DNA of 64,000 nt from Azomonas agilis (GTDB lineage: Bacteria > Pseudomonadota > Gammaproteobacteria > Pseudomonadales > Pseudomonadaceae): the NCBI RefSeq assembly GCF_007830255.1, contig NZ_VLKG01000002.1:248001-312000 (forward strand), in the 5' to 3' direction. Positions 1 to 64,000 of the stretch are shown here, in pieces; the stretch's first letter is position 1, and each line of letters opens with the position of its first letter. The position numbers and the translations under genes were made by a program. The notes under the pieces were generated by a model. It was not told where the DNA came from. It was given only the letters and a program-made list of their open reading frames with translations, and searched no databases.

Positions 1-2
1 AA

Positions 3-299
3 TCCGCCGCCCGCGTCACCCTGCGTACTGTGGAGGAACTGGAAGCTTTAGCGGCCAAGGTTCCGCCCATGGCCTACGACATCGACAACTACGCCACTCT
101 CGGTTTGCTGTGGAAGACTCTGGACGTGAATCAGATTGAGCAGCCCCAAGCCGCTGATCTGAGCAGCGTACAGGCTACCCTTCAAGCCGCAGTGCAGGAC
201 ATTCGCCAGACCGGTAATGACCTCAAAAGCCGCTTGGGGGCTGCGAACCGCGCAGCCTCCAGCCGCGTGCGCGAAGCCCTGCGCGCACAGTGGGCCTAG
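3..299 (+). CDS. mdcE: Malonate decarboxylase gamma subunit, C-terminal part
   Basis: The reading frame is open from the left edge of the window, so only about the last 98 residues are present. The visible tail has the stretch VPPMAYDIDNYATLGLLWK, which I recognise from the MdcE C-terminus. MdcE and MdcD form the carboxyltransferase-like part of malonate decarboxylase that removes CO2 from the malonyl group carried on the acyl carrier protein MdcC. The gene ends 12 bp before mdcG, in the usual mdc order, which supports the call. The active-site part lies outside the window. Confidence 0.85.
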   Translation, partial: SAARVTLRTVEELEALAAKVPPMAYDIDNYATLGLLWKTLDVNQIEQPQAADLSSVQATLQAAVQDIRQTGNDLKSRLGAANRAASSRVREALRAQWA

Positions 300-311
300 A
301 GGAAGTCGGCC

Positions 312-941
312 ATGACCGCATTCACCGCCCATCGTCCCCATGACCTGCTGTGGGGTTTTACCCCCAGCTTGTTGGAAGCCGGTACGCCTGATTGGGTGGC
401 TGAGGTGCTGAGCCAAGGTCAGCCGGTGGTGGTGCGCCGTGCCGTGGCGCGAGTGGGATGGGTAGCGGTGGGCATTCGGGGGGCTGAACGCCATCAGCGG
501 CAAGCGGCTTGGATGCCGACCTCAGCAGTAACGGCCGTTATTACCCCTGAACAGTTGGTGGCTAAGGTTTTAAGTCTGGAGCTGGAGGAGCCTGCCCTGC
601 AATTGCTTCAGCAGCTCAACCCGCTGATGGAGGCATTAGGTCTGGCTTGGGGGGTAACCGGCGGAGCAGCCTATCAACTGGCTACTGGCATTAGGGTGCT
701 GCATCCCGGCAGCGATTTAGATGTGCTGATTCGCACCCCTCAGCCGTTCAGTCGTCCTCAAGCCGCTACCCTGTGGGCGCGTCTGGAGCGTCTGACCTGC
801 CGAGTGGATGTGCAGCTTGAAACTCCCGCCGGAGCCATTGCTTTGCGCGAATGGGCGGGTACGGGATCACAGGTGCTGCTCAAAGCACTAGAAGGGCCGC
901 GTTTGGTCGCCAATCCTTGGCAATGGGAGGAACGGGTATGA
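312..941 (+). CDS. mdcG: Phosphoribosyl-dephospho-CoA transferase MdcG
   Basis: 209 residues. MdcG-family proteins attach the 2'-(5''-phosphoribosyl)-3'-dephospho-CoA prosthetic group to a serine of the acyl carrier subunit MdcC, making the malonate decarboxylase holoenzyme. The nucleotidyltransferase signature GSDLDVLIR sits near residues 133-141 and supplies metal-binding aspartates. An opening stretch with HRPHDLLWG near the N-terminus is also typical. The gene lies 12 bp behind mdcE and its stop overlaps the start of mdcH by 4 bp, so translation is probably coupled. Length and context fit; nothing looks damaged. Confidence 0.92.
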   Translation: MTAFTAHRPHDLLWGFTPSLLEAGTPDWVAEVLSQGQPVVVRRAVARVGWVAVGIRGAERHQRQAAWMPTSAVTAVITPEQLVAKVLSLELEEPALQLLQQLNPLMEALGLAWGVTGGAAYQLATGIRVLHPGSDLDVLIRTPQPFSRPQAATLWARLERLTCRVDVQLETPAGAIALREWAGTGSQVLLKALEGPRLVANPWQWEERV

Positions 942-1870
942 GTACGCTGTTTGCCTTTCCCGGTCAGGGCGCACAACAACCGGGCATGTTGCACCAACTG
1001 CCGGATGCGCCAGAGGTTCGGGCCTGTTTGGACGTGGCGCGCGCCCAACTGGGTGATGAGCTGGACATCCTCGACACGCCTGAAGCCCTGCAATCGACCC
1101 GTGCGGTGCAACTCTGTTTGCTGTTGGCGGGAGTTGCTAGTGCGCGTCTGCTCATCGCGCGTAGGGCCAAGGTGGACTATGTGGCCGGTCTGTCCATCGG
1201 GGCCTATGCCGCTGCGGTGGTGGCCGAGGCGCTGAGTTTGGAGGATGCCCTGCATCTGGTGGCCTTGCGCGGCAGTCTGATGGAGCAAGCCTATCCGCAA
1301 GGCTACGGCATGACCGCCATCATGGGCTTAGAGCGACCACAGGTTGAAGCCTTGCTGGCAGAAGTGAACCGCCCAGCCCAGCCGGTGTACCTCGCCAACG
1401 TCAACGCCAGCAACCAACTGGTGATTGCCGGTAGTGAAACCGCGATGCAGGCCGTCGCTGAGCGCGCGCGGACGCTCGGTGCTGGAGCAGCGAAGCGGTT
1501 AGCGGTATCAGTGCCTTCCCACTGTGCGCTCTTGGCGGAGCCGGCAGCGGAATTGGCACAGGCTTTTGCCAAGGTGTCTATAGAGAGGCCACGTCTGCGT
1601 TACCTCAGCAGCAGCTCAGCGCGTCTGATCCTAGATCCAGAGCAGCTGCGTGAGGATTTGGCCTTCAATATGTGTCGGCTGGTGGACTGGCAGGGAACCC
1701 TACGCAATGCCTATGAGCGCGGCGTGCGTCTGCATCTGGAGTTAGCACCGGGCACGGTGTTAGCCGGGTTAGCACGCCGGGTGATGAAACAGGGACGGGT
1801 GCTGTCCTTTCAGGGCACGCGCTTGGACACGCTGGACGCGCTCTTGCGCGAGGAGGGTCATCCCCACTGA
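938..1870 (+). CDS. mdcH: Malonate decarboxylase malonyltransferase subunit MdcH
   Basis: 310 residues from the ATG at 938, which overlaps the mdcG stop (ATGA) and places the family start MSTLFAFPGQGAQ first. MdcH is a malonyl-CoA:ACP transacylase of the FabD fold. It loads the initial malonyl group onto MdcC so that the decarboxylase cycle can begin. The GQGAQ motif, the nucleophile elbow GLSIGAY (Ser about 86) and the partner histidine in PSHCALL (about 195) are all visible. A longer in-frame reading from 851 exists but would overlap mdcG by some 90 bp and lacks a family N-terminus. It is the last enzyme gene of the mdc operon before the transporter. Confidence 0.92.
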   Translation: MSTLFAFPGQGAQQPGMLHQLPDAPEVRACLDVARAQLGDELDILDTPEALQSTRAVQLCLLLAGVASARLLIARRAKVDYVAGLSIGAYAAAVVAEALSLEDALHLVALRGSLMEQAYPQGYGMTAIMGLERPQVEALLAEVNRPAQPVYLANVNASNQLVIAGSETAMQAVAERARTLGAGAAKRLAVSVPSHCALLAEPAAELAQAFAKVSIERPRLRYLSSSSARLILDPEQLREDLAFNMCRLVDWQGTLRNAYERGVRLHLELAPGTVLAGLARRVMKQGRVLSFQGTRLDTLDALLREEGHPH

Positions 1871-1932
1871 ATGCTGAATAGCAGTCTTTCGTTGCACAAC
1901 AAAAACAATATTCCGTACTAAGGACAACAAAA

Positions 1933-2373
1933 ATGATTATTTACGGCGTGGCTTTACTGTCTATCTGTACCCTGACCGGTATGTTCATCGGTGACATGCT
2001 GGGGAAAATGCTGGGTTTAACCTCCAACGTGGGTGGTGTAGGCATCGCGATGATCCTGCTCATCTGGGGCGGAAGTTACCTGACCAAGCGTGGATTACTT
2101 TCTCCGAAAACGGGGCAGGGCATTGAGTTTTGGAATGCCATCTACATTCCCATCGTAGTGGCCATGGCGGCACAGCAGAACGTAGTGGGCGCATTAAGTG
2201 GTGGCCCAGCAGCTATTTTGGCGGGTCTGGCGGCAGTCAGTCTGGGCTTTGCGCTGGTGCCGGTATTAGATCGTCTAGGCGGGCGTTCAGAGCCTTTGCC
2301 GCCCAAGGAGTCGCCTAAAAGCGAATCCCAAGATCTGAATACTGCCTCCCTGTCTGTCTCTGCCCAAAGGTAA
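1933..2373 (+). CDS. madL: Malonate transporter subunit MadL
   Basis: 146 residues with several hydrophobic segments; the N-terminus MIIYGVALLSICTLTG is characteristic of MadL. MadL and MadM together form a malonate:sodium symporter, as first described for Malonomonas rubra. The start has a short purine-rich leader (AAGGACAAC) a few bases upstream. The C-terminal 25 or so residues are polar, rich in Ser, Glu and Lys, and probably cytoplasmic. The gene follows mdcH by 62 bp and precedes madM by 6 bp, so uptake and decarboxylation of malonate are encoded together. Confidence 0.9.
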   Translation: MIIYGVALLSICTLTGMFIGDMLGKMLGLTSNVGGVGIAMILLIWGGSYLTKRGLLSPKTGQGIEFWNAIYIPIVVAMAAQQNVVGALSGGPAAILAGLAAVSLGFALVPVLDRLGGRSEPLPPKESPKSESQDLNTASLSVSAQR

Positions 2374-2379
2374 GCCGCT

Positions 2380-3147
2380 ATGGTCATCGAATCCTTAACA
2401 AAAGTAGTCAATGGTTACGGTTTGGTCAGTGGTTTTGCCATCATCGGGGCGACCATGTGGCTCTCGTATTGGATGTCAGCGAAGTTCACTAAGGGCCGCT
2501 TACACGGTTCGGCTATAGCCATCCTGATTGGATTGGTGCTGTCGTATGTGGGCGGAGTCTACACCGGAGGCCAGAAGGGATTGGTGGATGTCCCCTTGCT
2601 GTCTGGTATTGGCATCTTAGGCGGCGCTATGTTGCGGGACTTTGCCATCATTGCGACTGGCTTTGGGGTTGATCCTAAAGAACTGCGCCGGGCCGGTATC
2701 AGTGGCGTGTTGGCATTACTGATTGGGGTGTTCGCCTCCTTCGCAGCCGGTGCAGGTGTGGCCTACGCCTTTGGCTATACCGATGCCGTGAGTTTAACCA
2801 CCATCGGCGCTGGAGCGGCTACTTACATTGTCGGCCCGGTAACGGGTGCGGCCATTGGTGCGACTTCTGAGGTGATTGCGCTGTCCATCGCAGCCGGCTT
2901 AATCAAGGCCATTGTGGTGATGGTGGCAACGCCTTTCGTAGCCCCGATGATTGGCCTGAACAGCCCACGATCTGCGGTAATCTTCGGCGGCTTAATGGGA
3001 ACCTCCAGCGGCGTAGCGGGTGGTCTGGCCGCCACGGATGAGCGCTTAGTGCCCTACGGTTGTCTGACTGCTGCCTTCTACACGGCTTTAGGTTGTCTGC
3101 TCGGCCCATCTTTGATGTTCTTCCTCTTCCGAGGCTTGTTCGGTTAA
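2380..3147 (+). CDS. madM: Malonate transporter subunit MadM
   Basis: 255 residues, strongly hydrophobic through most of its length, with multiple predicted membrane spans and a glycine-rich core such as GGLMGTSSGVAGGLAATDE. This matches MadM, the larger partner of MadL in the malonate:Na+ symporter. The ATG at 2380 lies 6 bp after the madL stop, with AAAGG overlapping the end of madL as a plausible ribosome site. It is the last gene of the malonate cluster; a short hairpin follows at 3182. Confidence 0.9.
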   Translation: MVIESLTKVVNGYGLVSGFAIIGATMWLSYWMSAKFTKGRLHGSAIAILIGLVLSYVGGVYTGGQKGLVDVPLLSGIGILGGAMLRDFAIIATGFGVDPKELRRAGISGVLALLIGVFASFAAGAGVAYAFGYTDAVSLTTIGAGAATYIVGPVTGAAIGATSEVIALSIAAGLIKAIVVMVATPFVAPMIGLNSPRSAVIFGGLMGTSSGVAGGLAATDERLVPYGCLTAAFYTALGCLLGPSLMFFLFRGLFG

Positions 3148-3181
3148 TCTCGCCGAAGTCCTTGGTATCTGGGCTGCCTAG

Positions 3182-3204
3182 GTTGGGTGGCCCAACTCTT
3201 ATGT
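3182..3204 (+). terminator. Weak hairpin after madM
   Basis: GTTGGG and CCCAAC pair across a three-base loop, followed by TCTTATGT. The stem is short and the U-rich tail imperfect, so this is only a possible terminator of the malonate operon. Confidence 0.3.
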
Positions 3205-3291
3205 AACAAAACACCTTTAAAGTCTTGGTTTTTCAAGCAGTTGGCGTGCTTTCTGCCTCCTGAATTGGGCTGTTTATTAAGAGAAATCACT

Positions 3292-4707
3292 ATGAAGCGA
3301 CTGTTATTCCGCCCTTGGAGCTGGCTAGTGCTATGGCTGTTGTCTCCGGCCGCCATGGCAGCCGATTTGGATGGCTCCACCTTGAGCCTACTTTGGACTG
3401 CGCCTTTTTTGGGCATTTTGCTGTCTATTGCCCTTTTTCCGGTCATGGCTCCGCAAGTGTGGCACCACCACTTCGGTAAGATCACGGCCGGATGGACGCT
3501 ACTGTTTTTATTGCCTTTTGCTTTAGTCTATGGAATAGGTACGACCGGAGGGCTGGTATCCCATGCCTTGGTCACTGAGTACATCCCCTTCATTATTTTG
3601 CTGTTTGCCCTCTACACCATTTCCGGCGGTATTTTAATCACCGGAAACCTACACGGCTCGGCAGCCCTAAATACCAAAATCTTAGCCGTTGGTACGCTGT
3701 TGGCTTCGTTAATGGGTACTACGGGTGCAGCCATGCTGTTGATCCGTCCATTGTTGCGGGCTAACGATAACCGCCGCCATCAGGTGCATGTGGTGGTGTT
3801 CTTTATCTTCTTGGTGGCTAACGTGGGCGGCGGTTTAACCCCGCTGGGCGATCCACCGCTGTTCTTGGGCTTTCTCAAGGGTGTGGACTTTATGTGGACG
3901 GTGCAGCATATGGCCGTTCCGGTGTTCATGACTTCGGTGATTCTGCTGGGCCTGTTCTATCTGTTAGACCGGCACTTTTTTACCCGTGAAGAAGGCCATC
4001 TACTACGAGACCCAACCCCTGACACGGCAAGCTGGGGTATACAGGGAACCCGCAACTTTTGGCTGTTGGGCGGAGTAGTGGCGGCTGTGCTGCTGTCCGG
4101 CGTTTGGAAGCCAGGTATTAGCCTCAATCTACTGGGCACGCCGGTTGAGTTGCAAAACTTAGTGCGAGATAGCCTCTTGGTAGGTTTGGCGCTGATGTCG
4201 CTGGTCATGACTCCTAAACCTGTACGTCAAGGCAATGAGTTTGACTGGGGGCCCATCCTAGAAGTGGCTAAGCTGTTTGCAGGGATTTTCGTCACCATCG
4301 CCCCCGCAATTGCTATTTTGCGTGCAGGTGAAGCAGGCGCTTTAGCCTCAGTGGTACATACCGTATCAACCCCAGAGGGTGTGCCGATTAACCCGATGTA
4401 CTTCTGGATGACCGGATTGCTGTCCAGTGTGCTGGATAATGCGCCAACCTATCTGGTGTTCTTCAATCTAGCGGCTGGTGATGCCCAAACTCTGATGCAC
4501 CAATTGCCGGACACACTGTTGGCTATCTCTATGGGTGCGGTGTTTATGGGCGCAGTGACTTACGTGGGTAATGCGCCGAACTTTATGGTTAAAGCCATTG
4601 CGGAGCAGCGCGGTGTGCCGATGCCAAGCTTTTTCGGTTATCTGCTGTGGTCGCTGGCTTGCCTCTTACCTTTATTTGCCTTGCAGACGGTGATTTTTTT
4701 CACCTAG
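3292..4707 (+). CDS. NhaD/ArsB-type sodium:proton antiporter
   Basis: 471 residues from the ATG at 3292, which puts a signal-like hydrophobic N-terminus (MKRLLFRPWSWLVLWLL) ending in AMAA first. An in-frame start at 3187 would add 35 unlikely residues. The protein has about a dozen hydrophobic spans and the motif GGGLTPLGDPPLF, typical of the ion-transporter superfamily that includes NhaD and ArsB. A second conserved site is LDNAPTYLVFF in the C-terminal half. NhaD proteins exchange Na+ for H+ across the inner membrane. Its neighbour MadLM is thought to use sodium, so a link in sodium cycling is possible, but only by inference. Confidence 0.8.
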   Translation: MKRLLFRPWSWLVLWLLSPAAMAADLDGSTLSLLWTAPFLGILLSIALFPVMAPQVWHHHFGKITAGWTLLFLLPFALVYGIGTTGGLVSHALVTEYIPFIILLFALYTISGGILITGNLHGSAALNTKILAVGTLLASLMGTTGAAMLLIRPLLRANDNRRHQVHVVVFFIFLVANVGGGLTPLGDPPLFLGFLKGVDFMWTVQHMAVPVFMTSVILLGLFYLLDRHFFTREEGHLLRDPTPDTASWGIQGTRNFWLLGGVVAAVLLSGVWKPGISLNLLGTPVELQNLVRDSLLVGLALMSLVMTPKPVRQGNEFDWGPILEVAKLFAGIFVTIAPAIAILRAGEAGALASVVHTVSTPEGVPINPMYFWMTGLLSSVLDNAPTYLVFFNLAAGDAQTLMHQLPDTLLAISMGAVFMGAVTYVGNAPNFMVKAIAEQRGVPMPSFFGYLLWSLACLLPLFALQTVIFFT

Positions 4708-4743
4708 GTCTAAAAGTTAATAGAGGTTGAAGCTGGAAGAGAT

Positions 4744-4773
4744 ACCCGGTCATTGATCGGGTGTTTCATTTTT
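4744..4773 (+). terminator. Rho-independent terminator of the antiporter gene
   Basis: ACCCGGTCA and TGATCGGGT form a nine-base stem with one G-T pair and almost no loop, followed by GTTTCATTTTT. It lies about 37 bp after the antiporter stop. Confidence 0.7.
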
Positions 4774-4866
4774 GGAGGGAGAAAGCGGAGGGAGCTCTGG
4801 TGGGGCCTCCCAGCGAGCGCACAGCAAAGAGGCTGCACGCACATTCTGGGTTACTGCAAATCGAGC

Positions 4867-4953
4867 TTAGAGCTCAGTGGCATCTTCGCTGTCATCAGGA
4901 TAGTCCTGCTCACTAGCATGCCATTCGAGGATTTCTTCTTGGTAATCATCCAT
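4867..4953 (-). CDS. 28-residue acidic small protein, unknown function
   Basis: On the minus strand an ATG at 4953 is preceded by AAGGAG at good spacing (AAGGAGTAAACACAATG) and opens a 28-codon frame. The product begins MDDYQEEILEWHASEQ and ends DDSEDATEL, so it is very acidic, with 12 Asp or Glu and one Trp. I do not recognise it. The strong ribosome site and compact frame favour a real gene. It sits alone between the antiporter terminator and the RlmN-like gene, both of which could have left it room for its own promoter. No signal peptide or membrane span is visible. Confidence 0.5.
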   Translation of the reverse strand: MDDYQEEILEWHASEQDYPDDSEDATEL

Positions 4954-5076
4954 TGTGTTTACTCCTTGTTAGAGATTTTGTGATTATTAGCCTTTGTGTT
5001 GACCACCTCTGTAGTCTAAAAATTCCCAGTGAACCCTTGATGACAAAGACAAGAGCCGATAAGCGGTAGGTTTAAG

Positions 5077-6078
5077 CTAGGAAGCGCGGGCTCGTAACTG
5101 TCCGCAGCCTCCTTCTACCTCCTGACCTGCTGAGTGGCGCACCTTGGTCAACACGCCTCGGCTGTGCAGGTAATGCACCATGTGCCGAATGTGCTCTAGG
5201 GACGGCCGTTGGTATTGATCTTCGGGCATCGGGTTGTAGGGAATTAGGTTGAGAATAGCGTACTTTCCTTTGAAGAGCTTTAGCAGACTATCCATTTCAT
5301 CCTGAGTATCATTAATACCTGATAGCAGCGTCCATTGGTACTGAATCGGATGGCCGGTCTTTTGGGCATAGTCTTCGCCCAGTGCCATAAGCTCAGCAGG
5401 ATCAATGAGTTGGGCTTTTGGAAGTAGCTGTTGGCGTAGCTCAGGTTTGGTTGTATGTAAAGACAGCGCCAGCGCCGGTTTGACCGAGCCTTGGGTCAGG
5501 CGCTCAAAAATCCGTCGATCCCCAACGCTGGAGAACACGAGGTTTTTGTGCGCGAAGCCGCCTTCTGTACCGAGCCATTCAATGGCTGTAGCTACGCGCT
5601 CTAAGTTGTGGGCAGGTTCTCCCATACCCATAAAAACTACGCGCCGCACAGGTCGCAAGCGGCGGCCCAAAACGATCTGAGCTAGGATTTCACTGGTATC
5701 TAGTTGGCGTATCAGCCCACCACGGCCCGTCATGCAGAATAAGCAACCAACGGCACAACCCACTTGGGTAGACACACAAATACCGTCACGAGGTAGTAGG
5801 ACGCTCTCAATTTTTTGCTGATCCTGCAATTTCAGTAAGAGGCGCACCGAGCCTACTGCATCAGGGTGTTGGGTTTCTAACTGAACTATCTGTTCTAAGC
5901 ACTGTTGCAGTTCAGGCAAGGCGTGACGGACAGAGAGCGGTAGAAAGTGTTCTGCTGGCTGGTGACGTGGCCCGGCATCAAGGGATAGCCCGTGCAACCA
6001 AGCGCGTAGGATGCGTTGCTGGTGGAGGTTTTTAGCACCGCATTGGCTTAAATACTGTTGGATGTGTTCAAAGCGCAT
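5077..6078 (-). CDS. RlmN/Cfr-family radical SAM RNA methyltransferase paralogue
   Basis: 333 residues if started at the ATG at 6078, which has GGAC upstream; a TTG at 6099 would add seven residues. The radical SAM cluster motif is GCAVGCLFC (Cys 108, 112, 115), and MGMGEPAHN and a C-terminal GGCGQL follow. The last holds the cysteine that carries the methyl group in RlmN and Cfr enzymes. These enzymes methylate adenine in 23S rRNA or tRNA. The window also has a canonical RlmN at 12935, so this is a divergent second copy. Its substrate cannot be told from sequence. It stands alone, with no close operon partner. Confidence 0.8.
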   Translation of the reverse strand: MRFEHIQQYLSQCGAKNLHQQRILRAWLHGLSLDAGPRHQPAEHFLPLSVRHALPELQQCLEQIVQLETQHPDAVGSVRLLLKLQDQQKIESVLLPRDGICVSTQVGCAVGCLFCMTGRGGLIRQLDTSEILAQIVLGRRLRPVRRVVFMGMGEPAHNLERVATAIEWLGTEGGFAHKNLVFSSVGDRRIFERLTQGSVKPALALSLHTTKPELRQQLLPKAQLIDPAELMALGEDYAQKTGHPIQYQWTLLSGINDTQDEMDSLLKLFKGKYAILNLIPYNPMPEDQYQRPSLEHIRHMVHYLHSRGVLTKVRHSAGQEVEGGCGQLRARAS

Positions 6079-6239
6079 GAAAGCAGGAAGTCCTGTCAAA
6101 ACAAAAGAGGCAGCCCAGATTTGCGAGTCTATCGTTGCTTATGGATACATAGACTGTCCATGCCCAGTCCCCGATAAAGTCGCAGCATGGTGTAGCCTAA
6201 GCACTTTTTAAACTTGTGTTGAGCATTTGGGAGGTGCGG

Positions 6240-6791
6240 ATGCGTTATACCGGTTATCTGATGGTTGCTTCGATTTTGCTCGGGGGATGCAGTGCCTTAT
6301 CCCTAGACTCCTCTCCTAAAGGCTTGGATGGTGTCGCTTGTGTAGGCTCGGTGCCTGCAAATTATCCCGGCTTAGTTCCAGATACTAATGCCGAGTTGCT
6401 GGCTGAGGCTCAGGAAGCCACGGGCGAAGCCGGTGTGTGCTCTGGGCAAATCTTTAAGGTAGTTGAGCCGATAAAAGTCTATCGTGTGTACGATCAAGAC
6501 CGAGGGGCATCTTACGATGGCCGTTGGTGGGCACTCAGTGTTCCAGCAGGCTCCCGTGAGCAGTACCGTAAGGATTACGCCATTTGTCCTGAATGGAGCG
6601 ACCTAGATGCCTTGGTCTCTTGTAAATTAACGCCCGGAGCCCAAGTAGTGATTGGCGTTACCCAAAGTGCGCGTTGCCAAACCGAGACCTATCCCAAAAC
6701 GGATAAGTTGCAACTCTATGTAGCCAACAATGCGTGGACGGAAACCCTGTTCGTTGAGGATTGTACAGACGAAGGTGAGTGGCCACGTTGA
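6240..6791 (+). CDS. Putative lipoprotein of unknown function
   Basis: 183 residues from the ATG at 6240, preceded by GGGAGGTG at ideal spacing; a TTG at 6216 is also in frame but less likely. The N-terminus MRYTGYLMVASILLGGCSA is a lipoprotein signal with lipobox LGGC. The mature part holds several cysteines (for example GVACVGS, AICPEW, VSCKLT, ARCQTE) that may form disulfides in the periplasm. I recognise no domain. It lies just upstream of the isc promoter and ends at 6791, so the IscR-like sites begin right after its stop. Confidence 0.7.
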   Translation: MRYTGYLMVASILLGGCSALSLDSSPKGLDGVACVGSVPANYPGLVPDTNAELLAEAQEATGEAGVCSGQIFKVVEPIKVYRVYDQDRGASYDGRWWALSVPAGSREQYRKDYAICPEWSDLDALVSCKLTPGAQVVIGVTQSARCQTETYPKTDKLQLYVANNAWTETLFVEDCTDEGEWPR

Positions 6792-6795
6792 AACT

Positions 6796-6820
6796 TAAGG
6801 GTAGGACTTAGGTCGAGTAT
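6796..6820 (+). promoter_or_regulatory. Possible upstream IscR type 1 half-site
   Basis: The right half GGTCGAGTAT agrees at nine of ten positions with the right half of the type 1 IscR consensus as I recall it (AGTCRRSTAT). The left half matches poorly. A second, weaker IscR site next to the promoter-overlapping one is common at iscR promoters. Confidence 0.35.
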
Positions 6821-6833
6821 AGGGTTAGGGAAA

Positions 6834-6866
6834 ATAGTTGATAAAAATACTAGGAAATACCATACT
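6834..6866 (+). promoter_or_regulatory. iscR promoter overlapped by an IscR type 1-like site
   Basis: TTGATA at 6838-6843 and CATACT at 6861-6866 are 17 bp apart and make a plausible sigma-70 promoter. The 25 bp at 6834-6858, starting ATAGTTGATA, agree at about 19 positions with the recalled type 1 consensus ATASYYGACTRWWWYAGTCRRSTAT. The overlap would let [2Fe-2S]-IscR shut down its own operon when clusters are plentiful. The promoter lies about 33 bp before the iscR start. Confidence 0.6.
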
Positions 6867-6898
6867 GCCCATCAAGCAATTCGCGCAGGTGTCTACCG

Positions 6899-7393
6899 AT
6901 GCGACTCACTACAAAAGGCCGTTATGCTGTGACCGCCATGTTGGACTTGGCCCTACATGCGCAAACGGGTCCCGTGTCTTTAGCCGATATTTCCAGCCGG
7001 CAGGGTATCTCGCTGTCTTATCTGGAGCAGTTATTTGCTCGGCTAAGGCGTAATGGATTAGTCACCAGTGTTCGAGGGCCAGGCGGTGGATATTGTCTGG
7101 CACTACCTAAAGACCGTATCCAGGTTGCACAGGTGATTGATGCGGTGGATGAGTCGGTAGATGCCACCCGATGCCAAGGTCGAGACGACTGCCATTTGGG
7201 TGATCCCTGCTTGACGCATTATCTGTGGCAGGATCTGAGCGCCCGTATCCATGAATTTTTAAGCAGCATCAGTTTGGCTGAGTTGGTGGCCCGTGCTGAG
7301 GTTCAGCAAGTAGCCTTACGCCAAGAACGCGAACTGGCCTGTAGCCCTAAACGTCCGGTGCTGGATAGGATTGAAGCGATTGCCCGCGATTGA
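6899..7393 (+). CDS. iscR: Fe-S cluster regulator IscR
   Basis: 164 residues, the usual length for IscR, an Rrf2-family repressor. The winged-helix DNA-binding part is at the N-terminus ([20 protein letters not shown]). The [2Fe-2S] ligands Cys92, Cys98 and Cys104 and His107 lie in [19 protein letters not shown]. With its cluster bound, IscR represses the isc operon; without it, the protein still acts at type 2 sites. It is the first gene of isc and sits behind a promoter that carries IscR-like sites, so autoregulation is expected. Confidence 0.97.
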
Positions 7394-7418
7394 CCCCCAG
7401 CATAGACAGGAGATTCCG

Positions 7419-8633
7419 ATGAAATTGCCCATCTATCTCGACTACTCCGCCACTACTCCAGTGGATCCGCGTGTAGCTGAGAAAATGATCCAATGCCTGA
7501 CTATTGAAGGCAACTTTGGCAATCCGGCTTCCCGCTCCCATGTATTTGGTTGGCGGGCTGAGGAAGCCGTGGAGCAGGCTCGTCAGCAAGTGGCGGATCT
7601 GGTCAACGCAGACCCTAGGGAAATTGTGTGGACTTCAGGGGCCACAGAATCCGATAACTTGGCGATTAAAGGGGTGGCCCACTTCTATAACACCAAGGGC
7701 AAGCACATCATCACCAGCAAGATTGAGCATAAAGCGGTGTTGGATACCTGTCGCCAATTAGAGCGCGAAGGGTTTGAAGTCACCTACTTAGACCCCAGTG
7801 AGGATGGCTTGATTACGCCGGATAAAGTCGCCGCCGCGTTACGGGACGACACCATTCTGGTTTCCATCATGCACGTCAACAATGAGATCGGCACCATCAA
7901 CGATATTGCCGCCATTGGCGAGCTGACGCGGGCGCGCAATATTCTGTTCCATGTGGATGCGGCCCAATCCACGGGTAAAGTAGCCATTGACCTAGAACAG
8001 CTTAAAGTGGATTTGATGTCCTTTTCTGCCCACAAAACCTATGGGCCTAAGGGGATTGGTGCTCTGTATGTTCGTCGTAAACCCCGGGTGCGTTTAGAGG
8101 CTCAAATGCACGGTGGTGGTCATGAGCGCGGCATGCGCTCCGGCACTTTGGCGACCCATCAGATTGTGGGGATGGGTGAGGCTTTTCGGGTTGCTAAAGA
8201 AGACATGGCCGCCGATGCCGAGCACGTTCGGACGTTGCGAGATCGCTTCTACGATAAAGTGGGGCATCTGGAAGAGCTCTATGTGAATGGCAGCATGGAG
8301 GCTCGGGTGCCGCATAACCTGAACCTGAGTTTTAACTTTGTAGAGGGCGAATCCCTGATTATGGCCTTGAAGGATTTGGCCGTATCCTCAGGCTCAGCCT
8401 GTACTTCAGCTTCATTAGAGCCCTCTTATGTACTACGGGCTTTAGGACGCAATGATGAACTGGCCCATAGCTCTATTCGTTTTACCTTTGGGCGCTTCAC
8501 CACAGAAGAAGAGATCGACTACGCAGCGGCTAAAGTCTGTGAGGCTGTTAGCAAACTGCGTGAATTATCGCCTCTGTGGGATATGTATAAAGACGGCATC
8601 GACCTATCCAAAATTGAATGGAAGGCGCACTGA
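7419..8633 (+). CDS. iscS: Cysteine desulfurase IscS
   Basis: 404 residues from the ATG at 7419, which follows GGAG at good spacing and gives the family start [16 protein letters not shown]. IscS is a PLP enzyme that takes sulfur from L-cysteine and passes it as persulfide to IscU and other acceptors. The PLP lysine is Lys206 in [12 protein letters not shown] and the persulfide cysteine is Cys328 in [13 protein letters not shown], the same numbers as in E. coli. It is housekeeping IscS (group I), distinct from the SufS-like encapsulin cargo near 51 kb. Confidence 0.98.
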
Positions 8634-8674
8634 GCGCTGATAACTTTGGCTCTGACTCCTAAGAGGATTGCATC

Positions 8675-9073
8675 ATGGCCTACAGTGATAAAGTAATTGA
8701 GCATTACGAACACCCCCGCAATGTCGGCAAATTTGATGCCGAAGACCCTGACGTGGGAACGGGTATGGTAGGGGCTCCCGCTTGTGGTGATGTGATGCGC
8801 CTACAAATTAAGGTAAATGAGCAAGGCGTGATTGAAGATGCCAAGTTCAAAACCTACGGTTGTGGTTCAGCCATTGCTTCGAGCTCCTTAGCTACTGAAT
8901 GGATGAAGGGCAAAACCCTAGAAGAAGCAGAAGCGATTAAAAATACTCAGTTGGCCGAAGAGTTAGCATTACCACCGGTAAAAATTCACTGCTCAGTGTT
9001 AGCCGAGGATGCGATCAAAGCGGCTGTGCGCGATTATCGTGAAAAGAAAGGTTTAGCGAAGGAGGACCACTAA
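8675..9073 (+). CDS. iscU: Fe-S cluster scaffold IscU
   Basis: 132 residues. IscU is the scaffold on which [2Fe-2S] clusters are built from IscS sulfur. Cluster ligands Cys37, Cys63 and Cys106, the conserved Asp39 (PACGDVM) and His105 are present. The LPPVK motif at residues 99-103 is the docking site for the HscA chaperone. A ribosome site AGAGGA lies upstream. The stop overlaps the iscA start by one base, so the two are likely co-translated. Confidence 0.98.
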
Positions 9074-9396
9074 TGTCCATTAGCATGACACCCAAAGCGG
9101 CCCAGCATATCAAGCGCTCTTTGGAAGCCCGTGGTAAAGGTGTTGGGATTCGCTTAGGTGTACATACTTCCGGCTGTTCGGGTATGGCCTATGCCTTAGA
9201 GTTTGTAGATGATCTGGCCCCTGAAGATCAGGTTTTTGAGAGCGAAGGAATCAAGATCATCATTGATCCTAAGAGCCTCGTCTACCTAGAAGGCACCGAG
9301 CTAGACTTTACCCGTGAAGGGTTAAATGAAGGTTTCAAGTTCAACAACCCTAACGCCCGTACTGAGTGCGGTTGTGGCGAAAGCTTTAGCGTGTGA
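9073..9396 (+). CDS. iscA: A-type Fe-S carrier IscA
   Basis: 107 residues, standard length. IscA is an A-type carrier that receives iron or [Fe-S] clusters and delivers them to target proteins. The three conserved cysteines are Cys35 in SGCSGMAY and Cys99 and Cys101 in ECGCGESF. The start codon is TAATG-coupled to iscU, and hscB starts within 10 bp of the stop, as in other isc operons. Confidence 0.97.
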
Positions 9397-9404
9397 GGTC
9401 AATC

Positions 9405-9926
9405 GTGGCTCCTTCCAGCTATTTTGCGCTCTTTGACATTCCGCCAGCCTTTGACCTTGATTTGGCGGCCTTGGGAGATCGCTATCGGGCGTTAGCCAAG
9501 GACACACATCCTGATCGCTATGCAGATACCGACGATGCTACCCGCCGTCAAGCGGTGCAGCGTTCAGCCTCGTTGAATGAAGCCTATCAAGTGCTGAAAA
9601 CTCCCGCATTGCGGGCTCATCACCTGCTAGCGTTGCAGGGTCGAGCTATGGATCTGGAGGCTACGATTCAAGATCCTGAGTTCTTGATGCAGCAGTTAGC
9701 CTGGCGTGAAGAGCTGGAGGCTTTACAAGAAGCTGTTGATTTATCAGGGATTAGTGCTTTTAAAAAGCGTCTGTACAACACCCAACAGGATTTAGCCGAG
9801 GCATTTTCAGCCTGTTGGCAAGATGCTGCACAGAGCGCTAAGGCTGAGCGACTCATACGGCGTATGCAGTTTTTAGACAAGCTGTCCCAACAAGTGCGCC
9901 AACTAGAAGAGCGTCTCGACGACTAG
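9405..9926 (+). CDS. hscB: J-domain co-chaperone HscB
   Basis: 173 residues from the GTG at 9405, which has GAGGT about five bases upstream; a GTG at 9393 in frame would add four residues and overlap iscA. HscB brings IscU to the Hsp70 protein HscA and stimulates ATP hydrolysis. The J-domain carries the HPD motif at residues 35-37 ([10 protein letters not shown]), followed by a C-terminal three-helix part that binds IscU. It precedes hscA by 36 bp. Confidence 0.93.
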
Positions 9927-9962
9927 CCCTGTCGCCGCTCTGTAGCGGCTGGAGTACATACT

Positions 9963-11825
9963 ATGGCCCTACTGCAAATTTCTGAGCCCGGTCAAAGTGC
10001 TCAGCCCCACCAACATCGGTTGGCTGTGGGGATTGACTTGGGAACCACCAACTCACTGGTTGCCACGGTGCGCAGTGGTGTACCCGAAACCCTAGCCGAT
10101 GTTCAGGGTGAGGTTATTTTGCCCTCCGTAGTGCGCTATCTGCCTGAAGAGATTTGGGTGGGACAAGCAGCTAAAAACAGTGCTGCCCAAGATCCTCTAA
10201 ATACCATTGTTTCGGTGAAGCGCCTGATGGGGCGCGGCTTAGCCGATGTCCAACAACTCGGTACCCAAATGCCCTACCACTTTGTGGCAGGTGGCTCGCA
10301 AATGCCCTTTATTGAAACTGTTCAAGGCCCGAAAAGTCCGGTTGAGGTATCTGCGGATATTTTGCGTGTCTTACGTCAGCGGGCGGAAGATGCGTTGGGG
10401 GGCAGTTTGACAGGCGCAGTGATCACCGTACCTGCGTATTTTGACGATGCCCAACGTCAGGCGACTAAAGATGCTGCCACCTTAGCTGGCTTGAATGTAC
10501 TGCGCTTACTTAATGAGCCCACAGCCGCCGCGGTCGCCTACGGTTTGGATACTCAGGCTGAAGGTGTGATTGCTGTATACGATTTGGGGGGCGGCACCTT
10601 TGATATTTCCATTTTACGCCTCTCCAAAGGTGTGTTTGAGGTCATGGCTACCGGCGGTGACAGTGCTTTGGGCGGTGATGATTTCGACCATGCCATCGCG
10701 GATTGGGTAATCAAAAACTCAAGTATTTCGGCCAACTTATCGCCCGCTGAGCAACGCACCTTGCTGGATAGAGCTTGCCGCGCTAAAGAACAGCTCAGCC
10801 AAGAGCAGCAAGTTGTGTTGCAGTTTGGTGATTGGCGCGGAGACTTAACCCGTATCACCTTCGAAACCCTGATTGAGCCGCTGATTTCCCGTAGTTTAAA
10901 AGCCTGTCGTCGGGCTCTGCGCGATGCCGAAGTGGAGGCCCAAGAGGTTCAAGCCGTCGTGATGGTGGGTGGTTCAACCCGCGTGCCTAAAGTGCGCCAA
11001 GCGGTTGCCGAATTATTTGATACCGAACCGCTGACCAACATTGACCCCGATAAAGTAGTGGCCATTGGCGCAGCGATTCAAGCCGATGCCTTAGCCGGAA
11101 ATCGTCAAGATGACGGCGATATGCTGTTGCTGGACGTTATTCCTCTGTCTTTAGGGCTAGAGACGATGGGCGGCTTGATGGAAAAAATCATCCCGCGCAA
11201 CACCACTATTCCTGTGGCGCGTGCTCAAGAGTTCACCACCTATAAAGATGGCCAAACCGCCATGATGATTCATGTGCTGCAAGGTGAGCGCGATCTGATT
11301 TCCGACTGTCGCTCCCTAGCGCGTTTTGAATTACGCGGTATTCCTCCGATGGTGGCTGGTGCAGCTAAAATTCGCGTGACCTTTCAAGTAGATGCTGATG
11401 GCTTACTCAGTGTTTCGGCGCGAGAGCAAAGTTCTGGGGTCGAGGCCAGTATTCAGATTAAACCCTCATACGGCCTGACGGATGCTGAAATTGCCCGGAT
11501 GCTGGAAGAATCCCTAACCCGTGCCACCGAAGATAAAAACGCTCGGACTTTGCGCGAGCAACAGGTGGACGCTTGGCGTTTGTTAGAGGCGGTAGATTCT
11601 GCGTTAACTACTGATGGTGAGCGGCTGCTCAATGCCAATGAACGGGAAAGTATTGAGGCCGCTATGCTGCGTTTACGAGCTGCCGTTGATGAACAGGATG
11701 CGGGCGTGATTGAACAGCGTATAAAACACCTAAGCCAAGTTACCGATGCTTTTGCGGCACGGCGAATGGATGATTCCATTCAAAAAGCTTTGGCTGGGAA
11801 AAATTTGGACGAAATCGAGACGTAA
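9963..11825 (+). CDS. hscA: Fe-S assembly chaperone HscA (Hsp70 family)
   Basis: 620 residues, standard for HscA. The N-terminal ATPase has the Hsp70 signatures [25 protein letters not shown] and [15 protein letters not shown]; the C-terminal substrate domain follows from about residue 390. With HscB, it binds the LPPVK site of IscU and drives cluster release to acceptor proteins. fdx begins two bases after the stop. Confidence 0.97.
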
Positions 11826-11827
11826 CG

Positions 11828-12166
11828 ATGCCCAAAGTCACCTTCTTACCCCATGCTGAACACTGTCCCGCCGGAGCCGTTATCGAAGCCCGCACCGGCG
11901 AGTCAGTCCTGGATGCAGCGCTGCGTAATGGCATTGAAATTGAACATGCCTGTGAAAAATCCTGTGCCTGCACAACCTGCCACGTCATTGTGCGTAAAGG
12001 TTTTGAGTCGCTGAAAGCCTCAGATGAGTTGGAGGATGATTTACTAGACCGCGCTTGGGGTTTGGAGCCCACGTCGCGTCTATCCTGTCAGGCTAAGGTG
12101 GGGGAGGCCGATTTATTGGTAGAAATTCCCCGCTACACCCTCAACCAAGTCTCAGAAGGACACTAG
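11828..12166 (+). CDS. fdx: [2Fe-2S] ferredoxin of the isc system
   Basis: 112 residues. The adrenodoxin-like ligand set is visible: Cys42, Cys48 and Cys51 in ACEKSCACTTCH, and a fourth cysteine near residue 87 in SRLSCQAKV. This ferredoxin supplies electrons to sulfur reduction or cluster coupling during Fe-S assembly. It lies 2 bp behind hscA and 22 bp ahead of iscX. Confidence 0.97.
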   Translation: MPKVTFLPHAEHCPAGAVIEARTGESVLDAALRNGIEIEHACEKSCACTTCHVIVRKGFESLKASDELEDDLLDRAWGLEPTSRLSCQAKVGEADLLVEIPRYTLNQVSEGH

Positions 12167-12188
12167 CTGATACAAGGGGAGCGTCGCT

Positions 12189-12389
12189 ATGAGTCTAAAA
12201 TGGACCGATGTACAGGAAATTGCCCTGCAACTGATGGAGCAAAAGCCAGATATAGATCCGCATTACCTGAATTTTGTGGATTTGCATCAGTGGGTATTGG
12301 CGCTCCCTGACTTTACCGATGCACCTGATCACGGTGGCGAAAAGGTGTTAGAGGCGATTCAAAGCGCTTGGATTGACGAAATGGATTGA
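12189..12389 (+). CDS. iscX: Fe-S assembly protein IscX
   Basis: 66 residues, the usual length. IscX is a small acidic protein that binds IscS and can bind iron; it modulates cluster formation. The motifs [12 protein letters not shown] and [19 protein letters not shown] fit the family closely. It closes the isc operon proper. The next gene, ndk, follows after about 100 bp with a possible promoter of its own. Confidence 0.96.
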
Positions 12390-12435
12390 CCGGGAATAAG
12401 GGCGCTCACTGCTACGCATTTCCCCCTAATTTGCG

Positions 12436-12441
12436 TATACT
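12436..12441 (+). promoter_or_regulatory. Possible -10 element ahead of ndk
   Basis: TATACT, in the context TTGCGTATACTCC, lies 47 bp before the ndk start in the only sizeable gap between iscX and ndk. No good -35 hexamer is seen at 16-18 bp upstream, so confidence is low. Confidence 0.3.
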
Positions 12442-12487
12442 CCGCAGGCTGTATTTCGTCCCAATCTTTTTCGCTTTGGAGCTTTTC

Positions 12488-12919
12488 ATGGCTGTTGAAC
12501 GCACTCTTTCCATTATCAAGCCGGACGCTGTCGCCAAGAACGTCGTCGGTGAAATCCTGTCCCGCTTCGAGAAGGCTGGCCTGCGCGTCGTCGCCGCGAA
12601 AATGGTACAGCTATCTGAGCGCGAAGCTGGCGGTTTCTATGCTGAGCACAAAGCGCGTCCTTTCTTTAAAGATCTGGTTTCCTTCATGACTTCTGGCCCT
12701 GTGCTGGTTCAAGTTCTGGAAGGTGAAGGCGCCATCGCTAAAAACCGTGAGCTGATGGGTGCTACCAACCCCAAAGACGCGGCTGCCGGCACCATCCGTG
12801 CTGATTTCGCCGTTTCCATCGACGAAAACGCCGTACACGGTTCTGATTCTGAAGCTTCTGCTGCGCGCGAAATTTCCTACTTCTTCGCCGCTACTGAAGT
12901 CTGCGAACGCATTCGCTAA
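12488..12919 (+). CDS. ndk: Nucleoside diphosphate kinase
   Basis: 143 residues from the ATG at 12488 ([18 protein letters not shown]), preceded by TGGAGC. A longer in-frame reading from 12386 is rejected because the family start is here. Ndk moves phosphate from ATP to other nucleoside diphosphates through a phosphohistidine. The active histidine is His117 in NAVHGSDS. Gene order isc-ndk-rlmN is usual in Pseudomonas relatives. Confidence 0.97.
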
Positions 12920-12934
12920 GCACAGGATATTCCC

Positions 12935-14080
12935 GTGACAACACCGACCGGCAAAATCAATCTGTTGGGGCTGACGCAGCCGCAATTGGAGCAATTCTTC
13001 GAATCCATAGGAGAAAAGCGCTTTCGTGCCGGTCAGGTCATGAAGTGGATTCACCACTTCGGCGTGGATGATTTCGACGCTATGACCAATGTGGGCAAGG
13101 CTTTGCGCGAGAAGCTCAGAGCCTGTGCCGAAATTCGTGGGCCGGAAGTCGTCAGTCAGGATATTTCCAGCGATGGCACCCGTAAGTGGGTGATGCGTGT
13201 GGCTTCCGGCAGCTTGATTGAAACCGTGTATATCCCGCAAAACGGGCGCGGTACGCTGTGTGTGTCTTCCCAAGCGGGTTGTTCTTTGGATTGCAGCTTT
13301 TGCTCCACCGGCAAACAGGGCTTTAACAGCAACCTCACGGCGGCCGAAGTGATTGGGCAAGTCTGGGTGGCTAATAAATCCTTTGGCAGCGTTCCGGCCA
13401 AAATCGACCGTGCCATCACCAACGTGGTGATGATGGGCATGGGTGAGCCGCTGCTGAACTTCGATAATGTGGTCGCCGCCATGCAGATCATGATGGACGA
13501 TCTGGGCTATGGTATTTCCAAACGTAAAGTGACGCTATCCACCTCCGGCGTAGTGCCCATGATTGAGGAGCTGGCTAAGGTGGTGGACGTATCACTGGCT
13601 TTGTCGCTGCATGCGCCCAATGATGAGCTGCGCGATCAGTTAGTACCCATCAACCGTAAATATCCTCTGGCTGTACTGCTGGATGCCTGTCAGCGCTACA
13701 TCTCGCGCTTGGGTGAAAAGCGGGTGCTGACCATTGAGTACACGCTACTTAAAGGGATTAACGATCAACCCGAACATGCCCAGCAGATGGCCGCTTTATT
13801 GGCCAATATTCCCTGCAAAATCAATCTAATTCCCTTTAACCCATTCCCGCATTCTTCCTATGAGCGCCCGAGCAATAATGCCATCCGGCGTTTTCAGGAG
13901 CTGTTGCAACAGGCGGGGCATAACGTGACCATCCGCACCACACGCGGCGAAGACATTGATGCAGCCTGCGGTCAGTTGGTGGGTAAGGTGCTGGATCGTA
14001 CTCGGCGTTCGGAGCGTTATCTGTCAGAGCGGCAAGCCTCGGATGTGCAGACCAACCAAGTTTTGGTGCAGTCCTCCTGA
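12935..14080 (+). CDS. rlmN: 23S rRNA (A2503)/tRNA (A37) methyltransferase RlmN
   Basis: 381 residues from a GTG at 12935. RlmN is a radical SAM enzyme that makes 2-methyladenosine at 23S rRNA position 2503 and in some tRNAs. The cluster cysteines are Cys116, Cys120 and Cys123 ([16 protein letters not shown]), [10 protein letters not shown] follows, and the methyl-carrying cysteine is in AACGQL near residue 350. The N-terminal accessory domain for RNA binding is present. It lies between ndk and pilF, the standard place, and is the canonical member compared with the divergent copy at 5077. Confidence 0.96.
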
Positions 14081-14088
14081 GGCAGCTT

Positions 14089-14859
14089 ATGGGGATGCGC
14101 CAACTGAGTCTGATATTAGTATTCAGTAGTTTGCTGGGCTGTGTTTCCGAAGGGCCAACCCGACCTTTGGACACGGAGCAAGGTCGTCGTGAAGCGCGTG
14201 ATGCTTACGTCAAGTTAGGGCTGGCCTATTTGCAGCAGGGCTCTACCTCCCGGGCTAAATTACCGCTCAGTAAGGCATTGGAATTAGATCCCAATAGTGC
14301 AGAAACCCATGCCGCCTTGGCTTTGGTGTTTCAAACCGAGCTGGAAACTAAGTTAGCTGACCAGCATTATCGGCAGGCTATTAGTGCCAATCCAACCGCT
14401 CGTATTCTGAATAATTATGGCAGTTTTCTTTACGATCAAGGGCGTTATGAGGAGGCCCTAGCACGTTTTCAGCAGGCCACTAATGACCCTCTGTATCAAG
14501 AGCGTGGGCGGGTTTTTGAAAACCTAGGGTTAACCTCCTTAAAATTGGGTCAAACCGAGCAAGCGCGTGAATATTTTAACCGGGCTTTACGTCTGGATAA
14601 CCAGCAGCCTATGGTTTTGTTAGAGTTAGCTGCACTGTCGTATGACAGTAAGGATTACATAGTAGCCAAACGCTACTATGATCAGTACCGTGTTCAACAG
14701 ACGAATCAACAAACACTGCCCGCACGGAGTCTGCTGTTGGGAATTCGTTTAGGGCGCGTTTTTCAAGATCAAAATCAGATCAAAATCCTGTCTATGCAGC
14801 TCCAGCGTTTCTATCCGGCCTCGCCGGAGTACAACACCTATCTTTCGGAGCAACAATGA
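14089..14859 (+). CDS. pilF: Type IV pilus biogenesis lipoprotein PilF (PilW)
   Basis: 256 residues. The N-terminus MGMRQLSLILVFSSLLGCVS is a lipoprotein signal with lipobox LLGC. The rest is a chain of tetratricopeptide repeats, for example AYVKLGLAYLQQG, ETHAALALVFQ and NNYGSFLYDQGRY. PilF is the outer-membrane pilotin that helps the secretin PilQ assemble. The stop overlaps the rodZ start (ATGA). The rest of the pilus machinery is not in this window. Confidence 0.93.
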   Translation: MGMRQLSLILVFSSLLGCVSEGPTRPLDTEQGRREARDAYVKLGLAYLQQGSTSRAKLPLSKALELDPNSAETHAALALVFQTELETKLADQHYRQAISANPTARILNNYGSFLYDQGRYEEALARFQQATNDPLYQERGRVFENLGLTSLKLGQTEQAREYFNRALRLDNQQPMVLLELAALSYDSKDYIVAKRYYDQYRVQQTNQQTLPARSLLLGIRLGRVFQDQNQIKILSMQLQRFYPASPEYNTYLSEQQ

Positions 14860-15890
14860 ACACGCCGCAATTTGATGCCTCGGCGTTGGCGAGTATGCCA
14901 AATCCGGGTGAGCTATTACGCGCGACCCGCGAGCAGCACGGACTGTCTCTGGCCGGCGTATCTTTGCAACTGAACTTACCCGAACGTACCTTGGCTCAAA
15001 TTGAGGCCGGTGATTTTTCACACCTGCCCGGCCATACTTTCGCGCGGGGTTATGTACGCGCCTACGCTAAGTTATTAGATCTTGACCAAACTCAAGTGGT
15101 CGAGCTGTTTGATCGCTACACCGGCACCGATGCTAAAGGCAGCCAAGTCCAAAGCCTTGGACATATTGAGGAACCTACGCGCTTATCTTCGATTGGCCTG
15201 CGCTTGGTGAGTTTAGTGCTGCTGTTTTTATTGGCTACTCTTGGATTTTTCCTGTGGCAAGAAAACAATCTGACCTTGCAGGTATCCCAGATTACCAACT
15301 CATTGCGGCATGTTGAGGTAGAGGCAGCGGATGGTTCTGTTCAGGTGCATTCTTTAGAGGATACGCCAGAGCCTCCAACGCAGGCTACTGCACTCTCGGT
15401 AGGCACGGCCCACAGTATTCCCTTACCCTTAAATACGGGGCATACGATACCCGCTCCCGTCCGCGAGCCTGAATCTAAACCTCAGACAGCTAAGCCAGAG
15501 CTGGTTCAGCATACGCCTGCTACGCCGCTGTCTCAGCTTCAGCCTGTTCAGCAGCCCACCGAGCCTAAGCCAGAACAGCCGCACAGTCTGGCTCCTACGC
15601 CGCCTCAAGCGGATACAGGAGCGGTGGCTCAGCCACCTGCCGCCAGTTCAGAGCGCCCTTTAGTGCTGCATTTCAGCGCCGATTGCTGGAGTCGTGTTGT
15701 CGATGCTGATGGGCGTGTGTTGTTAAATGGCTTAATGAAAGCCGGTGTGACCCAAGCCCTACAAGGCAAAGAACCCTTTAGCGTGCAATTAGGCTTTGCA
15801 CGCGGTGTTCAGGTAATCTACCGAGGCACTGAGGTTGATTTAGCCCCCCATACTCGGGGCTCGGTCGCCCGTTTTAAGCTGGGACAATAA
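14856..15890 (+). CDS. rodZ: Cytoskeleton protein RodZ
   Basis: 344 residues. Order of parts: a Cro/C1-type helix-turn-helix near residues 15-85 (GELLRATREQHGLSLAGVS), one membrane span near 108-132 (LRLVSLVLLFLLATLGFFLW), a long Pro/Gln/Thr-rich periplasmic linker, and a C-terminal DUF4115 beta domain (SADCWSRVVDADGRVLL). RodZ links the MreB filament, which it binds through the HTH, to the elongation machinery. MreB itself is encoded at 58652. The linker is where length variation is expected. Confidence 0.93.
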   Translation: MNTPQFDASALASMPNPGELLRATREQHGLSLAGVSLQLNLPERTLAQIEAGDFSHLPGHTFARGYVRAYAKLLDLDQTQVVELFDRYTGTDAKGSQVQSLGHIEEPTRLSSIGLRLVSLVLLFLLATLGFFLWQENNLTLQVSQITNSLRHVEVEAADGSVQVHSLEDTPEPPTQATALSVGTAHSIPLPLNTGHTIPAPVREPESKPQTAKPELVQHTPATPLSQLQPVQQPTEPKPEQPHSLAPTPPQADTGAVAQPPAASSERPLVLHFSADCWSRVVDADGRVLLNGLMKAGVTQALQGKEPFSVQLGFARGVQVIYRGTEVDLAPHTRGSVARFKLGQ

Positions 15891-15893
15891 AGC

Positions 15894-17006
15894 ATGCACT
15901 CAGAATCTCCGATTAAGCGGCGTAAATCACGGCAAATCTTTGTTGGAAAGGTTGCTGTGGGGGGGGATGCCCCGATTAGCGTGCAAAGCATGACCAACAC
16001 TAATACCTGTGACGTGGAGGCCACTGTGGCCCAAATTCGTCGTATGGAGCAGGCGGGTGTGGACATTGTGCGCATTTCCATCCCCAGCATGGAGGCCGCC
16101 GAAGCCTTTGGTCGTATCCGTCAGCAGATTGAGCTGCCCCTAGTGGCGGATATTCATTTCGATTATCAAATTGCCCTGCGGGTTGCTGAGTTAGGTGTGG
16201 ATTGCCTGCGGATTAACCCTGGTAATATTGGCCGTGAAGATCGGGTCAAAGCCGTGGTAGAGGCGGCCCGTGATCGGGGTATTCCTATTCGTATTGGCGT
16301 GAACGCCGGTTCGCTGGAAAAAGACCTGCTCAAGCAATACGGTGAGCCCACCGCAGAGGCTTTGGTTGAGTCGGCCATGCGTAATGTGGAGCATTTAGAC
16401 CGTCTAAATTTCCCGGATTTTAAAGTCAGCGTTAAGGCTTCCGATGTATTTATGGCGGTAAAAGCCTACCGACTGCTGGCGGAAAAAATCGAACAGCCGT
16501 TGCATTTAGGGATTACCGAAGCCGGTGGTCTGCGTTCGGGGACAGTAAAGTCCGCCGTGGGCCTAGGTATGTTATTGGCCGATGGCATTGGCGATACTCT
16601 GCGCGTTTCCTTAGCCGCGGATCCTGTTGAAGAAGTTAAGGTCGGTTTTGATATCCTTAAATCGCTGCGTTTGCGGTCACGCGGGATTAATTTTATCGCC
16701 TGTCCTAGCTGCTCGCGGCAAAACTTCGATGTAGTCAGTACCATGAATGAGCTGGAAAAGCGCCTCGAAGATCTGCTGGTTCCTATGGATGTAGCCGTGA
16801 TTGGCTGTGTGGTCAACGGGCCGGGAGAGGCCAAAGAAGCTGTGGTTGGCCTAACCGGCGGCACACCCAATAATCTGGTGTACATTGATGGCAAGCCTGC
16901 GCTTAAGCTGAGCAATGACAATTTGGTCACTGAGCTAGAACAACTGATTCGTCAAAAAGCGGCTGAGAAACAACAGGCCGACGCAGCGGCTGCTGCGGAA
17001 CACTAA
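15894..17006 (+). CDS. ispG: 4-hydroxy-3-methylbut-2-en-1-yl diphosphate synthase IspG
   Basis: 370 residues. IspG is a [4Fe-4S] enzyme of the MEP isoprenoid pathway that converts MEcPP to HMBPP with reduced ferredoxin or flavodoxin. Cluster cysteines Cys270 and Cys273 ([10 protein letters not shown]) and Cys305 (GCVVNGPGE) are visible. The TIM-barrel N-terminal part has [16 protein letters not shown]. It begins 3 bp after rodZ and ends in an Ala/Gln-rich tail ([16 protein letters not shown]). Confidence 0.97.
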
Positions 17007-17014
17007 GGAATTTC

Positions 17015-18298
17015 ATGAGCAAGACCCTGCAAGCTATCCGTGGCATGAACGACATTCTGCCAGGACAAACCCCTGTGTGGCGCTATCTGGAAACCAGCTT
17101 CGCCCGATTGCTGGATCAATACGGCTACAGCGAAATCCGCTTGCCGATTCTTGAGTTCACAGAACTGTTTGCGCGAGGCATTGGTGAAGGTACCGATGTG
17201 GTGGATAAGGAAATGTACAGCTTCCTTGACCGCAACCAAGAGTCCCTAACTCTGCGTCCTGAAGGTACCGCGGGTTGTGTGCGTGCAGTGCTGGAGCATG
17301 GTTTGACCGGTGGCGGCCAAGTACAAAAACTCTGGTACGCAGGCCCGATGTTCCGCTACGAAAAGCCGCAAAAAGGCCGCTATCGTCAATTTCATCAAAT
17401 GGGTGTAGAGGTGTTCAATCAGCCCGGCCCAGATATTGATGCTGAGTTGATTATCCTCACCGCGCGGCTGTGGAAAGCCTTAGGCGTATCTGAAGCGGTA
17501 AGTCTGCAACTGAACAGCCTCGGCTCCTCTGAAGCCCGTGCTCGGTATCGGGATGCGCTGGTGGCTTACCTGCAACAGCATTTTGACCAGTTGGATGAGG
17601 ACAGCCAACGCCGTCTGACCAGCAATCCGCTGCGGATTTTAGACAGCAAAAACGCCCAAACCCAAAGCCTACTGGTAGAAGCCCCCACCCTGTTTGAGTA
17701 TCTGGATGAAGAATCCAAAGCCCACTTTGAGGGCTTGAAAGCGCGTTTGGATGCCGTGGGTATTGCCTACGAGATCAACCCTAAACTGGTGCGTGGTCTG
17801 GACTACTATGGCCGCACCGTTTTTGAGTGGGTGACGGATAAACTAGGAGCCCAAGGAACCGTCTGTGCCGGTGGTCGCTACGATGGCTTGATCACCCAGT
17901 TCGGTGGTAAGCCCACTCCAGGCGTTGGTTTTGCCATGGGCGTAGAGCGTCTGGTATTACTGCTGGAAACCTTGGACTGTGTTCCTAAATCCCTAACACC
18001 TGCGCCCCACGCCTACCTGTGTGCCTTCGGTGAGCCCGCCGAGCAAGCAGCCCTTAAATTGGCTGAAGAGCTGCGTAATAGCCTTCCTAATGTGCGCTTG
18101 CTGGTCAACTTGGGTGGCGGAAGCTTTAAAAGCCAATTTAAAAAAGCCGATAAAAGTGGGGCTAACTACGCCCTGATTTTGGGCGAGGATGAATTGGCAA
18201 AACAGGTGATCGGCTTAAAACCGCTGCGCAATGATGAGCCACAACAGCTAGTTGCTTGGGCTGATTTAGCCCAGCAGATGGCCGATTATTTGAACTGA
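17015..18298 (+). CDS. hisS: Histidyl-tRNA synthetase
   Basis: 427 residues. HisRS attaches histidine to tRNA-His. Class II motifs are clear: motif 2 with [17 protein letters not shown] and the histidine-specific signatures [13 protein letters not shown] and GGGRYDGL-like [14 protein letters not shown]. The anticodon-binding domain forms the last 100 residues. AAGGAATTTC precedes the ATG. It is between ispG and yfgM in the usual order. Confidence 0.97.
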
Positions 18299-18339
18299 AC
18301 TCAGATCGAACCTGCATGGAATGTGAGGAGTAGCAGTAG

Positions 18340-18993
18340 GTGAGCATAAGCGAAGACGAACAACTGGAGCAGTTAAAAGATTGGTGGCAGCGCAGCGGAA
18401 AGCCGTTATTAGCAGGCTGCCTCTTAGCCCTGATTGGGGTATTGGTTTGGCAATACTGGCAGCATCGCACCCTAGTACAGACCCAAAATGCTTCTATCCT
18501 GTACCAGCAACTGATGAATGCCACCCTAGGCGCAGAAACTCCCGATAAGGCCGAAGTAGCCCGCTTAGGAAATCTGTTAAAAAACGACTACGCCAACAGT
18601 CAGTATGCTCAGTACGCACGGTTGTTTTTAGCTAAGGTGGCCGTAGACGCAAAGCGCCTTGATGAAGCGGCTACCGAGTTAAGAGTATTGGTTGAGACTG
18701 CTAAAGATACGACCGTCAAAGAGATTGCCCGCGAGCGTTTGGCCAGAATTTGGATCGCCCAAAATGAGCCACAGCGCGCTTTGGATATGCTCTCTGGGAC
18801 TACTGATCCTGTATTTGCGGCAACCCGAGAAGAACTGCGCGGGGATATCTTGGTGCAGTTGGGGCGTGTGGAAGAAGCTAAACAGGCCTATCTAAAGGCT
18901 CAGGCGGCACTGCCCGCCGAAGTTTCTCCTGTACTATTGCAAATGAAGCTCAACGATCTGGCTAAACCTGAGGATACTCCAAGCAATGCCTAA
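18340..18993 (+). CDS. yfgM: Membrane-anchored TPR protein YfgM
   Basis: 217 residues from a GTG at 18340, with GAGGAG about 11 bases upstream. The N-terminus SEDEQLEQLKDWWQRSGKP is followed by one span (PLLAGCLLALIGVLVWQYW) and then periplasmic TPR-like helices (DUF2133 family). YfgM associates with the SecYEG translocon and periplasmic chaperones in E. coli. It overlaps bamB by 8 bp, in keeping with a shared role in exporting and folding envelope proteins. Confidence 0.9.
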   Translation: MSISEDEQLEQLKDWWQRSGKPLLAGCLLALIGVLVWQYWQHRTLVQTQNASILYQQLMNATLGAETPDKAEVARLGNLLKNDYANSQYAQYARLFLAKVAVDAKRLDEAATELRVLVETAKDTTVKEIARERLARIWIAQNEPQRALDMLSGTTDPVFAATREELRGDILVQLGRVEEAKQAYLKAQAALPAEVSPVLLQMKLNDLAKPEDTPSNA

Positions 18994-20209
18994 CCGGATC
19001 TGCGCTCTGTTATGGATCATCCTAGCGAGCTTTTCTCTAGGAGGTTGTGGTCTGATTGAGACGGCCAGCGATACGGTGAATAGCCTGTTTAACTCTGATG
19101 CTAACGAGCCAGAACCCGCTCCGTTACCTGAGTTTAAGCCAGAGGTTGAGTTAGTAGACCGCTGGAGTGCGCGGGTTGGGGTGGGGCAAGGTAAAACCTA
19201 CAATCAGTTGGTGCCTGCGGTATACGGCAACGAAATTTTTGCGGCTGATGTAGAAGGCTTTGTCATTGCTTTGGATCGTTTCAGCGGTGATGAAAAGTGG
19301 AGTCGCGAAACCCTGGAGCCTATTTCAGGCGGTGTGGGAGTTGGCTTTGGTTTGGTGCTCTTTGGTACCTTGAAAGGCGAAGTGGTAGCGCTGGATGTCG
19401 ATAATGGCACTGAAAAGTGGCGTGCTAAAGTCGATGGCGAGGTGTTATCTCCGCCCTCCGTCAATGGGGACATTGTTCTGATTCAAACTCAGAACGATAA
19501 TCTCGTTGCTCTGGATATAGATACGGGGCGTAAGCGTTGGAGCTATGAAAATACGCCTGCGGTTTTGACCCTACGCGGTACCAGTACCCCACTTTTAACT
19601 AATAGCTTTGCACTGGCGGGCTTATCCAGCGGCAAGATAATCGCCCTGGATACCCAGCGAGGGTTCCCTATTTGGGAGCAGCGGATTGCGATTCCCCAAG
19701 GGCGCTCAGAGTTAGAGCGGGTAGTGGATATTGATGGAGATATGCTGCTCTCAGCGGGTGTCTTGTATGCCGTGAGCTATCAGGGGCGTGTAGCGGCTAT
19801 GGATGTACAGAGTGGGCGTATCCTTTGGCAAAAAGATGCCTCTAGTTACAGAGGAATCGCTAAAGGCTACGGCAGCTTGTATTTGAGTTTGGCCGATGGG
19901 CAAATCCAAAGTATTGATGAGCGCACCACTACGGTACTTTGGAGTAATAAGGCCTTAGAGCGTCGTCAGTTATCTGCGCCCGTAGTGTTTTCCAGCTACA
20001 TTGCAGTTGGCGATAAAGAGGGATATCTGCATTTGCTCAGCCAGATTGATGGACGTTTTGTTGCACGTCTAGAAATCAACGAAAGTGGTTGGCAGTTTGT
20101 ACCCACTTCTGGCGTGCGTGTAGCCCCTGTCGTCGATGGAGACTGGCTGTACTCCTACGGAAACGACGGTAGCTTGATTGCGTTAACCCTAAAATCCAAA
20201 GACGAATAG
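18986..20209 (+). CDS. bamB: Outer membrane assembly lipoprotein BamB
   Basis: 407 residues. The signal MPNRICALLWIILASFSLGG ends at a lipobox (LGGC). The mature part has repeated PQQ-type beta-propeller blades such as [31 protein letters not shown] and LVALDIDTGRKRWSYE. BamB is a lipoprotein of the BAM complex that inserts beta-barrels in the outer membrane. A terminator-like hairpin lies between it and der. Confidence 0.96.
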   Translation: MPNRICALLWIILASFSLGGCGLIETASDTVNSLFNSDANEPEPAPLPEFKPEVELVDRWSARVGVGQGKTYNQLVPAVYGNEIFAADVEGFVIALDRFSGDEKWSRETLEPISGGVGVGFGLVLFGTLKGEVVALDVDNGTEKWRAKVDGEVLSPPSVNGDIVLIQTQNDNLVALDIDTGRKRWSYENTPAVLTLRGTSTPLLTNSFALAGLSSGKIIALDTQRGFPIWEQRIAIPQGRSELERVVDIDGDMLLSAGVLYAVSYQGRVAAMDVQSGRILWQKDASSYRGIAKGYGSLYLSLADGQIQSIDERTTTVLWSNKALERRQLSAPVVFSSYIAVGDKEGYLHLLSQIDGRFVARLEINESGWQFVPTSGVRVAPVVDGDWLYSYGNDGSLIALTLKSKDE

Positions 20210-20253
20210 GGTTTAGGGCGCTTTTTCTAATTAAAAGCATCTATTAAGATTTT

Positions 20254-20284
20254 GGCCGCTGCTAACCAGCGGCCTTTGTATTTT
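20254..20284 (+). terminator. Rho-independent terminator between bamB and der
   Basis: GGCCGCTG and CAGCGGCC make a perfect eight-base stem with a five-base loop, followed by TTTGTATTTT. It ends 25 bp before der, so der may be read from its own promoter or by readthrough. Confidence 0.7.
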
Positions 20285-20308
20285 CTGACTCAGACGCTGG
20301 AGAGCCGT

Positions 20309-21778
20309 ATGGTTCCCGTAATTGCTTTGGTAGGTCGGCCCAATGTGGGCAAATCTACCCTGTTCAACCGCTTGACTAAAACCCGTGATGCCATCGTGGC
20401 CGAATATGCAGGGCTGACCCGCGATCGCCAATACGGTGAGGCTAGCTGGCAGGGACGCACCTACATTGCCATCGACACGGGCGGCCTGACCGGAGACGAA
20501 GAAGGTATTGATGCCAAAATGGCCGAGCAGTCGCTGTTAGCGATTGAAGAGGCTGATGTGGTGCTCTTTATCGTGGACTCGCGCGATGGCTTAACACCAC
20601 CGGATTTAATGATTGCGGAGCATCTACGCAAACGGAATAAGCAAGCCTTACTGATCGCTAACAAGGTTGATACTCTAGATCCAGATATTGCCCGCGCTGA
20701 GTTCAGCCCCTTAGGTTTGGGGGATGCGATCCCCATCGCTGCGGCTCATGGACGCGGCATCCAAGCCATGCTAGAGGCCACCTTAGGCCGTTTCCCTCGC
20801 GATAATGCCGAAGAAGAGGCTGAGCCAGAGGTTGTTGCTGAAGGTCAGGAACCTAAACGTATTCCCGGCCCCAGCGAAAAAGACGGTATTAAGATCGCCA
20901 TCATTGGCCGTCCTAACGTGGGCAAATCCACTCTGGTCAACCGAATGCTTGGTGAGGAGCGGGTGATTGTCTATGACCAAGCCGGTACGACTCGCGATAG
21001 TATCTACATTCCCTTCGTGCGTAATGACGACGAAAAATACACCCTGATTGATACTGCTGGGGTGCGTAAGCGCGGCAAGATTTTTGAGGCGGTCGAAAAG
21101 TTCTCGGTGGTTAAAACCCTGCAAGCCATTCAAGATGCCAACGTGGTGATCTTTGTGATGGATGCGCGAGAAGGCGTAGTAGAGCACGATCTCAACCTGC
21201 TGGGCTTTGTGCTGGAAACCGGCCGGGCGTTAGTGATTGCCCTGAATAAATGGGATGGCATGGAGCCCAGCCAGCGTGACTATGTAAAGGTCGAGCTGGA
21301 GCGGCGTTTGCTGTTTGCCAACTTTGCCGATATTCACTTTATCTCTGCGCTGCACGGTACGGGTGTTGGGCATCTGTATCGTTCGGTGCAGGAGGCGTTT
21401 AAATCCGCCGTAACCCGCTGGCCGACCCATCGCCTAACCCAGATTCTGGAAGATGCAGTGCAAGAACATCAGCCGCCCTTAGTCAATGGTCGGCGTATTA
21501 AACTGCGTTACGCCCACTTGGGGGGAGCCAACCCGCCTTTGGTGGTCATTCACGGCAATCAGGTAGAAGCCGTTCCTAAGTCCTATACCCGTTACTTGGA
21601 AAATACCTACCGCCGTGTGTTAAAACTGGTAGGAACGCCGATTCGGATTGAATATAAAGGCAGCGCAAACCCCTATGAAGGCAAGAAAAATACCCTGACG
21701 GAACGGCAAGTCAACAAAAAACGCCGTTTAATGAGCCACCATAAAAAAGCTGAGAAAAAACGCAAAGATAAGCGTTGA
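20309..21778 (+). CDS. der: Ribosome assembly GTPase Der (EngA)
   Basis: 489 residues from the ATG at 20309 ([19 protein letters not shown]); a longer reading from 20252 overlaps the upstream hairpin. Der has two GTPase domains in tandem, each with a P-loop GRPNVGKST (near residue 10 and near 205) and a G4 motif (NKVD, NKWD), followed by a KH-like C-terminal domain. It works in maturation of the 50S subunit. The tail is lysine and arginine rich. Confidence 0.97.
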
Positions 21779-21829
21779 TGTCATCAACTGAAACATGCCT
21801 ACCGCATACGCATACATAGGAAACGCCCC

Positions 21830-22993
21830 ATGAGCATCAAACCCGATAAATGGATTCGCCGCATGGCCCTAGAGCACGGGATGATCGAGCCCTTTGTGGA
21901 AAATCAGGTGCGGATGCGGGGGGATGAGCGGCTGATTTCTTACGGCGTTTCCAGCTACGGCTATGATGTGCGCTGCGCCGACGAGTTTAAGGTGTTTACC
22001 AATATTCACTCCGCCACTGTTGACCCTAAAAACTTTGACGAAAAAAGTTTTGTGGATGTTAAAGGGCCGGTGTGCATTATTCCCCCCAACTCCTTCGCAC
22101 TGGCTCGCACGGTGGAGTACTTCCGTATTCCACGTAATGTGCTGACTATTTGTTTGGGGAAATCGACTTATGCCCGTTGTTTTCGAGGGGATACGCGCGT
22201 TGCCTTGGTGGATGGAACCGCACCAACCCTAGAGGAAATGGCCCGTCGAGCAGAGCAAGGTGAGCTTTTTTGGGGTTATAGCATCGGTGAGAACGGTCGC
22301 CTTATCGTAACCCAACTTCAGGCTCCTCGTTATATTGGGCGAGATAATCTAGTTGAAGTCATACTGGATAACGACCGTAGTATTTTCGCTACACCGGATC
22401 ATCTCTTTATGCTGCGCGATGGCCGTTGGAAGGCAGCGGCTGAACTCGAACCCAATATGTCCCTGATGCCGTTGTATCGGCAGTTAGTCCGGGGTTATGA
22501 GTCCGTGTATCAACCCATGACGGGGTACTTTATTCCGAAGAAAAATCTCGTTAACGAGTGGGGAGGTAAAGCAAACTTGACGGATAAACAGACTATTAAT
22601 TTTTCCGGCAACCTAACATTGCCCCCTCTAACAACAGCTAGTGTTCAGCACTCTTCTTATCTTAACCATAAAGTTAAATCGGTACGCTCGGTGGCCGGTG
22701 AGCATGATGTTTACTGTTTGACCGTACCAGAAGCCGGAAACTTTGCTTTGGAGGACGGCGTGTTTGTGCATAATTGCGGCATTATCGTAAACGTAACGCC
22801 CCTAGAGCCTGAGTGGGAAGGGCATGTAACCTTAGAATTCTCCAACACGACCACCTTGCCTGCAAAGATCTACGCTCATGAGGGGGTGGCTCAAATGCTG
22901 TTTTTAGAGTCCACGGAAGAGTGCGAAGTATCCTACCGTGATCGTGGTGGAAAATATCAAGGACAGCTTGGGGTGACTTTGCCGAAGGCTTAG
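21830..22993 (+). CDS. dcd: dCTP deaminase carrying an in-frame intein
   Basis: 387 codons. Residues 1-116 and 316-387 together give a 188-residue Dcd, the normal length in Pseudomonas relatives. Dcd makes dUTP from dCTP for thymidylate synthesis. The catalytic strand [16 protein letters not shown] is cut exactly between Arg116 and the next Cys by a 199-residue intein; the catalytic glutamate in HVTLEFS (residue 137 of the spliced protein) lies after it. The reading frame is open throughout, so splicing should restore the enzyme. AGGAAACGCCCC precedes the ATG. It follows der by 51 bp on the same strand. Confidence 0.95.
22178..22774 (+). other. Mini-intein inside dcd
   Basis: A 199-residue intervening protein from Cys1 ([10 protein letters not shown]) to the terminal VFVHN, with Cys as the +1 extein residue. 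Splicing motifs are visible: the N-terminal Cys, block B ATPDHLFM with Thr72 and His75, block [16 protein letters not shown], and the penultimate His with terminal Asn. No LAGLIDADG endonuclease is present. Between blocks B and F there is a linker of about 65 residues (about 96-160) with the remnant-like stretch [16 protein letters not shown] read this as a splicing-competent mini-intein with a decayed endonuclease region. The site is the Dcd active-site motif, a typical intein target. Confidence 0.93.
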
Positions 22994-23000
22994 CTTTTGC

Positions 23001-23073
23001 CCTTCCTGCGACAGGCTCAGGGCAGGGGCAGGCTACCTATTTTGAGCAAGCCCCACACTGAGCTCGTCGAAGG
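23001..23073. repeat. Dispersed inverted repeat after dcd
   Basis: CCTTCCTGCGACAGGCTCAG on the left faces CTGAGCTCGTCGAAGG on the right, so the region can fold into an imperfect hairpin. The core, CTTCGACAGGCTCAG-like, recurs in part at 35551-35572 and 36336-36352. It resembles short REP-like intergenic repeats. It may also end transcription from dcd and from the convergent gene at 23089. Confidence 0.6.
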
Positions 23074-23088
23074 AGGGGCAAGGGAGAG

Positions 23089-23916
23089 TCAAAGTGTTAA
23101 AGGCTCCGGCCAATCTCCCTGAATATTCAAGCTGTGGCTTAAGCTCAGGTTAATCGCATTGTAGGTGTCAATAAAGTGCGGAATAAGCTGCCGTGCTGCA
23201 TAGAGCGCTTGGATTAAATCCTCGGCGGCTGGTTGATATTCATGCACCATCCGGTTGCGGAGTGTGCGCGCTGCTAACCAGTCTTGAGTAGACCAAAGTA
23301 ACCCAAGTTTTTCGGCACGGTTAAGGTTATCCAGAGCACTCCCTGTGCGTTCGGCTAAAGCTCTAAGACAGGCGGGAATTAACTTATCGCCTAGGTTATC
23401 TTGCAGTCGGGTAAAGCGGGATACGAACGCTTCTAAAGTTTCTGAGGCCGCATCATTTTGTTCTAATCCGCTGAACCAATCAGAGTTAAGTTCGTAGGCG
23501 AATAAGCGTTTTTCGGCACGTTGTAACCAAGAGGCTTCGCGGCGTACCACTTCCATAAGGTTCAGTAAACGTAAGTGCTCTGGATTATAGGGCGAGGTCA
23601 GCTCAATACCCTGTGTTTTAGCGATGCGGTGTATAGGGCTCAGTTGGGTATTGGGGTCAACCACTAAAATATCGAATTTTTGTTCGCCGAGCGCTATTTG
23701 TAAGGCTGCATCCAAACGGGCTGCGGCCAATATGCGATTTTCTAGGGCCTGATCCGTTTCGATCAAGAGGTCAATATCGCCCCCTCGTTGCTGATTGTTG
23801 ACTCGCGAGCCAAACAGCCAAATCCGAACACTTGGCCCTAGTTCTTGACGGGTTAGGGCGATAATGGTTTCTTGTTGGGAATCTGTGAGGCGCATGGACA
23901 TTGTGATCGTATCCAT
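23089..23916 (-). CDS. Single-chain MNT nucleotidyltransferase-HEPN protein
   Basis: 275 residues. The N-terminal 110 residues are a minimal nucleotidyltransferase with GS at 36-37 and Asp47/Asp49 (FGSRVNNQQRGGDIDLLIE), and a third acidic site FDILVVD. The C-terminal part, about 115-260, is helical and carries RNRMVHEY (Arg220, His225), an Rx4H motif of HEPN domains. MntA-type and HepT-type proteins usually form a two-gene toxin-antitoxin pair, where MntA adds AMP to the HEPN toxin; here both lie in one chain. Function is inferred. It is alone, opposite dcd, at the edge of the glycan block. The exact start (23916 or 23901) is unclear. Confidence 0.7.
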   Translation of the reverse strand: MDTITMSMRLTDSQQETIIALTRQELGPSVRIWLFGSRVNNQQRGGDIDLLIETDQALENRILAAARLDAALQIALGEQKFDILVVDPNTQLSPIHRIAKTQGIELTSPYNPEHLRLLNLMEVVRREASWLQRAEKRLFAYELNSDWFSGLEQNDAASETLEAFVSRFTRLQDNLGDKLIPACLRALAERTGSALDNLNRAEKLGLLWSTQDWLAARTLRNRMVHEYQPAAEDLIQALYAARQLIPHFIDTYNAINLSLSHSLNIQGDWPEPLTL

Positions 23917-23988
23917 TAATGACTAGCAGATTTACTGCATATTGATATTTATTGGTATGACACTAAAGCTTAGTAAGTTTTTAGAGAT

Positions 23989-24819
23989 TTATTTGGCTTT
24001 ATTGGGTATTTTCAATGATTCTTTTATTCTTTGGAATAAGCTTGATTTAAGTTTTTGTGGTGGAGTTTTGCTATAAGTTCCATCCAGTTGCTTAACGGGG
24101 TAAACTAACTCTGTTTTTCCTACCACATGGCGTTTTCCAAGTTCGTTAAGCTCGCGCTTCTGACGAGTAATAATACACATTGAGTTGATAAACTCTATTG
24201 AATGTATTTCTGACAATATGGACTCATCTAATGTATCTGGGATATCAAAATCGGCTAATAGTTGTCTGCGTGTATATTTCAATCCCCAGTGCTCAAAATT
24301 TAGTATATCTACCAATGCCTTAAAAAAACTGATGGAGGACTTTTTATAAAAAAGGCCACCTTGGTAGTTTTTCCAATAGCTGCAATGTAAATCTTCAGCT
24401 ATAAAAATCCCACCTGACTTTAAGTGTGGGAATAACGTACAAAAAGTTTTGACTATATCGTTGCTTGTGTGGGAGCCATCATCAATGATTATGTCAAAAC
24501 TGGGAGCAATGGAAAGCAGTTCTTCAAGCGTTTTAGAGTTTGTAATGTCACCAATAACCAGATGGACTTTGGGAGTGTCGAACTTTATTTTTCCACAATC
24601 AGAATTTATATCACATCCTAAGATTTTGTCAGCATTAGGAAAGTATTTTTCCCATATTTCTAATGAGCCCCCATTTTGGACACCGATTTCGAGTAGGTTT
24701 ATAGCAACTTGTTTTTTAGGGAAAAATATATGCTCATATTTAGATAAATATATGTTCCATTTATCAGAAATGAGTCCGTTGTGCTCTTTGCAAATACTCT
24801 GTAGTGTATGTTTTTGCAT
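23989..24819 (-). CDS. Class I SAM-dependent methyltransferase
   Basis: 276 residues with GGAG seven bases before the ATG. The SAM-binding strand is NLLEIGVQNGGSLEIW (near residues 40-55), followed by ILGCDINSDC, VIGDITN and DIIIDDGSH, a layout seen in sugar or macrolide O-methyltransferases of the Methyltransf_24 type. It lies at the 3' end of the glycan cluster, so methylation of a sugar residue is a fair guess. The substrate cannot be read from the sequence. AT-rich relative to the housekeeping genes. Confidence 0.7.
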   Translation of the reverse strand: MQKHTLQSICKEHNGLISDKWNIYLSKYEHIFFPKKQVAINLLEIGVQNGGSLEIWEKYFPNADKILGCDINSDCGKIKFDTPKVHLVIGDITNSKTLEELLSIAPSFDIIIDDGSHTSNDIVKTFCTLFPHLKSGGIFIAEDLHCSYWKNYQGGLFYKKSSISFFKALVDILNFEHWGLKYTRRQLLADFDIPDTLDESILSEIHSIEFINSMCIITRQKRELNELGKRHVVGKTELVYPVKQLDGTYSKTPPQKLKSSLFQRIKESLKIPNKAK

Positions 24820-24857
24820 TAGGATACTCCTTTACATAAGAACTAGTTTTTAACTAG

Positions 24858-24888
24858 CTGCGGGTGCTTTTAGCGAGCATTCCCGCAG
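24858..24888. terminator. Hairpin between methyltransferase and coiled-coil genes
   Basis: CTGCGGG and CCCGCAG form a seven-base stem around a loop that itself contains TGC/GCA. No U-rich tail is seen on the minus strand, so it may be a processing hairpin rather than a terminator. Confidence 0.3.
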
Positions 24889-24911
24889 GAGCCTGGTTGG
24901 ATGCCTGTTAA

Positions 24912-27059
24912 TCAATGATTTTGAGTAACTAAACGGCTGATAACATGGCGAGCACGGTTTAGGGTTTGTTGTGATGAGCCTAAATGAGTTTGTATAAACT
25001 GATTGAATTGATCGTATTGTTGTATTTTTGCATTAAGCTGCTCCACTTGTTGTAGCAGTTGCTGCTTTTCTTGTTGAAGTGCACTGTGCTTTTTATCCAG
25101 TATTTCTAATTGTTGTTTAATTTCTTGCTGGTTATTTTGGGAGGATGCTCGTTCTTGTTGTAACTGAGTAATCACTAAGCGTGCTTGATTAAAGGTTTGT
25201 TGCGAGTCTTTAAGCTGTTCCAGCATAAAGTTATTAGCTTGGCGGTACTGTTCTAATTCAGATATTGATTGGTGATTTTTGTGTATTTCCTGTTCTAATT
25301 GCTCTATGTGGCTTTGTTTTTGTTCTACTTGGTTTCGCAGTTTTATGATGGTAGTGGTAGCTTGAGTCAGGATTTGATGAGAGGCTTTAAGCTGCTCATC
25401 TATATTGGTATGGGCTTGCTGATATTGTTTAAGCTCTAAACTTAATTGATTGATTTTTTGAGTATCTAGCTCAATTTTAGAACTCTGTTGGGTATTTTGA
25501 AGCTTATATTGTTCTAGCGCTTTATTTAAGCGTAATACTACAGAGCTAGCAGAGGATAGGGTTTGCTGAGTATCGCTCAAGTGTTCTTGTAAATGAGGGT
25601 TAGCCAGATAGTAGCGCTCTAGTTCTTCTTGAGTTTGGTGTAGTTGTTCAAGTATTAGCTCATTTTCTGAGGTCAATGCTTGTATATCAGCCTCATTTTT
25701 TTGTTGGCTGTGTTTTAGTTGCTCTAGCTCGTGTTGGGATTGTTTTAACTGTGTCGATTGATTATTTAGTTCGGTTTCTTTTTGTGCTAGATTCTGTTGC
25801 AGATGTTCTATGGTGACTAATTTTTGTTTGTTATCAAGGTAGTAGTTTTCAAGCTCTTCCTGTATTTGATGTAGCTGTGCAATGATTAGCTCATTTTCAG
25901 CCGTTATAGATTGCAACTGAGCAGAGTCTTGTTGAGCGTGTTGCAATTGGTTTTGAAGTTCTTTTATCCTTTGCTCTTGTTGAGTTAGGATTTCGGCATG
26001 ATTTTTAGATAGCTGAGCGTTGGTTTGTTGTTGTTTTTTGAGTTCGTCTTGAGTTTGTTGTAATTGGGTATTTAGTTGCTGGTTCTGATTTTGTAAGGAT
26101 TGTTTTTCCTTAACTATAGTAGTTTTGTTGTATTCTAATTGAGCTTGAAGTTCTTTTAGTTTTTGTCCCTGATGGGTTGATGCTTCGGTATGGTTTTTAG
26201 ATAGCTGAGCATTAGCTTGTTGTTGTTTTTTGAGCTCATCCTGAGTTTCTTGTAAAAGAGTATTTAATTGCTGGCTTTTGGTATTAAAAAGCGCTTGCTC
26301 TTGGGTAAGTTTGGATAATTTTTTTTGAGTATCATCTAAATCCTTGGATAGTTTTTTACTGATAACTTTCTCCTGTTCTAATGCCAGTGATGTTTCAGAT
26401 AGCTGTTGTTTTTGTTTAGCATACTGGAGCTGTATATCTTCAACTTCACTGTGCTTTTTTTGCAGTTGGGTGAGCTGATTTTCTAAAATGACTAGCTGAC
26501 CTGTTTCTTGAACCAGCTTGGCAGCAGTGAATAAATTGGTTTTAGAAAGTGGTGGATAGATATTATTTTCTTGTGGCTTTTGCTTGTTGGGAGTCCAACT
26601 GGAGGCTTCTAAGTTTTTTAATAGAGTCCATTGTTTTTTAGCGGTATGGCGGAATAGGGCGGCCAATAAAACTTGGTATTCATTAGATGTATTGGGTTCT
26701 TTGGTAGGGAATACTGATAGTTCTAAACCAAGCTTTGAGGCCAGTTGAGCGGGTGTGACCGCCTCGATATTGATTAGCAACAAGCGTTCGCCAAGAGCGC
26801 GGCGCAGTAAAAGTATGGCTTGCTGCTGCTGTTGCCATACATCAAGCGCTTCATCTGCTGTTTTTGGATCTATTAAGATATTCCAAGGTGTACGGTAGAG
26901 CCATACACCCAATGTATTTTGGTTTTGTTCAACATATTGTTGAAGGTTTTTAATGAAATCCTCTGACTTCTGCCAATTTAAATCAATGGGTGATTCAGAT
27001 GTAGGACTCCAGTAACTATGAAAATCTTGTTCGGACAACCCGGACAGGGTGATATTCAT
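24912..27059 (-). CDS. Large coiled-coil protein of the glycan cluster
   Basis: 715 residues from the ATG at 27059, which has GGAG nine bases upstream; in-frame ATGs at 27074 and 27092 are alternatives. The first 180 residues form a Trp-containing domain I do not recognise (GERLLLINIEAVTPAQLASK). The remainder is an almost unbroken coiled coil rich in Gln, Leu, Lys and Glu. It holds duplicated segments: ELKKQQQANAQLSKNH and ELKKQQQTNAQLSKNH, and ENELIIAQLHQIQEELENYY and ENELILEQLHQTQEELERYY. No signal peptide or membrane span is visible, so it is probably cytoplasmic. Its place among sugar enzymes suggests a scaffold or length-control role, by inference only. Confidence 0.65.
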   Translation of the reverse strand: MNITLSGLSEQDFHSYWSPTSESPIDLNWQKSEDFIKNLQQYVEQNQNTLGVWLYRTPWNILIDPKTADEALDVWQQQQQAILLLRRALGERLLLINIEAVTPAQLASKLGLELSVFPTKEPNTSNEYQVLLAALFRHTAKKQWTLLKNLEASSWTPNKQKPQENNIYPPLSKTNLFTAAKLVQETGQLVILENQLTQLQKKHSEVEDIQLQYAKQKQQLSETSLALEQEKVISKKLSKDLDDTQKKLSKLTQEQALFNTKSQQLNTLLQETQDELKKQQQANAQLSKNHTEASTHQGQKLKELQAQLEYNKTTIVKEKQSLQNQNQQLNTQLQQTQDELKKQQQTNAQLSKNHAEILTQQEQRIKELQNQLQHAQQDSAQLQSITAENELIIAQLHQIQEELENYYLDNKQKLVTIEHLQQNLAQKETELNNQSTQLKQSQHELEQLKHSQQKNEADIQALTSENELILEQLHQTQEELERYYLANPHLQEHLSDTQQTLSSASSVVLRLNKALEQYKLQNTQQSSKIELDTQKINQLSLELKQYQQAHTNIDEQLKASHQILTQATTTIIKLRNQVEQKQSHIEQLEQEIHKNHQSISELEQYRQANNFMLEQLKDSQQTFNQARLVITQLQQERASSQNNQQEIKQQLEILDKKHSALQQEKQQLLQQVEQLNAKIQQYDQFNQFIQTHLGSSQQTLNRARHVISRLVTQNH

Positions 27060-27112
27060 ATGAGTGTGCTCCATAAAATAGGATTGCCTCATTTAAGCTG
27101 ATCTATGCTAGT

Positions 27113-28279
27113 TTAATCCAAACCAAAAAGATCTCTAGTATATACTTTATCGGTAACATCAGTGATTTCACTGGTCATGCGATTGGCAACAATAACGTCA
27201 GATATGGTCTTAAATTCATTAAGATCTTGGATAACCCGTGAATGAAAAAACTGTTCCTCAGTTAATACGGGTTCGTAAACTACTACCTCTATACCCTTGG
27301 CTTTAACGCGCTTCATGATTCCCTGAATGGAGGACGCTCTAAAGTTATCGGAACCTGATTTCATAATTAGGCGATAAATGCCCACTATTTTAGGTTTGCG
27401 CTTAAGGATAGAGTCAGCAATAAAGTCTTTACGAGTTCGATTAGCTTCTACAATGGCTTGAATTAAATTATTGGGAACATCATTATAATTAGCCAATAGC
27501 TGCTTAGTGTCTTTTGGTAGGCAATAGCCACCATAGCCAAAAGAGGGGTTGTTATAGTGGTTGCCGATACGAGGATCCAGTCCTACTCCTTGAATAATTT
27601 GCCGGGTGTCTAATCCATGTATTTCGGCATAGGTGTCTAGCTCGTTAAAATAAGCAACCCGCATGGCTAAGTAAGTATTAGAAAATAGCTTTATGGCTTC
27701 GGCCTCCGTGCTGTTGGTAAAGAGCACGGGTACATCTTTTTTAATAGCTCCTTCGAGTAATAAATCAGCAAATTTATGGGCTTGCTCAGAGTTATCGCCG
27801 ATAATAATTCGTGAGGGATAAAGATTGTCGTAAAGAGCCCGTCCTTCGCGTAAAAATTCAGGAGAGAAAATAATTTGATCTGTTTTGAACAGTTGACGCA
27901 TCCGTTGAGTAAAGCCAACGGGAACTGTGGATTTAATAATTAAAGTAGCTGCTGGGTTAATAGATAAAACATCTTGTATTACAGACTCTACAGAGCTGGT
28001 ATCGAAATAGTTTGTTTCTGGGTCGTAGTTGGTTGGTGTGGCAATCACTACAAAATCAGCATTTGTATAAGCTTCTAGCTTATCCAGAGTCGCTTGCAGT
28101 TGAAGGGGCTTTTTCTGTAGGAATTCTTCAAGCTCTAGGTCGATAATAGGAGACTGATGATGGTTGAGTAATTTTACTTTTTGAGGGTCAACGTCTAAAG
28201 CTACTACTTCGTAATGTTGGGCGAGTAGCACTGCATTAGAGAGACCGACATAGCCGGTTCCTGCAATAGTAATTTTCAT
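27113..28279 (-). CDS. ugd: UDP-glucose 6-dehydrogenase
   Basis: 388 residues from the ATG at 28279 ([20 protein letters not shown]), the same length as E. coli Ugd. The enzyme oxidises UDP-glucose to UDP-glucuronate with two NAD+. The Rossmann GTGYVGLS motif, the middle FSPEFLREG segment and the catalytic cysteine in [13 protein letters not shown] are present. An in-frame TTG at 28294 would add five residues. Its product is the substrate of the epimerase encoded at 29286. Confidence 0.93.
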
Positions 28280-28290
28280 AAAATTTATAC

Positions 28291-29127
28291 TCAACTTTGT
28301 TTAAGAGGAGTGGAGTAGGGTAACTGAAGATCAAGGGATTTTAGCTTTTCTTCGAAAGAGGGGATATATTCACAATCCCACTGTGCAAATTGTTGGAAAT
28401 ATTCTTTTTCTGATTGAATTAAGTATTGTGTTAAATGGTGTCCTGAGCCCTTGTATGACTTTAAAGTATCATGCTCGTAATTATCTAAAGTGCTATTATT
28501 ATCCAGCTTCTTTTTTGCATGGTATTGCATTGTATCTAAGGTGTTTCTATAGTGAAAGTGAAAGTAAACAATATTCGTTTGGAGAGTAACTCCAGTCTTT
28601 GTTATTCCATGATGGAAACCATGATCAAGTTTTTGACAGCTACCTTGCGCAAAGAAAAACTTTCTTTGATTAGCTACATTTCTATAGAAAGAAGGCTTTA
28701 CCGGATTACTCGTTGGGCAGCCGCCAATTTTTAATTGATCAGGGGATCTTTCATATATAGATAATGCCTCAGATATTTCTTCCAATGTATATACGTAGTT
28801 TCCATTTAGCTTTGCGGACAAGAACTCATCACAATCAAGTGGAAAGTAAAAGTCATATGGATTATTTTTATCCAGTTCTTTTATTAAAGCTGCAAAAATA
28901 TCCCCTTTGTTTTTAAAGTCTTCAGGAGAGCATTTATCAAAAATGCAGTTTGCACCTAAGTTTTTTGCAAAAGATAATGTAGACAATGTTTGCTTATCAT
29001 CAGAGCCATTATCGTAGATAAACAAGTTTGTGTATCCAAAAATAGAACCATGGTATTTTACCCATGGTAAAATTAGATCAGCTTCATTTTTCAGCATCAT
29101 GATTATGCAAATTTTGTATTTTTTCAT
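28291..29127 (-). CDS. Glycosyltransferase, GT92/Glyco_tranf_2_4-like
   Basis: 278 residues. The N-terminus [18 protein letters not shown] and the acidic site LDCDEFLSA (DxD-like) fit GT-A-fold transferases of the GT92 or Glyco_tranf_2_4 type, often annotated as family 2. A histidine-rich segment near residue 195 (YFHFHYRNT) is also usual. It has no membrane span. It sits between ugd and the epimerase, so it probably adds a sugar to the same glycan. Donor and acceptor are unknown. AT-rich composition. Confidence 0.7.
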
Positions 29128-29285
29128 GGCTTTCTTTATTCCTGATTTTAAATGGTAATGTGTAGTTGAATTTTAAATTAATCCAGTTTTTTATAGGAGG
29201 GCTCTGTATTTTTAGTTAAACTCATCCTATTTTCGGCATACTCATGATGTTTCCTAATGTGAGTGCCAGTAGGGCAAGCTTATTG

Positions 29286-30311
29286 TTAACTATTAATTCC
29301 ATAATAATTACGATACCATTCAATAAATTTTTTAATTCCAATATTTATGTTTGTTTTTGGTTTGTATCCAGAGAGTTTGTGTAACTGGTTAATGTCAGCA
29401 AATGTTTCTAACACATCACCATCTTGTAATGGCATAAATATTTTGTTCGCTTTACAGTTTAAATTTTCTTCTATTTTTTTTATGAATTCAAGTAAGTTGA
29501 TTGGGCTATTATTTCCGATATTGAGAACTTGGAACGGTACATTACTTATGTGAGGGAGGGGGTTCTTGGGAGTAAAACTTGGTGTCGGTTTTGCTGGATT
29601 ATCTATACAATAAATAATTCCATCAACTATATCATCTATGTATGTGAAATCACGCTGCATTTCTCCATTATTATAAACATTTATAGGCTTTCCATCTAAA
29701 ATAGCTTTAGTAAAAAGAAATAAGGCCATGTCTGGTCGTCCCCAAGGACCATAAACAGTAAAAAAACGTAACCCAGTTGTAGGTATATCGTATAAATGAC
29801 TATATGTATGAGCCATTAGCTCGTTGGACTTTTTTGTCGCTGCATATAAACTGATCGGATGATCGACATTATCTTCTTCTGAAAATGGAGTTTTTGTATT
29901 ACTACCATATACGCTAGAGCTTGATGCATACACTAAGTTTTTTATTTTATGCGTTCTACAACCCTCTAAAATATTTAGGAAGCCGTTGATATTACTATCA
30001 ATGTATGAGTAAGGGTTTTTTATTGAGTATCGAACACCAGCTTGTGCAGCTAAATTAAGAACGCAATCAAATTTTTCTTTTAGAAATAGTTCTTGGATTG
30101 CTTTGCGGTCGGCAATATCTATTTTGGAAAAGTGAAAATTTTTGAAGTTTCTATGTTGTTTGATAACATCAAGCCTAGAGTGCTTTAAATTTACATCGTA
30201 ATAATCATTTAGGTTATCAATTCCAACTACCATATCACCGCGCTGTAGCAGACTTATACACGTATGCATTCCTATAAATCCAGCTACACCTGTAAGAAGA
30301 ATTTTTTGCAT
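29286..30311 (-). CDS. NAD-dependent UDP-glucuronate 4-epimerase-like protein
   Basis: 341 residues, an extended short-chain dehydrogenase. NAD-binding motif TGVAGFIGMH is at the N-terminus; SSSSVYG, then YAATKK with the Tyr-x3-Lys pair, and RFFTVYGPWGRPDMA follow. The last stretch is typical of UDP-glucuronate 4-epimerases (CapI/LspL type), which make UDP-galacturonate. Ugd, encoded two genes away, would supply the substrate. A UDP-glucose epimerase role is less likely given the FTVYGPWGRPDMA motif. Confidence 0.82.
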   Translation of the reverse strand: MQKILLTGVAGFIGMHTCISLLQRGDMVVGIDNLNDYYDVNLKHSRLDVIKQHRNFKNFHFSKIDIADRKAIQELFLKEKFDCVLNLAAQAGVRYSIKNPYSYIDSNINGFLNILEGCRTHKIKNLVYASSSSVYGSNTKTPFSEEDNVDHPISLYAATKKSNELMAHTYSHLYDIPTTGLRFFTVYGPWGRPDMALFLFTKAILDGKPINVYNNGEMQRDFTYIDDIVDGIIYCIDNPAKPTPSFTPKNPLPHISNVPFQVLNIGNNSPINLLEFIKKIEENLNCKANKIFMPLQDGDVLETFADINQLHKLSGYKPKTNINIGIKKFIEWYRNYYGINS

Positions 30312-30346
30312 GATATCTTTGCTTTGGTTAGGAGACTAGCTGTTGT

Positions 30347-33300
30347 TTAGAAGTTCTTAATTATTTTATCGAATTCATTTATTATATGATCCATAGACGA
30401 CCTTAGTTTTATTTCATTCATTATTTCCGATGCATAATTCCAATTGCTTTTATTGTAGTCTGACTTTGCATTATCTATTACAGAAAGTATTTCTTCTTCG
30501 GTAGGAGTATTTGATACCAAATATGGATAGTCTGATCCCAAGTAGTATTCTGCATCTCCTTCATTTGCTTGTATTATTATAATGGAATTTGAAGCGGCAG
30601 CAGTAAATCCTTTTAAGAATGGTTTAAATCCGTCAATCCCTCGTTTTTGACGAACTGCATAGTGACAATTAAATTTGGGTATTAAGTCGATCCATGAGTC
30701 ATCTTGGATACTGGTGTCAACATTGATAAATTTTACAAACTTTTCTATAGATTCTGTTTTTTGAGTATTGAGTAGTTCCCCAAAATATCCAATTTCACAT
30801 GAGTTAAACTCTAACTTAGTGGGTTTAATTTTATTTATTACTCTTGGGTCTACATGGTGTGTTAAGTGGAAAGACGGTATTTGGGGGATATTTAGCATGT
30901 AATGCTTGTACCCAAGTATTGAAGATGCAATTAAGGCATCAGCAAAGTCAATTTTATTTTTGTCTGGTATGTCATCTACAAAATCGTAAAGTAGAATATT
31001 ATTGTGTGATTTTAGTTTTTCTAAATCTTGTACAGATGAGTCTTTTAAGAAGCCTTTAGTAATAAAAATAATGCAATTTTTTAATTGATTGGAATCACTT
31101 GTATAGGTGACATTTTTACCTCTTTCTATATAGTGGTTTTTAATTAGCTTAGAGAGTTGCTCGCCTCTCATTACTGTAGAGCCGGATTTTGCATACTTTT
31201 CAGAGTACAAAAATACAATATTCCTATTTTGTTTTATTGTATTAGTTATTTGTTGTTTTTGGGGGGCCTCAAAATTATGTGGAACTTTTACAAAAAAACA
31301 ATTGTCTCGAGACGAGCCAAGCCTTTCTGAGAATACATGAGGTTTAAGATTTGTGCTCCACATCAAATACCCAAGACTGACTTGGTCACGATATGATCCA
31401 TTAAGTATTTCAGTCCACCAGTCATCCATAAAATTACATACTTCTTTATTAATATGTGATCTCCAAATGAAAGAGCCTTCCGTTAGCCCTGTATTATTTG
31501 GTAGTCCTAGCTGATCATATTTTTTTATTTGTGCTAATAACTTCACAGGCTCGTGGCGCTTACTAGTTACTATGGCAATATATTCTTTAAAAATATCCCT
31601 TCTAAATGGATGACGCCACATCACAAAATCATTGGCATTTAGACATAAATTTATTAGTAAATTTATTCTGCCTAAAAATAAAGTATTTGCATCTACAAAG
31701 AGAGAATATTTATATTCTTTTAGATATTTATGTGGAAGTATTTTGTATATTTTTGCACTTAAATTACTTGATTTAAACTCCGGTGATACAAGTCTGATAT
31801 TCCATCCCATAGATGGCCTATCTCTGTCGGTGAAGCAGATAAAATCTATGTCATGCTTTAGTGGGATAATTGGAAGTAAATCATCTATATCTCCGAATAA
31901 TGTCGTGTATATACAGATAGATTTTCTTTCTTCGCTTTTTATTGTTTTTCTGAAGCCTGAATTATTTATTATTTGGAAGTCTTCATTGTTTTCATCTGTT
32001 GGTCTATCAATTCTTAATATTGTTTTTTTACATCTTTCTGGAATTCCTTGCTTTGAGTTAATTAGTTTCCAGTAATTTATCCATAATTTTTCAGCATTAT
32101 TCCAATTTTTTAATAAAATTTCACAACTTGCTAAAATTTCTAGTGATGCTCTAGTTACCCCATAATTTTCTTTTATAGTTGTAGCAATATCTTTAGATTT
32201 TTCTATATCCTGATTCAACCATGTACGCTCAAGTAAGTCGTAGTTCTCTAATTCTCTTTGGTATACGCCATTTAAATATTCATGTACTACATCAATACTT
32301 GATTTTGTTTTTGCTGATTTTATAAGTTTTGGAATTTTATATGGATTAAAATTTTTTGAAAAAACGTTTTCTAAATTTTCCTTAGATATTGGTTTTTTTA
32401 ATAATTCAATTAAGTCGCTAGGATTTTCTTTCCATTTTGTATTTAGTAGATTCTCTATAAAAGCCAGCTCGATCCAATGTTCATTTTCTGGTAAGCCAAT
32501 ACGCCCTTCGCGTTTACCATGGTTGATAAAGTGAATTAAAGCTGGTTCTCTACTTCTCGCAATGTCTTTATATCTTGTGAGATAATATATAGAGTTAAAC
32601 TTTTCAGATGGATTTGCAAGAAACAAGTCACCATGCATTAAATAATGGGTAATAGAGTCTTGATCACTTGGTATAGTATTTATTGGTAATTGATTTCTGT
32701 AGTATTCATCGTTAAATAAATCTGATTTTTTTATTGCTGCTGTCCAATACTGTTGGTTTTGAATATTTTTATATCGAATGATATGGGTTCCGCTTCCTGT
32801 TCTATATATTGGATTTTCATTTATTGAAAAATTATCTATAACTCTCAAAGAGTAGTTTGATGTATCTTCCGTTTGTTGATAGGTGACGGCTATCTCAAGA
32901 TTCTCTATGGCTGGTAGTGCCCCGAAAAATCTTTCCATTGCATGAGCATATGTGCCATCTCCACCAGTTTTAGCTTCTTTCGAGCTTGAAAGTAGCTCAT
33001 AAATAGTGTGGAATTTTTCATCAAAAATTTTTAAGAGGCTGCCTTTAATCCAAAAAATTGTTCCAGCAATAAATCCAAACTCACTTTCTGGCTCTGGAAG
33101 ATTTAAGCATTTTAAAATGTTCCTAAATGCTTCTCTATTATTATACATTAATAAGTCAGCGGATCGAAAAAATATCTCAGCTCCAATTAGTCCAACATCA
33201 TTATGTTGTATTGATCTAATCGCTTTTGAAGCAATTTCTGTAGAGCCAATTACGCTATCTAATAAAGCTTTCCCGTGGATTGCTTTTTCTTCGGTTTTAT

Positions 33301-33745
33301 CATTTTTAGTATGTAGTTTTAATACTGAACTATATTCCCACAGTCTGGCTTTTTTAGTGGCAATAATGAATGGAAGTACATCCATTCCCTCGTTTTCAAC
33401 TATAAATACTATGGCTGAATTGTAGTCATTAGTTATTTTTTTTGAAATGGAGTCAAACAGAACTTCCGTAGTCGTTACAATTAAATCAAAATCTATATCT
33501 AGGTTTTTTAAATATGTATTAATTCTATCCCACAAATGCTCATAAAACACATGTACAACTATGGCGGTGGTCTTTATTGGATTCCTTCTTTCTAGTATTT
33601 TTTTTTCTGCTAAATTTATGTTGAAATTTATGATATGTCCAAGTTTGGTGTTATTTTTTAGAGCTAAGCTGTATAGATAAATAGATTTCTCGAATTTTTT
33701 AGCTCTAAAGCTATTGTTTGCTTGTGTTAGATAGTTAATTTGCAT
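30347..33745 (-). CDS. Multi-domain RgpF-like glycosyltransferase
   Basis: 1132 residues, AT-rich. Parts in order: a short TPR-like start (residues 1-45); a rhamnan synthesis F-like domain (about 58-330; AIVVHVFYEHLWDRI, VLKLHTKNDKTEE); a linker with FNSIYYLTRYKDIA...INHGKREGR, a repeat often found in cell-wall glycosyltransferases; a helical region; a DUF616-like domain (about 610-860; CIYTTLFGDIDDLLPI, FVDANTLFL); and a C-terminal GT-B-like half (FLYSEKYAKSGSTVMRG, GYFGELL). It likely builds a surface polysaccharide, possibly with more than one transfer activity. No signal or membrane span is seen. Domain borders are estimates. Confidence 0.65.
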   Translation of the reverse strand: MQINYLTQANNSFRAKKFEKSIYLYSLALKNNTKLGHIINFNINLAEKKILERRNPIKTTAIVVHVFYEHLWDRINTYLKNLDIDFDLIVTTTEVLFDSISKKITNDYNSAIVFIVENEGMDVLPFIIATKKARLWEYSSVLKLHTKNDKTEEKAIHGKALLDSVIGSTEIASKAIRSIQHNDVGLIGAEIFFRSADLLMYNNREAFRNILKCLNLPEPESEFGFIAGTIFWIKGSLLKIFDEKFHTIYELLSSSKEAKTGGDGTYAHAMERFFGALPAIENLEIAVTYQQTEDTSNYSLRVIDNFSINENPIYRTGSGTHIIRYKNIQNQQYWTAAIKKSDLFNDEYYRNQLPINTIPSDQDSITHYLMHGDLFLANPSEKFNSIYYLTRYKDIARSREPALIHFINHGKREGRIGLPENEHWIELAFIENLLNTKWKENPSDLIELLKKPISKENLENVFSKNFNPYKIPKLIKSAKTKSSIDVVHEYLNGVYQRELENYDLLERTWLNQDIEKSKDIATTIKENYGVTRASLEILASCEILLKNWNNAEKLWINYWKLINSKQGIPERCKKTILRIDRPTDENNEDFQIINNSGFRKTIKSEERKSICIYTTLFGDIDDLLPIIPLKHDIDFICFTDRDRPSMGWNIRLVSPEFKSSNLSAKIYKILPHKYLKEYKYSLFVDANTLFLGRINLLINLCLNANDFVMWRHPFRRDIFKEYIAIVTSKRHEPVKLLAQIKKYDQLGLPNNTGLTEGSFIWRSHINKEVCNFMDDWWTEILNGSYRDQVSLGYLMWSTNLKPHVFSERLGSSRDNCFFVKVPHNFEAPQKQQITNTIKQNRNIVFLYSEKYAKSGSTVMRGEQLSKLIKNHYIERGKNVTYTSDSNQLKNCIIFITKGFLKDSSVQDLEKLKSHNNILLYDFVDDIPDKNKIDFADALIASSILGYKHYMLNIPQIPSFHLTHHVDPRVINKIKPTKLEFNSCEIGYFGELLNTQKTESIEKFVKFINVDTSIQDDSWIDLIPKFNCHYAVRQKRGIDGFKPFLKGFTAAASNSIIIIQANEGDAEYYLGSDYPYLVSNTPTEEEILSVIDNAKSDYNKSNWNYASEIMNEIKLRSSMDHIINEFDKIIKNF

Positions 33746-33828
33746 TTTTGGTTACTTTAAAATTTTTATTGACAGTTATGTTAATGTCTGGCTGATAAAT
33801 TTTAATGAGCTTAAGTACTGAGGCTTTA

Positions 33829-34944
33829 TTAAGTGTTTTTGTTGACTTTATTAGATTTTTGCGACTTTTGGGATGTTACGTCGAAATCCTCTATAGTAAA
33901 CTCTAATATGCATTGGGCTTTAATGAAAGCTTGAAGTTGAGATAGTCCAAGTAAGTTAGGATCGAATTTTATGTTTTTTTTGCTTATGAGTACATTGCCT
34001 AAAAGCTCGAAGGCTAACTTATGTTCTGGATTGTCTAACAGTAGAGGTTTTAGAATAGAAATGGCTTCTTCATATTTTTTAGCAGCAGTCAGTTTTTCAA
34101 TACGAATCGGTAATCCAATTTCTTGTACCTGCTCTAAACGAGTTTTTAACGAAACACTTTCAGGATTTGTTTTTAAAGCCTCCTGCAAACTCTGCTCTGC
34201 CTCGTCATACTTTTTAAGTAACCGCTGGGCATTAGCTTTACCCAGTAAAGCCCAGTGTAGTTTTGAATCTAAAGTGTAAGCTTTTTGAAAAGCATTAATA
34301 GCTTGCTCATACTTCTTAGCCAGTAAATGAGTCTCACCTAACTTGTAATGGCACAGGCTATTCTCACCCAATTCTTTTGCAAGGTTACTCCAAGTTTTTT
34401 CGGCTTCCTCTAATCGTCCAGTTTCTTGAGCTAAGGTTGCTTGTTTATTGAGTGCTTTAATTTCTTCTGGTTTTTTAGCTACTTTATTAAATGCAGGTTG
34501 CTTTAGTAGATTGTCTAGTAGGGCTTCACCTTCTGCGCGGCTAATTAGGTCAAAGTCATAGGGGCTTTTTGCAGGTTTTAGTTGAAAGGTGCCAAAGACA
34601 ATCCCTGTTTCTGCATCGCGAGCACTGAGAGTGTGGGGTTTTCCATCCAATATCTCGTAAGAGAGGTTTAATAGAAAGCGGTGGTGCCCATCACCGATTT
34701 TGGCTTTGGCTAAGTCGGGGCGGAATTGATCTGCTAAGCCATAGGCTACAACACGGTTTTCGCTAACAATCTCAACCATCAAGCGTTTTTTAGGGGTATC
34801 GGCATTATAGGCCCAACCTACGGCTTGATTATTGGGCGCACCATCTAAAGAGCCTCGAATTTGGGCTTTGGCTTTTGCTGTTGTTTTAGGGGCAGGAGTG
34901 GTTGCAGCAGGGGTTGAAGCGGGTTGTTTATTAGCGGTGCTCAT
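33829..34944 (-). CDS. TPR protein with a GWA-type N-terminal domain
   Basis: 371 residues. A Pro/Ala/Thr-rich start (about 1-27) is followed by a beta-type domain with IRGSLDGAPNNQAVGWAYN and ADQFRPDLAKAKIGDGHHRF, which I know from other proteobacterial glycan-cluster proteins and glycosyltransferases. Residues 150-340 are tetratricopeptide repeats (CHYKLGETHLLAKKYEQAIN, ALLGKANAQRLLKKYDEAE). No catalytic motif is visible, so it may organise glycan enzymes. It is the first gene of the minus-strand block and would be transcribed from the gap at 34945. Confidence 0.65.
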   Translation of the reverse strand: MSTANKQPASTPAATTPAPKTTAKAKAQIRGSLDGAPNNQAVGWAYNADTPKKRLMVEIVSENRVVAYGLADQFRPDLAKAKIGDGHHRFLLNLSYEILDGKPHTLSARDAETGIVFGTFQLKPAKSPYDFDLISRAEGEALLDNLLKQPAFNKVAKKPEEIKALNKQATLAQETGRLEEAEKTWSNLAKELGENSLCHYKLGETHLLAKKYEQAINAFQKAYTLDSKLHWALLGKANAQRLLKKYDEAEQSLQEALKTNPESVSLKTRLEQVQEIGLPIRIEKLTAAKKYEEAISILKPLLLDNPEHKLAFELLGNVLISKKNIKFDPNLLGLSQLQAFIKAQCILEFTIEDFDVTSQKSQKSNKVNKNT

Positions 34945-35262
34945 GGCGATTAGTCTGCTTAAAAGTAGTTGTTGATTGCCACACAGGAAGCGGGGCAGGG
35001 GTTTTTTTGAGGGCTTGGAAAAAGGGTTTGGCAGATCATCCTTAAACTAAAATTCCTTAAAAGAAGGCTCTACTGAATAAGGCAAAGCGTACAAGCATTA
35101 CTCAAGTATTATGAATGCTAATCTATTGCTGGCGTTCCAATATCTTGAAAGCCTGTACTTGTCGGATTTGTTAGCCCTTTAAGAGCAGCCAGTAACCATA
35201 ACTAAAGTATAAATCTAATACAATATGGGTTGATTAAAGTTACCCCCGTAAAGGAGTTCTCT
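34945..35262. promoter_or_regulatory. AT-rich divergent intergenic region
   Basis: 318 bp between the divergent TPR gene and the DUF2288 gene, so both promoters must lie here. On the plus strand TACAAT at 35219-35224 is a candidate -10, with no convincing -35. No strong operator or RNA gene was recognised. A run of seven T at 35006 lies near the TPR gene. Confidence 0.35.
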
Positions 35263-35568
35263 GTGTCTGAAAATGACCTATATTTCAAATTACTGAACGA
35301 GACAGCCAGCATCACTTGGCCAGAATTAGAACCTTTTTTTGCGCGTGGAGTTTTGCTCTGGGTAGCGGCTTCTATGGATTTGGTAGCAGCCGCTCAAGCC
35401 TTGGCTGAGGATAACAAATCTCAGGTAGCCTTATGGATTGACCAGCAGCAATTGATGCCGATTTCTGTAGACCAAGCGCAAGATTGGCAAGCCTGCAATT
35501 CAGAGCTTTGGGCGGTTGTGGTAGCTCCTTGGGTGTTGGTGCAGGAGCGTCCTTCGACCCTTCGGTAA
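35263..35568 (+). CDS. DUF2288 family protein
   Basis: 101 residues from a GTG at 35263, chosen because AAGGAG lies six bases upstream; an ATG-type reading from 35230 would begin before that site. KLLNETASITWPELEPFFAR and LVAAAQALAEDNKSQVALW match DUF2288, a small soluble family of unknown function in Pseudomonas relatives. The last residues (ERPSTLR) are encoded by a dispersed repeat, so the natural C-terminus seems to have been replaced. Single gene; no operon. Confidence 0.75.
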   Translation: MSENDLYFKLLNETASITWPELEPFFARGVLLWVAASMDLVAAAQALAEDNKSQVALWIDQQQLMPISVDQAQDWQACNSELWAVVVAPWVLVQERPSTLR

Positions 35569-35590
35569 ACTCAGGGCTCAGGACGGGTTT
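35551..35590. repeat. Dispersed repeat copy at the DUF2288 3' end
   Basis: CCTTCGACCCTTCGGTAAAC and the following TCAGGGCTCAGGACGGG resemble the CTTCGACAGGCTCAG-type repeat after dcd. The stop codon TAA of the DUF2288 gene falls inside it. Confidence 0.5.
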
Positions 35591-35654
35591 CGGTGGGTTT
35601 TGGCTGGTTATTTGTTGGCGAAATCCCACATAACCAGCGCCCTTAGTCTTTTGA

Positions 35655-35936
35655 TTATTTAGGTATTAGGCGAATTTCAAGCTCACAGCCCACAGCGGCT
35701 GCGTATTTGCGTAATGTTGATAGAGAGGGAGAATGTTTACCTCCTGCTTCAAGGCGTGCAATTGCAGGAGCTTTGGTGTGCATTTTCTCTGCAACTTCGG
35801 CTTGGGTAAGGCCTGCTTGTTCGCGTGCATGAAGAAGCTCATAAGCTAGTGCATATTCTTCTGCTAAGGCATCATAGTTTTCTTTGACCTTTGGGTTGGA
35901 TAGTGCGCGTTGTTTTAGTTCAGCGTGAGTGAGCAT
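35655..35936 (-). CDS. higA: HigA-like HTH antitoxin
   Basis: 93 residues, with GGAGG before the ATG (AGGAGGTCAAAAATG). The helix-turn-helix is REQAGLTQAEVAEKMHTKAP AIARLEAGG, an XRE/HTH_3 type. Antitoxins of this kind bind the toxin through their N-terminus and repress their own promoter. The start overlaps the end of the toxin gene by 17 bp, in toxin-first order as in HigBA systems. The name is by type and order, not by close identity. Confidence 0.75.
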   Translation of the reverse strand: MLTHAELKQRALSNPKVKENYDALAEEYALAYELLHAREQAGLTQAEVAEKMHTKAPAIARLEAGGKHSPSLSTLRKYAAAVGCELEIRLIPK

Positions 35937-36255
35937 TTTTGACCTCCTGCATGCGAGTCAATGCAATATTCAATTCACGATTGGGTGTTTCTTGGGTCTT
36001 CTTCACAAAGCTATGAAGCACCATGATCTGCTCTCCGACCTGAAAGCAGTAAAAAACACGTCCGATACCTTCGCGCCCTTTTGGACGTAACTCGAAAAGC
36101 CCATTTCCCATAGCGCGAGAGTGAGGCATACGCAGTGATGGGCCAAATACCTCAAGCATATCGGCCAAACGAAGGTAGCTGGCTAGAATGCTGGGCGGCA
36201 AAGTGAGTACATCATGTTGGACGGACTCGGAGTAGTAGGTGATTGTGTAAGGCAT
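35920..36255 (-). CDS. higB: HigB/RelE-like toxin
   Basis: 111 residues from the ATG at 36255 (MPYTITYYSESVQHDVLTLP); an in-frame start at 36270 is weaker. GLFELRPKGREGIGRVFYCF and MVLHSFVKKTQETP are typical of the RelE/ParE superfamily, Gp49/HigB branch (PF05973). Such toxins cut mRNA on the ribosome. The basic residues in LRPKGREG and KKTQETP are the likely catalytic face. It lies upstream of and overlaps the antitoxin gene, so both come from one transcript. Confidence 0.75.
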   Translation of the reverse strand: MPYTITYYSESVQHDVLTLPPSILASYLRLADMLEVFGPSLRMPHSRAMGNGLFELRPKGREGIGRVFYCFQVGEQIMVLHSFVKKTQETPNRELNIALTRMQEVKNAHSR

Positions 36256-36335
36256 GCCGAAAAGTAACAAATTTGTTATCTATTGGGCAAGTGGTATACA
36301 CCGAGTGTCTAGCTAAAACTTTGCCTAGAGCTTTT

Positions 36336-36352
36336 CTTGAGCCTATCGAAAG
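36336..36352. repeat. Short dispersed repeat fragment
   Basis: CTTGAGCCTATCGAAAG is a half-copy of the CTTCGACAGGCTCAG-type repeat seen after dcd and at 35551. It lies between the toxin gene and the ppa terminator. Confidence 0.35.
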
Positions 36353-36376
36353 AGTGAAGGAAGGAGAAGACGACAT

Positions 36377-36401
36377 AAAAAAGCCGACTTGTGGTCGGCT
36401 T
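36377..36401 (-). terminator. Rho-independent terminator of ppa
   Basis: On the minus strand AAGCCGAC and GTCGGCTT form an eight-base perfect stem with a five-base loop, followed by a run of six T. It ends 19 bp after the ppa stop. Confidence 0.85.
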
Positions 36402-36419
36402 CACGGGGTAGGGCGTTGC

Positions 36420-36947
36420 TTACTTCTGGTAGGCTGCCACTGCCTTAGTGATTTCTGCGCGGGCAGCTTCTGCGTTGCCCCAGCCATCAACCTTCACCCA
36501 TTTGCCGGGTTCGAGGTCTTTGTAATTTTCGAAGAAGTGCTTGATTTGCTCCAGCAGCAGGGCTGGTAGATCAGTGTATTCTTTGACTTCTTTGTAGAGT
36601 ACGGTGAGTTTGTCGTGGGGAACAGCGATTAGCTTAGCATCGCCGCCGCCTTCGTCGCTCATAAAGAGTACACCTACAGGGCGGGCACGGATTACGGCAC
36701 CCGGAGTTACGGGGTAGGGCGTTACCACTAACACATCCAGCGGGTCGCCATCATCGGCTAGGGTATTGGGGATATAGCCGTAGTTGGCTGGGTAGAACAT
36801 CGGGGTGGCCATAAAACGATCTACAAACAGGCAATCGCTGTCTTTGTCGATTTCGTATTTGATGGGCGCGTGGTTGGCCGGGATTTCGATGGCAACGTAA
36901 ATGTCGTTCGGCAGGTCCTTGCCAGCCGGAATCTTGCTATAACTCAT
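36420..36947 (-). CDS. ppa: Inorganic pyrophosphatase
   Basis: 175 residues from the ATG at 36947 ([20 protein letters not shown]), with ATGGAGCC upstream; an in-frame ATG at 36962 would add five residues. Ppa hydrolyses pyrophosphate and so pulls biosynthetic reactions forward. Family I signature [11 protein letters not shown] supplies metal-binding aspartates. Length matches E. coli Ppa (176). It is followed by its own terminator. Confidence 0.96.
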
Positions 36948-37158
36948 AAGCGTTGGCTCCATGACCGGCGCAGGGGCCGGAGGCTCGTATCATGGGCGGC
37001 GATTATAGGCGTATTTATTTAATTTTGGCCATGCTGTCGTAGCCTTTCCTTGTTATAAGTCTTGCGCGAAAAACCCCGTACTTTAGTGTGGGGATAGATA
37101 GCACTGGAGGCGTAGCCTCCCCAAAGTGGCCTTAATTCAGTTCAGTTAGCAGTGACCT

Positions 37159-38220
37159 ATGAAGCAGACCAAGACCCTCAAGGTTCGGGTTCGAGATAAG
37201 CATGTTCCGCTCTTGCAACAGATGGCTCGGAGTGTGAACTGTGTCTGGAACTATCTGAACGAACTCAGCACTCGATCCATTCGAGAGCGGGGTCGGTTTT
37301 TGTCTGCTTTTGACCTGCATCCTTACACCAAGGGCGCGAACAAAGAATTGGGATTGCACTCTCAAACTTTACAAGAAATCGCCCGCGAATACGTCACGCG
37401 CCGTAAGCAGTTTAAAAAGTCCCGCCTGAACTGGCGTAAATCAGGTGGTGTTCGGCGTTCACTGGGCTGGATACCCATCAATACCGGCGCGGCACGCTGG
37501 AAGAATGGACAGCTTTACCATAATGGCCATTACTTTAACGTGTGGGACAGCTACGGCTTGAGCCAATATGCATTCCGCTCCGGCAGCTTTAACGAAGATG
37601 CCCGTGGGCGCTGGTATTTCAATGTAGTGGTTGAAGTGGATGCTGAGATTTCAGCCGGTCAAGACAAGATCGGCATCGACTTAGGCTTAAAAGATATCGC
37701 CACCTGCTCCGATGGTGTAAAACTGGAAGCGGGGCGTTTCTATCGTGATTTAGAGCCCAAACTGGCCATTGCTCAACGCGCCAGAAATAAAAAGCGCGTG
37801 AAGGCGATCCACGCCAAAATCGCCAACCGACGCAAAGACGCGCTGCACCAATTCACCCGTAAGCTGGTAAAGCGTGCCGGTGCAATCTACGTTGGTAATG
37901 TGAAACCTTCCTCACTCACTCAAACCAAGCTGGCCAAATCTGTACTGGATGCGGGTTGGGGTATGTTGAAAACAATGTTGGAATACAAGTGCGCGGGCGC
38001 AGGCATTGTTTTTAAAGCAGTGAACGAGGCGTACACCACCCAAACCTGCTCGAATTGCGGCGCATTGCCCGATTCAAGGCCAAAAGGTATCGCAGGACTT
38101 GGAATAAGAGAATGGACATGCAGTGCCTGTGGTGTCAGGCACGACCGCGATATCAACGCGGCTAAAAACATGCTCGCGGTCGGGCATGGCCGTCCAGCAG
38201 TGGGAATCCCCGTCCTTTAG
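37159..38220 (+). CDS. tnpB: IS200/IS605-family TnpB (RNA-guided nuclease family)
   Basis: 353 residues, full length. N-terminal OrfB helix-turn-helix-like region, then RuvC motif I IGIDLGLKDIATCSDG (Asp174), a zinc finger with CSNCG (297/300) and CSACG (321/324), and RuvC motif III HDRDINAAKNM (Asp331). TnpB cuts DNA guided by omega RNA. The usual RuvC-II Glu is not in the expected place: the stretch reads IYVGNVKPSSL. A Glu at 290 in VNEAYTTQTC could replace it, as I recall for some TnpB groups. The stop codon is inside the right-end hairpin. Codon use is close to the host, suggesting no very recent arrival. Confidence 0.9.
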   Translation: MKQTKTLKVRVRDKHVPLLQQMARSVNCVWNYLNELSTRSIRERGRFLSAFDLHPYTKGANKELGLHSQTLQEIAREYVTRRKQFKKSRLNWRKSGGVRRSLGWIPINTGAARWKNGQLYHNGHYFNVWDSYGLSQYAFRSGSFNEDARGRWYFNVVVEVDAEISAGQDKIGIDLGLKDIATCSDGVKLEAGRFYRDLEPKLAIAQRARNKKRVKAIHAKIANRRKDALHQFTRKLVKRAGAIYVGNVKPSSLTQTKLAKSVLDAGWGMLKTMLEYKCAGAGIVFKAVNEAYTTQTCSNCGALPDSRPKGIAGLGIREWTCSACGVRHDRDINAAKNMLAVGHGRPAVGIPVL

Positions 38221-38237
38221 GGCGGGGAGGATGTCAA
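38080..38237 (+). ncRNA. Predicted omega RNA at the right end of the element
   Basis: In this family the guide RNA overlaps the 3' end of tnpB and the right-end hairpin, and its guide is the flanking DNA just beyond the element. The 5' limit given here is an estimate from family knowledge; only the hairpin at 38208-38227 is seen directly. The natural guide would start near 38238, in the marC leader. Confidence 0.45.
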
Positions 38238-38270
38238 AAGGCGAGATGTACTGATTTTTGAGGGTTTTCA

Positions 38271-38969
38271 ATGTTGTGGCTGCATGCGTTGACCGTATTT
38301 ATGGGCTTTTTTGCCATCATGAATCCCATTGCTAATGTGCCTATTTTCCTGAGTTTGACTGCGGACAACTCAGCACGGGAGGTACGCTCCATCGCCCGCC
38401 GGTCTTTGCTGTTGGCCTTTGGCATTGTGTTGATATTTGCGGTAGCAGGAAATCTGATTTTTCAAGTATTCGGCATCAGCCTAAACGCCTTTCGCATTAC
38501 CGGTGGTTTATTGGTGTTTCTGATTGGTTTCCATATGCTGCAAGGCAGCCCGTCCCGGGTACAGAATGTTAAAAACGCAGATAACCCTGTAGATCAGGAT
38601 GCAGCATTGAGTGTGGCCATTACCCCTTTGGCGATGCCGATTTTAGCCGGCCCCGGCACCATTGCTACGACGATGAACTTTGCTGCGACCGGAGGCTGGT
38701 TGGAGCTACTGATTACTGTGGCAATTTTTGCGCTCCTGTGCTTTATCACCTACGGGCTATTTTTATTTGGCCGTTCCTTTGTGGAGTTTATTGGCCAAGA
38801 AGCGCTGGCGGTGATTACTCGGATGATGGGTTTGATTTTGGCGGTAATGGGCACTCAGATGCTGATTGAAGGCATAGGGGCCACTTGGGAGGACTATCAA
38901 AAGGCCAATAACCCAGTGCTGGCTCCGGTTCCGATGCAGGTTTGTTGGCCGGGATCAGGCTCTGCTTGA
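38271..38969 (+). CDS. MarC family membrane protein
   Basis: 232 residues with about six membrane spans. The start MLWLHALTVFMGFFAIMNPI and the repeated FITGGLLVF-type core (FRITGGLLVFLIGFHMLQG) and ITPLAMPILAGPGTIAT are typical of the MarC/UPF0056 family, whose function is not settled. GAGGG lies upstream of the ATG. The transposable element ends about 34 bp before it, so its promoter was probably affected or is now inside the element. The C-terminus ends 1 bp before the convergent eutC stop. Confidence 0.88.
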   Translation: MLWLHALTVFMGFFAIMNPIANVPIFLSLTADNSAREVRSIARRSLLLAFGIVLIFAVAGNLIFQVFGISLNAFRITGGLLVFLIGFHMLQGSPSRVQNVKNADNPVDQDAALSVAITPLAMPILAGPGTIATTMNFAATGGWLELLITVAIFALLCFITYGLFLFGRSFVEFIGQEALAVITRMMGLILAVMGTQMLIEGIGATWEDYQKANNPVLAPVPMQVCWPGSGSA

Positions 38970-38970
38970 G

Positions 38971-39801
38971 TTAGGGCAGGAGAAAATTCTTGTGGTGGCC
39001 AGAGGTGCTTAATTGAGGCAGTTGAGTGTCATCCTTTAGGGTTACTCCAGAGCATTGGCGGCGATCCGCTTCGCGTATCAGACCTAATAAACGGTGTACT
39101 GTTAGCGGATAGCTTAGGCCGTCTTGTCGGATATTGGAGATGCAATTGCGTTGCGCATCAGTGCATCCGATTTGGGGGTTATAGGTGAAATACAGTCCTA
39201 AGCTGTCTGGGCTGCTGAGTCCAGGTCGCTCACCCAATAAAATCACCGACATGCGTGCTTTTAAGCGCTGGCCGATATCGTCCGCAATGGCTACGCGGCC
39301 CTGTTCTACTAAGGCAATGGGGGACAAGCTCCAGCCTTCTGAACCACAGCGTTCTTGAATCAGTTTGAGTACGGGTAGGGCATGGCGTTCTACTGCGAGG
39401 GCGGATAAACCGTCAGCAATGACGAGGGCCAGATCGTAGTTTTGGTTGGTATGCTGCTGTGCATAGTGTTCTAGCTGTTGCGCGGAGGCTGCATCCAGTT
39501 GGCGGCCTAAATCAGGGCGTTGTAGATAGCTTTGTCGATCGCTGGCGGCACTGTGCAGTTGCAACAGCGGTAATCCTAAAGCGCGAATCTGTTTGGCCAG
39601 CAGTTCAATGGCCAAACTTTGGTGTACCGCGTCGCGGGCGGCGGCGTGGGCGAGTTGAAATTCAAGCTGGGCCTGAGTAGGTAAGCTAGTCCCAGCGCGT
39701 CCCAAGGCAATGCGGGCAGAGGTCAATTGGCGTAGAGCTTGCCAAGGATTTTTCGTCACTGGGGAAGAGACAGAGAGGGGAATCTCGGGATGCTGTGCCA
39801 T
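38971..39801 (-). CDS. eutC: Ethanolamine ammonia-lyase small subunit
   Basis: 276 residues. EutC with EutB forms the adenosylcobalamin-dependent lyase that splits ethanolamine to acetaldehyde and ammonia. [38 protein letters not shown] and [19 protein letters not shown] are family motifs. It starts 11 bp after eutB on the same strand. No microcompartment shell genes lie nearby, as is usual in pseudomonads. Confidence 0.95.
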
Positions 39802-39812
39802 AGGAGCTGTCC

Positions 39813-41201
39813 TCAGTGGTTGAGGGCTGGAGCAAAGAGTTTAGGTAGACTCTGGGAAAGAGTGAGCCTCTGACCTTGTTGCTGCAAAATCTCTTGCTGG
39901 GCCAACCAATCGGCAAATTCAGGTGCTGGGGCTAGTCCTAATAACTGGCGCAAATACAAGGCATCGTGGAAGGAGGTGCTTTGGTAGTTGAGCATAATGT
40001 CGTCGGCCCCCGGTACGCCCATGATGAAATTCACGCCCGCTGTGCCTAGCAGAGTCAATAGCGTGTCCATGTCGTCTTGATCGGCTTCGGCGTGGTTGGT
40101 GTAGCAAATATCGCAGCCCATGGGTACGCCGAGCAATTTGGCGCAGAAGTGGTCTTCCAGTCCGGCGCGGATAATTTGTTTGCCGTTGTACAGATATTCC
40201 GGGCCGATGAATCCGACTACGCTGTTCACCAACAGCGGCTTGAACTGGCGCGCTACGGCATAGGCGCGGGCTTCGCAGCTTTGTTGGTCTAGGCCGTGGT
40301 GTGCGTTGGCGGATAGAGCGCTGCCTTGGCCGGTTTCAAAGTACATCAGGTTTTGGCCGAGGGTGCCGCGTTTTAAGCTCAATCCGGCTTCGTAGCCTTC
40401 CTGCAACAGCGCCAAATTAACCCCAAAACTGGCATTAGCTGCTTCCGTACCGGCAATGGATTGGAACACCAAATCTACCGGCGCACCCTGTTCAATGGCC
40501 TGTAGAGTGGTGGTGATATGGGTCAACACGCAGCTTTGGGTGGGAATTTGGTAGCGCTGACGGATGGCATCCAGCATGTCCAGTAAATCGCGGATGGCAC
40601 TGGGGTTGTCGGTGGCGGGGTTGATGCCAATTACCGCATCGCCATTCCCGTACAGCAGGCCATCCAACAGACTGGCCGCGATTCCAGCGGGATCATCCGT
40701 TGGGTGATTGGGTTGTAGGCGGGTAGCCAGATGCCCGCGTAAGCCTAGCGTATTGCGAAATTGGGTAACAACACGGATTTTTTGCGCTACTAAAACTAAA
40801 TCCTGTACCCGCATCAGCTTGGAAACGGCAGCCACCATTTCTGGAGTTAATCCCGAGGCGAGGGCTTTGAGGCTGGCTTCGTCGGCCTGTTCGCAGAGCA
40901 GCCAGTTGCGGAAATCTCCGACGGTTAAATGGCTGACGGGGGCAAAGGCGGCGGCATTGTGGGTATCCAGAATCAGCCGTGTCACCTCATCTTGCTCATA
41001 GGGGATCAGCGCCTGATGCAAGAAAGTGTTAAGCGGCAGTTCGGCGAGGGTCATTTGCGCGGCGACTCGCTCGACATCGGTTTGAGCAGCGATGCCTGCG
41101 AGTTGATCTCCAGAACGGAGGGGGCTGGCTTTGGCCATCACCTCTTTAAGGTCTTTGAAGTGCCAACGCTGTCCTGCAAGGGTTTGGGTGTAACCAGACA
41201 T
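39813..41201 (-). CDS. eutB: Ethanolamine ammonia-lyase large subunit
   Basis: 462 residues from the ATG at 41201, which has GGAG upstream; an in-frame ATG at 41213 would add four residues. EutB holds the cobalamin and substrate sites in a TIM barrel. Conserved stretches include [31 protein letters not shown] and FVIMGVPG-like [17 protein letters not shown]. Together with EutC it releases ammonia and acetaldehyde; the dehydrogenases at 41392 and 42721 can take the aldehyde onward. Confidence 0.96.
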
Positions 41202-41350
41202 AAGCCGCTCCATGCCATCAGGAATATCCGCAGCATAGACCAGCGATTGACAGAATGGGAGCTTAGAAGAGCTAAGCCGCCAGAGGGATTCTGGCGGAAG
41301 CTCGGTTCAAAGCCGCAATGCACAGGGGGAGGGCGCTGTGGCACTGAACC

Positions 41351-41385
41351 AAAAGACCCAGACGTGGGTGGGAGCACGTCTGGGT
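41351..41385 (-). terminator. Rho-independent terminator of the alcohol dehydrogenase gene
   Basis: On the minus strand ACCCAGACGT and ACGTCTGGGT make a ten-base perfect stem followed by CTTTTGG. It begins 7 bp after the gene's stop and separates it from eutB. Confidence 0.75.
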
Positions 41386-41391
41386 GGGGGA

Positions 41392-42540
41392 TTAGAAGGC
41401 CGCGAGGAAGATGCCTTCGATTTCAGCTTGGTTGGCAGGACGTGGGTTGGTCAGGCCGCACGCATCTTTGAGGGCGTTAGTAGCCAGTGTGGGGATGTCT
41501 TCTTTCTTGGCACCCAGTTCAGCCAGACCGCTGGGGATGTTGATGTCTTTGGACAGGGTGCGGATGGCCGCCAGAGCGGCTTTAGCGCCTTCTTCAGCCG
41601 ACAGGCCAGTTACATTGACACCCATAGCTTTAGCGATATCGCGCAGGCGGTCAGGGCATACGCTGGCGTTAAAGCTTTCCACATGAGGCAAGAGTACCGC
41701 GTTACACACACCATGCGGCAGGTCGTAGAAGCCGCCCAGTTGGTGGGCCATGGCGTGTACATAACCCAGTGAGGCGTTGTTGAAGGCCATACCGGCTAGG
41801 AACTGAGCGTAAGCCATGTTTTCACGGGCAGTGATGTCGCTGCCGTTGGCTACGGCGTTGCGCAGGTTGGTGGCAATCAGCTCCACGGCTTTCAGAGCGC
41901 AGGCATCGGTGATGGGCGTAGCGGCGGTGGATACATAAGCCTCAACCGCGTGGGTTAGGGCGTCCATACCGGTAGCAGCGGTCAATCCCTTGGGTTTGGC
42001 AACCATCAGGCCTGGATCGTTGACCGACAGCAGCGGAGTTACGTTGCGGTCTACGATGGCCATTTTTACATGGCGGCTTTCGTCAGTGATGATGCAGAAG
42101 CGGGTCATTTCACTGGCGGTACCCGCTGTGGTGTTGATGGAGATCAGCGGCAGTTGAGGCTTGCCAGACTGGTCTACACCTTCGTAATCAGCGATTTTGC
42201 CGCCGTTAGCTGCAACCAGAGCAATGCCCTTGGCGCAGTCGTGGGAGGAGCCACCACCCAGAGAAATCACAAAGTCACAGTTGCTGCTTTTCAGCAGTTC
42301 CAGCCCCTTCTCCACGTTACCCACCGTGGGGTTGGGTTGAGCGCCATCAAAAACGACGGCAGCGATATCTTGTTGACCGAGTAGATCGACGATCTTGGCG
42401 GCAACACCGAACTTGGCTAGGCCAGCATCAGTCACGATCAGGGCTTTTTTGAAGCCGTAGTTACGGATGGCAACCATAGCCTCTTCCAGACTGCCTGCGC
42501 CCATCATGTTTACGGCTGGGATGAAAAAAGTGCTGCTCAT
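41392..42540 (-). CDS. Iron-containing alcohol dehydrogenase
   Basis: 382 residues from the ATG at 42540, with GAGGAAA upstream; a longer reading from 42591 lacks a ribosome site. Group III alcohol dehydrogenase: NAD-binding [15 protein letters not shown] and metal-binding [11 protein letters not shown] and [16 protein letters not shown] are clear. The protein is close in pattern to Zymomonas AdhB. It interconverts alcohols and aldehydes. Lying between an aldehyde dehydrogenase and eutBC, it may act on ethanol or acetaldehyde. It has its own terminator, so it need not be in one transcript with eutBC. Confidence 0.88.
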
Positions 42541-42684
42541 GGGTGATTTCCTCAGTTTATTGTTTTTACACAACCTATGGGCGTACTGCATGATGCAGGG
42601 CCGAAGGCTAATTGCTCTAAGTTGTGGTTTTGTTTACTGATCGAGCCTTGTGGGTTCGATCTTCCTTTCTCGGTTTGGGTGAGG

Positions 42685-42709
42685 CTGGAGATCTGTGCAG
42701 GATCTCCAG
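42685..42709 (-). other. Nine-base hairpin between aldehyde and alcohol dehydrogenase genes
   Basis: CTGGAGATC and GATCTCCAG are perfect arms around a seven-base loop. No U-rich tail follows on the minus strand. It could be an RNA processing or stability element. It starts right after the stop of the aldehyde dehydrogenase gene. Confidence 0.4.
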
Positions 42710-42720
42710 ACCATCGGGGT

Positions 42721-44241
42721 TTAGAAGAAGCCCAACGGATTGATGTCGTAGCTGACCAGCAGGTTTTTGGTTTGCTGATAGTGGTCGAGCATCATTTTGT
42801 GGGTTTCGCGGCCTACGCCGGACTTTTTGTAGCCACCGAAGGCGGCGTGAGCGGGATACAGGTGGTAGCAGTTAGTCCAGACGCGACCAGCTTTGATGCC
42901 ACGGCCCATGCGGTAGGCGCGGTTCATGTCGCGCGTCCACACACCAGCACCCAGACCAAACTCGGTGTCGTTGGCGATGGCCAGTGCTTCGGCTTCGTCT
43001 TTGAAGGTGGTCACACCGACTACGGGCCCGAAGATTTCTTCTTGGAACACGCGCATCTTGTTGTGGCCTTTAATCAGAGTCGGCTGGATGTAGTAGCCGT
43101 TGGCCAAGCTGCCTTGTAGCTGTTCTGCCGCGCCGCCGGTGAGAATTTCAGCCCCTTCTTCGCGGGCAATGTCCATGTAGGACAGGATTTTCTCAAACTG
43201 CTGCTGGGAAGCCTGAGCACCGACCATAGTGTCGGTATCCAGCGGATTACCGCGCTTGATGGCCTTAATTTTTTTCATTACCTCGGCCATAAACGGCTGG
43301 TAGATGGATTCTTGTATCAGGGCGCGGGAGGGGCAGGTACAAACTTCGCCTTGGTTGAAAAAAGCCAGCACCAGACCTTCGGCGGCTTTTTCGATGAAGG
43401 CGGGTTCAGCCTTCATGATGTCCTCAAAGTAGATGTTGGGGGACTTGCCGCCCAGCTCTACGGTGCTGGGGATGATATTTTCTGCCGCACACTTGAGGAT
43501 GTGGGAGCCGACGGGAGTAGAGCCGGTGAAGGCGATTTTGGCAATGCGTTTGCTGGTGGCTAAAGCTTCACCGGCTTCGCGGCCAAAGCCGTGTACTAGG
43601 TTTAAAACACCAGCGGGCAGCAGATCGCCGATCAATTCCAGCAGTACGGTGACAGACAGCGGAGTTTGCTCGGCTGGCTTCATCACAATGCAGTTACCAG
43701 CGGCTAAGGCGGGAGCTAGTTTCCAAGCGGCCATCAGCAACGGGAAGTTCCAAGGGATGATTTGACCGACCACGCCCAGCGGCTCGTGGAAGTGGTAAGC
43801 CACGGTGTTTTCGTTGATTTCACCGACGCTACCTTCTTGAGCACGGATGCAACCGGCGTAGTAGCGGAAGTGATCAGCAGAGAGAGGTACGTCAGCGTTC
43901 AGGGTTTCACGAACGGCTTTACCGTTGTCCCAAGTTTCAGTAACAGCCAGCAGCTCTAGGTTTTGCTCAATGCGGTCGGCAATTTTCAGCAGGATCAGGG
44001 CGCGATCTTGGACCGAGGTACGGCCCCAAGCATCGGCAGCGGCATGGGCTGCATCCAGTGCTTTCTCCACGTCTTCAGCGGTGGAGCGTGGGAATTCGGC
44101 GATGACTTCGCTGTTTACCGGAGAGGTGTTGGTAAAGTACTGACCTTTAACCGGGGCGACGAATTCACCACCGATGTAGTTGCCATAACGCGGCTTGAAG
44201 GTAACGATGGAGCCGCTGGTTCCGGGTTGGGCGTAGATCAT
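42721..44241 (-). CDS. exaC: Acetaldehyde/aldehyde dehydrogenase, ExaC-like
   Basis: 506 residues, the usual length of ExaC/AldB-type NAD aldehyde dehydrogenases. The active cysteine is in [16 protein letters not shown], the general-base glutamate in [13 protein letters not shown], and [20 protein letters not shown] forms part of the NAD site. It oxidises acetaldehyde to acetate. In Pseudomonas exaC is linked to ethanolamine and ethanol use, which matches eutBC here. GAGAGG lies upstream of the ATG. No sigma-54 promoter with correct spacing was found in the gap before it. Confidence 0.88.
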
Positions 44242-44482
44242 GTGGGTGGCCTCTCTGAGTGTTAAGTCCGGCCCGCATGGGCCTGTTGATGGATCACATC
44301 TTTGCAGCCAGCTCCCTTGAGGGGTATGCCCCGATGGGACTGTAAGTATGGTGCTTTGGTAGTAAAAAACCTCAGTCGTATAAGGTGCATATCAGATGGG
44401 TGGTTAGGGATACCTGAACCTAAGGTGTGGTGTTACCCTGCACCCCAGTTGTACGGGGCTTTTCCCGAGTTAGAGGTCATAC

Positions 44483-45832
44483 ATGCATATTCATATTCTG
44501 GGCATCTGCGGCACCTTTATGGGCTCGTTAGCGGTGCTGGCTAAGGCGCTGGGCCATCAGGTAACCGGCTCAGATGCCAACGTCTATCCCCCGATGAGCA
44601 CTCAGTTGGAGGCTCAGGGCATTGGCTTGATGCAAGGCTATCTGCCCGAGCATCTGGAGCCGGTGCCCGATCTGGTAGTGATTGGCAATGCCTTATCGCG
44701 GGGGAACCCAGCGGTAGAGTATGTGCTGAATAAAGGCTTGCCCTATGTCTCTGGCCCGCAATGGTTGGCTGACCATGTGCTGCAAGGCCGTTGGGTGCTG
44801 GGCGTGGCCGGAACTCACGGTAAAACTACTACTACTAGTATGCTGGCGTGGGTGTTGGAGCATGCAGGTATGAGTCCGGGTTTTTTAATCGGTGGTGTAC
44901 CGCAGAACTTTGGCGTTTCCGCGCGTTTGGGCGATACGCCCTTCTTTGTGGTCGAGGCTGATGAGTACGACAGTGCCTTCTTCGATAAACGCTCTAAGTT
45001 TGTGCACTACCATCCGCGCACCGTGATTTTGAATAACCTTGAGTTTGATCACGCAGACATTTTCCCCGATCTTCCGGCCATTGAGCGCCAGTTCCATCAT
45101 CTGGTACGCACGGTTCCCAGTGAGGGGTTGATCATTCATCCTGAGTCCGAAGAGGCCCTCAAGCGTGTGCTGACGATGGGCTGCTGGACACCGGTGCAAA
45201 CCACGGGTGGTGAAGGTCAATGGCAAGCGCGATTGCTGACGGAGGATGCTTCACGCTTTGAAGTGCTGTTCGACGGTGAAGTGCAAGGTGTGGTGGATTG
45301 GTCACTAACCGGCCAGCACAATTTGGCCAACGCTTTGGCAACATTGGCTGCTGCGCGCCATGTGGGCGTTACTCCAGCTCAGGGTATTGCCGCCTTGGCC
45401 GCTTTTAAAGGCGTTAAGCGGCGTATGGAAAAGGTCGCTGAACCCAATGGCATCAGCATTTACGACGACTTTGCCCACCATCCCACCGCCATTGCTACTA
45501 CGCTGGATGGCTTGCGTAAGCGCGTGGGAGATGCACCGATTATTGCCATCATTGAGCCCCGTTCCAACTCCATGAAATTGGGTGCACACCGCGATGGGTT
45601 GCCAGATTCGGTTGCCCAAGCTGATCAGGTGCTTTGGTACGCGCCGCCGAATTTGGGCTGGGATATTGCAGCCACCGCAGCGGCCTGCCCGGTTTCCGCT
45701 CAAGTCTGCACTACCTTGGAGGCCATCATCGAACAGGTGAAGGCACAGGCAAAGCCCGGCACTCAGGTGGTGATTATGAGCAACGGCGGCTTTGGTGGTC
45801 TGCACGGCAAACTGGCTGAGGCTTTAAAATGA
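44483..45832 (+). CDS. mpl: UDP-N-acetylmuramate:tripeptide ligase Mpl
   Basis: 449 residues. Mpl rejoins the recycled tripeptide L-Ala-D-Glu-meso-DAP to UDP-MurNAc in cell-wall recycling. MHIHILGICGTFMGSLAVLA at the start, the P-loop GVAGTHGKTTTTSML and VVEADEYDSAFFDKRSKF are clear Mur-ligase motifs. GAGG lies six bases before the ATG. The stop overlaps the ubiX start (ATGA). Confidence 0.96.
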   Translation: MHIHILGICGTFMGSLAVLAKALGHQVTGSDANVYPPMSTQLEAQGIGLMQGYLPEHLEPVPDLVVIGNALSRGNPAVEYVLNKGLPYVSGPQWLADHVLQGRWVLGVAGTHGKTTTTSMLAWVLEHAGMSPGFLIGGVPQNFGVSARLGDTPFFVVEADEYDSAFFDKRSKFVHYHPRTVILNNLEFDHADIFPDLPAIERQFHHLVRTVPSEGLIIHPESEEALKRVLTMGCWTPVQTTGGEGQWQARLLTEDASRFEVLFDGEVQGVVDWSLTGQHNLANALATLAAARHVGVTPAQGIAALAAFKGVKRRMEKVAEPNGISIYDDFAHHPTAIATTLDGLRKRVGDAPIIAIIEPRSNSMKLGAHRDGLPDSVAQADQVLWYAPPNLGWDIAATAAACPVSAQVCTTLEAIIEQVKAQAKPGTQVVIMSNGGFGGLHGKLAEALK

Positions 45833-46467
45833 GTGGCCCGGAGCGCATCACCTTAGCCATGACCGGCGCTTCTGGCGTTCAGTACGGTCTGCGTTTGCTG
45901 GATTGTTTAGTGCGTGAAGATCGGGAAGTGCACTTCCTGATCTCTAAGGCTGCGCAATTGGTGGTGGCAACCGAAACTGATGTGCGCTTACCCGCCAATC
46001 CCCAAGCCTTGCAAAGCTTTCTCACCGAATACACGGGCGCAGTCTCGGGACAGATTCGGGTGTTTGGCAAAGAGGATTGGATGGCTCCGCCCGCATCCGG
46101 TTCGAGCGCACCCTCGGCTATGGTGGTGGTACCTTGTTCGACGGGAACCCTGTCCGCCATTGCCACAGGAGCCTGCAATAATTTGATTGAGCGCGCCGCT
46201 GATGTGGCCCTAAAGGAGCGGCGCAAACTGATTTTAGTACCTCGGGAAGCACCTTACTCCAGCATTCATTTAGAGCACATGCTCAAGCTATCTAACTTGG
46301 GTGCAGTGATTCTGCCAGCTTCACCGGGCTTTTATCATCAGCCGCAGACCTTGGATGATTTGGTGGACTTTATTGTCGCCCGCATCCTCAATCAGTTGGA
46401 AATTCCCCAAGACCTGTTGCCACGTTGGGGAGAGCATCATCTGATTACGGGTGAGGGGGATGATTAA
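45829..46467 (+). CDS. ubiX: Flavin prenyltransferase UbiX
   Basis: 212 residues. UbiX joins dimethylallyl phosphate to FMN and makes the prenylated flavin cofactor needed by UbiD decarboxylase in ubiquinone synthesis. Motifs LAMTGASGVQYGLRLLD, VVVPCSTGTLSAIATG and LVPREAPYSSIHLEHM are diagnostic. It starts inside the mpl stop and overlaps the next gene by 8 bp. Confidence 0.96.
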   Translation: MSGPERITLAMTGASGVQYGLRLLDCLVREDREVHFLISKAAQLVVATETDVRLPANPQALQSFLTEYTGAVSGQIRVFGKEDWMAPPASGSSAPSAMVVVPCSTGTLSAIATGACNNLIERAADVALKERRKLILVPREAPYSSIHLEHMLKLSNLGAVILPASPGFYHQPQTLDDLVDFIVARILNQLEIPQDLLPRWGEHHLITGEGDD

Positions 46468-46756
46468 CCAGCGTGCATTCGTTGCCTTGCTGGTGCTGCT
46501 GTACGCTCTGTCAGGCTGCGCCAGCTTCCGCACCTTAGATGCCGCCAAACCAGGTAAGCCCCTGATTTATTCGGGTACTCGATTGGACTGGTACCATCTG
46601 AATGGCGGCTGTTGCCCTATGGATCGCTTTGGGGCTGAACCACCGACTTACGCCTTATTGGATTTACCCTTCAGTTTTGTGGCGGATACGCTGGCCCTTC
46701 CGGCAACTATTTGCGCTGAGTTAGGGCTAGGTTTGAACGTCAGCGGTGGCCTCTGA
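46460..46756 (+). CDS. YceK/YidQ-family lipoprotein
   Basis: 98 residues from the ATG at 46460, with GGTGAGG just upstream; an in-frame GTG at 46451 is possible. The signal FVALLVLLYALSGCASF has a lipobox (LSGC). The rest, with YSGTRLDWYHLNGG, PTYALLDLPFSFVADTLALP, matches the YceK/YidQ (DUF1375) family of short lipoproteins of unknown function. The 3' end overlaps the convergent cupin gene by 30 bp. Confidence 0.75.
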   Translation: MINQRAFVALLVLLYALSGCASFRTLDAAKPGKPLIYSGTRLDWYHLNGGCCPMDRFGAEPPTYALLDLPFSFVADTLALPATICAELGLGLNVSGGL

Positions 46757-47083
46757 GGAAGTCTCCCCAATATGCAGAGCCAGCCAGATTGTGGGCTCAT
46801 CGGGGCTGGTAAAAGCCACCCGATGACGCAATCGCGCAGGGATCAGCAGATGATCCCCTGCTAGCAGCCGCACAGGTTCTGAGCGATCTTCCAGTTGCAA
46901 TAGGGCTTCACCGCTTAATACCAGCACCCACTCGTCCCACGATTGGTCGTACCAAAAATCGGCTGGGCTGGTTTGGCCAAAGGACACAATACGTTCCACC
47001 CGACAACCGGGCACTTTGAGGATGTCCTCAAAGCGCTCGGCATCTTGAGTGTTGGGTAAGGAGTTAAGCAAGTTGGCGATCAT
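46727..47083 (-). CDS. Cupin-domain protein
   Basis: 118 residues. A single small beta-barrel with DEWVLVLSGEALLQLEDRSE and LLIPARLRHRVAFTSPDEP gives the two cupin motifs; possible metal ligands are Glu, His and the RHRV histidine. Cupins of this size often sense or bind small ligands; no substrate can be assigned. Its start overlaps the lipocalin gene stop (ATGA), so the two form one unit. Confidence 0.75.
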   Translation of the reverse strand: MIANLLNSLPNTQDAERFEDILKVPGCRVERIVSFGQTSPADFWYDQSWDEWVLVLSGEALLQLEDRSEPVRLLAGDHLLIPARLRHRVAFTSPDEPTIWLALHIGETSSEATADVQT

Positions 47084-47622
47084 TTGGCCGGGCCGCTCCA
47101 GATTAACGACTTCACGTCATAACCTTGCTCAGTGGCCACCTTGAGCAGTATGTCGCGATCCGCTTGGGATAATTGGGGTTCACGGGCCAGCAGCCAAAGG
47201 AATTTATGGTCTGGGCTGCCTACCAAAGACATTTTGTATTCAGGATCTAAGTACAGCACCCAATAGTGGCCGCGTGTCATCCAAGGCAAGAGGTAGCTAA
47301 TGAGGTTATGGAAACGCACCCAAAAACGGCTGGTTTGGCCTTCTTCTTGTGGCCAAGCAGTGCCTTCGGCTTCTTGGATGAGCCCTTTATCCGTGCGGCA
47401 GCGGTTGATAACGGATAGCTCATCTTTGCCTATCACCTGATACTGGGCTTCCGATTGCAGGCAATCGCGTTGGTACACCATAGGCAAACGAGCGATCTCA
47501 TACCAAGTGCCTTGGTAACGGTTGAGATCCACGGAATCAACGGTTTTAGGGGGATTAGGGCCATAATCTGGGTTGCAGCCCGTTAATATGATCATCATCA
47601 ATAAGCTAAGCAGCAGGCGCAT
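47080..47622 (-). CDS. blc: Bacterial lipocalin (Blc-like) lipoprotein
   Basis: 180 residues from the ATG at 47622, with AGAGG eight bases upstream; a longer reading from 47688 is rejected. The signal MRLLLSLLMMIILTGCNPDY has a lipobox (LTGC). LNRYQGTWYEIARLP is the lipocalin GxW motif, with a full barrel of about 150 residues after it, ending HKFLWLLAREPQLS. Blc proteins sit in the outer membrane and bind lipids, often under starvation. Confidence 0.92.
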   Translation of the reverse strand: MRLLLSLLMMIILTGCNPDYGPNPPKTVDSVDLNRYQGTWYEIARLPMVYQRDCLQSEAQYQVIGKDELSVINRCRTDKGLIQEAEGTAWPQEEGQTSRFWVRFHNLISYLLPWMTRGHYWVLYLDPEYKMSLVGSPDHKFLWLLAREPQLSQADRDILLKVATEQGYDVKSLIWSGPAK

Positions 47623-47733
47623 GATGGAAACCTCTTGGCATAGGATTTTGTCCTCGTTATAGGCAGTGCCTCTAGGTGCGTCAACCAAGCCTTGGGCTTT
47701 AACTCGGCTCGCACGCTGAAGAACAGAGTTTTT

Positions 47734-47812
47734 AATATTCTTTATATTTATATATAATGAATAAATAGTTATTTTTTTGGAATAAAAGACAGGCGTAAAG
47801 TGCGGTTATTCC
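47734..47812 (+). promoter_or_regulatory. AT-rich promoter region with an inverted repeat before the rhodanese gene
   Basis: Very AT-rich DNA at 47730-47785 is followed by GGAATAA (47779-47785) and TTATTCC (47806-47812), a seven-base inverted repeat with a 20-base spacer. Its spacing could fit a dimeric regulator. TTATTCC recalls motifs I associate with the sulfur regulator CysB, but this is recollection and not verified. It lies 20 bp before the rhodanese start. Confidence 0.4.
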
Positions 47813-47831
47813 ATTTGGGGAGACGCTACAA

Positions 47832-48356
47832 ATGCCTGCTGTCGCTCAAGCCACTACGGCTGTTATTCAAGACGTCCGGCGCCCCACCGATTTGCGTGGT
47901 GTGCTGGAAACCGATCCTAAAATTCTTTTAGACCGCGCCTATGCACGCGGGCGTGCTCAAGGACTGAATTACGCCGGAAGCCTGTATCCACCGGAGGCTT
48001 GGAAACTGGTGCAATCTGGTTTGGCGGTACTCTTGGACGTACGCACCCTTGAGGAGCTTAAATTCGTAGGTCATGTTCCTGATACTCAACACCTTGCTTG
48101 GCAAACTGGCCCCAGCATGCTGAAAAACCCGCGTTTTTTACGGGAGTTCAAGGCACGTTTTAAACCCGATCAAATCATCGTTTTACTGTGCCGCAGTGGT
48201 AAGCGCTCGGCAGCGGCAGCACAAGCCGTCAGCGCGGCGGGTTATACGCAGGTGTTTAATGTACTGGAGGGCTTTGAGGGTGACCTTGATCTTCAGCAGC
48301 AACGTGGAGAACAGGGAGGGTGGCGGCATTGGGAATTACCCTGGATTCAAGACTGA
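47832..48356 (+). CDS. Rhodanese-domain protein of the encapsulin cluster
   Basis: 174 residues. After an N-terminal stretch (LDRAYARGRAQGLNYAGSL) the rhodanese domain has AVLLDVRTLEELKFVGHVP and the active-site loop CRSGKRSA with Cys120. Rhodaneses carry sulfur as a cysteine persulfide. A proposed role is passing sulfur to or from the encapsulated desulfurase, as rhodanese genes are common beside family 2A encapsulins. GGGGAGAC lies before the ATG. A 195-bp gap separates it from the acetyltransferase. Confidence 0.88.
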   Translation: MPAVAQATTAVIQDVRRPTDLRGVLETDPKILLDRAYARGRAQGLNYAGSLYPPEAWKLVQSGLAVLLDVRTLEELKFVGHVPDTQHLAWQTGPSMLKNPRFLREFKARFKPDQIIVLLCRSGKRSAAAAQAVSAAGYTQVFNVLEGFEGDLDLQQQRGEQGGWRHWELPWIQD

Positions 48357-48433
48357 TGAGCCGCTACATAGAGCACAAAATCTCAGATAAGAATTTTTTC
48401 TAAAACTAATCGATATTACCAAAAGTAAGCACC

Positions 48434-48452
48434 TTAGATTAGGATGATCTAA
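48434..48452 (+). promoter_or_regulatory. Inverted repeat in the rhodanese-acetyltransferase gap
   Basis: TTAGAT and ATCTAA face each other around seven bases. A second pair, GGTGAGT (48495-48501) and ACTCACC (48519-48525), could form a hairpin closer to the gene. Together they suggest that the acetyltransferase-encapsulin part may have its own control. No clear -35/-10 pair was found. Confidence 0.3.
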
Positions 48453-48551
48453 CAGTGCAGGCCAAACTTTGCCCCGTATTGTGCTGAGTTTTGGGGTGAG
48501 TCTGTTAGGAACGCTGGTACTCACCTCGCTTAGCGTATCAGGATGCCCGCA

Positions 48552-49505
48552 ATGACCGATGCCTCACATACTGATTTACCTCGTCCGGTTAACTGGCAGT
48601 TAGGCCGGATTGTGGATGAGTTAAAAGCCGCTCGTACGGATTGGCGCACCCAAAGCGGTCGCCCGCTGGAGTTGGGGATTCGAGAGTTACCGGCTCGGGC
48701 TGCGATTAGGGAAATTATTGAACAGCTGATTGGTGCGCTGTTCCCCATGCGCCTCGGGCCAGTGGATTTACGCAAGGAAAGTGAGGATTTTTACGTAGGG
48801 CACACCCTAGATCGAGCCTTGGATGCCTTACTCGGCCAAGTGCGTTTAGAGTTGCGCTACTTCGCCCGTCAACGGGGTGAAACCAACGGTGAGTTAGCCT
48901 TGCAGGAACAGGCCACAGCCATTGTGCAGGATTTTGCCAATGCCTTACCCGGGCTGCGGCGTTTGCTGGATACCGACGTACTGGCCGCTTACCAAGGTGA
49001 CCCAGCGGCGCGCAGTGTGGATGAGGTGTTGTTGTGTTACCCCGGCATTTTGGCCGTGATTCATCACCGATTGGCGAATCATCTGTATAAAGCCGGTCTG
49101 CCGTTGTTGGCGCGGATTGGTTCGGAAATCGCCCACTCGGCCACCGGAATTGATATTCATCCGGGGGCGGAAATCGGGCACAGTTTCTTCATCGACCACG
49201 GTACTGGGGTGGTGATTGGAGAGACAGCCGTTATTGGCGACCGAGTCCGCATTTATCAAGCGGTGACTCTGGGCGCGAAGCGGTTTGAGGTGGACGACAG
49301 CGGGCAACTGGTTAAAGGCCAGCCGCGTCATCCGATTATTGAAGACGATGTTGTGATCTACGCTGGGGCTACTATCCTCGGGCGCATCACCATCGGTAAG
49401 GGCTCCACCATTGGTGGAAACGTTTGGGTGACCCGCAGCGTGCCAGAAGGCAGCAATATCACCCAAGCGACCCTACAGCAACATGCGCCAGGCAACGAGC
49501 GGTAG
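48552..49505 (+). CDS. Serine O-acetyltransferase (EpsC/CysE-like)
   Basis: 317 residues from the ATG at 48552, with CAGGAT upstream; an in-frame ATG at 48543 overlaps that site. The enzyme acetylates serine to O-acetylserine, the carbon acceptor for cysteine synthesis. An N-terminal helical part is followed by a left-handed beta-helix of hexapeptide repeats (ATGIDIHPGAEIGHSFFIDH), holding the active His in FFIDHGTG. The C-terminus is QQHAPGNER. Longer than E. coli CysE (273) because of the N-terminal part. It is 54 bp before the encapsulin gene and fits cysteine supply to the desulfurase. Confidence 0.9.
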   Translation: MTDASHTDLPRPVNWQLGRIVDELKAARTDWRTQSGRPLELGIRELPARAAIREIIEQLIGALFPMRLGPVDLRKESEDFYVGHTLDRALDALLGQVRLELRYFARQRGETNGELALQEQATAIVQDFANALPGLRRLLDTDVLAAYQGDPAARSVDEVLLCYPGILAVIHHRLANHLYKAGLPLLARIGSEIAHSATGIDIHPGAEIGHSFFIDHGTGVVIGETAVIGDRVRIYQAVTLGAKRFEVDDSGQLVKGQPRHPIIEDDVVIYAGATILGRITIGKGSTIGGNVWVTRSVPEGSNITQATLQQHAPGNER

Positions 49506-49559
49506 TCTTTGACGAACCGGCCGGTCCTCTGCATTCACCCGACTGTTTTGGAGTGATTC

Positions 49560-50492
49560 ATGAGTGATCAACAGGATGTACGTCTGGCCCTTGGCGACAG
49601 TGCTGCGCGCCAGTTAGCCAATGCCACTAAGACCGTACCTCAGCTTTCCACCATCAGCCCCCGCTGGTTGGTGCACCTGCTGCAATGGACGCCGGTAGAG
49701 GCGGGTATTTTTCGTCTGAACAAGGTGAAAAACCCGCTCAACGTTCAAGTCGCCTGTTCTCAGCGCGACGAGGCCGTATTACCGCAAACCTTTGTGGATT
49801 ATGAAGATCAACCTCGTGAATATTTCCTGAATGCGGTTACCACCATTCTGGATGTGCACACCCGTGTTTCCGATCTGTACAGCAGCCCGCACGACCAAAT
49901 CCGTGAGCAACTGCGCCTGACCATCGAAACCATCAAAGAGCGTCAGGAAAACGAGCTGATCAACAACCCCGAATACGGTTTGTTGGCCAGTGTCGATCCG
50001 GCTCAGCGTATTTCCACCCTGACCGGTGCGCCTACCCCTGATGATCTGGATGAGTTGATCACCAAGGTGTGGAAAGAGCCCGCTTTCTTCCTCGCCCATC
50101 CGCTGGCTATTGCGGCCTTTGGTCGTGAGTGCACCCGCCGTGGTGTGCCGCCACCCACCGTCAGCCTGTTTGGTTCCCAGTTCCTGACCTGGCGCGGTCT
50201 GCCTTTGATTCCGTCGGACAAGGTACCGGTAGATGAGGAAGGCAAAACCAAGATTCTGCTGCTGCGTGTGGGCGATCAGCGTCAGGGCGTAATCGGTCTG
50301 TATCAGCCCGGTGTGGCCGGTGAGCAAAGTCCGGGGCTGTCGGTGCGCTTCATGGGCATCAACCGCAACGCCATCGCCTCCTACCTGATTTCTCTGTACT
50401 GCTCGCTGGCGGTACTGACGGAAGATGCGTTGGCCGTGCTCGATGACGTGGAGGTCGGAAAGTACCATGCCTACCCAGACACCTACCAATAA
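49560..50492 (+). CDS. Family 2A encapsulin shell protein
   Basis: 310 residues. I recognise the family 2A encapsulin (SrpI/MMP1-like) start ALGDSAARQLANATKTVPQL, and ISPRWLVHLLQWTPVEAGIF and YDQIREQL-like SSPHDQIREQLRLTIET; the fold is expected to be HK97-type. No cNMP-binding insert, as in family 2B, is present. The protein would assemble into a hollow shell. GGAG lies six bases before the ATG. The 3' end overlaps the cargo gene by 26 bp, so cargo and shell are probably co-translated. Position between the acetyltransferase and the cysteine desulfurase is diagnostic. Confidence 0.93.
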   Translation: MSDQQDVRLALGDSAARQLANATKTVPQLSTISPRWLVHLLQWTPVEAGIFRLNKVKNPLNVQVACSQRDEAVLPQTFVDYEDQPREYFLNAVTTILDVHTRVSDLYSSPHDQIREQLRLTIETIKERQENELINNPEYGLLASVDPAQRISTLTGAPTPDDLDELITKVWKEPAFFLAHPLAIAAFGRECTRRGVPPPTVSLFGSQFLTWRGLPLIPSDKVPVDEEGKTKILLLRVGDQRQGVIGLYQPGVAGEQSPGLSVRFMGINRNAIASYLISLYCSLAVLTEDALAVLDDVEVGKYHAYPDTYQ

Positions 50493-52308
50493 TCTGCCCC
50501 CTGTGCCCGAAGCACAGGTTCCGGCGGGTTTACCTGACCTTGGCGCGCTGACGCAGCTGGCTAACCAGCTGTTCTCCAGCCTGCCGGGTGGGGGTGGGGT
50601 GACGGCGTTGCATGCGCCTTCTATTCCCACCAGCGCGCCGCCGCCCGCTGAGGCAGCAGCGGTGCAGACTCCGCAGGAGTTGCAACCGGCGGGTGTGGCG
50701 GATGGCTTGGATTTGGGTACCCCAGCCGCCTATACGGCAGCGATTCCGGTGGTATTCCCCACGGCGGGCGGGCTTGCGCCCTCCGCCAGTGGTGCGCCTA
50801 TTCCGGGCAGCCCTACACCCTATTACTTTTTAGGTTCGCCTGAGACTCAGGGCGCTGCGCGGGGAACGGAGGTTCCGGCCGCCAGCCCGCAGCCTTACGC
50901 CAGCACTTCGGACGATTTGGCGGCGGTTTTTGAGTCGGTGCTGAAGTCGCCAGAGCCTGCGGCCCGTTCAGAGCGCAGCTCAGCGGCAGCGGCTCCGACA
51001 GCTTCCCGCTCCAGCGGTCACGGCTTCTATTTTTTAGAGCCGGGATTGGCGCGGCGGGATAAAGCGCCGGACAGCCGTCACCAACCCTCAGCGCAAAAGC
51101 CCTTTGATGTGCAGGCGGTGCGGCGGGATTTTCCGATCCTGTCGGAGCGGGTGAATGGTAAGCCGTTAGTCTGGTTCGATAACGCCGCCACCACGCAAAA
51201 GTCGCGTTCGGTGATTGAGCGGGTCAGCTACTTTTACGAGCACGAAAACTCCAACATCCACCGTGCTGCCCATGAGCTGGCGGCCCGTGCCACGGATGCC
51301 TACGAAAATGCCCGCAACATTGTGGCGCGTTTTATTGGTGCCTCGGCGCAGGAAATCATCTTCGTGCGTGGCACCACGGAAGGCATCAACCTGTTGGCCA
51401 ATACCTTCGGCCAGCAGGAGATCGGTGAGGGTGACGAGATCATCGTTTCCCATTTGGAGCACCACGCCAACATTGTGCCTTGGCAGTTACTGGCCAAGCG
51501 CAAAGGCGCCAAGCTGCGGGTAATTCCCGTGGATGACAGCGGGCAAATCCGTCTGGACGAGCTTGCCAAACTGCTTAATCCGCGTACCAAGCTGGTATCC
51601 ATCACCCAGGTTTCCAACGCGCTGGGCACGGTCACGCCGGTGGCGGAGGTGATTGCGCTGGCCCACGCGGCGGGCGTTAAGGTGCTGGTGGATGGGGCGC
51701 AATCTATTGCCCACATTAAGGTCGATGTGCGGGCCTTGGATGCGGACTTCTTTGTGTTCTCAGGACACAAGATTTTCGGTCCTACCGGTATTGGTGTGGT
51801 GTACGGCAAGAAGGCACTGCTGGATCAGCTACCGCCGTGGCAGGGTGGCGGCAATATGATCGCGGACGTGACCTTCGAGCACACGGTATTCCAAGAGGCT
51901 CCGGCGCGTTTTGAGGCCGGTACCGGCAATATCGCCGATGCCGTGGGTTTGGGTGCGGCACTGGAGTACGTGGAACGGGTCGGGCTGGATAACATTGCCC
52001 GTTACGAGCACGACCTGTTGGAGTACGCCACTCATGGTCTGTCCCGCATTCCCGGCTTACGCCTGATTGGCACGGCGGCTCACAAGGCTAGCGTGGCGTC
52101 CTTTGTCTTGGAAGGCTACCGCACCGAAGAGGTGGGCGCGGCGTTGAACAAGGAAGGTATTGCAGTGCGCTCCGGTCATCATTGCGCGCAGCCGATTTTG
52201 CGGCGTTTTGGGGTTGAGGCCACGGTGCGGCCGTCCTTTGCCTTTTACAACACGCTGGATGAAATCGATTTGCTGGTGCGCACGGTGCGCAAACTAGCTA
52301 AGCGTTAA
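50467..52308 (+). CDS. SufS-like cysteine desulfurase, encapsulin cargo
   Basis: 613 residues from the ATG at 50467. Residues 1-211 are low-complexity, rich in Pro, Ala, Ser and Gly, with short motifs (LTQLANQLFSSLPGG, PYYFLG, GFYFLEPG) and no fold expected. This is where the shell-targeting signal lies in family 2A cargo proteins. The catalytic part begins near 212 (PFDVQAVRRDFPILSERVNG) and is a group II desulfurase: the PLP lysine is Lys435 (FSGHKIFGPTG) and the persulfide cysteine is Cys573 (RSGHHCAQPI). It releases sulfur from cysteine inside the shell. It overlaps the shell gene and ends at a terminator. Confidence 0.93.
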   Translation: MPTQTPTNNLPPVPEAQVPAGLPDLGALTQLANQLFSSLPGGGGVTALHAPSIPTSAPPPAEAAAVQTPQELQPAGVADGLDLGTPAAYTAAIPVVFPTAGGLAPSASGAPIPGSPTPYYFLGSPETQGAARGTEVPAASPQPYASTSDDLAAVFESVLKSPEPAARSERSSAAAAPTASRSSGHGFYFLEPGLARRDKAPDSRHQPSAQKPFDVQAVRRDFPILSERVNGKPLVWFDNAATTQKSRSVIERVSYFYEHENSNIHRAAHELAARATDAYENARNIVARFIGASAQEIIFVRGTTEGINLLANTFGQQEIGEGDEIIVSHLEHHANIVPWQLLAKRKGAKLRVIPVDDSGQIRLDELAKLLNPRTKLVSITQVSNALGTVTPVAEVIALAHAAGVKVLVDGAQSIAHIKVDVRALDADFFVFSGHKIFGPTGIGVVYGKKALLDQLPPWQGGGNMIADVTFEHTVFQEAPARFEAGTGNIADAVGLGAALEYVERVGLDNIARYEHDLLEYATHGLSRIPGLRLIGTAAHKASVASFVLEGYRTEEVGAALNKEGIAVRSGHHCAQPILRRFGVEATVRPSFAFYNTLDEIDLLVRTVRKLAKR

Positions 52309-52330
52309 GGTTGCTCGTGTGAAGGAAACG

Positions 52331-52368
52331 AATCCCCGGTGGCTCCGTAGCGACCGGGGATTTTTTAT
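52331..52368 (+). terminator. Rho-independent terminator of the encapsulin operon
   Basis: AATCCCCGGT and ACCGGGGATT form a ten-base perfect stem around a 12-base loop, followed by a run of T. It lies 23 bp after the desulfurase stop. Confidence 0.9.
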
Positions 52369-52380
52369 CCTTGGAGTTTC

Positions 52381-52707
52381 TCAGCGGCGAATATAGCCCC
52401 AACGGTTGTCCCGATCCCGATCCCGATCCCGATCCCGATCCCGATCCCGATCCCGATCCCGATCCCGATCCCGATCCCAGTGATGGTTGCGTTGGTGTTC
52501 GTAGTGGTGGCGGTAAGCTTCTTTATGTTTCCAATAGGCGCGTGGAGGCTCAGCGCGGTGGTAATGATGATGGTGGTCGTAACGCTCTTGGTGGCGGTAG
52601 TAACTTGGGCCTCCTCGTTCATAACCACGATGGTCATCATGGGAATAAGCGATGCTTGCGATAGCACAGCTGGCCACAATCAACATCAGCTTAGTGAATA
52701 GGCGCAT
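52381..52707 (-). CDS. Exported His-rich protein with an Arg-Asp repeat tail
   Basis: 108 residues, with GGAGA before the ATG. A signal peptide MRLFTKLMLIVASCAIASIA is followed by a His/Tyr-rich part (YDHHHHYHRAEPP) and a tail of about 12 Arg-Asp pairs ending RWGYIRR. The tail comes from a GATCCC hexamer array. Histidines may bind metal and the tail is strongly charged; function is unknown. Its copy number should vary between strains without breaking the frame. It is read towards the encapsulin operon terminator. Confidence 0.6.
   Translation of the reverse strand: MRLFTKLMLIVASCAIASIAYSHDDHRGYERGGPSYYRHQERYDHHHHYHRAEPPRAYWKHKEAYRHHYEHQRNHHWDRDRDRDRDRDRDRDRDRDRDRDNRWGYIRR
52409..52478. repeat. 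GATCCC hexamer tandem array
   Basis: Eleven perfect GATCCC units (52413-52478) plus a partial unit on the left. Because the unit is six bases, gain or loss keeps the reading frame and only changes the number of Arg-Asp pairs. Confidence 0.95.
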
Positions 52708-52774
52708 GAAATCAGTCTCCTACGGAACGATCCGTTACTGATTAGGCAGCGAGGCACGCAAAAAGTTGTGGCTG

Positions 52775-53518
52775 TTATTGCACCGGTAAAAAATTGATAA
52801 ACAATAGGCTGTGGGCGTAATTAACCCCTATACGCCGGTTTTGTTCTTCCAAAACCTGCACCATCAGATCCAGACGAGCGACGATTTTTCCAAACTCCAC
52901 GGCAAAGCTTAGGTTACGCCCGTCTTCGGATATTTCGTTGGAGAGCAGCAGCGGTTGCCCTTGAACATCTTTGCGTTGGGACAGCAGCCAAGCTGCCTTC
53001 TCCATATTCCGCGCTGCATTGTGTATGTATTGAGCCTCTACCTTGTCGGTTAGGTAGAACTCAGTGCGGCCGCCGTGGGCGGTAATCAGCATAGTGGCAA
53101 TGGCGTAAATAAAACCGCCGACCCGATCACCGTTAAAGTGGGGGCTTAGCACATAGCTTAAAGCCTGTACTTCTTTGAGCCCTTGCAGTGCGGGTAAGGC
53201 TTGGTTGTGTTCAATGGCATGGCGAATCTTTTGTTCTGCAATATCTATATTGGGGTAACCGCTTTTATGCAGTTCGCGCGGATTGCGTTGATAAAGCTTA
53301 TGCATCAAGCGGTACAGACTATTGAGGTTATCCCGCATGGCCAGCGTGGACATCCGATCGAAAGGGCTCTGAAACACCTCACTAGCCCGAGCAGGGGCTA
53401 CTTGATGGGTAACTGGCGCTGTAGTTCCACCACAGGCACAGAGCGTTAGGCTAAGTCCAGCGATCAGGTTTATAGAAATACAACGCGCACAGTGTTGCCA
53501 GACTTGTGATGTGGTCAA
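52775..53518 (-). CDS. Putative lipoprotein of unknown function
   Basis: 247 residues from a TTG at 53518, chosen because AAGGAG lies nine bases upstream; another TTG at 53554 has no such site. The signal INLIAGLSLTLCACGG ends in a lipobox (TLCAC). The mature part is mostly helical, with MSTLAMRDNLNSLYRLMHKLY and FIYAIATMLITAHGGRTEFYL; I recognise no named domain. It follows the gene at 53659 and a terminator-like hairpin. Confidence 0.6.
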   Translation of the reverse strand: MTTSQVWQHCARCISINLIAGLSLTLCACGGTTAPVTHQVAPARASEVFQSPFDRMSTLAMRDNLNSLYRLMHKLYQRNPRELHKSGYPNIDIAEQKIRHAIEHNQALPALQGLKEVQALSYVLSPHFNGDRVGGFIYAIATMLITAHGGRTEFYLTDKVEAQYIHNAARNMEKAAWLLSQRKDVQGQPLLLSNEISEDGRNLSFAVEFGKIVARLDLMVQVLEEQNRRIGVNYAHSLLFINFLPVQ

Positions 53519-53556
53519 AGGAAAGGGCTCCTTGCCATGCTCAGAGAACTCCAAGG

Positions 53557-53584
53557 AAAAAGAAGCCCTATATATTAAGGGCTT
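53557..53584 (-). terminator. Terminator-like hairpin downstream of the membrane protein gene
   Basis: On the minus strand AAGCCCT and AGGGCTT pair around an eight-base loop, followed by CTTTTTCC. It lies between the stop at 53659 and the next gene. Confidence 0.6.
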
Positions 53585-53658
53585 TAAGAGAAAATGACGA
53601 TTTATGTGGGAGTATTAGCGAACTGAAAGGTTCAATTTAAATCGTTAGTCTAAAAATG

Positions 53659-54288
53659 TTATTGATTGCTCAATTCGGTATGAGCTTTTTGGCGATGAAA
53701 TATATAAGAGCCGTAGGCAATAAAAATATAACCCAGTAACTCCAAGCCTTCTTGTAAGGCTGCTTTATAGTCGTAAGAGTATTCAGCGATCATAATATGC
53801 TTCCAGATCATACGGCCACTTCCGAAAATACGGCTGAATACTAAAACGATGAGTACTCCAAAAATAATATGGTAGTAAGCCTTGGTATCAATAAAATAAG
53901 CCATAGGTCTTAATACGGATTTTTTACCCAAGGTACTGGCATATAAGATACAAACCGTGGATAAAAGCATTGCCGGCCAGAACCAAAAGCCGTGATACAC
54001 ATAGTCAAATAAGCCATCCTGCTCGCGAATCAGCATACAGCTGAAAAAGCCAGCGACTAGCACGCAAAACCCTCGATATTCTGGGAATTTCCAGGCGTGA
54101 AGCCAGAAAATAAAGGAGCTAGCGAAGAGTAGTAGGGTTTGACTGACTTGAGTTACTGATAATTCTCCTACCGTTTTTAAATTCAACATATCAAATAAAA
54201 CAGCGGCAGGTACAAAGGTTACCAATAAAGCTAGAGTTATAAACTCGCTTATGGCTTTAGTTATAATTGATTTAGGTTTCGACAGCAT
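53659..54288 (-). CDS. Membrane protein of unknown function
   Basis: 209 residues with about five or six hydrophobic spans (ITLALLVTFVPAAVLFDML, TLLLFASSFIFWLHAWKF, AMLLSTVCILYASTL, IIFGVLIVLVFSRIFG). Between spans it has conserved-looking REQDGLFDYVYHGFWFWP. I do not recognise the family. The region 54289-54564 before it has no gene. AT-rich compared with gatB. Confidence 0.6.
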   Translation of the reverse strand: MLSKPKSIITKAISEFITLALLVTFVPAAVLFDMLNLKTVGELSVTQVSQTLLLFASSFIFWLHAWKFPEYRGFCVLVAGFFSCMLIREQDGLFDYVYHGFWFWPAMLLSTVCILYASTLGKKSVLRPMAYFIDTKAYYHIIFGVLIVLVFSRIFGSGRMIWKHIMIAEYSYDYKAALQEGLELLGYIFIAYGSYIFHRQKAHTELSNQ

Positions 54289-54512
54289 AATAGTTTAATT
54301 CCAGTTATTGAGTTAGTGCATTGGTGTAATTGGTTGAGTGTTTGATGCCTCCTGAAGAGTTAGTGTGAAATTAAAAATATATAAAATGCTGATAAATAAA
54401 TTTTCTCAGCTGCTTAATGTTTATTTTTATTGGTTTGACAGTATTAGATAGGGTTGAGCTGGAGTAGTTGCCGAGTTATGTGTGCAACCTACAGGGTTAT
54501 AGTAAAGGGGTT

Positions 54513-54560
54513 AAGGGCGGCTCAGCCATTGACTGATTGTTTGATGAATGGGCCGCCCTT
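54513..54560 (-). terminator. Possible long-loop terminator of gatB
   Basis: AAGGGCGGC (54513-54521) and GCCGCCCTT (54552-54560) pair perfectly across a 30-base loop on the minus strand, 5 bp after gatB. No strong U tail. Confidence 0.4.
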
Positions 54561-54564
54561 AATC

Positions 54565-56013
54565 TTAACCTTCCAGCTTTTGCTTCAGCAGCTCGTTGAC
54601 TTGGCCGGGGTTGGCCTTGCCTTTAGAGGCTTTCATGGCTTGGCCGACGAAGAAGCCGAACATCTTGGCCCGCTTGGCTTCGTCGCTGGCACGGTACTGC
54701 TCCACTTGCGCGGCATTGGCAGCCAGTACTTCGTCCAGCATGGACTCAATGGCGCCCGAGTCGGTGACTTGCTTCAAGCCTTCCTTCTCAATCACCTCAT
54801 CAGCGGTGGCGCCTTTGCCGGCGGCCAACGCTTCAAACACGGTCTTGGCGATCTTGCCGGAGATGGTGTTGTCCTTGATGCGCAGAATCAGGCCGCCCAG
54901 TTGCTCAGCAGAAACGAGGGATTGCTCGATCTCCAGCCCATCCTTGTTTAGCAGGCTAGACAGCTCGCCCATCACCCAGTTGGCGGCCAATTTGGCATCG
55001 CCACAGGCTTGCTGTACTTGCTCGAAGTATTCGGCCATTTCCCGGCTGGCAGAAAGCACGCTGGCATCGTAAACGGACAAACCAAACTGGCTTTGGAAAC
55101 GGTCGCGTTTTTGCGTTGGTAGCTCGGGCAAGCTTTGACGCACGGCGTCGAGGAAATCTTCCTCTAAACGCACTGGCAGCAGATCGGGGCAGGGGAAGTA
55201 ACGGTAGTCGTTGGCTTCCTCTTTACCGCGCATGGAGCGGGTTTCGTCCTTGCTCGGATCGTAGAGGCGGGTTTCCTGCACCACTTTGCCGCCGTCTTCG
55301 ATCAGGTCGATTTGGCGCTGAATCTCGTGGTTGATGGCCTTTTCGATGAAACGGAAGGAGTTAACGTTCTTAATCTCCGCCCGCGTACCGAAAGCCTCTT
55401 GGCCTTTAGGGCGCACCGAAACGTTGCAGTCGCAGCGCAGCGAGCCTTCGGCCATGTTGCCGTCGCAAATGCCCAAATAACGCACCAGAGCGTGAATGGC
55501 TTTCACATAAGCCACGGCTTCTTTGGCGCTGCGCATGTCGGGCTCGGAGACGATTTCCAGCAGCGGCGTTCCGGCACGGTTGAGGTCGATACCGGACATG
55601 CCGTGGAAGTCTTCGTGCAGACTTTTGCCTGCATCCTCTTCCAAGTGGGCGCGGGTGATGCCAACGCGCTTGATGGTGCCGTCTTCGAGGCTGATGTCCA
55701 GATGGCCTTTGCCCACCACTGGATGATCCATCTGGCTGGTTTGGTAGCCTTTGGGCAGGTCGGGGTAGAAGTAGTTTTTGCGCGCGAAGACGTTGGTGCG
55801 GCCAATTTCGGCCTCAATGGCCAGACCGAACTTCACCGCCATGCGCACGGCTTCTTGGTTCAGCACCGGCAGGGTGCCGGGCATGGCCAAATCGACCAAG
55901 CTGGCTTGGGTGTTGGGTTCAGCACCAAAGGTGGTGGCACTGCCGGAAAAAATCTTCGACTGGGTGCTGAGTTGGGCATGGATTTCCAGCCCGATCACGG
56001 TTTCCCATTGCAT
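54565..56013 (-). CDS. gatB: Glu-tRNA(Gln)/Asp-tRNA(Asn) amidotransferase subunit B
   Basis: 482 residues. GatB binds the mischarged tRNA and activates its side chain in the GatCAB complex, which makes Gln-tRNA or Asn-tRNA. Conserved: [20 protein letters not shown] at the start, [19 protein letters not shown], and [20 protein letters not shown]-terminal tail domain for tRNA binding is complete. It starts 11 bp after gatA. Confidence 0.97.
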
Positions 56014-56024
56014 CTGTGTATTCC

Positions 56025-57482
56025 TCAGAATCCGCTCGGGGCTTGGGTGTGCCAGTCAGTCACCTGCTGGTATTGGTGGGCAACGTTGAGCAGGCGACCT
56101 TCTTGGAAGTAGGGTGCCAACAATTGCACACCGACCGGCAAGCCATCGACAAAGCCCGCAGGCATGGACAGGCCCGGAATGCCAGCCAAGTTGGCGGTGA
56201 TGGTGTAGATGTCTTCCAAATAGGCCGCGACCGGATCGCTGCTTTTCTCGCCCAGTTTCCACGCGGGGTTTGGCGTGGTCGGGCCGAGGATGACGTCCAC
56301 TTCGTTGAAGGCGCTGACGAAGTCATTTTTGATCAGGCGGCGGATTTTCTGCGCCTTGATGTAGTAGGCATCGTAGTAGCCTGCCGACAGGGCATAGGTG
56401 CCGACCATAATTCGGCGTTTAACTTCCGCACCAAAACCTTCCGCCCGCGAGCGCTTGTACAGGTCTTCAAGGTTCACAGGGCTGTCGCAACGGTGGCCAT
56501 AACGCACACCATCAAAGCGCGACAGGTTGGAGCTGGCCTCGGCGGGGGCGATCACATAGTAAGCGGGAATGGCGTGTTGCAGATTGGGCAGGCTGATGTC
56601 TTTGACGGTCGCACCGAGTTTTTTCAACTCTTCTACGACGGCCAAGATGGCAGCACCGATGCGGCTGTCCAGTCCGGCCCCGAAGTACTCTTTGGGCAGA
56701 CCGACGCGCAAACCGCTGAGTGGCTGATTCAGGCTGGCCAGATAATCATCGACGGGCTGATCGACGCTGGTGGAGTCTTTGGGATCGAATCCCGCCATGC
56801 TGCCCAATAACAGGGCACAGTCTTCGGCGGTGCGCGCCAGTGGGCCACCTTGGTCAAGACTGGAGGCGTAGGCAATCATGCCCCAACGCGAGACGCGGCC
56901 ATAGGTGGGCTTGAGGCCAGTCAGGTTGGTCAGAGCCGCCGGTTGGCGAATAGAGCCGCCAGTATCACTGCCCGTTGCGGCCGGAATTAAGCGTGCGGCA
57001 ATGGCGGCGGCTGAGCCACCGGAGGAACCACCGGGAACGCGGGTTAAATCCCAAGGGTTTTTCACTGGGCCGTAGTGGCTGGATTCGTTGGCCGAGCCCA
57101 TGGCGAACTCGTCCATGTTCAGTTTGCCGAGGCTCACACAGCCCACAGCGGCCAGTTTTTCTACCACGGTGGCGTTATAGGGCGCGATGAAGTTATCCAG
57201 CATCTTAGAGGCGCAAGAAGTGCGCACACCCTGGGTGCAGAACAAATCTTTGTGGGCGATGGGTGCGCCTAAAAGCGCCCCAGTTTCACCGGCAGCACGG
57301 CGCGCATCGGCGGCTTTGGCTTGGGCCAGTGCTTGCGCTTCAGTAACGGTGATAAAGCTATTCAGCTGTGGGTCGAGTTGCTGAATGCGACCCAGCAGGC
57401 TGCGGGTCAGCTCTTCAGCAGAAAAGGTTTTTTCCGCAAGGGCGCGGGCGATGTCGCTCAGAGTCAGGTTGTGCATGCTCAT
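56025..57482 (-). CDS. gatA: Glu-tRNA(Gln)/Asp-tRNA(Asn) amidotransferase subunit A
   Basis: 485 residues. GatA is the amidase that releases ammonia from glutamine for GatB. The Ser-cisSer-Lys triad parts are visible: Lys in [26 protein letters not shown], and [15 protein letters not shown]. The start at 57482 lies 2 bp after gatC; an ATG two codons on (MHNLTL) is an alternative. Confidence 0.97.
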
Positions 57483-57484
57483 TC

Positions 57485-57772
57485 TTACTCAATCACCTTG
57501 GGCACCAAATAGAGGCCGTTTTCCACTGCTGGAGCAATAGCTTGATAGGCGGCGCGCTGATTGGTTTCCGTTACGGCATCGGCGCGTAAACGTTGTACGG
57601 CTTCCAGCGGATGGGCCAAGGGCTCAATGCCGTCGGTATTCACGGCCTGCATCTGATCGATCAGACCCAAAATGGAATTCAGGGTGGCGGTAGTGTGGGG
57701 CAGTTCAGCCTCATCCAGACCCAAGCGGGCCAGATGGGCGATCTTCTCCACTTCGGAGCGTTCAAGCGCCAT
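57485..57772 (-). CDS. gatC: Glu-tRNA(Gln)/Asp-tRNA(Asn) amidotransferase subunit C
   Basis: 95 residues, standard length. GatC wraps around GatA and GatB to hold the complex. [20 protein letters not shown] is typical. It is the first gene of gatCAB, and the gap upstream of it holds the divergent promoters toward mreB. Confidence 0.96.
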
Positions 57773-57989
57773 GAAAATGCTCTCCGTAGGGGCGTGGAAT
57801 AGGAACGAAAATAAGCTGCTACTTTATTGTGCGTGATTATGGGGGAAAAGCTCAAAGTCTGTGCAGGCTTAAGTGATCTTTAGACAGCCAATTGAGTGAG
57901 GCAAAAGCGCTGTGTGGGCTGTATAGGGCGCTCGTTCGGTATTTGTAAGGAATTTAAGAGGTCTCTAAACAAATTGGCATTGTCATTGC

Positions 57990-58003
57990 TTGATCTATAT
58001 CAA
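57990..58003. promoter_or_regulatory. Perfect FNR/ANR box
   Basis: TTGATCTATATCAA matches the FNR/ANR consensus TTGAT-N4-ATCAA without mismatch. The downstream gene on the plus strand is the small lipoprotein at 58173; on the minus strand it is gatC, 218 bp away. A promoter with this site near -41 would start transcription around 58038, where CAATAT at 58023 is a weak -10. Confidence 0.7.
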
Positions 58004-58172
58004 GAGTTAAGACAGGCTTTAGCAATATTGAAGCAGGTATTACTCAACTGAAGCTGCTTCGACGTTTGTTCTGTTGCGCTTTATGAGTAAAAAGCTTGAA
58101 TTTGATTGATCAAGATTACTTGACTTAACAATTTCACATTGACGTTTTAAGTTAGATGGTATGGAGATGTTT

Positions 58173-58328
58173 ATGAAACGCAGCGCTCGCTTGTTGACCT
58201 TAGTAGTTTTGGCCGCTTCTTTACACGGTTGCTCTCTGTGGTATTTCGACCACGATTACGATGCCGCCCAACACTCTGCCCAGTTGACTGAAAAAGCGAC
58301 TAAAGAGCGTACTTTAGCGGCGCTGTAA
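58173..58328 (+). CDS. 51-residue lipoprotein, unknown function
   Basis: 51 residues: MKRSARLLTLVVLAASLHGC then SLWYFDHDYDAAQHSAQ and a short charged tail. GGAG lies six bases before the ATG (ATGGAGATGTTTATG). The lipobox is LHGC (Cys20). After lipidation only about 32 residues remain. I do not recognise it. It follows the perfect FNR/ANR box by 169 bp, suggesting a role at low oxygen, by inference. Confidence 0.65.
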   Translation: MKRSARLLTLVVLAASLHGCSLWYFDHDYDAAQHSAQLTEKATKERTLAAL

Positions 58329-59689
<1,361 letters not shown>

Positions 59690-59759
59690 AACCTGAGCCT
59701 GTGCAACCTGCCGGTATGGAGAGACCACCATCAAACTGCTATTTGCCAAAGGGCCTTCT

Positions 59760-60686
59760 TTGGGGGTGCGTCTTTTAGTTTTTACGGGACTGTCAATCAG
59801 TTTGATGGTCACGGATGCTCGCCTTGATACGCTAAAGCCTTTACGGGCCCAAATGAGTTTAATTGTAGCGCCTCTGTACTGGTTGGCCGGAGTACCGGGG
59901 CGCGCTTGGGATGCGGCTACTGAGCAATTTAGTAGTCGCAGCGAGTTGCTGGCGGAAAATGAAAAGCTCAAAGCTGAAATGCTGTTGCTGCAACGCCGTT
60001 TGCAGAAACTCGCTGCCTTGACCGAGCAAAATGTGCGCCTACGCGAACTCTTGAACTCTGCGGCCTTAGTGGATGACAAGGTATTAGTCGCTGAGTTAAT
60101 CGGCGTTGATCCCAATCCTTACACGCACCGCCTAGTGATCGACAAAGGTGAGCAAGACGGTGTTTTTCTCGGGCAGCCGGTATTGGATGCACGGGGTTTA
60201 ATGGGGCAGGTGGTTGAGGTGATGCCCTATACCGCTCGTGTACTGTTGCTGACGGATACAACCCACAGTATTCCCGTGCAGGTCAATCGGAACGGTTTGC
60301 GGGCTATTGCCAGCGGTACAGGTTATCCCGACCGTTTAGAGCTGCGCTATGTGGCTGATACCGCCGACATCCGAGAGGGTGATTTACTGGTGAGCTCTGG
60401 ATTAGGCCAGCGTTTTCCGGCGGGTTATCCCGTGGCTACAGTGACAGAAGTCATTCGCGATACAGGGCAGCCTTTTGCGGTGGTACGTGCTATACCAACG
60501 GCTGCTTTAAACCGTAGTCGCTACCTATTACTGGTCTTTTCTGATCGCAGAACGCCAGAAGAGCGCGCAACGGATTCTGCTTTAGCACAAAAGCATGTAG
60601 ATCATCAGCAAACGGCGGCACCCGTTACAGAGGTTAAGCCCTCCACTGAGAAAAAAACCGAACCTCGGCGGAAGCCCGTGGAATGA
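59760..60686 (+). CDS. mreC: Rod-shape protein MreC
   Basis: 308 residues from the TTG at 59760. MreC is a periplasmic, membrane-anchored organiser of wall synthesis. One N-terminal span, a coiled coil (LLAENEKLKAEMLLLQRRLQ), then the beta-rich MreC domain with VGVDPNPYTH-like IGVDPNPYTHRLVIDKG are present. The family-like sequence KLLFAKGPSLGVRLLV seems to begin earlier, at an ATC codon (59730) preceded by GGAGAG, so the true start is uncertain. The C-terminus is charged and low in order. The stop overlaps mreD. Confidence 0.92.
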   Translation: MGVRLLVFTGLSISLMVTDARLDTLKPLRAQMSLIVAPLYWLAGVPGRAWDAATEQFSSRSELLAENEKLKAEMLLLQRRLQKLAALTEQNVRLRELLNSAALVDDKVLVAELIGVDPNPYTHRLVIDKGEQDGVFLGQPVLDARGLMGQVVEVMPYTARVLLLTDTTHSIPVQVNRNGLRAIASGTGYPDRLELRYVADTADIREGDLLVSSGLGQRFPAGYPVATVTEVIRDTGQPFAVVRAIPTAALNRSRYLLLVFSDRRTPEERATDSALAQKHVDHQQTAAPVTEVKPSTEKKTEPRRKPVE

Positions 60687-61174
60687 CAATACATAAAAGA
60701 AGTAATACCGAGCTGATTTGGCTGTCTTTATTTTTGGGATTGATCCTAAGTGTTATTCCTATGCCCGCGTTTTTAGAGCTAGGACGACCTTTGTGGCTGG
60801 CTCTATTGCTGAGTTATTGGACGCTCTATTTACCCCATCGCGTTGGCATGACCAGTGCCTGGTTGTGTGGATTAGCGTTGGACGTATTGCAAGGAAGTGT
60901 GCTTGGGCAGAATGCTTTAGTGCTGGTATTGGTGAGTTTCTTAGTGCAACTATTACAGCAACGGCTCCGGGTATTTCCGATTTGGCAGCAGTGTTTGGTG
61001 TTGCTGGTTGTTTTAGGTTTAGCTCAGTTGGTGCAGCTTTGGTTGTACGTATTAGCTGGGAATCATCCACCCCCGATCTTGATTTATTTATTGCCTGTGC
61101 TGGTTAGCGCCTTGCTTTGGCCATGGCTGTTTGCCATCTTACGAGGCGTGCGTATTTACGGGCGAGTTACCTGA
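60683..61174 (+). CDS. mreD: Rod-shape protein MreD
   Basis: 163 residues, almost entirely membrane segments; the start overlaps the mreC stop (ATGA). MreD is an inner-membrane partner of MreC in the elongation machinery. LCGLALDVLQGSVLGQNALV is the usual motif. Confidence 0.93.
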   Translation: MTIHKRSNTELIWLSLFLGLILSVIPMPAFLELGRPLWLALLLSYWTLYLPHRVGMTSAWLCGLALDVLQGSVLGQNALVLVLVSFLVQLLQQRLRVFPIWQQCLVLLVVLGLAQLVQLWLYVLAGNHPPPILIYLLPVLVSALLWPWLFAILRGVRIYGRVT

Positions 61175-61225
61175 TTGATAACCGGGCTGATCCTGCAATG
61201 GGTGAGGCTCATTAGGGAAGTATTT

Positions 61226-61816
61226 ATGCTAGGGCTGTATCTTGCATCAACCTCGCCACGTCGTGCTGAGTTGCTGCGGCAAATCGGAGTGGAGTTTCAG
61301 CCGCTGGCCGTTTCTGTTGATGAGTCGGTTAAGCCGGGAGAGCCGCCAGAGGTTTATGTGGAGCGTTTAGCCCGGGCGAAAGCTCAAGCCGCTCAGCCGA
61401 TGTTGACTGAGCTTATGCCTTACGCTCTTGGTGCGGATACCACCGTAGTATTAGAGGGGCAGATTTTAGGTAAGCCTAATGATCGAGAGCACGGCCTTGA
61501 TATGTTGCGCGCCTTATCAGGGCGGACACATCGGGTATTAACGGCGATTGCCCTGAGCAGTCAGCAGCAGTGTTTGTCGCAGTGGGTTGCTACAGAAGTC
61601 ACCTTTCGCCGTCTATCCGAGGCGGAAATTATGGCGTATTGGAATACAGGCGAGCCCCGTGATAAAGCGGGTGCTTATGGTATACAAGGATTGGGTGCGG
61701 TCTTCGTGCAGCATATTCAAGGCAGTTATTCTGCGGTAGTGGGATTACCCCTGTGTGAAACAGCCCAATTACTCAATAGCCTCGGTATTCCCTGTTGGGA
61801 AAAAGCAACCTACTGA
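61226..61816 (+). CDS. maf: Maf-family nucleotide pyrophosphatase (YhdE type)
   Basis: 196 residues from the ATG at 61226 (MLGLYLASTSPRRAELLRQI); an in-frame reading from 61175 is not supported. Maf/YhdE hydrolyses dTTP, UTP and modified nucleotides to monophosphates. LASTSPRR, ALGADTTVVLEGQILGKP and KAGAYGIQGLGAVFVQHIQG are family motifs. It is usually found between mreD and rng, as here. Confidence 0.95.
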   Translation: MLGLYLASTSPRRAELLRQIGVEFQPLAVSVDESVKPGEPPEVYVERLARAKAQAAQPMLTELMPYALGADTTVVLEGQILGKPNDREHGLDMLRALSGRTHRVLTAIALSSQQQCLSQWVATEVTFRRLSEAEIMAYWNTGEPRDKAGAYGIQGLGAVFVQHIQGSYSAVVGLPLCETAQLLNSLGIPCWEKATY

Positions 61817-61860
61817 TGTGGCATTGGCTTTATAAACAGAATAAGCGTTGAGATTGGGCA

Positions 61861-63315
61861 ATGAGTGAAGAAATCCTAATTAATATTACTCCAATGGAAT
61901 CACGGGTTGCCTTGGTGGAAAACGGCGTACTGCAAGAGTTGTACGTTGAGCGAACTCAAAAGCGCGGCATTGTTGGCAATATTTATAAAGGTAAGGTGGT
62001 ACGCGTATTACCGGGTATGCAGGCTGCCTTTGTGGATATCGGTTTGGATCGAGCGGCCTTTATCCACGCCTCAGAAATTTCAACCCGTGAAGGGGCTGCG
62101 GTTGAACCGATTAGTGCGCTGGTACATGAAGGACAAGCCCTTGTGGTGCAGGTTACTAAAGACCCCATCGCCAAAAAAGGCGCACGTTTAACCACCCATT
62201 TATCTATTCCTTCACGTTATTTGGTGTATATGCCCAATACCAGCCATGTTGGGATCTCACTCAAGATTGAAGATGAAGAGGAGCGCGAGCGCCTTAAGCA
62301 AATTGTGGCCAATGCCATGAGTGTGGAAGGTATCGTAACGGGAGGTTTCATCTTACGCACGGCAGCGGAAGGGGTGCGCGCGGAAGAGATTTTAGCCGAT
62401 GTACGTTATCTCAGCCGTTTATGGGAGCAAATTGCGGGGCAAATGAATACGGCTCCGGCTCCTTCCGTCATTTACGAAGATTTAGTGCTGGCCTTACGCA
62501 CCCTACGCGATCTGGTATCGCTGCGTACTGAAAAAATACGCATTGATTCGCGAGAAAGCTTTGTGCGGGCCAGCCAGTTTGTATCTGAGTTAATGCCGGA
62601 GTTGATTGATCATCTGGAACATTATCCGGGTGAGCGTCCTGTATTTGATCTGTATGGTGTAGAGGATGAAATTCAAAAAGCTTTAGAGCGCAAGGTAGCG
62701 CTTAAATCAGGCGGCTACCTCATTCTCGATCCTGCCGAGGCGATGACCACCATTGATGTGAACACTGGAGCTTTTGTTGGGCATCGTACGCTGGAAGAAA
62801 CCATCTTCAAGACCAACTTAGAAGCTGCTACAGCCATCGCTCGACAACTACGATTACGTAACATTGGCGGCATTATCATCATTGATTTTATTGACATGCA
62901 GGATGAGGAACATCGCCGCCAAGTATTGCGCACCTTAGAAAAGCAACTAGAACGAGACCATGCCAAAACCAACATCATCGGAATTACCGAGTTAGGCTTG
63001 GTGCAAATGACCCGCAAGCGAACTCGGGAGAGCCTTGAGCAAATCCTGTGTGAGTCCTGCCCTAGTTGCCAGGGGCGCGGTAAGCTGAAAACCCCGGAAA
63101 CTGTCTGCTACGAAATATTTCGGGAGATTTTGCGTGAAGCGCGAGCCTATCAGGCCGAAGGATATTTAGTGTTGGCGAATCAGAAAGTCGTGGATCGTTT
63201 ATTGGACGAAGAGTCGGGGAATGTCGCTGATTTGGAGAGTTTTATTGGTCGTCCTATCCGCTTTCAGGTAGAAATTAACTATTCTCAGGAACAATATGAC
63301 GTGGTACTGCTCTGA
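61861..63315 (+). CDS. rng: Ribonuclease G
   Basis: 484 residues. RNase G is an endonuclease of the RNase E family, acting on 16S rRNA 5' end maturation and some mRNAs. S1-like part with GNIYKGKVVRVLPGMQAAFV; catalytic aspartates in TIDVNTGAFVG and IIIIDFIDM; zinc-link cysteines in CESCPSCQGRG. It is shorter than RNase E, lacking the long C-terminal scaffold. Confidence 0.97.
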   Translation: MSEEILINITPMESRVALVENGVLQELYVERTQKRGIVGNIYKGKVVRVLPGMQAAFVDIGLDRAAFIHASEISTREGAAVEPISALVHEGQALVVQVTKDPIAKKGARLTTHLSIPSRYLVYMPNTSHVGISLKIEDEEERERLKQIVANAMSVEGIVTGGFILRTAAEGVRAEEILADVRYLSRLWEQIAGQMNTAPAPSVIYEDLVLALRTLRDLVSLRTEKIRIDSRESFVRASQFVSELMPELIDHLEHYPGERPVFDLYGVEDEIQKALERKVALKSGGYLILDPAEAMTTIDVNTGAFVGHRTLEETIFKTNLEAATAIARQLRLRNIGGIIIIDFIDMQDEEHRRQVLRTLEKQLERDHAKTNIIGITELGLVQMTRKRTRESLEQILCESCPSCQGRGKLKTPETVCYEIFREILREARAYQAEGYLVLANQKVVDRLLDEESGNVADLESFIGRPIRFQVEINYSQEQYDVVLL

Positions 63316-63364
63316 GCGTGGCAGAACATAAAGATAGCCCCGGACTGTATCGGAGCCCGTGCGG

Positions 63365-64000
63365 ATGATGAATTACTCCAGAGGACTGCCGCGCGGTGTG
63401 CTGTGGGCTCTGTCTATTGTATTGATTGTGCTGGCGTTGCTGATCAGTTTAGGGCGGCAGCTATTTCCTATTATTGCTGAGTACCGTGAAGACATTGCAG
63501 TACAGGTGCAGTCGGTCTTAGGCGTACCTGTTTATATTGGACAGTTGGAAGGTTCTTGGGTTGGTTTTTTACCGCGTTTGGTCGCTCAAGAGGTACGCCT
63601 TGGCACTGAAGGCCAAGAGCTGCGCTTGGGAGAGGTAGAGGCTACTTTAGACATCATCGCTAGCCTCAAGGCGCGGAAACTGCTACTTGGACAAGTAAAC
63701 TTCAGTAAGTTAAAGCTGGGATTGCAAGAGGATGAGCAGGGTGCTTGGTACGTCCAAGGCATGTCACGGGATGCACCACCCACACCTGTGGCGGATGTGC
63801 TACGCATACTCCAACACCTTCCTAGCATCAGCCTGCGAGACAGCCAACTGAGCCTCCAAGCTTTTGGGGAGCCTGAGCGTGTTCTGGATCAGATGGAGCT
63901 TAGCCTGATGGCTGAGCCTGGGCAGGAAGGGTGGCAGCTTCAAGCCACAGGCCTGGTAGCCGTAGGCCAACCTCTATCTTTAAACGTCACTTTGCATACT
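63365..64000 (+). CDS. yhdP: YhdP-family envelope protein, N-terminal part
   Basis: The frame is open to the right edge (212 codons). The N-terminus MMNYSRGLPRGVLWALSIVL is followed by one hydrophobic span, then an AsmA-like beta region with VQSVLGVPVYIGQLEGSW. YhdP is a large (over 1200 residues) bridge-like protein for moving phospholipids to the outer membrane. GGAG lies nine bases before the ATG. rng-yhdP order is usual. The rest lies outside the window. Confidence 0.88.
   Translation, partial: MMNYSRGLPRGVLWALSIVLIVLALLISLGRQLFPIIAEYREDIAVQVQSVLGVPVYIGQLEGSWVGFLPRLVAQEVRLGTEGQELRLGEVEATLDIIASLKARKLLLGQVNFSKLKLGLQEDEQGAWYVQGMSRDAPPTPVADVLRILQHLPSISLRDSQLSLQAFGEPERVLDQMELSLMAEPGQEGWQLQATGLVAVGQPLSLNVTLHT

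Follow-up and report, generated by a model that had tools for sequence, protein, structure and literature searches.

A 51-codon open reading frame (ORF) in the gap between gatC and mreB, downstream of an exact Anr/Fnr box, is best explained as a lineage-specific gene for a small lipoprotein under an Anr-activated promoter, on at low oxygen. We consider this explanation about evenly balanced between right and wrong. The features concerned are collected in Table 1, and the window referred to below is the whole 64-kb stretch of DNA that was analysed. As oxygen runs short, the Anr dimer in its [4Fe-4S] form would bind the box and recruit RNA polymerase to a weak -10 element about 20 bp downstream, with transcription starting near 58036-58038. 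The transcript would begin with a leader some 135 nt long, followed by the ORF, whose product would be lipidated at Cys20 to give a 32-residue mature peptide in the envelope, probably in the outer membrane; by the sorting rule for lipoproteins, a serine at position +2 directs them there. The mature lipopeptide would be an accessory factor of low-oxygen growth. Binding and activation by Anr, the start site, lipidation, location and role are all proposed from sequence.

Table 1 Features of the gatC/mreB gap and its flanking genes, in window positions.
Feature	Position	Strand	Basis
gatC, divergent upstream neighbour	57485..57772	-	gatC match in 115/119 family genomes
Possible gatC promoter, TGCACA-N18-CATAAT	57836..57865	-	sole promoter-like site of scan; 1 found vs 1.5 by chance; weak
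Anr/Fnr box TTGATCTATATCAA, palindromic TTGAT-N4-ATCAA	57990..58003	+	exact motif match
Possible -10 hexamer AATATT, 4/6 to TATAAT, 20 bp after box	58024..58029	+	read from sequence; candidate
Predicted 5' leader, ~135 nt, no unusual fold	58038..58172	+	folding
Ribosome-binding site GGAGA before ATG 58173	58163..58167	+	sequence
51-residue ORF, predicted small prolipoprotein, cleavage before Cys20 of LHGC	58173..58328 (stop included)	+	coding character
Hairpin just after ORF stop codon, without T-run	58333..58371	+	folding
Putative conserved mreB promoter TTGCCC-N17-TAGAGT, intact at far end of gap	58583..58611	+	motif in 107/110 gaps (own included)
mreB, downstream neighbour; mre cluster follows	58652..59689	+	ORF call, family comparison

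The open reading frame and its predicted product

The ORF is the first plausible plus-strand gene downstream of the box. An alternative in-frame start at 58161 would lengthen the product to 55 residues, and the box lies within a GTG frame of 51 residues (57896-58051) that begins upstream of it. The synonymous codon choice of the ORF gives a score of 0.236, against a mean of -0.08 (sd 0.11) for spurious ORFs. This score is matched by none of 194 spurious ORFs of 40-120 residues lying inside genes and by none of 5000 third-base-matched synonymous versions, and it is higher than that of 88% of 324 fragments of presumed genes, these nulls gauging how far the ORF resembles genes of the window and not expression. 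Earlier tests of its coding character point the same way. The ORF looks like a real gene that is translated.

The predicted product consists of MKRSARLLTLVVLAASLHGC followed by SLWYF and further residues. By reading, its leader has a basic N-terminus (MKRSAR), a hydrophobic core (LLTLVVLAAS) and a cysteine after a small residue (LHGC). The residue at lipobox position -2 is a histidine, which lies outside the canonical residues of the PROSITE lipobox, the pattern being compared by reading; the product is therefore called lipoprotein-like and not a proven lipoprotein. The original prediction was that the first plus-strand gene after the box encodes a 51-residue lipoprotein. Its position, length and lipoprotein-like leader are as predicted, while the histidine at -2 weakens the lipoprotein call. 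A simple lipobox rule, widened to allow this histidine, picks out three ORFs of the window outside the chosen genes, the present one included. Another small lipoprotein-like ORF in the window, at 46451-46756 on the plus strand, has 101 residues and an ALSGC lipobox. The AlphaFold2 single-sequence model of the 51-residue product is one helix, residues 4-50 (pLDDT 80.2, pTM 0.38), which could fit a small membrane helix and says little.

Relatives of the product were sought in sets of genomes of increasing breadth, which overlap and include the own genome. Apart from the gene itself, all of these sets gave weak matches only. Matches at E ≤ 1 are present in 30 of 57 relatives; 398 family genomes gave 106 at E ≤ 0.1 (own genome counted), with a best E value elsewhere of 0.0055; and matches at E ≤ 0.003 were found in two of 390 order genomes and two of 369 class genomes. 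Those weak matches that were examined, namely the loci returned, were either similarities to the leader peptides of longer proteins or frames that are implausible. Frames of 251 residues (contig 9), 367 residues (L204) and 116 residues (L205) were rejected in this way, as leader similarity or unlikely frames. A relationship to a Pseudomonas tetratricopeptide-like lipoprotein family, with frames of about 140 residues, was also considered. The match to this family, one of those counted in the 106 family genomes, covers the signal peptide together with C..W..DH. A shuffle test of the mature sequence only, which covered L190 (mature start CTRWSLDHHLNNA) and left out three copies from the genus (L192-L194), gave P = 0.022; L190 is one sequence picked after a large search, and the relationship is therefore treated as chance. 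The own genome has a full-length copy of this family at another place.

The product has no Pfam family at E ≤ 10, no PDB match at E ≤ 5 and no match in phages and plasmids at E ≤ 1, and none of 71 pattern matches in viral contigs was confirmed. NCBIfam and PHROGs each gave a single unconvincing match (a FliL model, E 0.1, and a family of unknown function, E 0.14). A diverged homologue could be missed, because a query of 51 residues has limited reach. It had been proposed to look for homologues that share the box upstream, and none occurs in the samples searched.

Alternatively, the ORF might be untranslated, or might encode a small membrane helix instead of a lipoprotein. This would agree with the lack of a detected homologue, the histidine at -2 and the one continuous helix of the model, whereas the codon choice, the GGAG site and the basic-hydrophobic-GC leader argue against it; we regard it as unlikely, though it deserves to be taken seriously.

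The box, its regulator and the transcript

The box was originally described as a perfect consensus match, and this is confirmed, at a level better than chance: TTGATCTATATCAA agrees exactly with TTGATNNNNATCAA, which is the published Anr motif in the portion of PMC6588701 available. It is the only exact site in the window, compared with expectations from base composition of 0.06 per window and 0.0016 in the 879-bp gatC/mreB gap. Sites with at most one mismatch to TTGATNNNNATCAA number nine in the window; in 100 shuffles their mean is 2.3 and their count always stays below nine. Seven of the eight imperfect, one-mismatch sites are inside long ORFs, the site at 50349 being outside, so that the excess is mostly non-regulatory, and a regulatory cluster of near-perfect boxes in the window was ruled out on the same grounds.

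The host genome (3.28 Mb in 22 contigs, Pseudomonadaceae) contains 12 exact boxes, against two for a reversed-pattern control and about three expected from composition, as derived from the window estimate. With ORFs judged by reading, seven of the 12 are inside long ORFs and five are intergenic. The latter are the present site and those near a nuoA-like gene, an NDH-2-like dehydrogenase, a pitrilysin-like protease and a glycine-rich protein, names that are tentative because the best family matches are all under curated cut-offs. The nuoA-like and NDH-2-like genes, which are neighbours of respiratory type, have the exact box upstream. A variant box, TTGATNNNNGTCAA, with a GTCAA half, shows no enrichment in the genome (8 sites, 9 for the control). 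Near-identical boxes in eight relatives comprise 11 one-mismatch sites, in six of the eight genomes, and no identical one; the ORFs listed around these 11 sites are of at least 100 residues, and small lipoproteins there would escape. The one-mismatch box at L181 is about 60 bp upstream of an ORF that we take to be hemN.

The genome encodes an Anr/Fnr protein (323.6 bits, curated cut-off 228), with cysteines at 15, 18, 24 and 117 and ETVSR at 204 in the recognition helix. In E. coli Fnr, the cluster cysteines and the E..SR helix are the residues that matter. There are three CRP/FNR-type matches in the genome, of which the Anr/Fnr protein alone is above the Fnr cut-off; the second is of CRP/Vfr type (360 bits, cut-off 266), and the third is a weak match that adjoins cowN. 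A Dnr-type second regulator was considered and rejected, none being above the Fnr cut-off in the genome.

It is worth adding that at L172 (G000 contig 13, 708-1376 and 1464-1766) a CRP/FNR-type regulator without the N-terminal cysteine cluster of Anr stands beside cowN, an arrangement suggestive of a CO-responsive pair that protects nitrogenase. The cowN gene, elsewhere in the genome from the region studied here, scores 62.6 bits (cut-off 48), in keeping with a nitrogen-fixing host, probably of Azomonas type.

The box is probably functional, a regulator site of the ordinary kind from which a young small gene is driven. It might instead be a chance match or an inert relic, the small gene being under other control or none, given that the box is unconserved, that some three exact boxes are expected in the genome and that seven of the 12 are inside genes. 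The expectation of 0.0016 in the gap and the genomic excess over the control, however, make this distinctly unlikely.

No sigma-70 promoter was found on the plus strand in a scan of 57700-58750, as for an activator-dependent promoter, and this was counted for the Anr reading. The spacing of 20 bp between the box and AATATT is compatible with Anr activation, for which the usual distance from box to -10 is 22 bp; a promoter of this class would have the box near -41.5 of its start site. Counted against the reading are the weak -10 and the 169 bp between the box and the ATG at 58173. The leader region (58036-58172) folds with z = -1.11, 24 of 200 shuffles being as good, and Rfam gave three matches in 57700-58750, all with E of at least 3 and far under gathering scores. 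The region following the stop codon (58329-58385) has a folding energy of -23.3 kcal/mol (z -2.22, equalled or bettered by 8 of 200 shuffles), and its hairpin could mark an end made by processing or linked to Rho, or could mean nothing. A simple scan of 57700-58750 for intrinsic terminators found no terminator-like site, compared with 1.3 in shuffles, and none of the type described for SicX (below). The hairpin without a T-run and the lack of an intrinsic terminator in the scan leave room for two other explanations, a regulatory RNA and read-through into mreB.

In the first of these, the Anr-driven transcript would be mainly a small regulatory RNA, formed by the leader and the start of the ORF, and the peptide would be secondary or inert. 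The available part of PMC10247376 provides the model for this: annotation had listed P. aeruginosa PA1414, which has an Anr motif, as a species-restricted gene for a small protein, and it acts as an RNA, SicX. The layout here is as described there, with a long leader. The strong codon bias of the ORF would, however, be dispensable in an RNA-only gene, and with the leader z value of -1.11, no Rfam match of note and no intrinsic terminator found, we consider such an RNA decidedly unlikely.

The gap between gatC and mreB

At each of the 110 loci compared, one in the window and 109 elsewhere (91 distinct gap sequences, some genomes entered twice), gatC and mreB stand next to each other and diverge. 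The gap is 879 bp in the window and 194-448 bp at the 109 other loci. Within the genus it is 248 bp in G001 and 227 bp in G003, both incomplete genomes and both without the box, and 398 bp in G002. None of the 109 other gaps has the exact box, so the site is not conserved at the locus; the closest has two mismatches, and the remaining 108 have at least three.

The best local alignments to relatives are at the mreB-proximal end of the gap, mainly from about 58573 on. The motif at this end would be the mreB promoter, a role assigned from its conservation. Against relatives, the middle of the gap (57860-58560) scores 27.2 on average and the first 88 bp 18.3; base-shuffled controls score 22.4 and 16.9, respectively. 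These scores are a little higher than the simple control but reveal no alignable homology, so that the box and ORF belong to DNA that was either inserted or has diverged beyond recognition. No second copy of the gap DNA was found in the own genome, and 297 other family genomes gave only matches of 26-34 bp, in five genomes (E 0.002-0.007). A mobile-element origin was rejected, there being only short or imperfect repeats in 57800-58600 and no second genomic copy. No examined relative has the box or the ORF at the locus, and evolution therefore supports neither. Three Pseudomonas gaps (L107, L110 and L121) carry extra segments, being 371, 446 and 448 bp compared with the common length of about 210 bp, and the gap thus seems tolerant of insertions.

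The original prediction placed the small gene next to the mre cluster. This is right as to position, mreB starting at 58652 with the mre cluster downstream, but a functional link finds no support, given the lineage-specific stretch and the separate conserved mreB promoter. Such a link would exist if the Anr promoter added low-oxygen transcription of mreBCD, the ORF being an upstream passenger. The ORF and mreB are on the same strand, 323 bp apart, with no terminator-like site between them in the scan; mreB nevertheless has a conserved promoter of its own, the transcript could end at the post-stop hairpin or through Rho, and the literature on mreB with FNR- or oxygen-dependent control, in the parts available, gave just fluoride in E. 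coli. We judge read-through to be quite improbable.

More doubtful still is a reading in which the gene is newborn in one nitrogen-fixing lineage, born under Anr or captured by it, and its transcript is both a low-oxygen regulatory RNA leader and the message for a 32-residue envelope lipopeptide. Unterminated transcription could then couple oxygen to mreBCD, and hence to cell shape.

Action of the box on the minus strand, on gatCAB, is very improbable, for although the site is palindromic and gatC is on the opposite side, it is 217 bp from gatC, gatCAB is housekeeping, a weak promoter is nearer to gatC, and the box is absent at other gatC loci.

Comparison with known systems

The type of site and the regulator are well known, and the gene under the box seems to be new: in the accessible parts of the literature on Anr with small lipoproteins, on Anr/CydR of Azomonas and Azotobacter, and on mreB with FNR, no such gene is apparent. 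If the Anr-activated lipoprotein gene is real, it would be a compact case, comparable to SicX in P. aeruginosa, in which a global oxygen regulator controls an orphan small protein of one lineage. It would show orphan small genes joining old regulons and would add one testable small envelope protein, while knowledge of Anr or of the mre genes would be unchanged.

The systems compared here are described from the portions of the papers that were available. PA1414/SicX of P. aeruginosa also has an Anr motif before a small, species-restricted Pseudomonadaceae gene, and low-oxygen induction has been shown for SicX (PMC10247376); the likeness is one of layout as described. It differs in that SicX functions in the 5' RNA and that the PA1414 figure legend has a Rho-independent terminator (PMC10247376), whereas the present ORF has coding character and the scan detected no terminator.

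The Pseudomonas Anr regulon (PMC6588701) shares with the present case the box TTGATNNNNATCAA, an orthologous regulator and other boxes before respiratory genes. Its core targets are different, including hemN, azu, gltP and oprG, and the words 'lipoprotein' and 'mreB' have no occurrences in the main text of PMC6588701. CcoM, a 36-residue cbb3 oxidase subunit of P. stutzeri, is likewise a very small protein that is important at low oxygen (PMC10433244). The likeness is one of description, and CcoM differs in being an oxidase subunit with no lipoprotein label in that source.

Finally, CydR (Fnr) of Azotobacter vinelandii is an Fnr-type regulator in a related nitrogen fixer (PMC2885672). It is described there as a repressor of cydAB and flhDC, whereas activation is suggested here by the position of the box; given this description, we infer even the sign of control in the present case.
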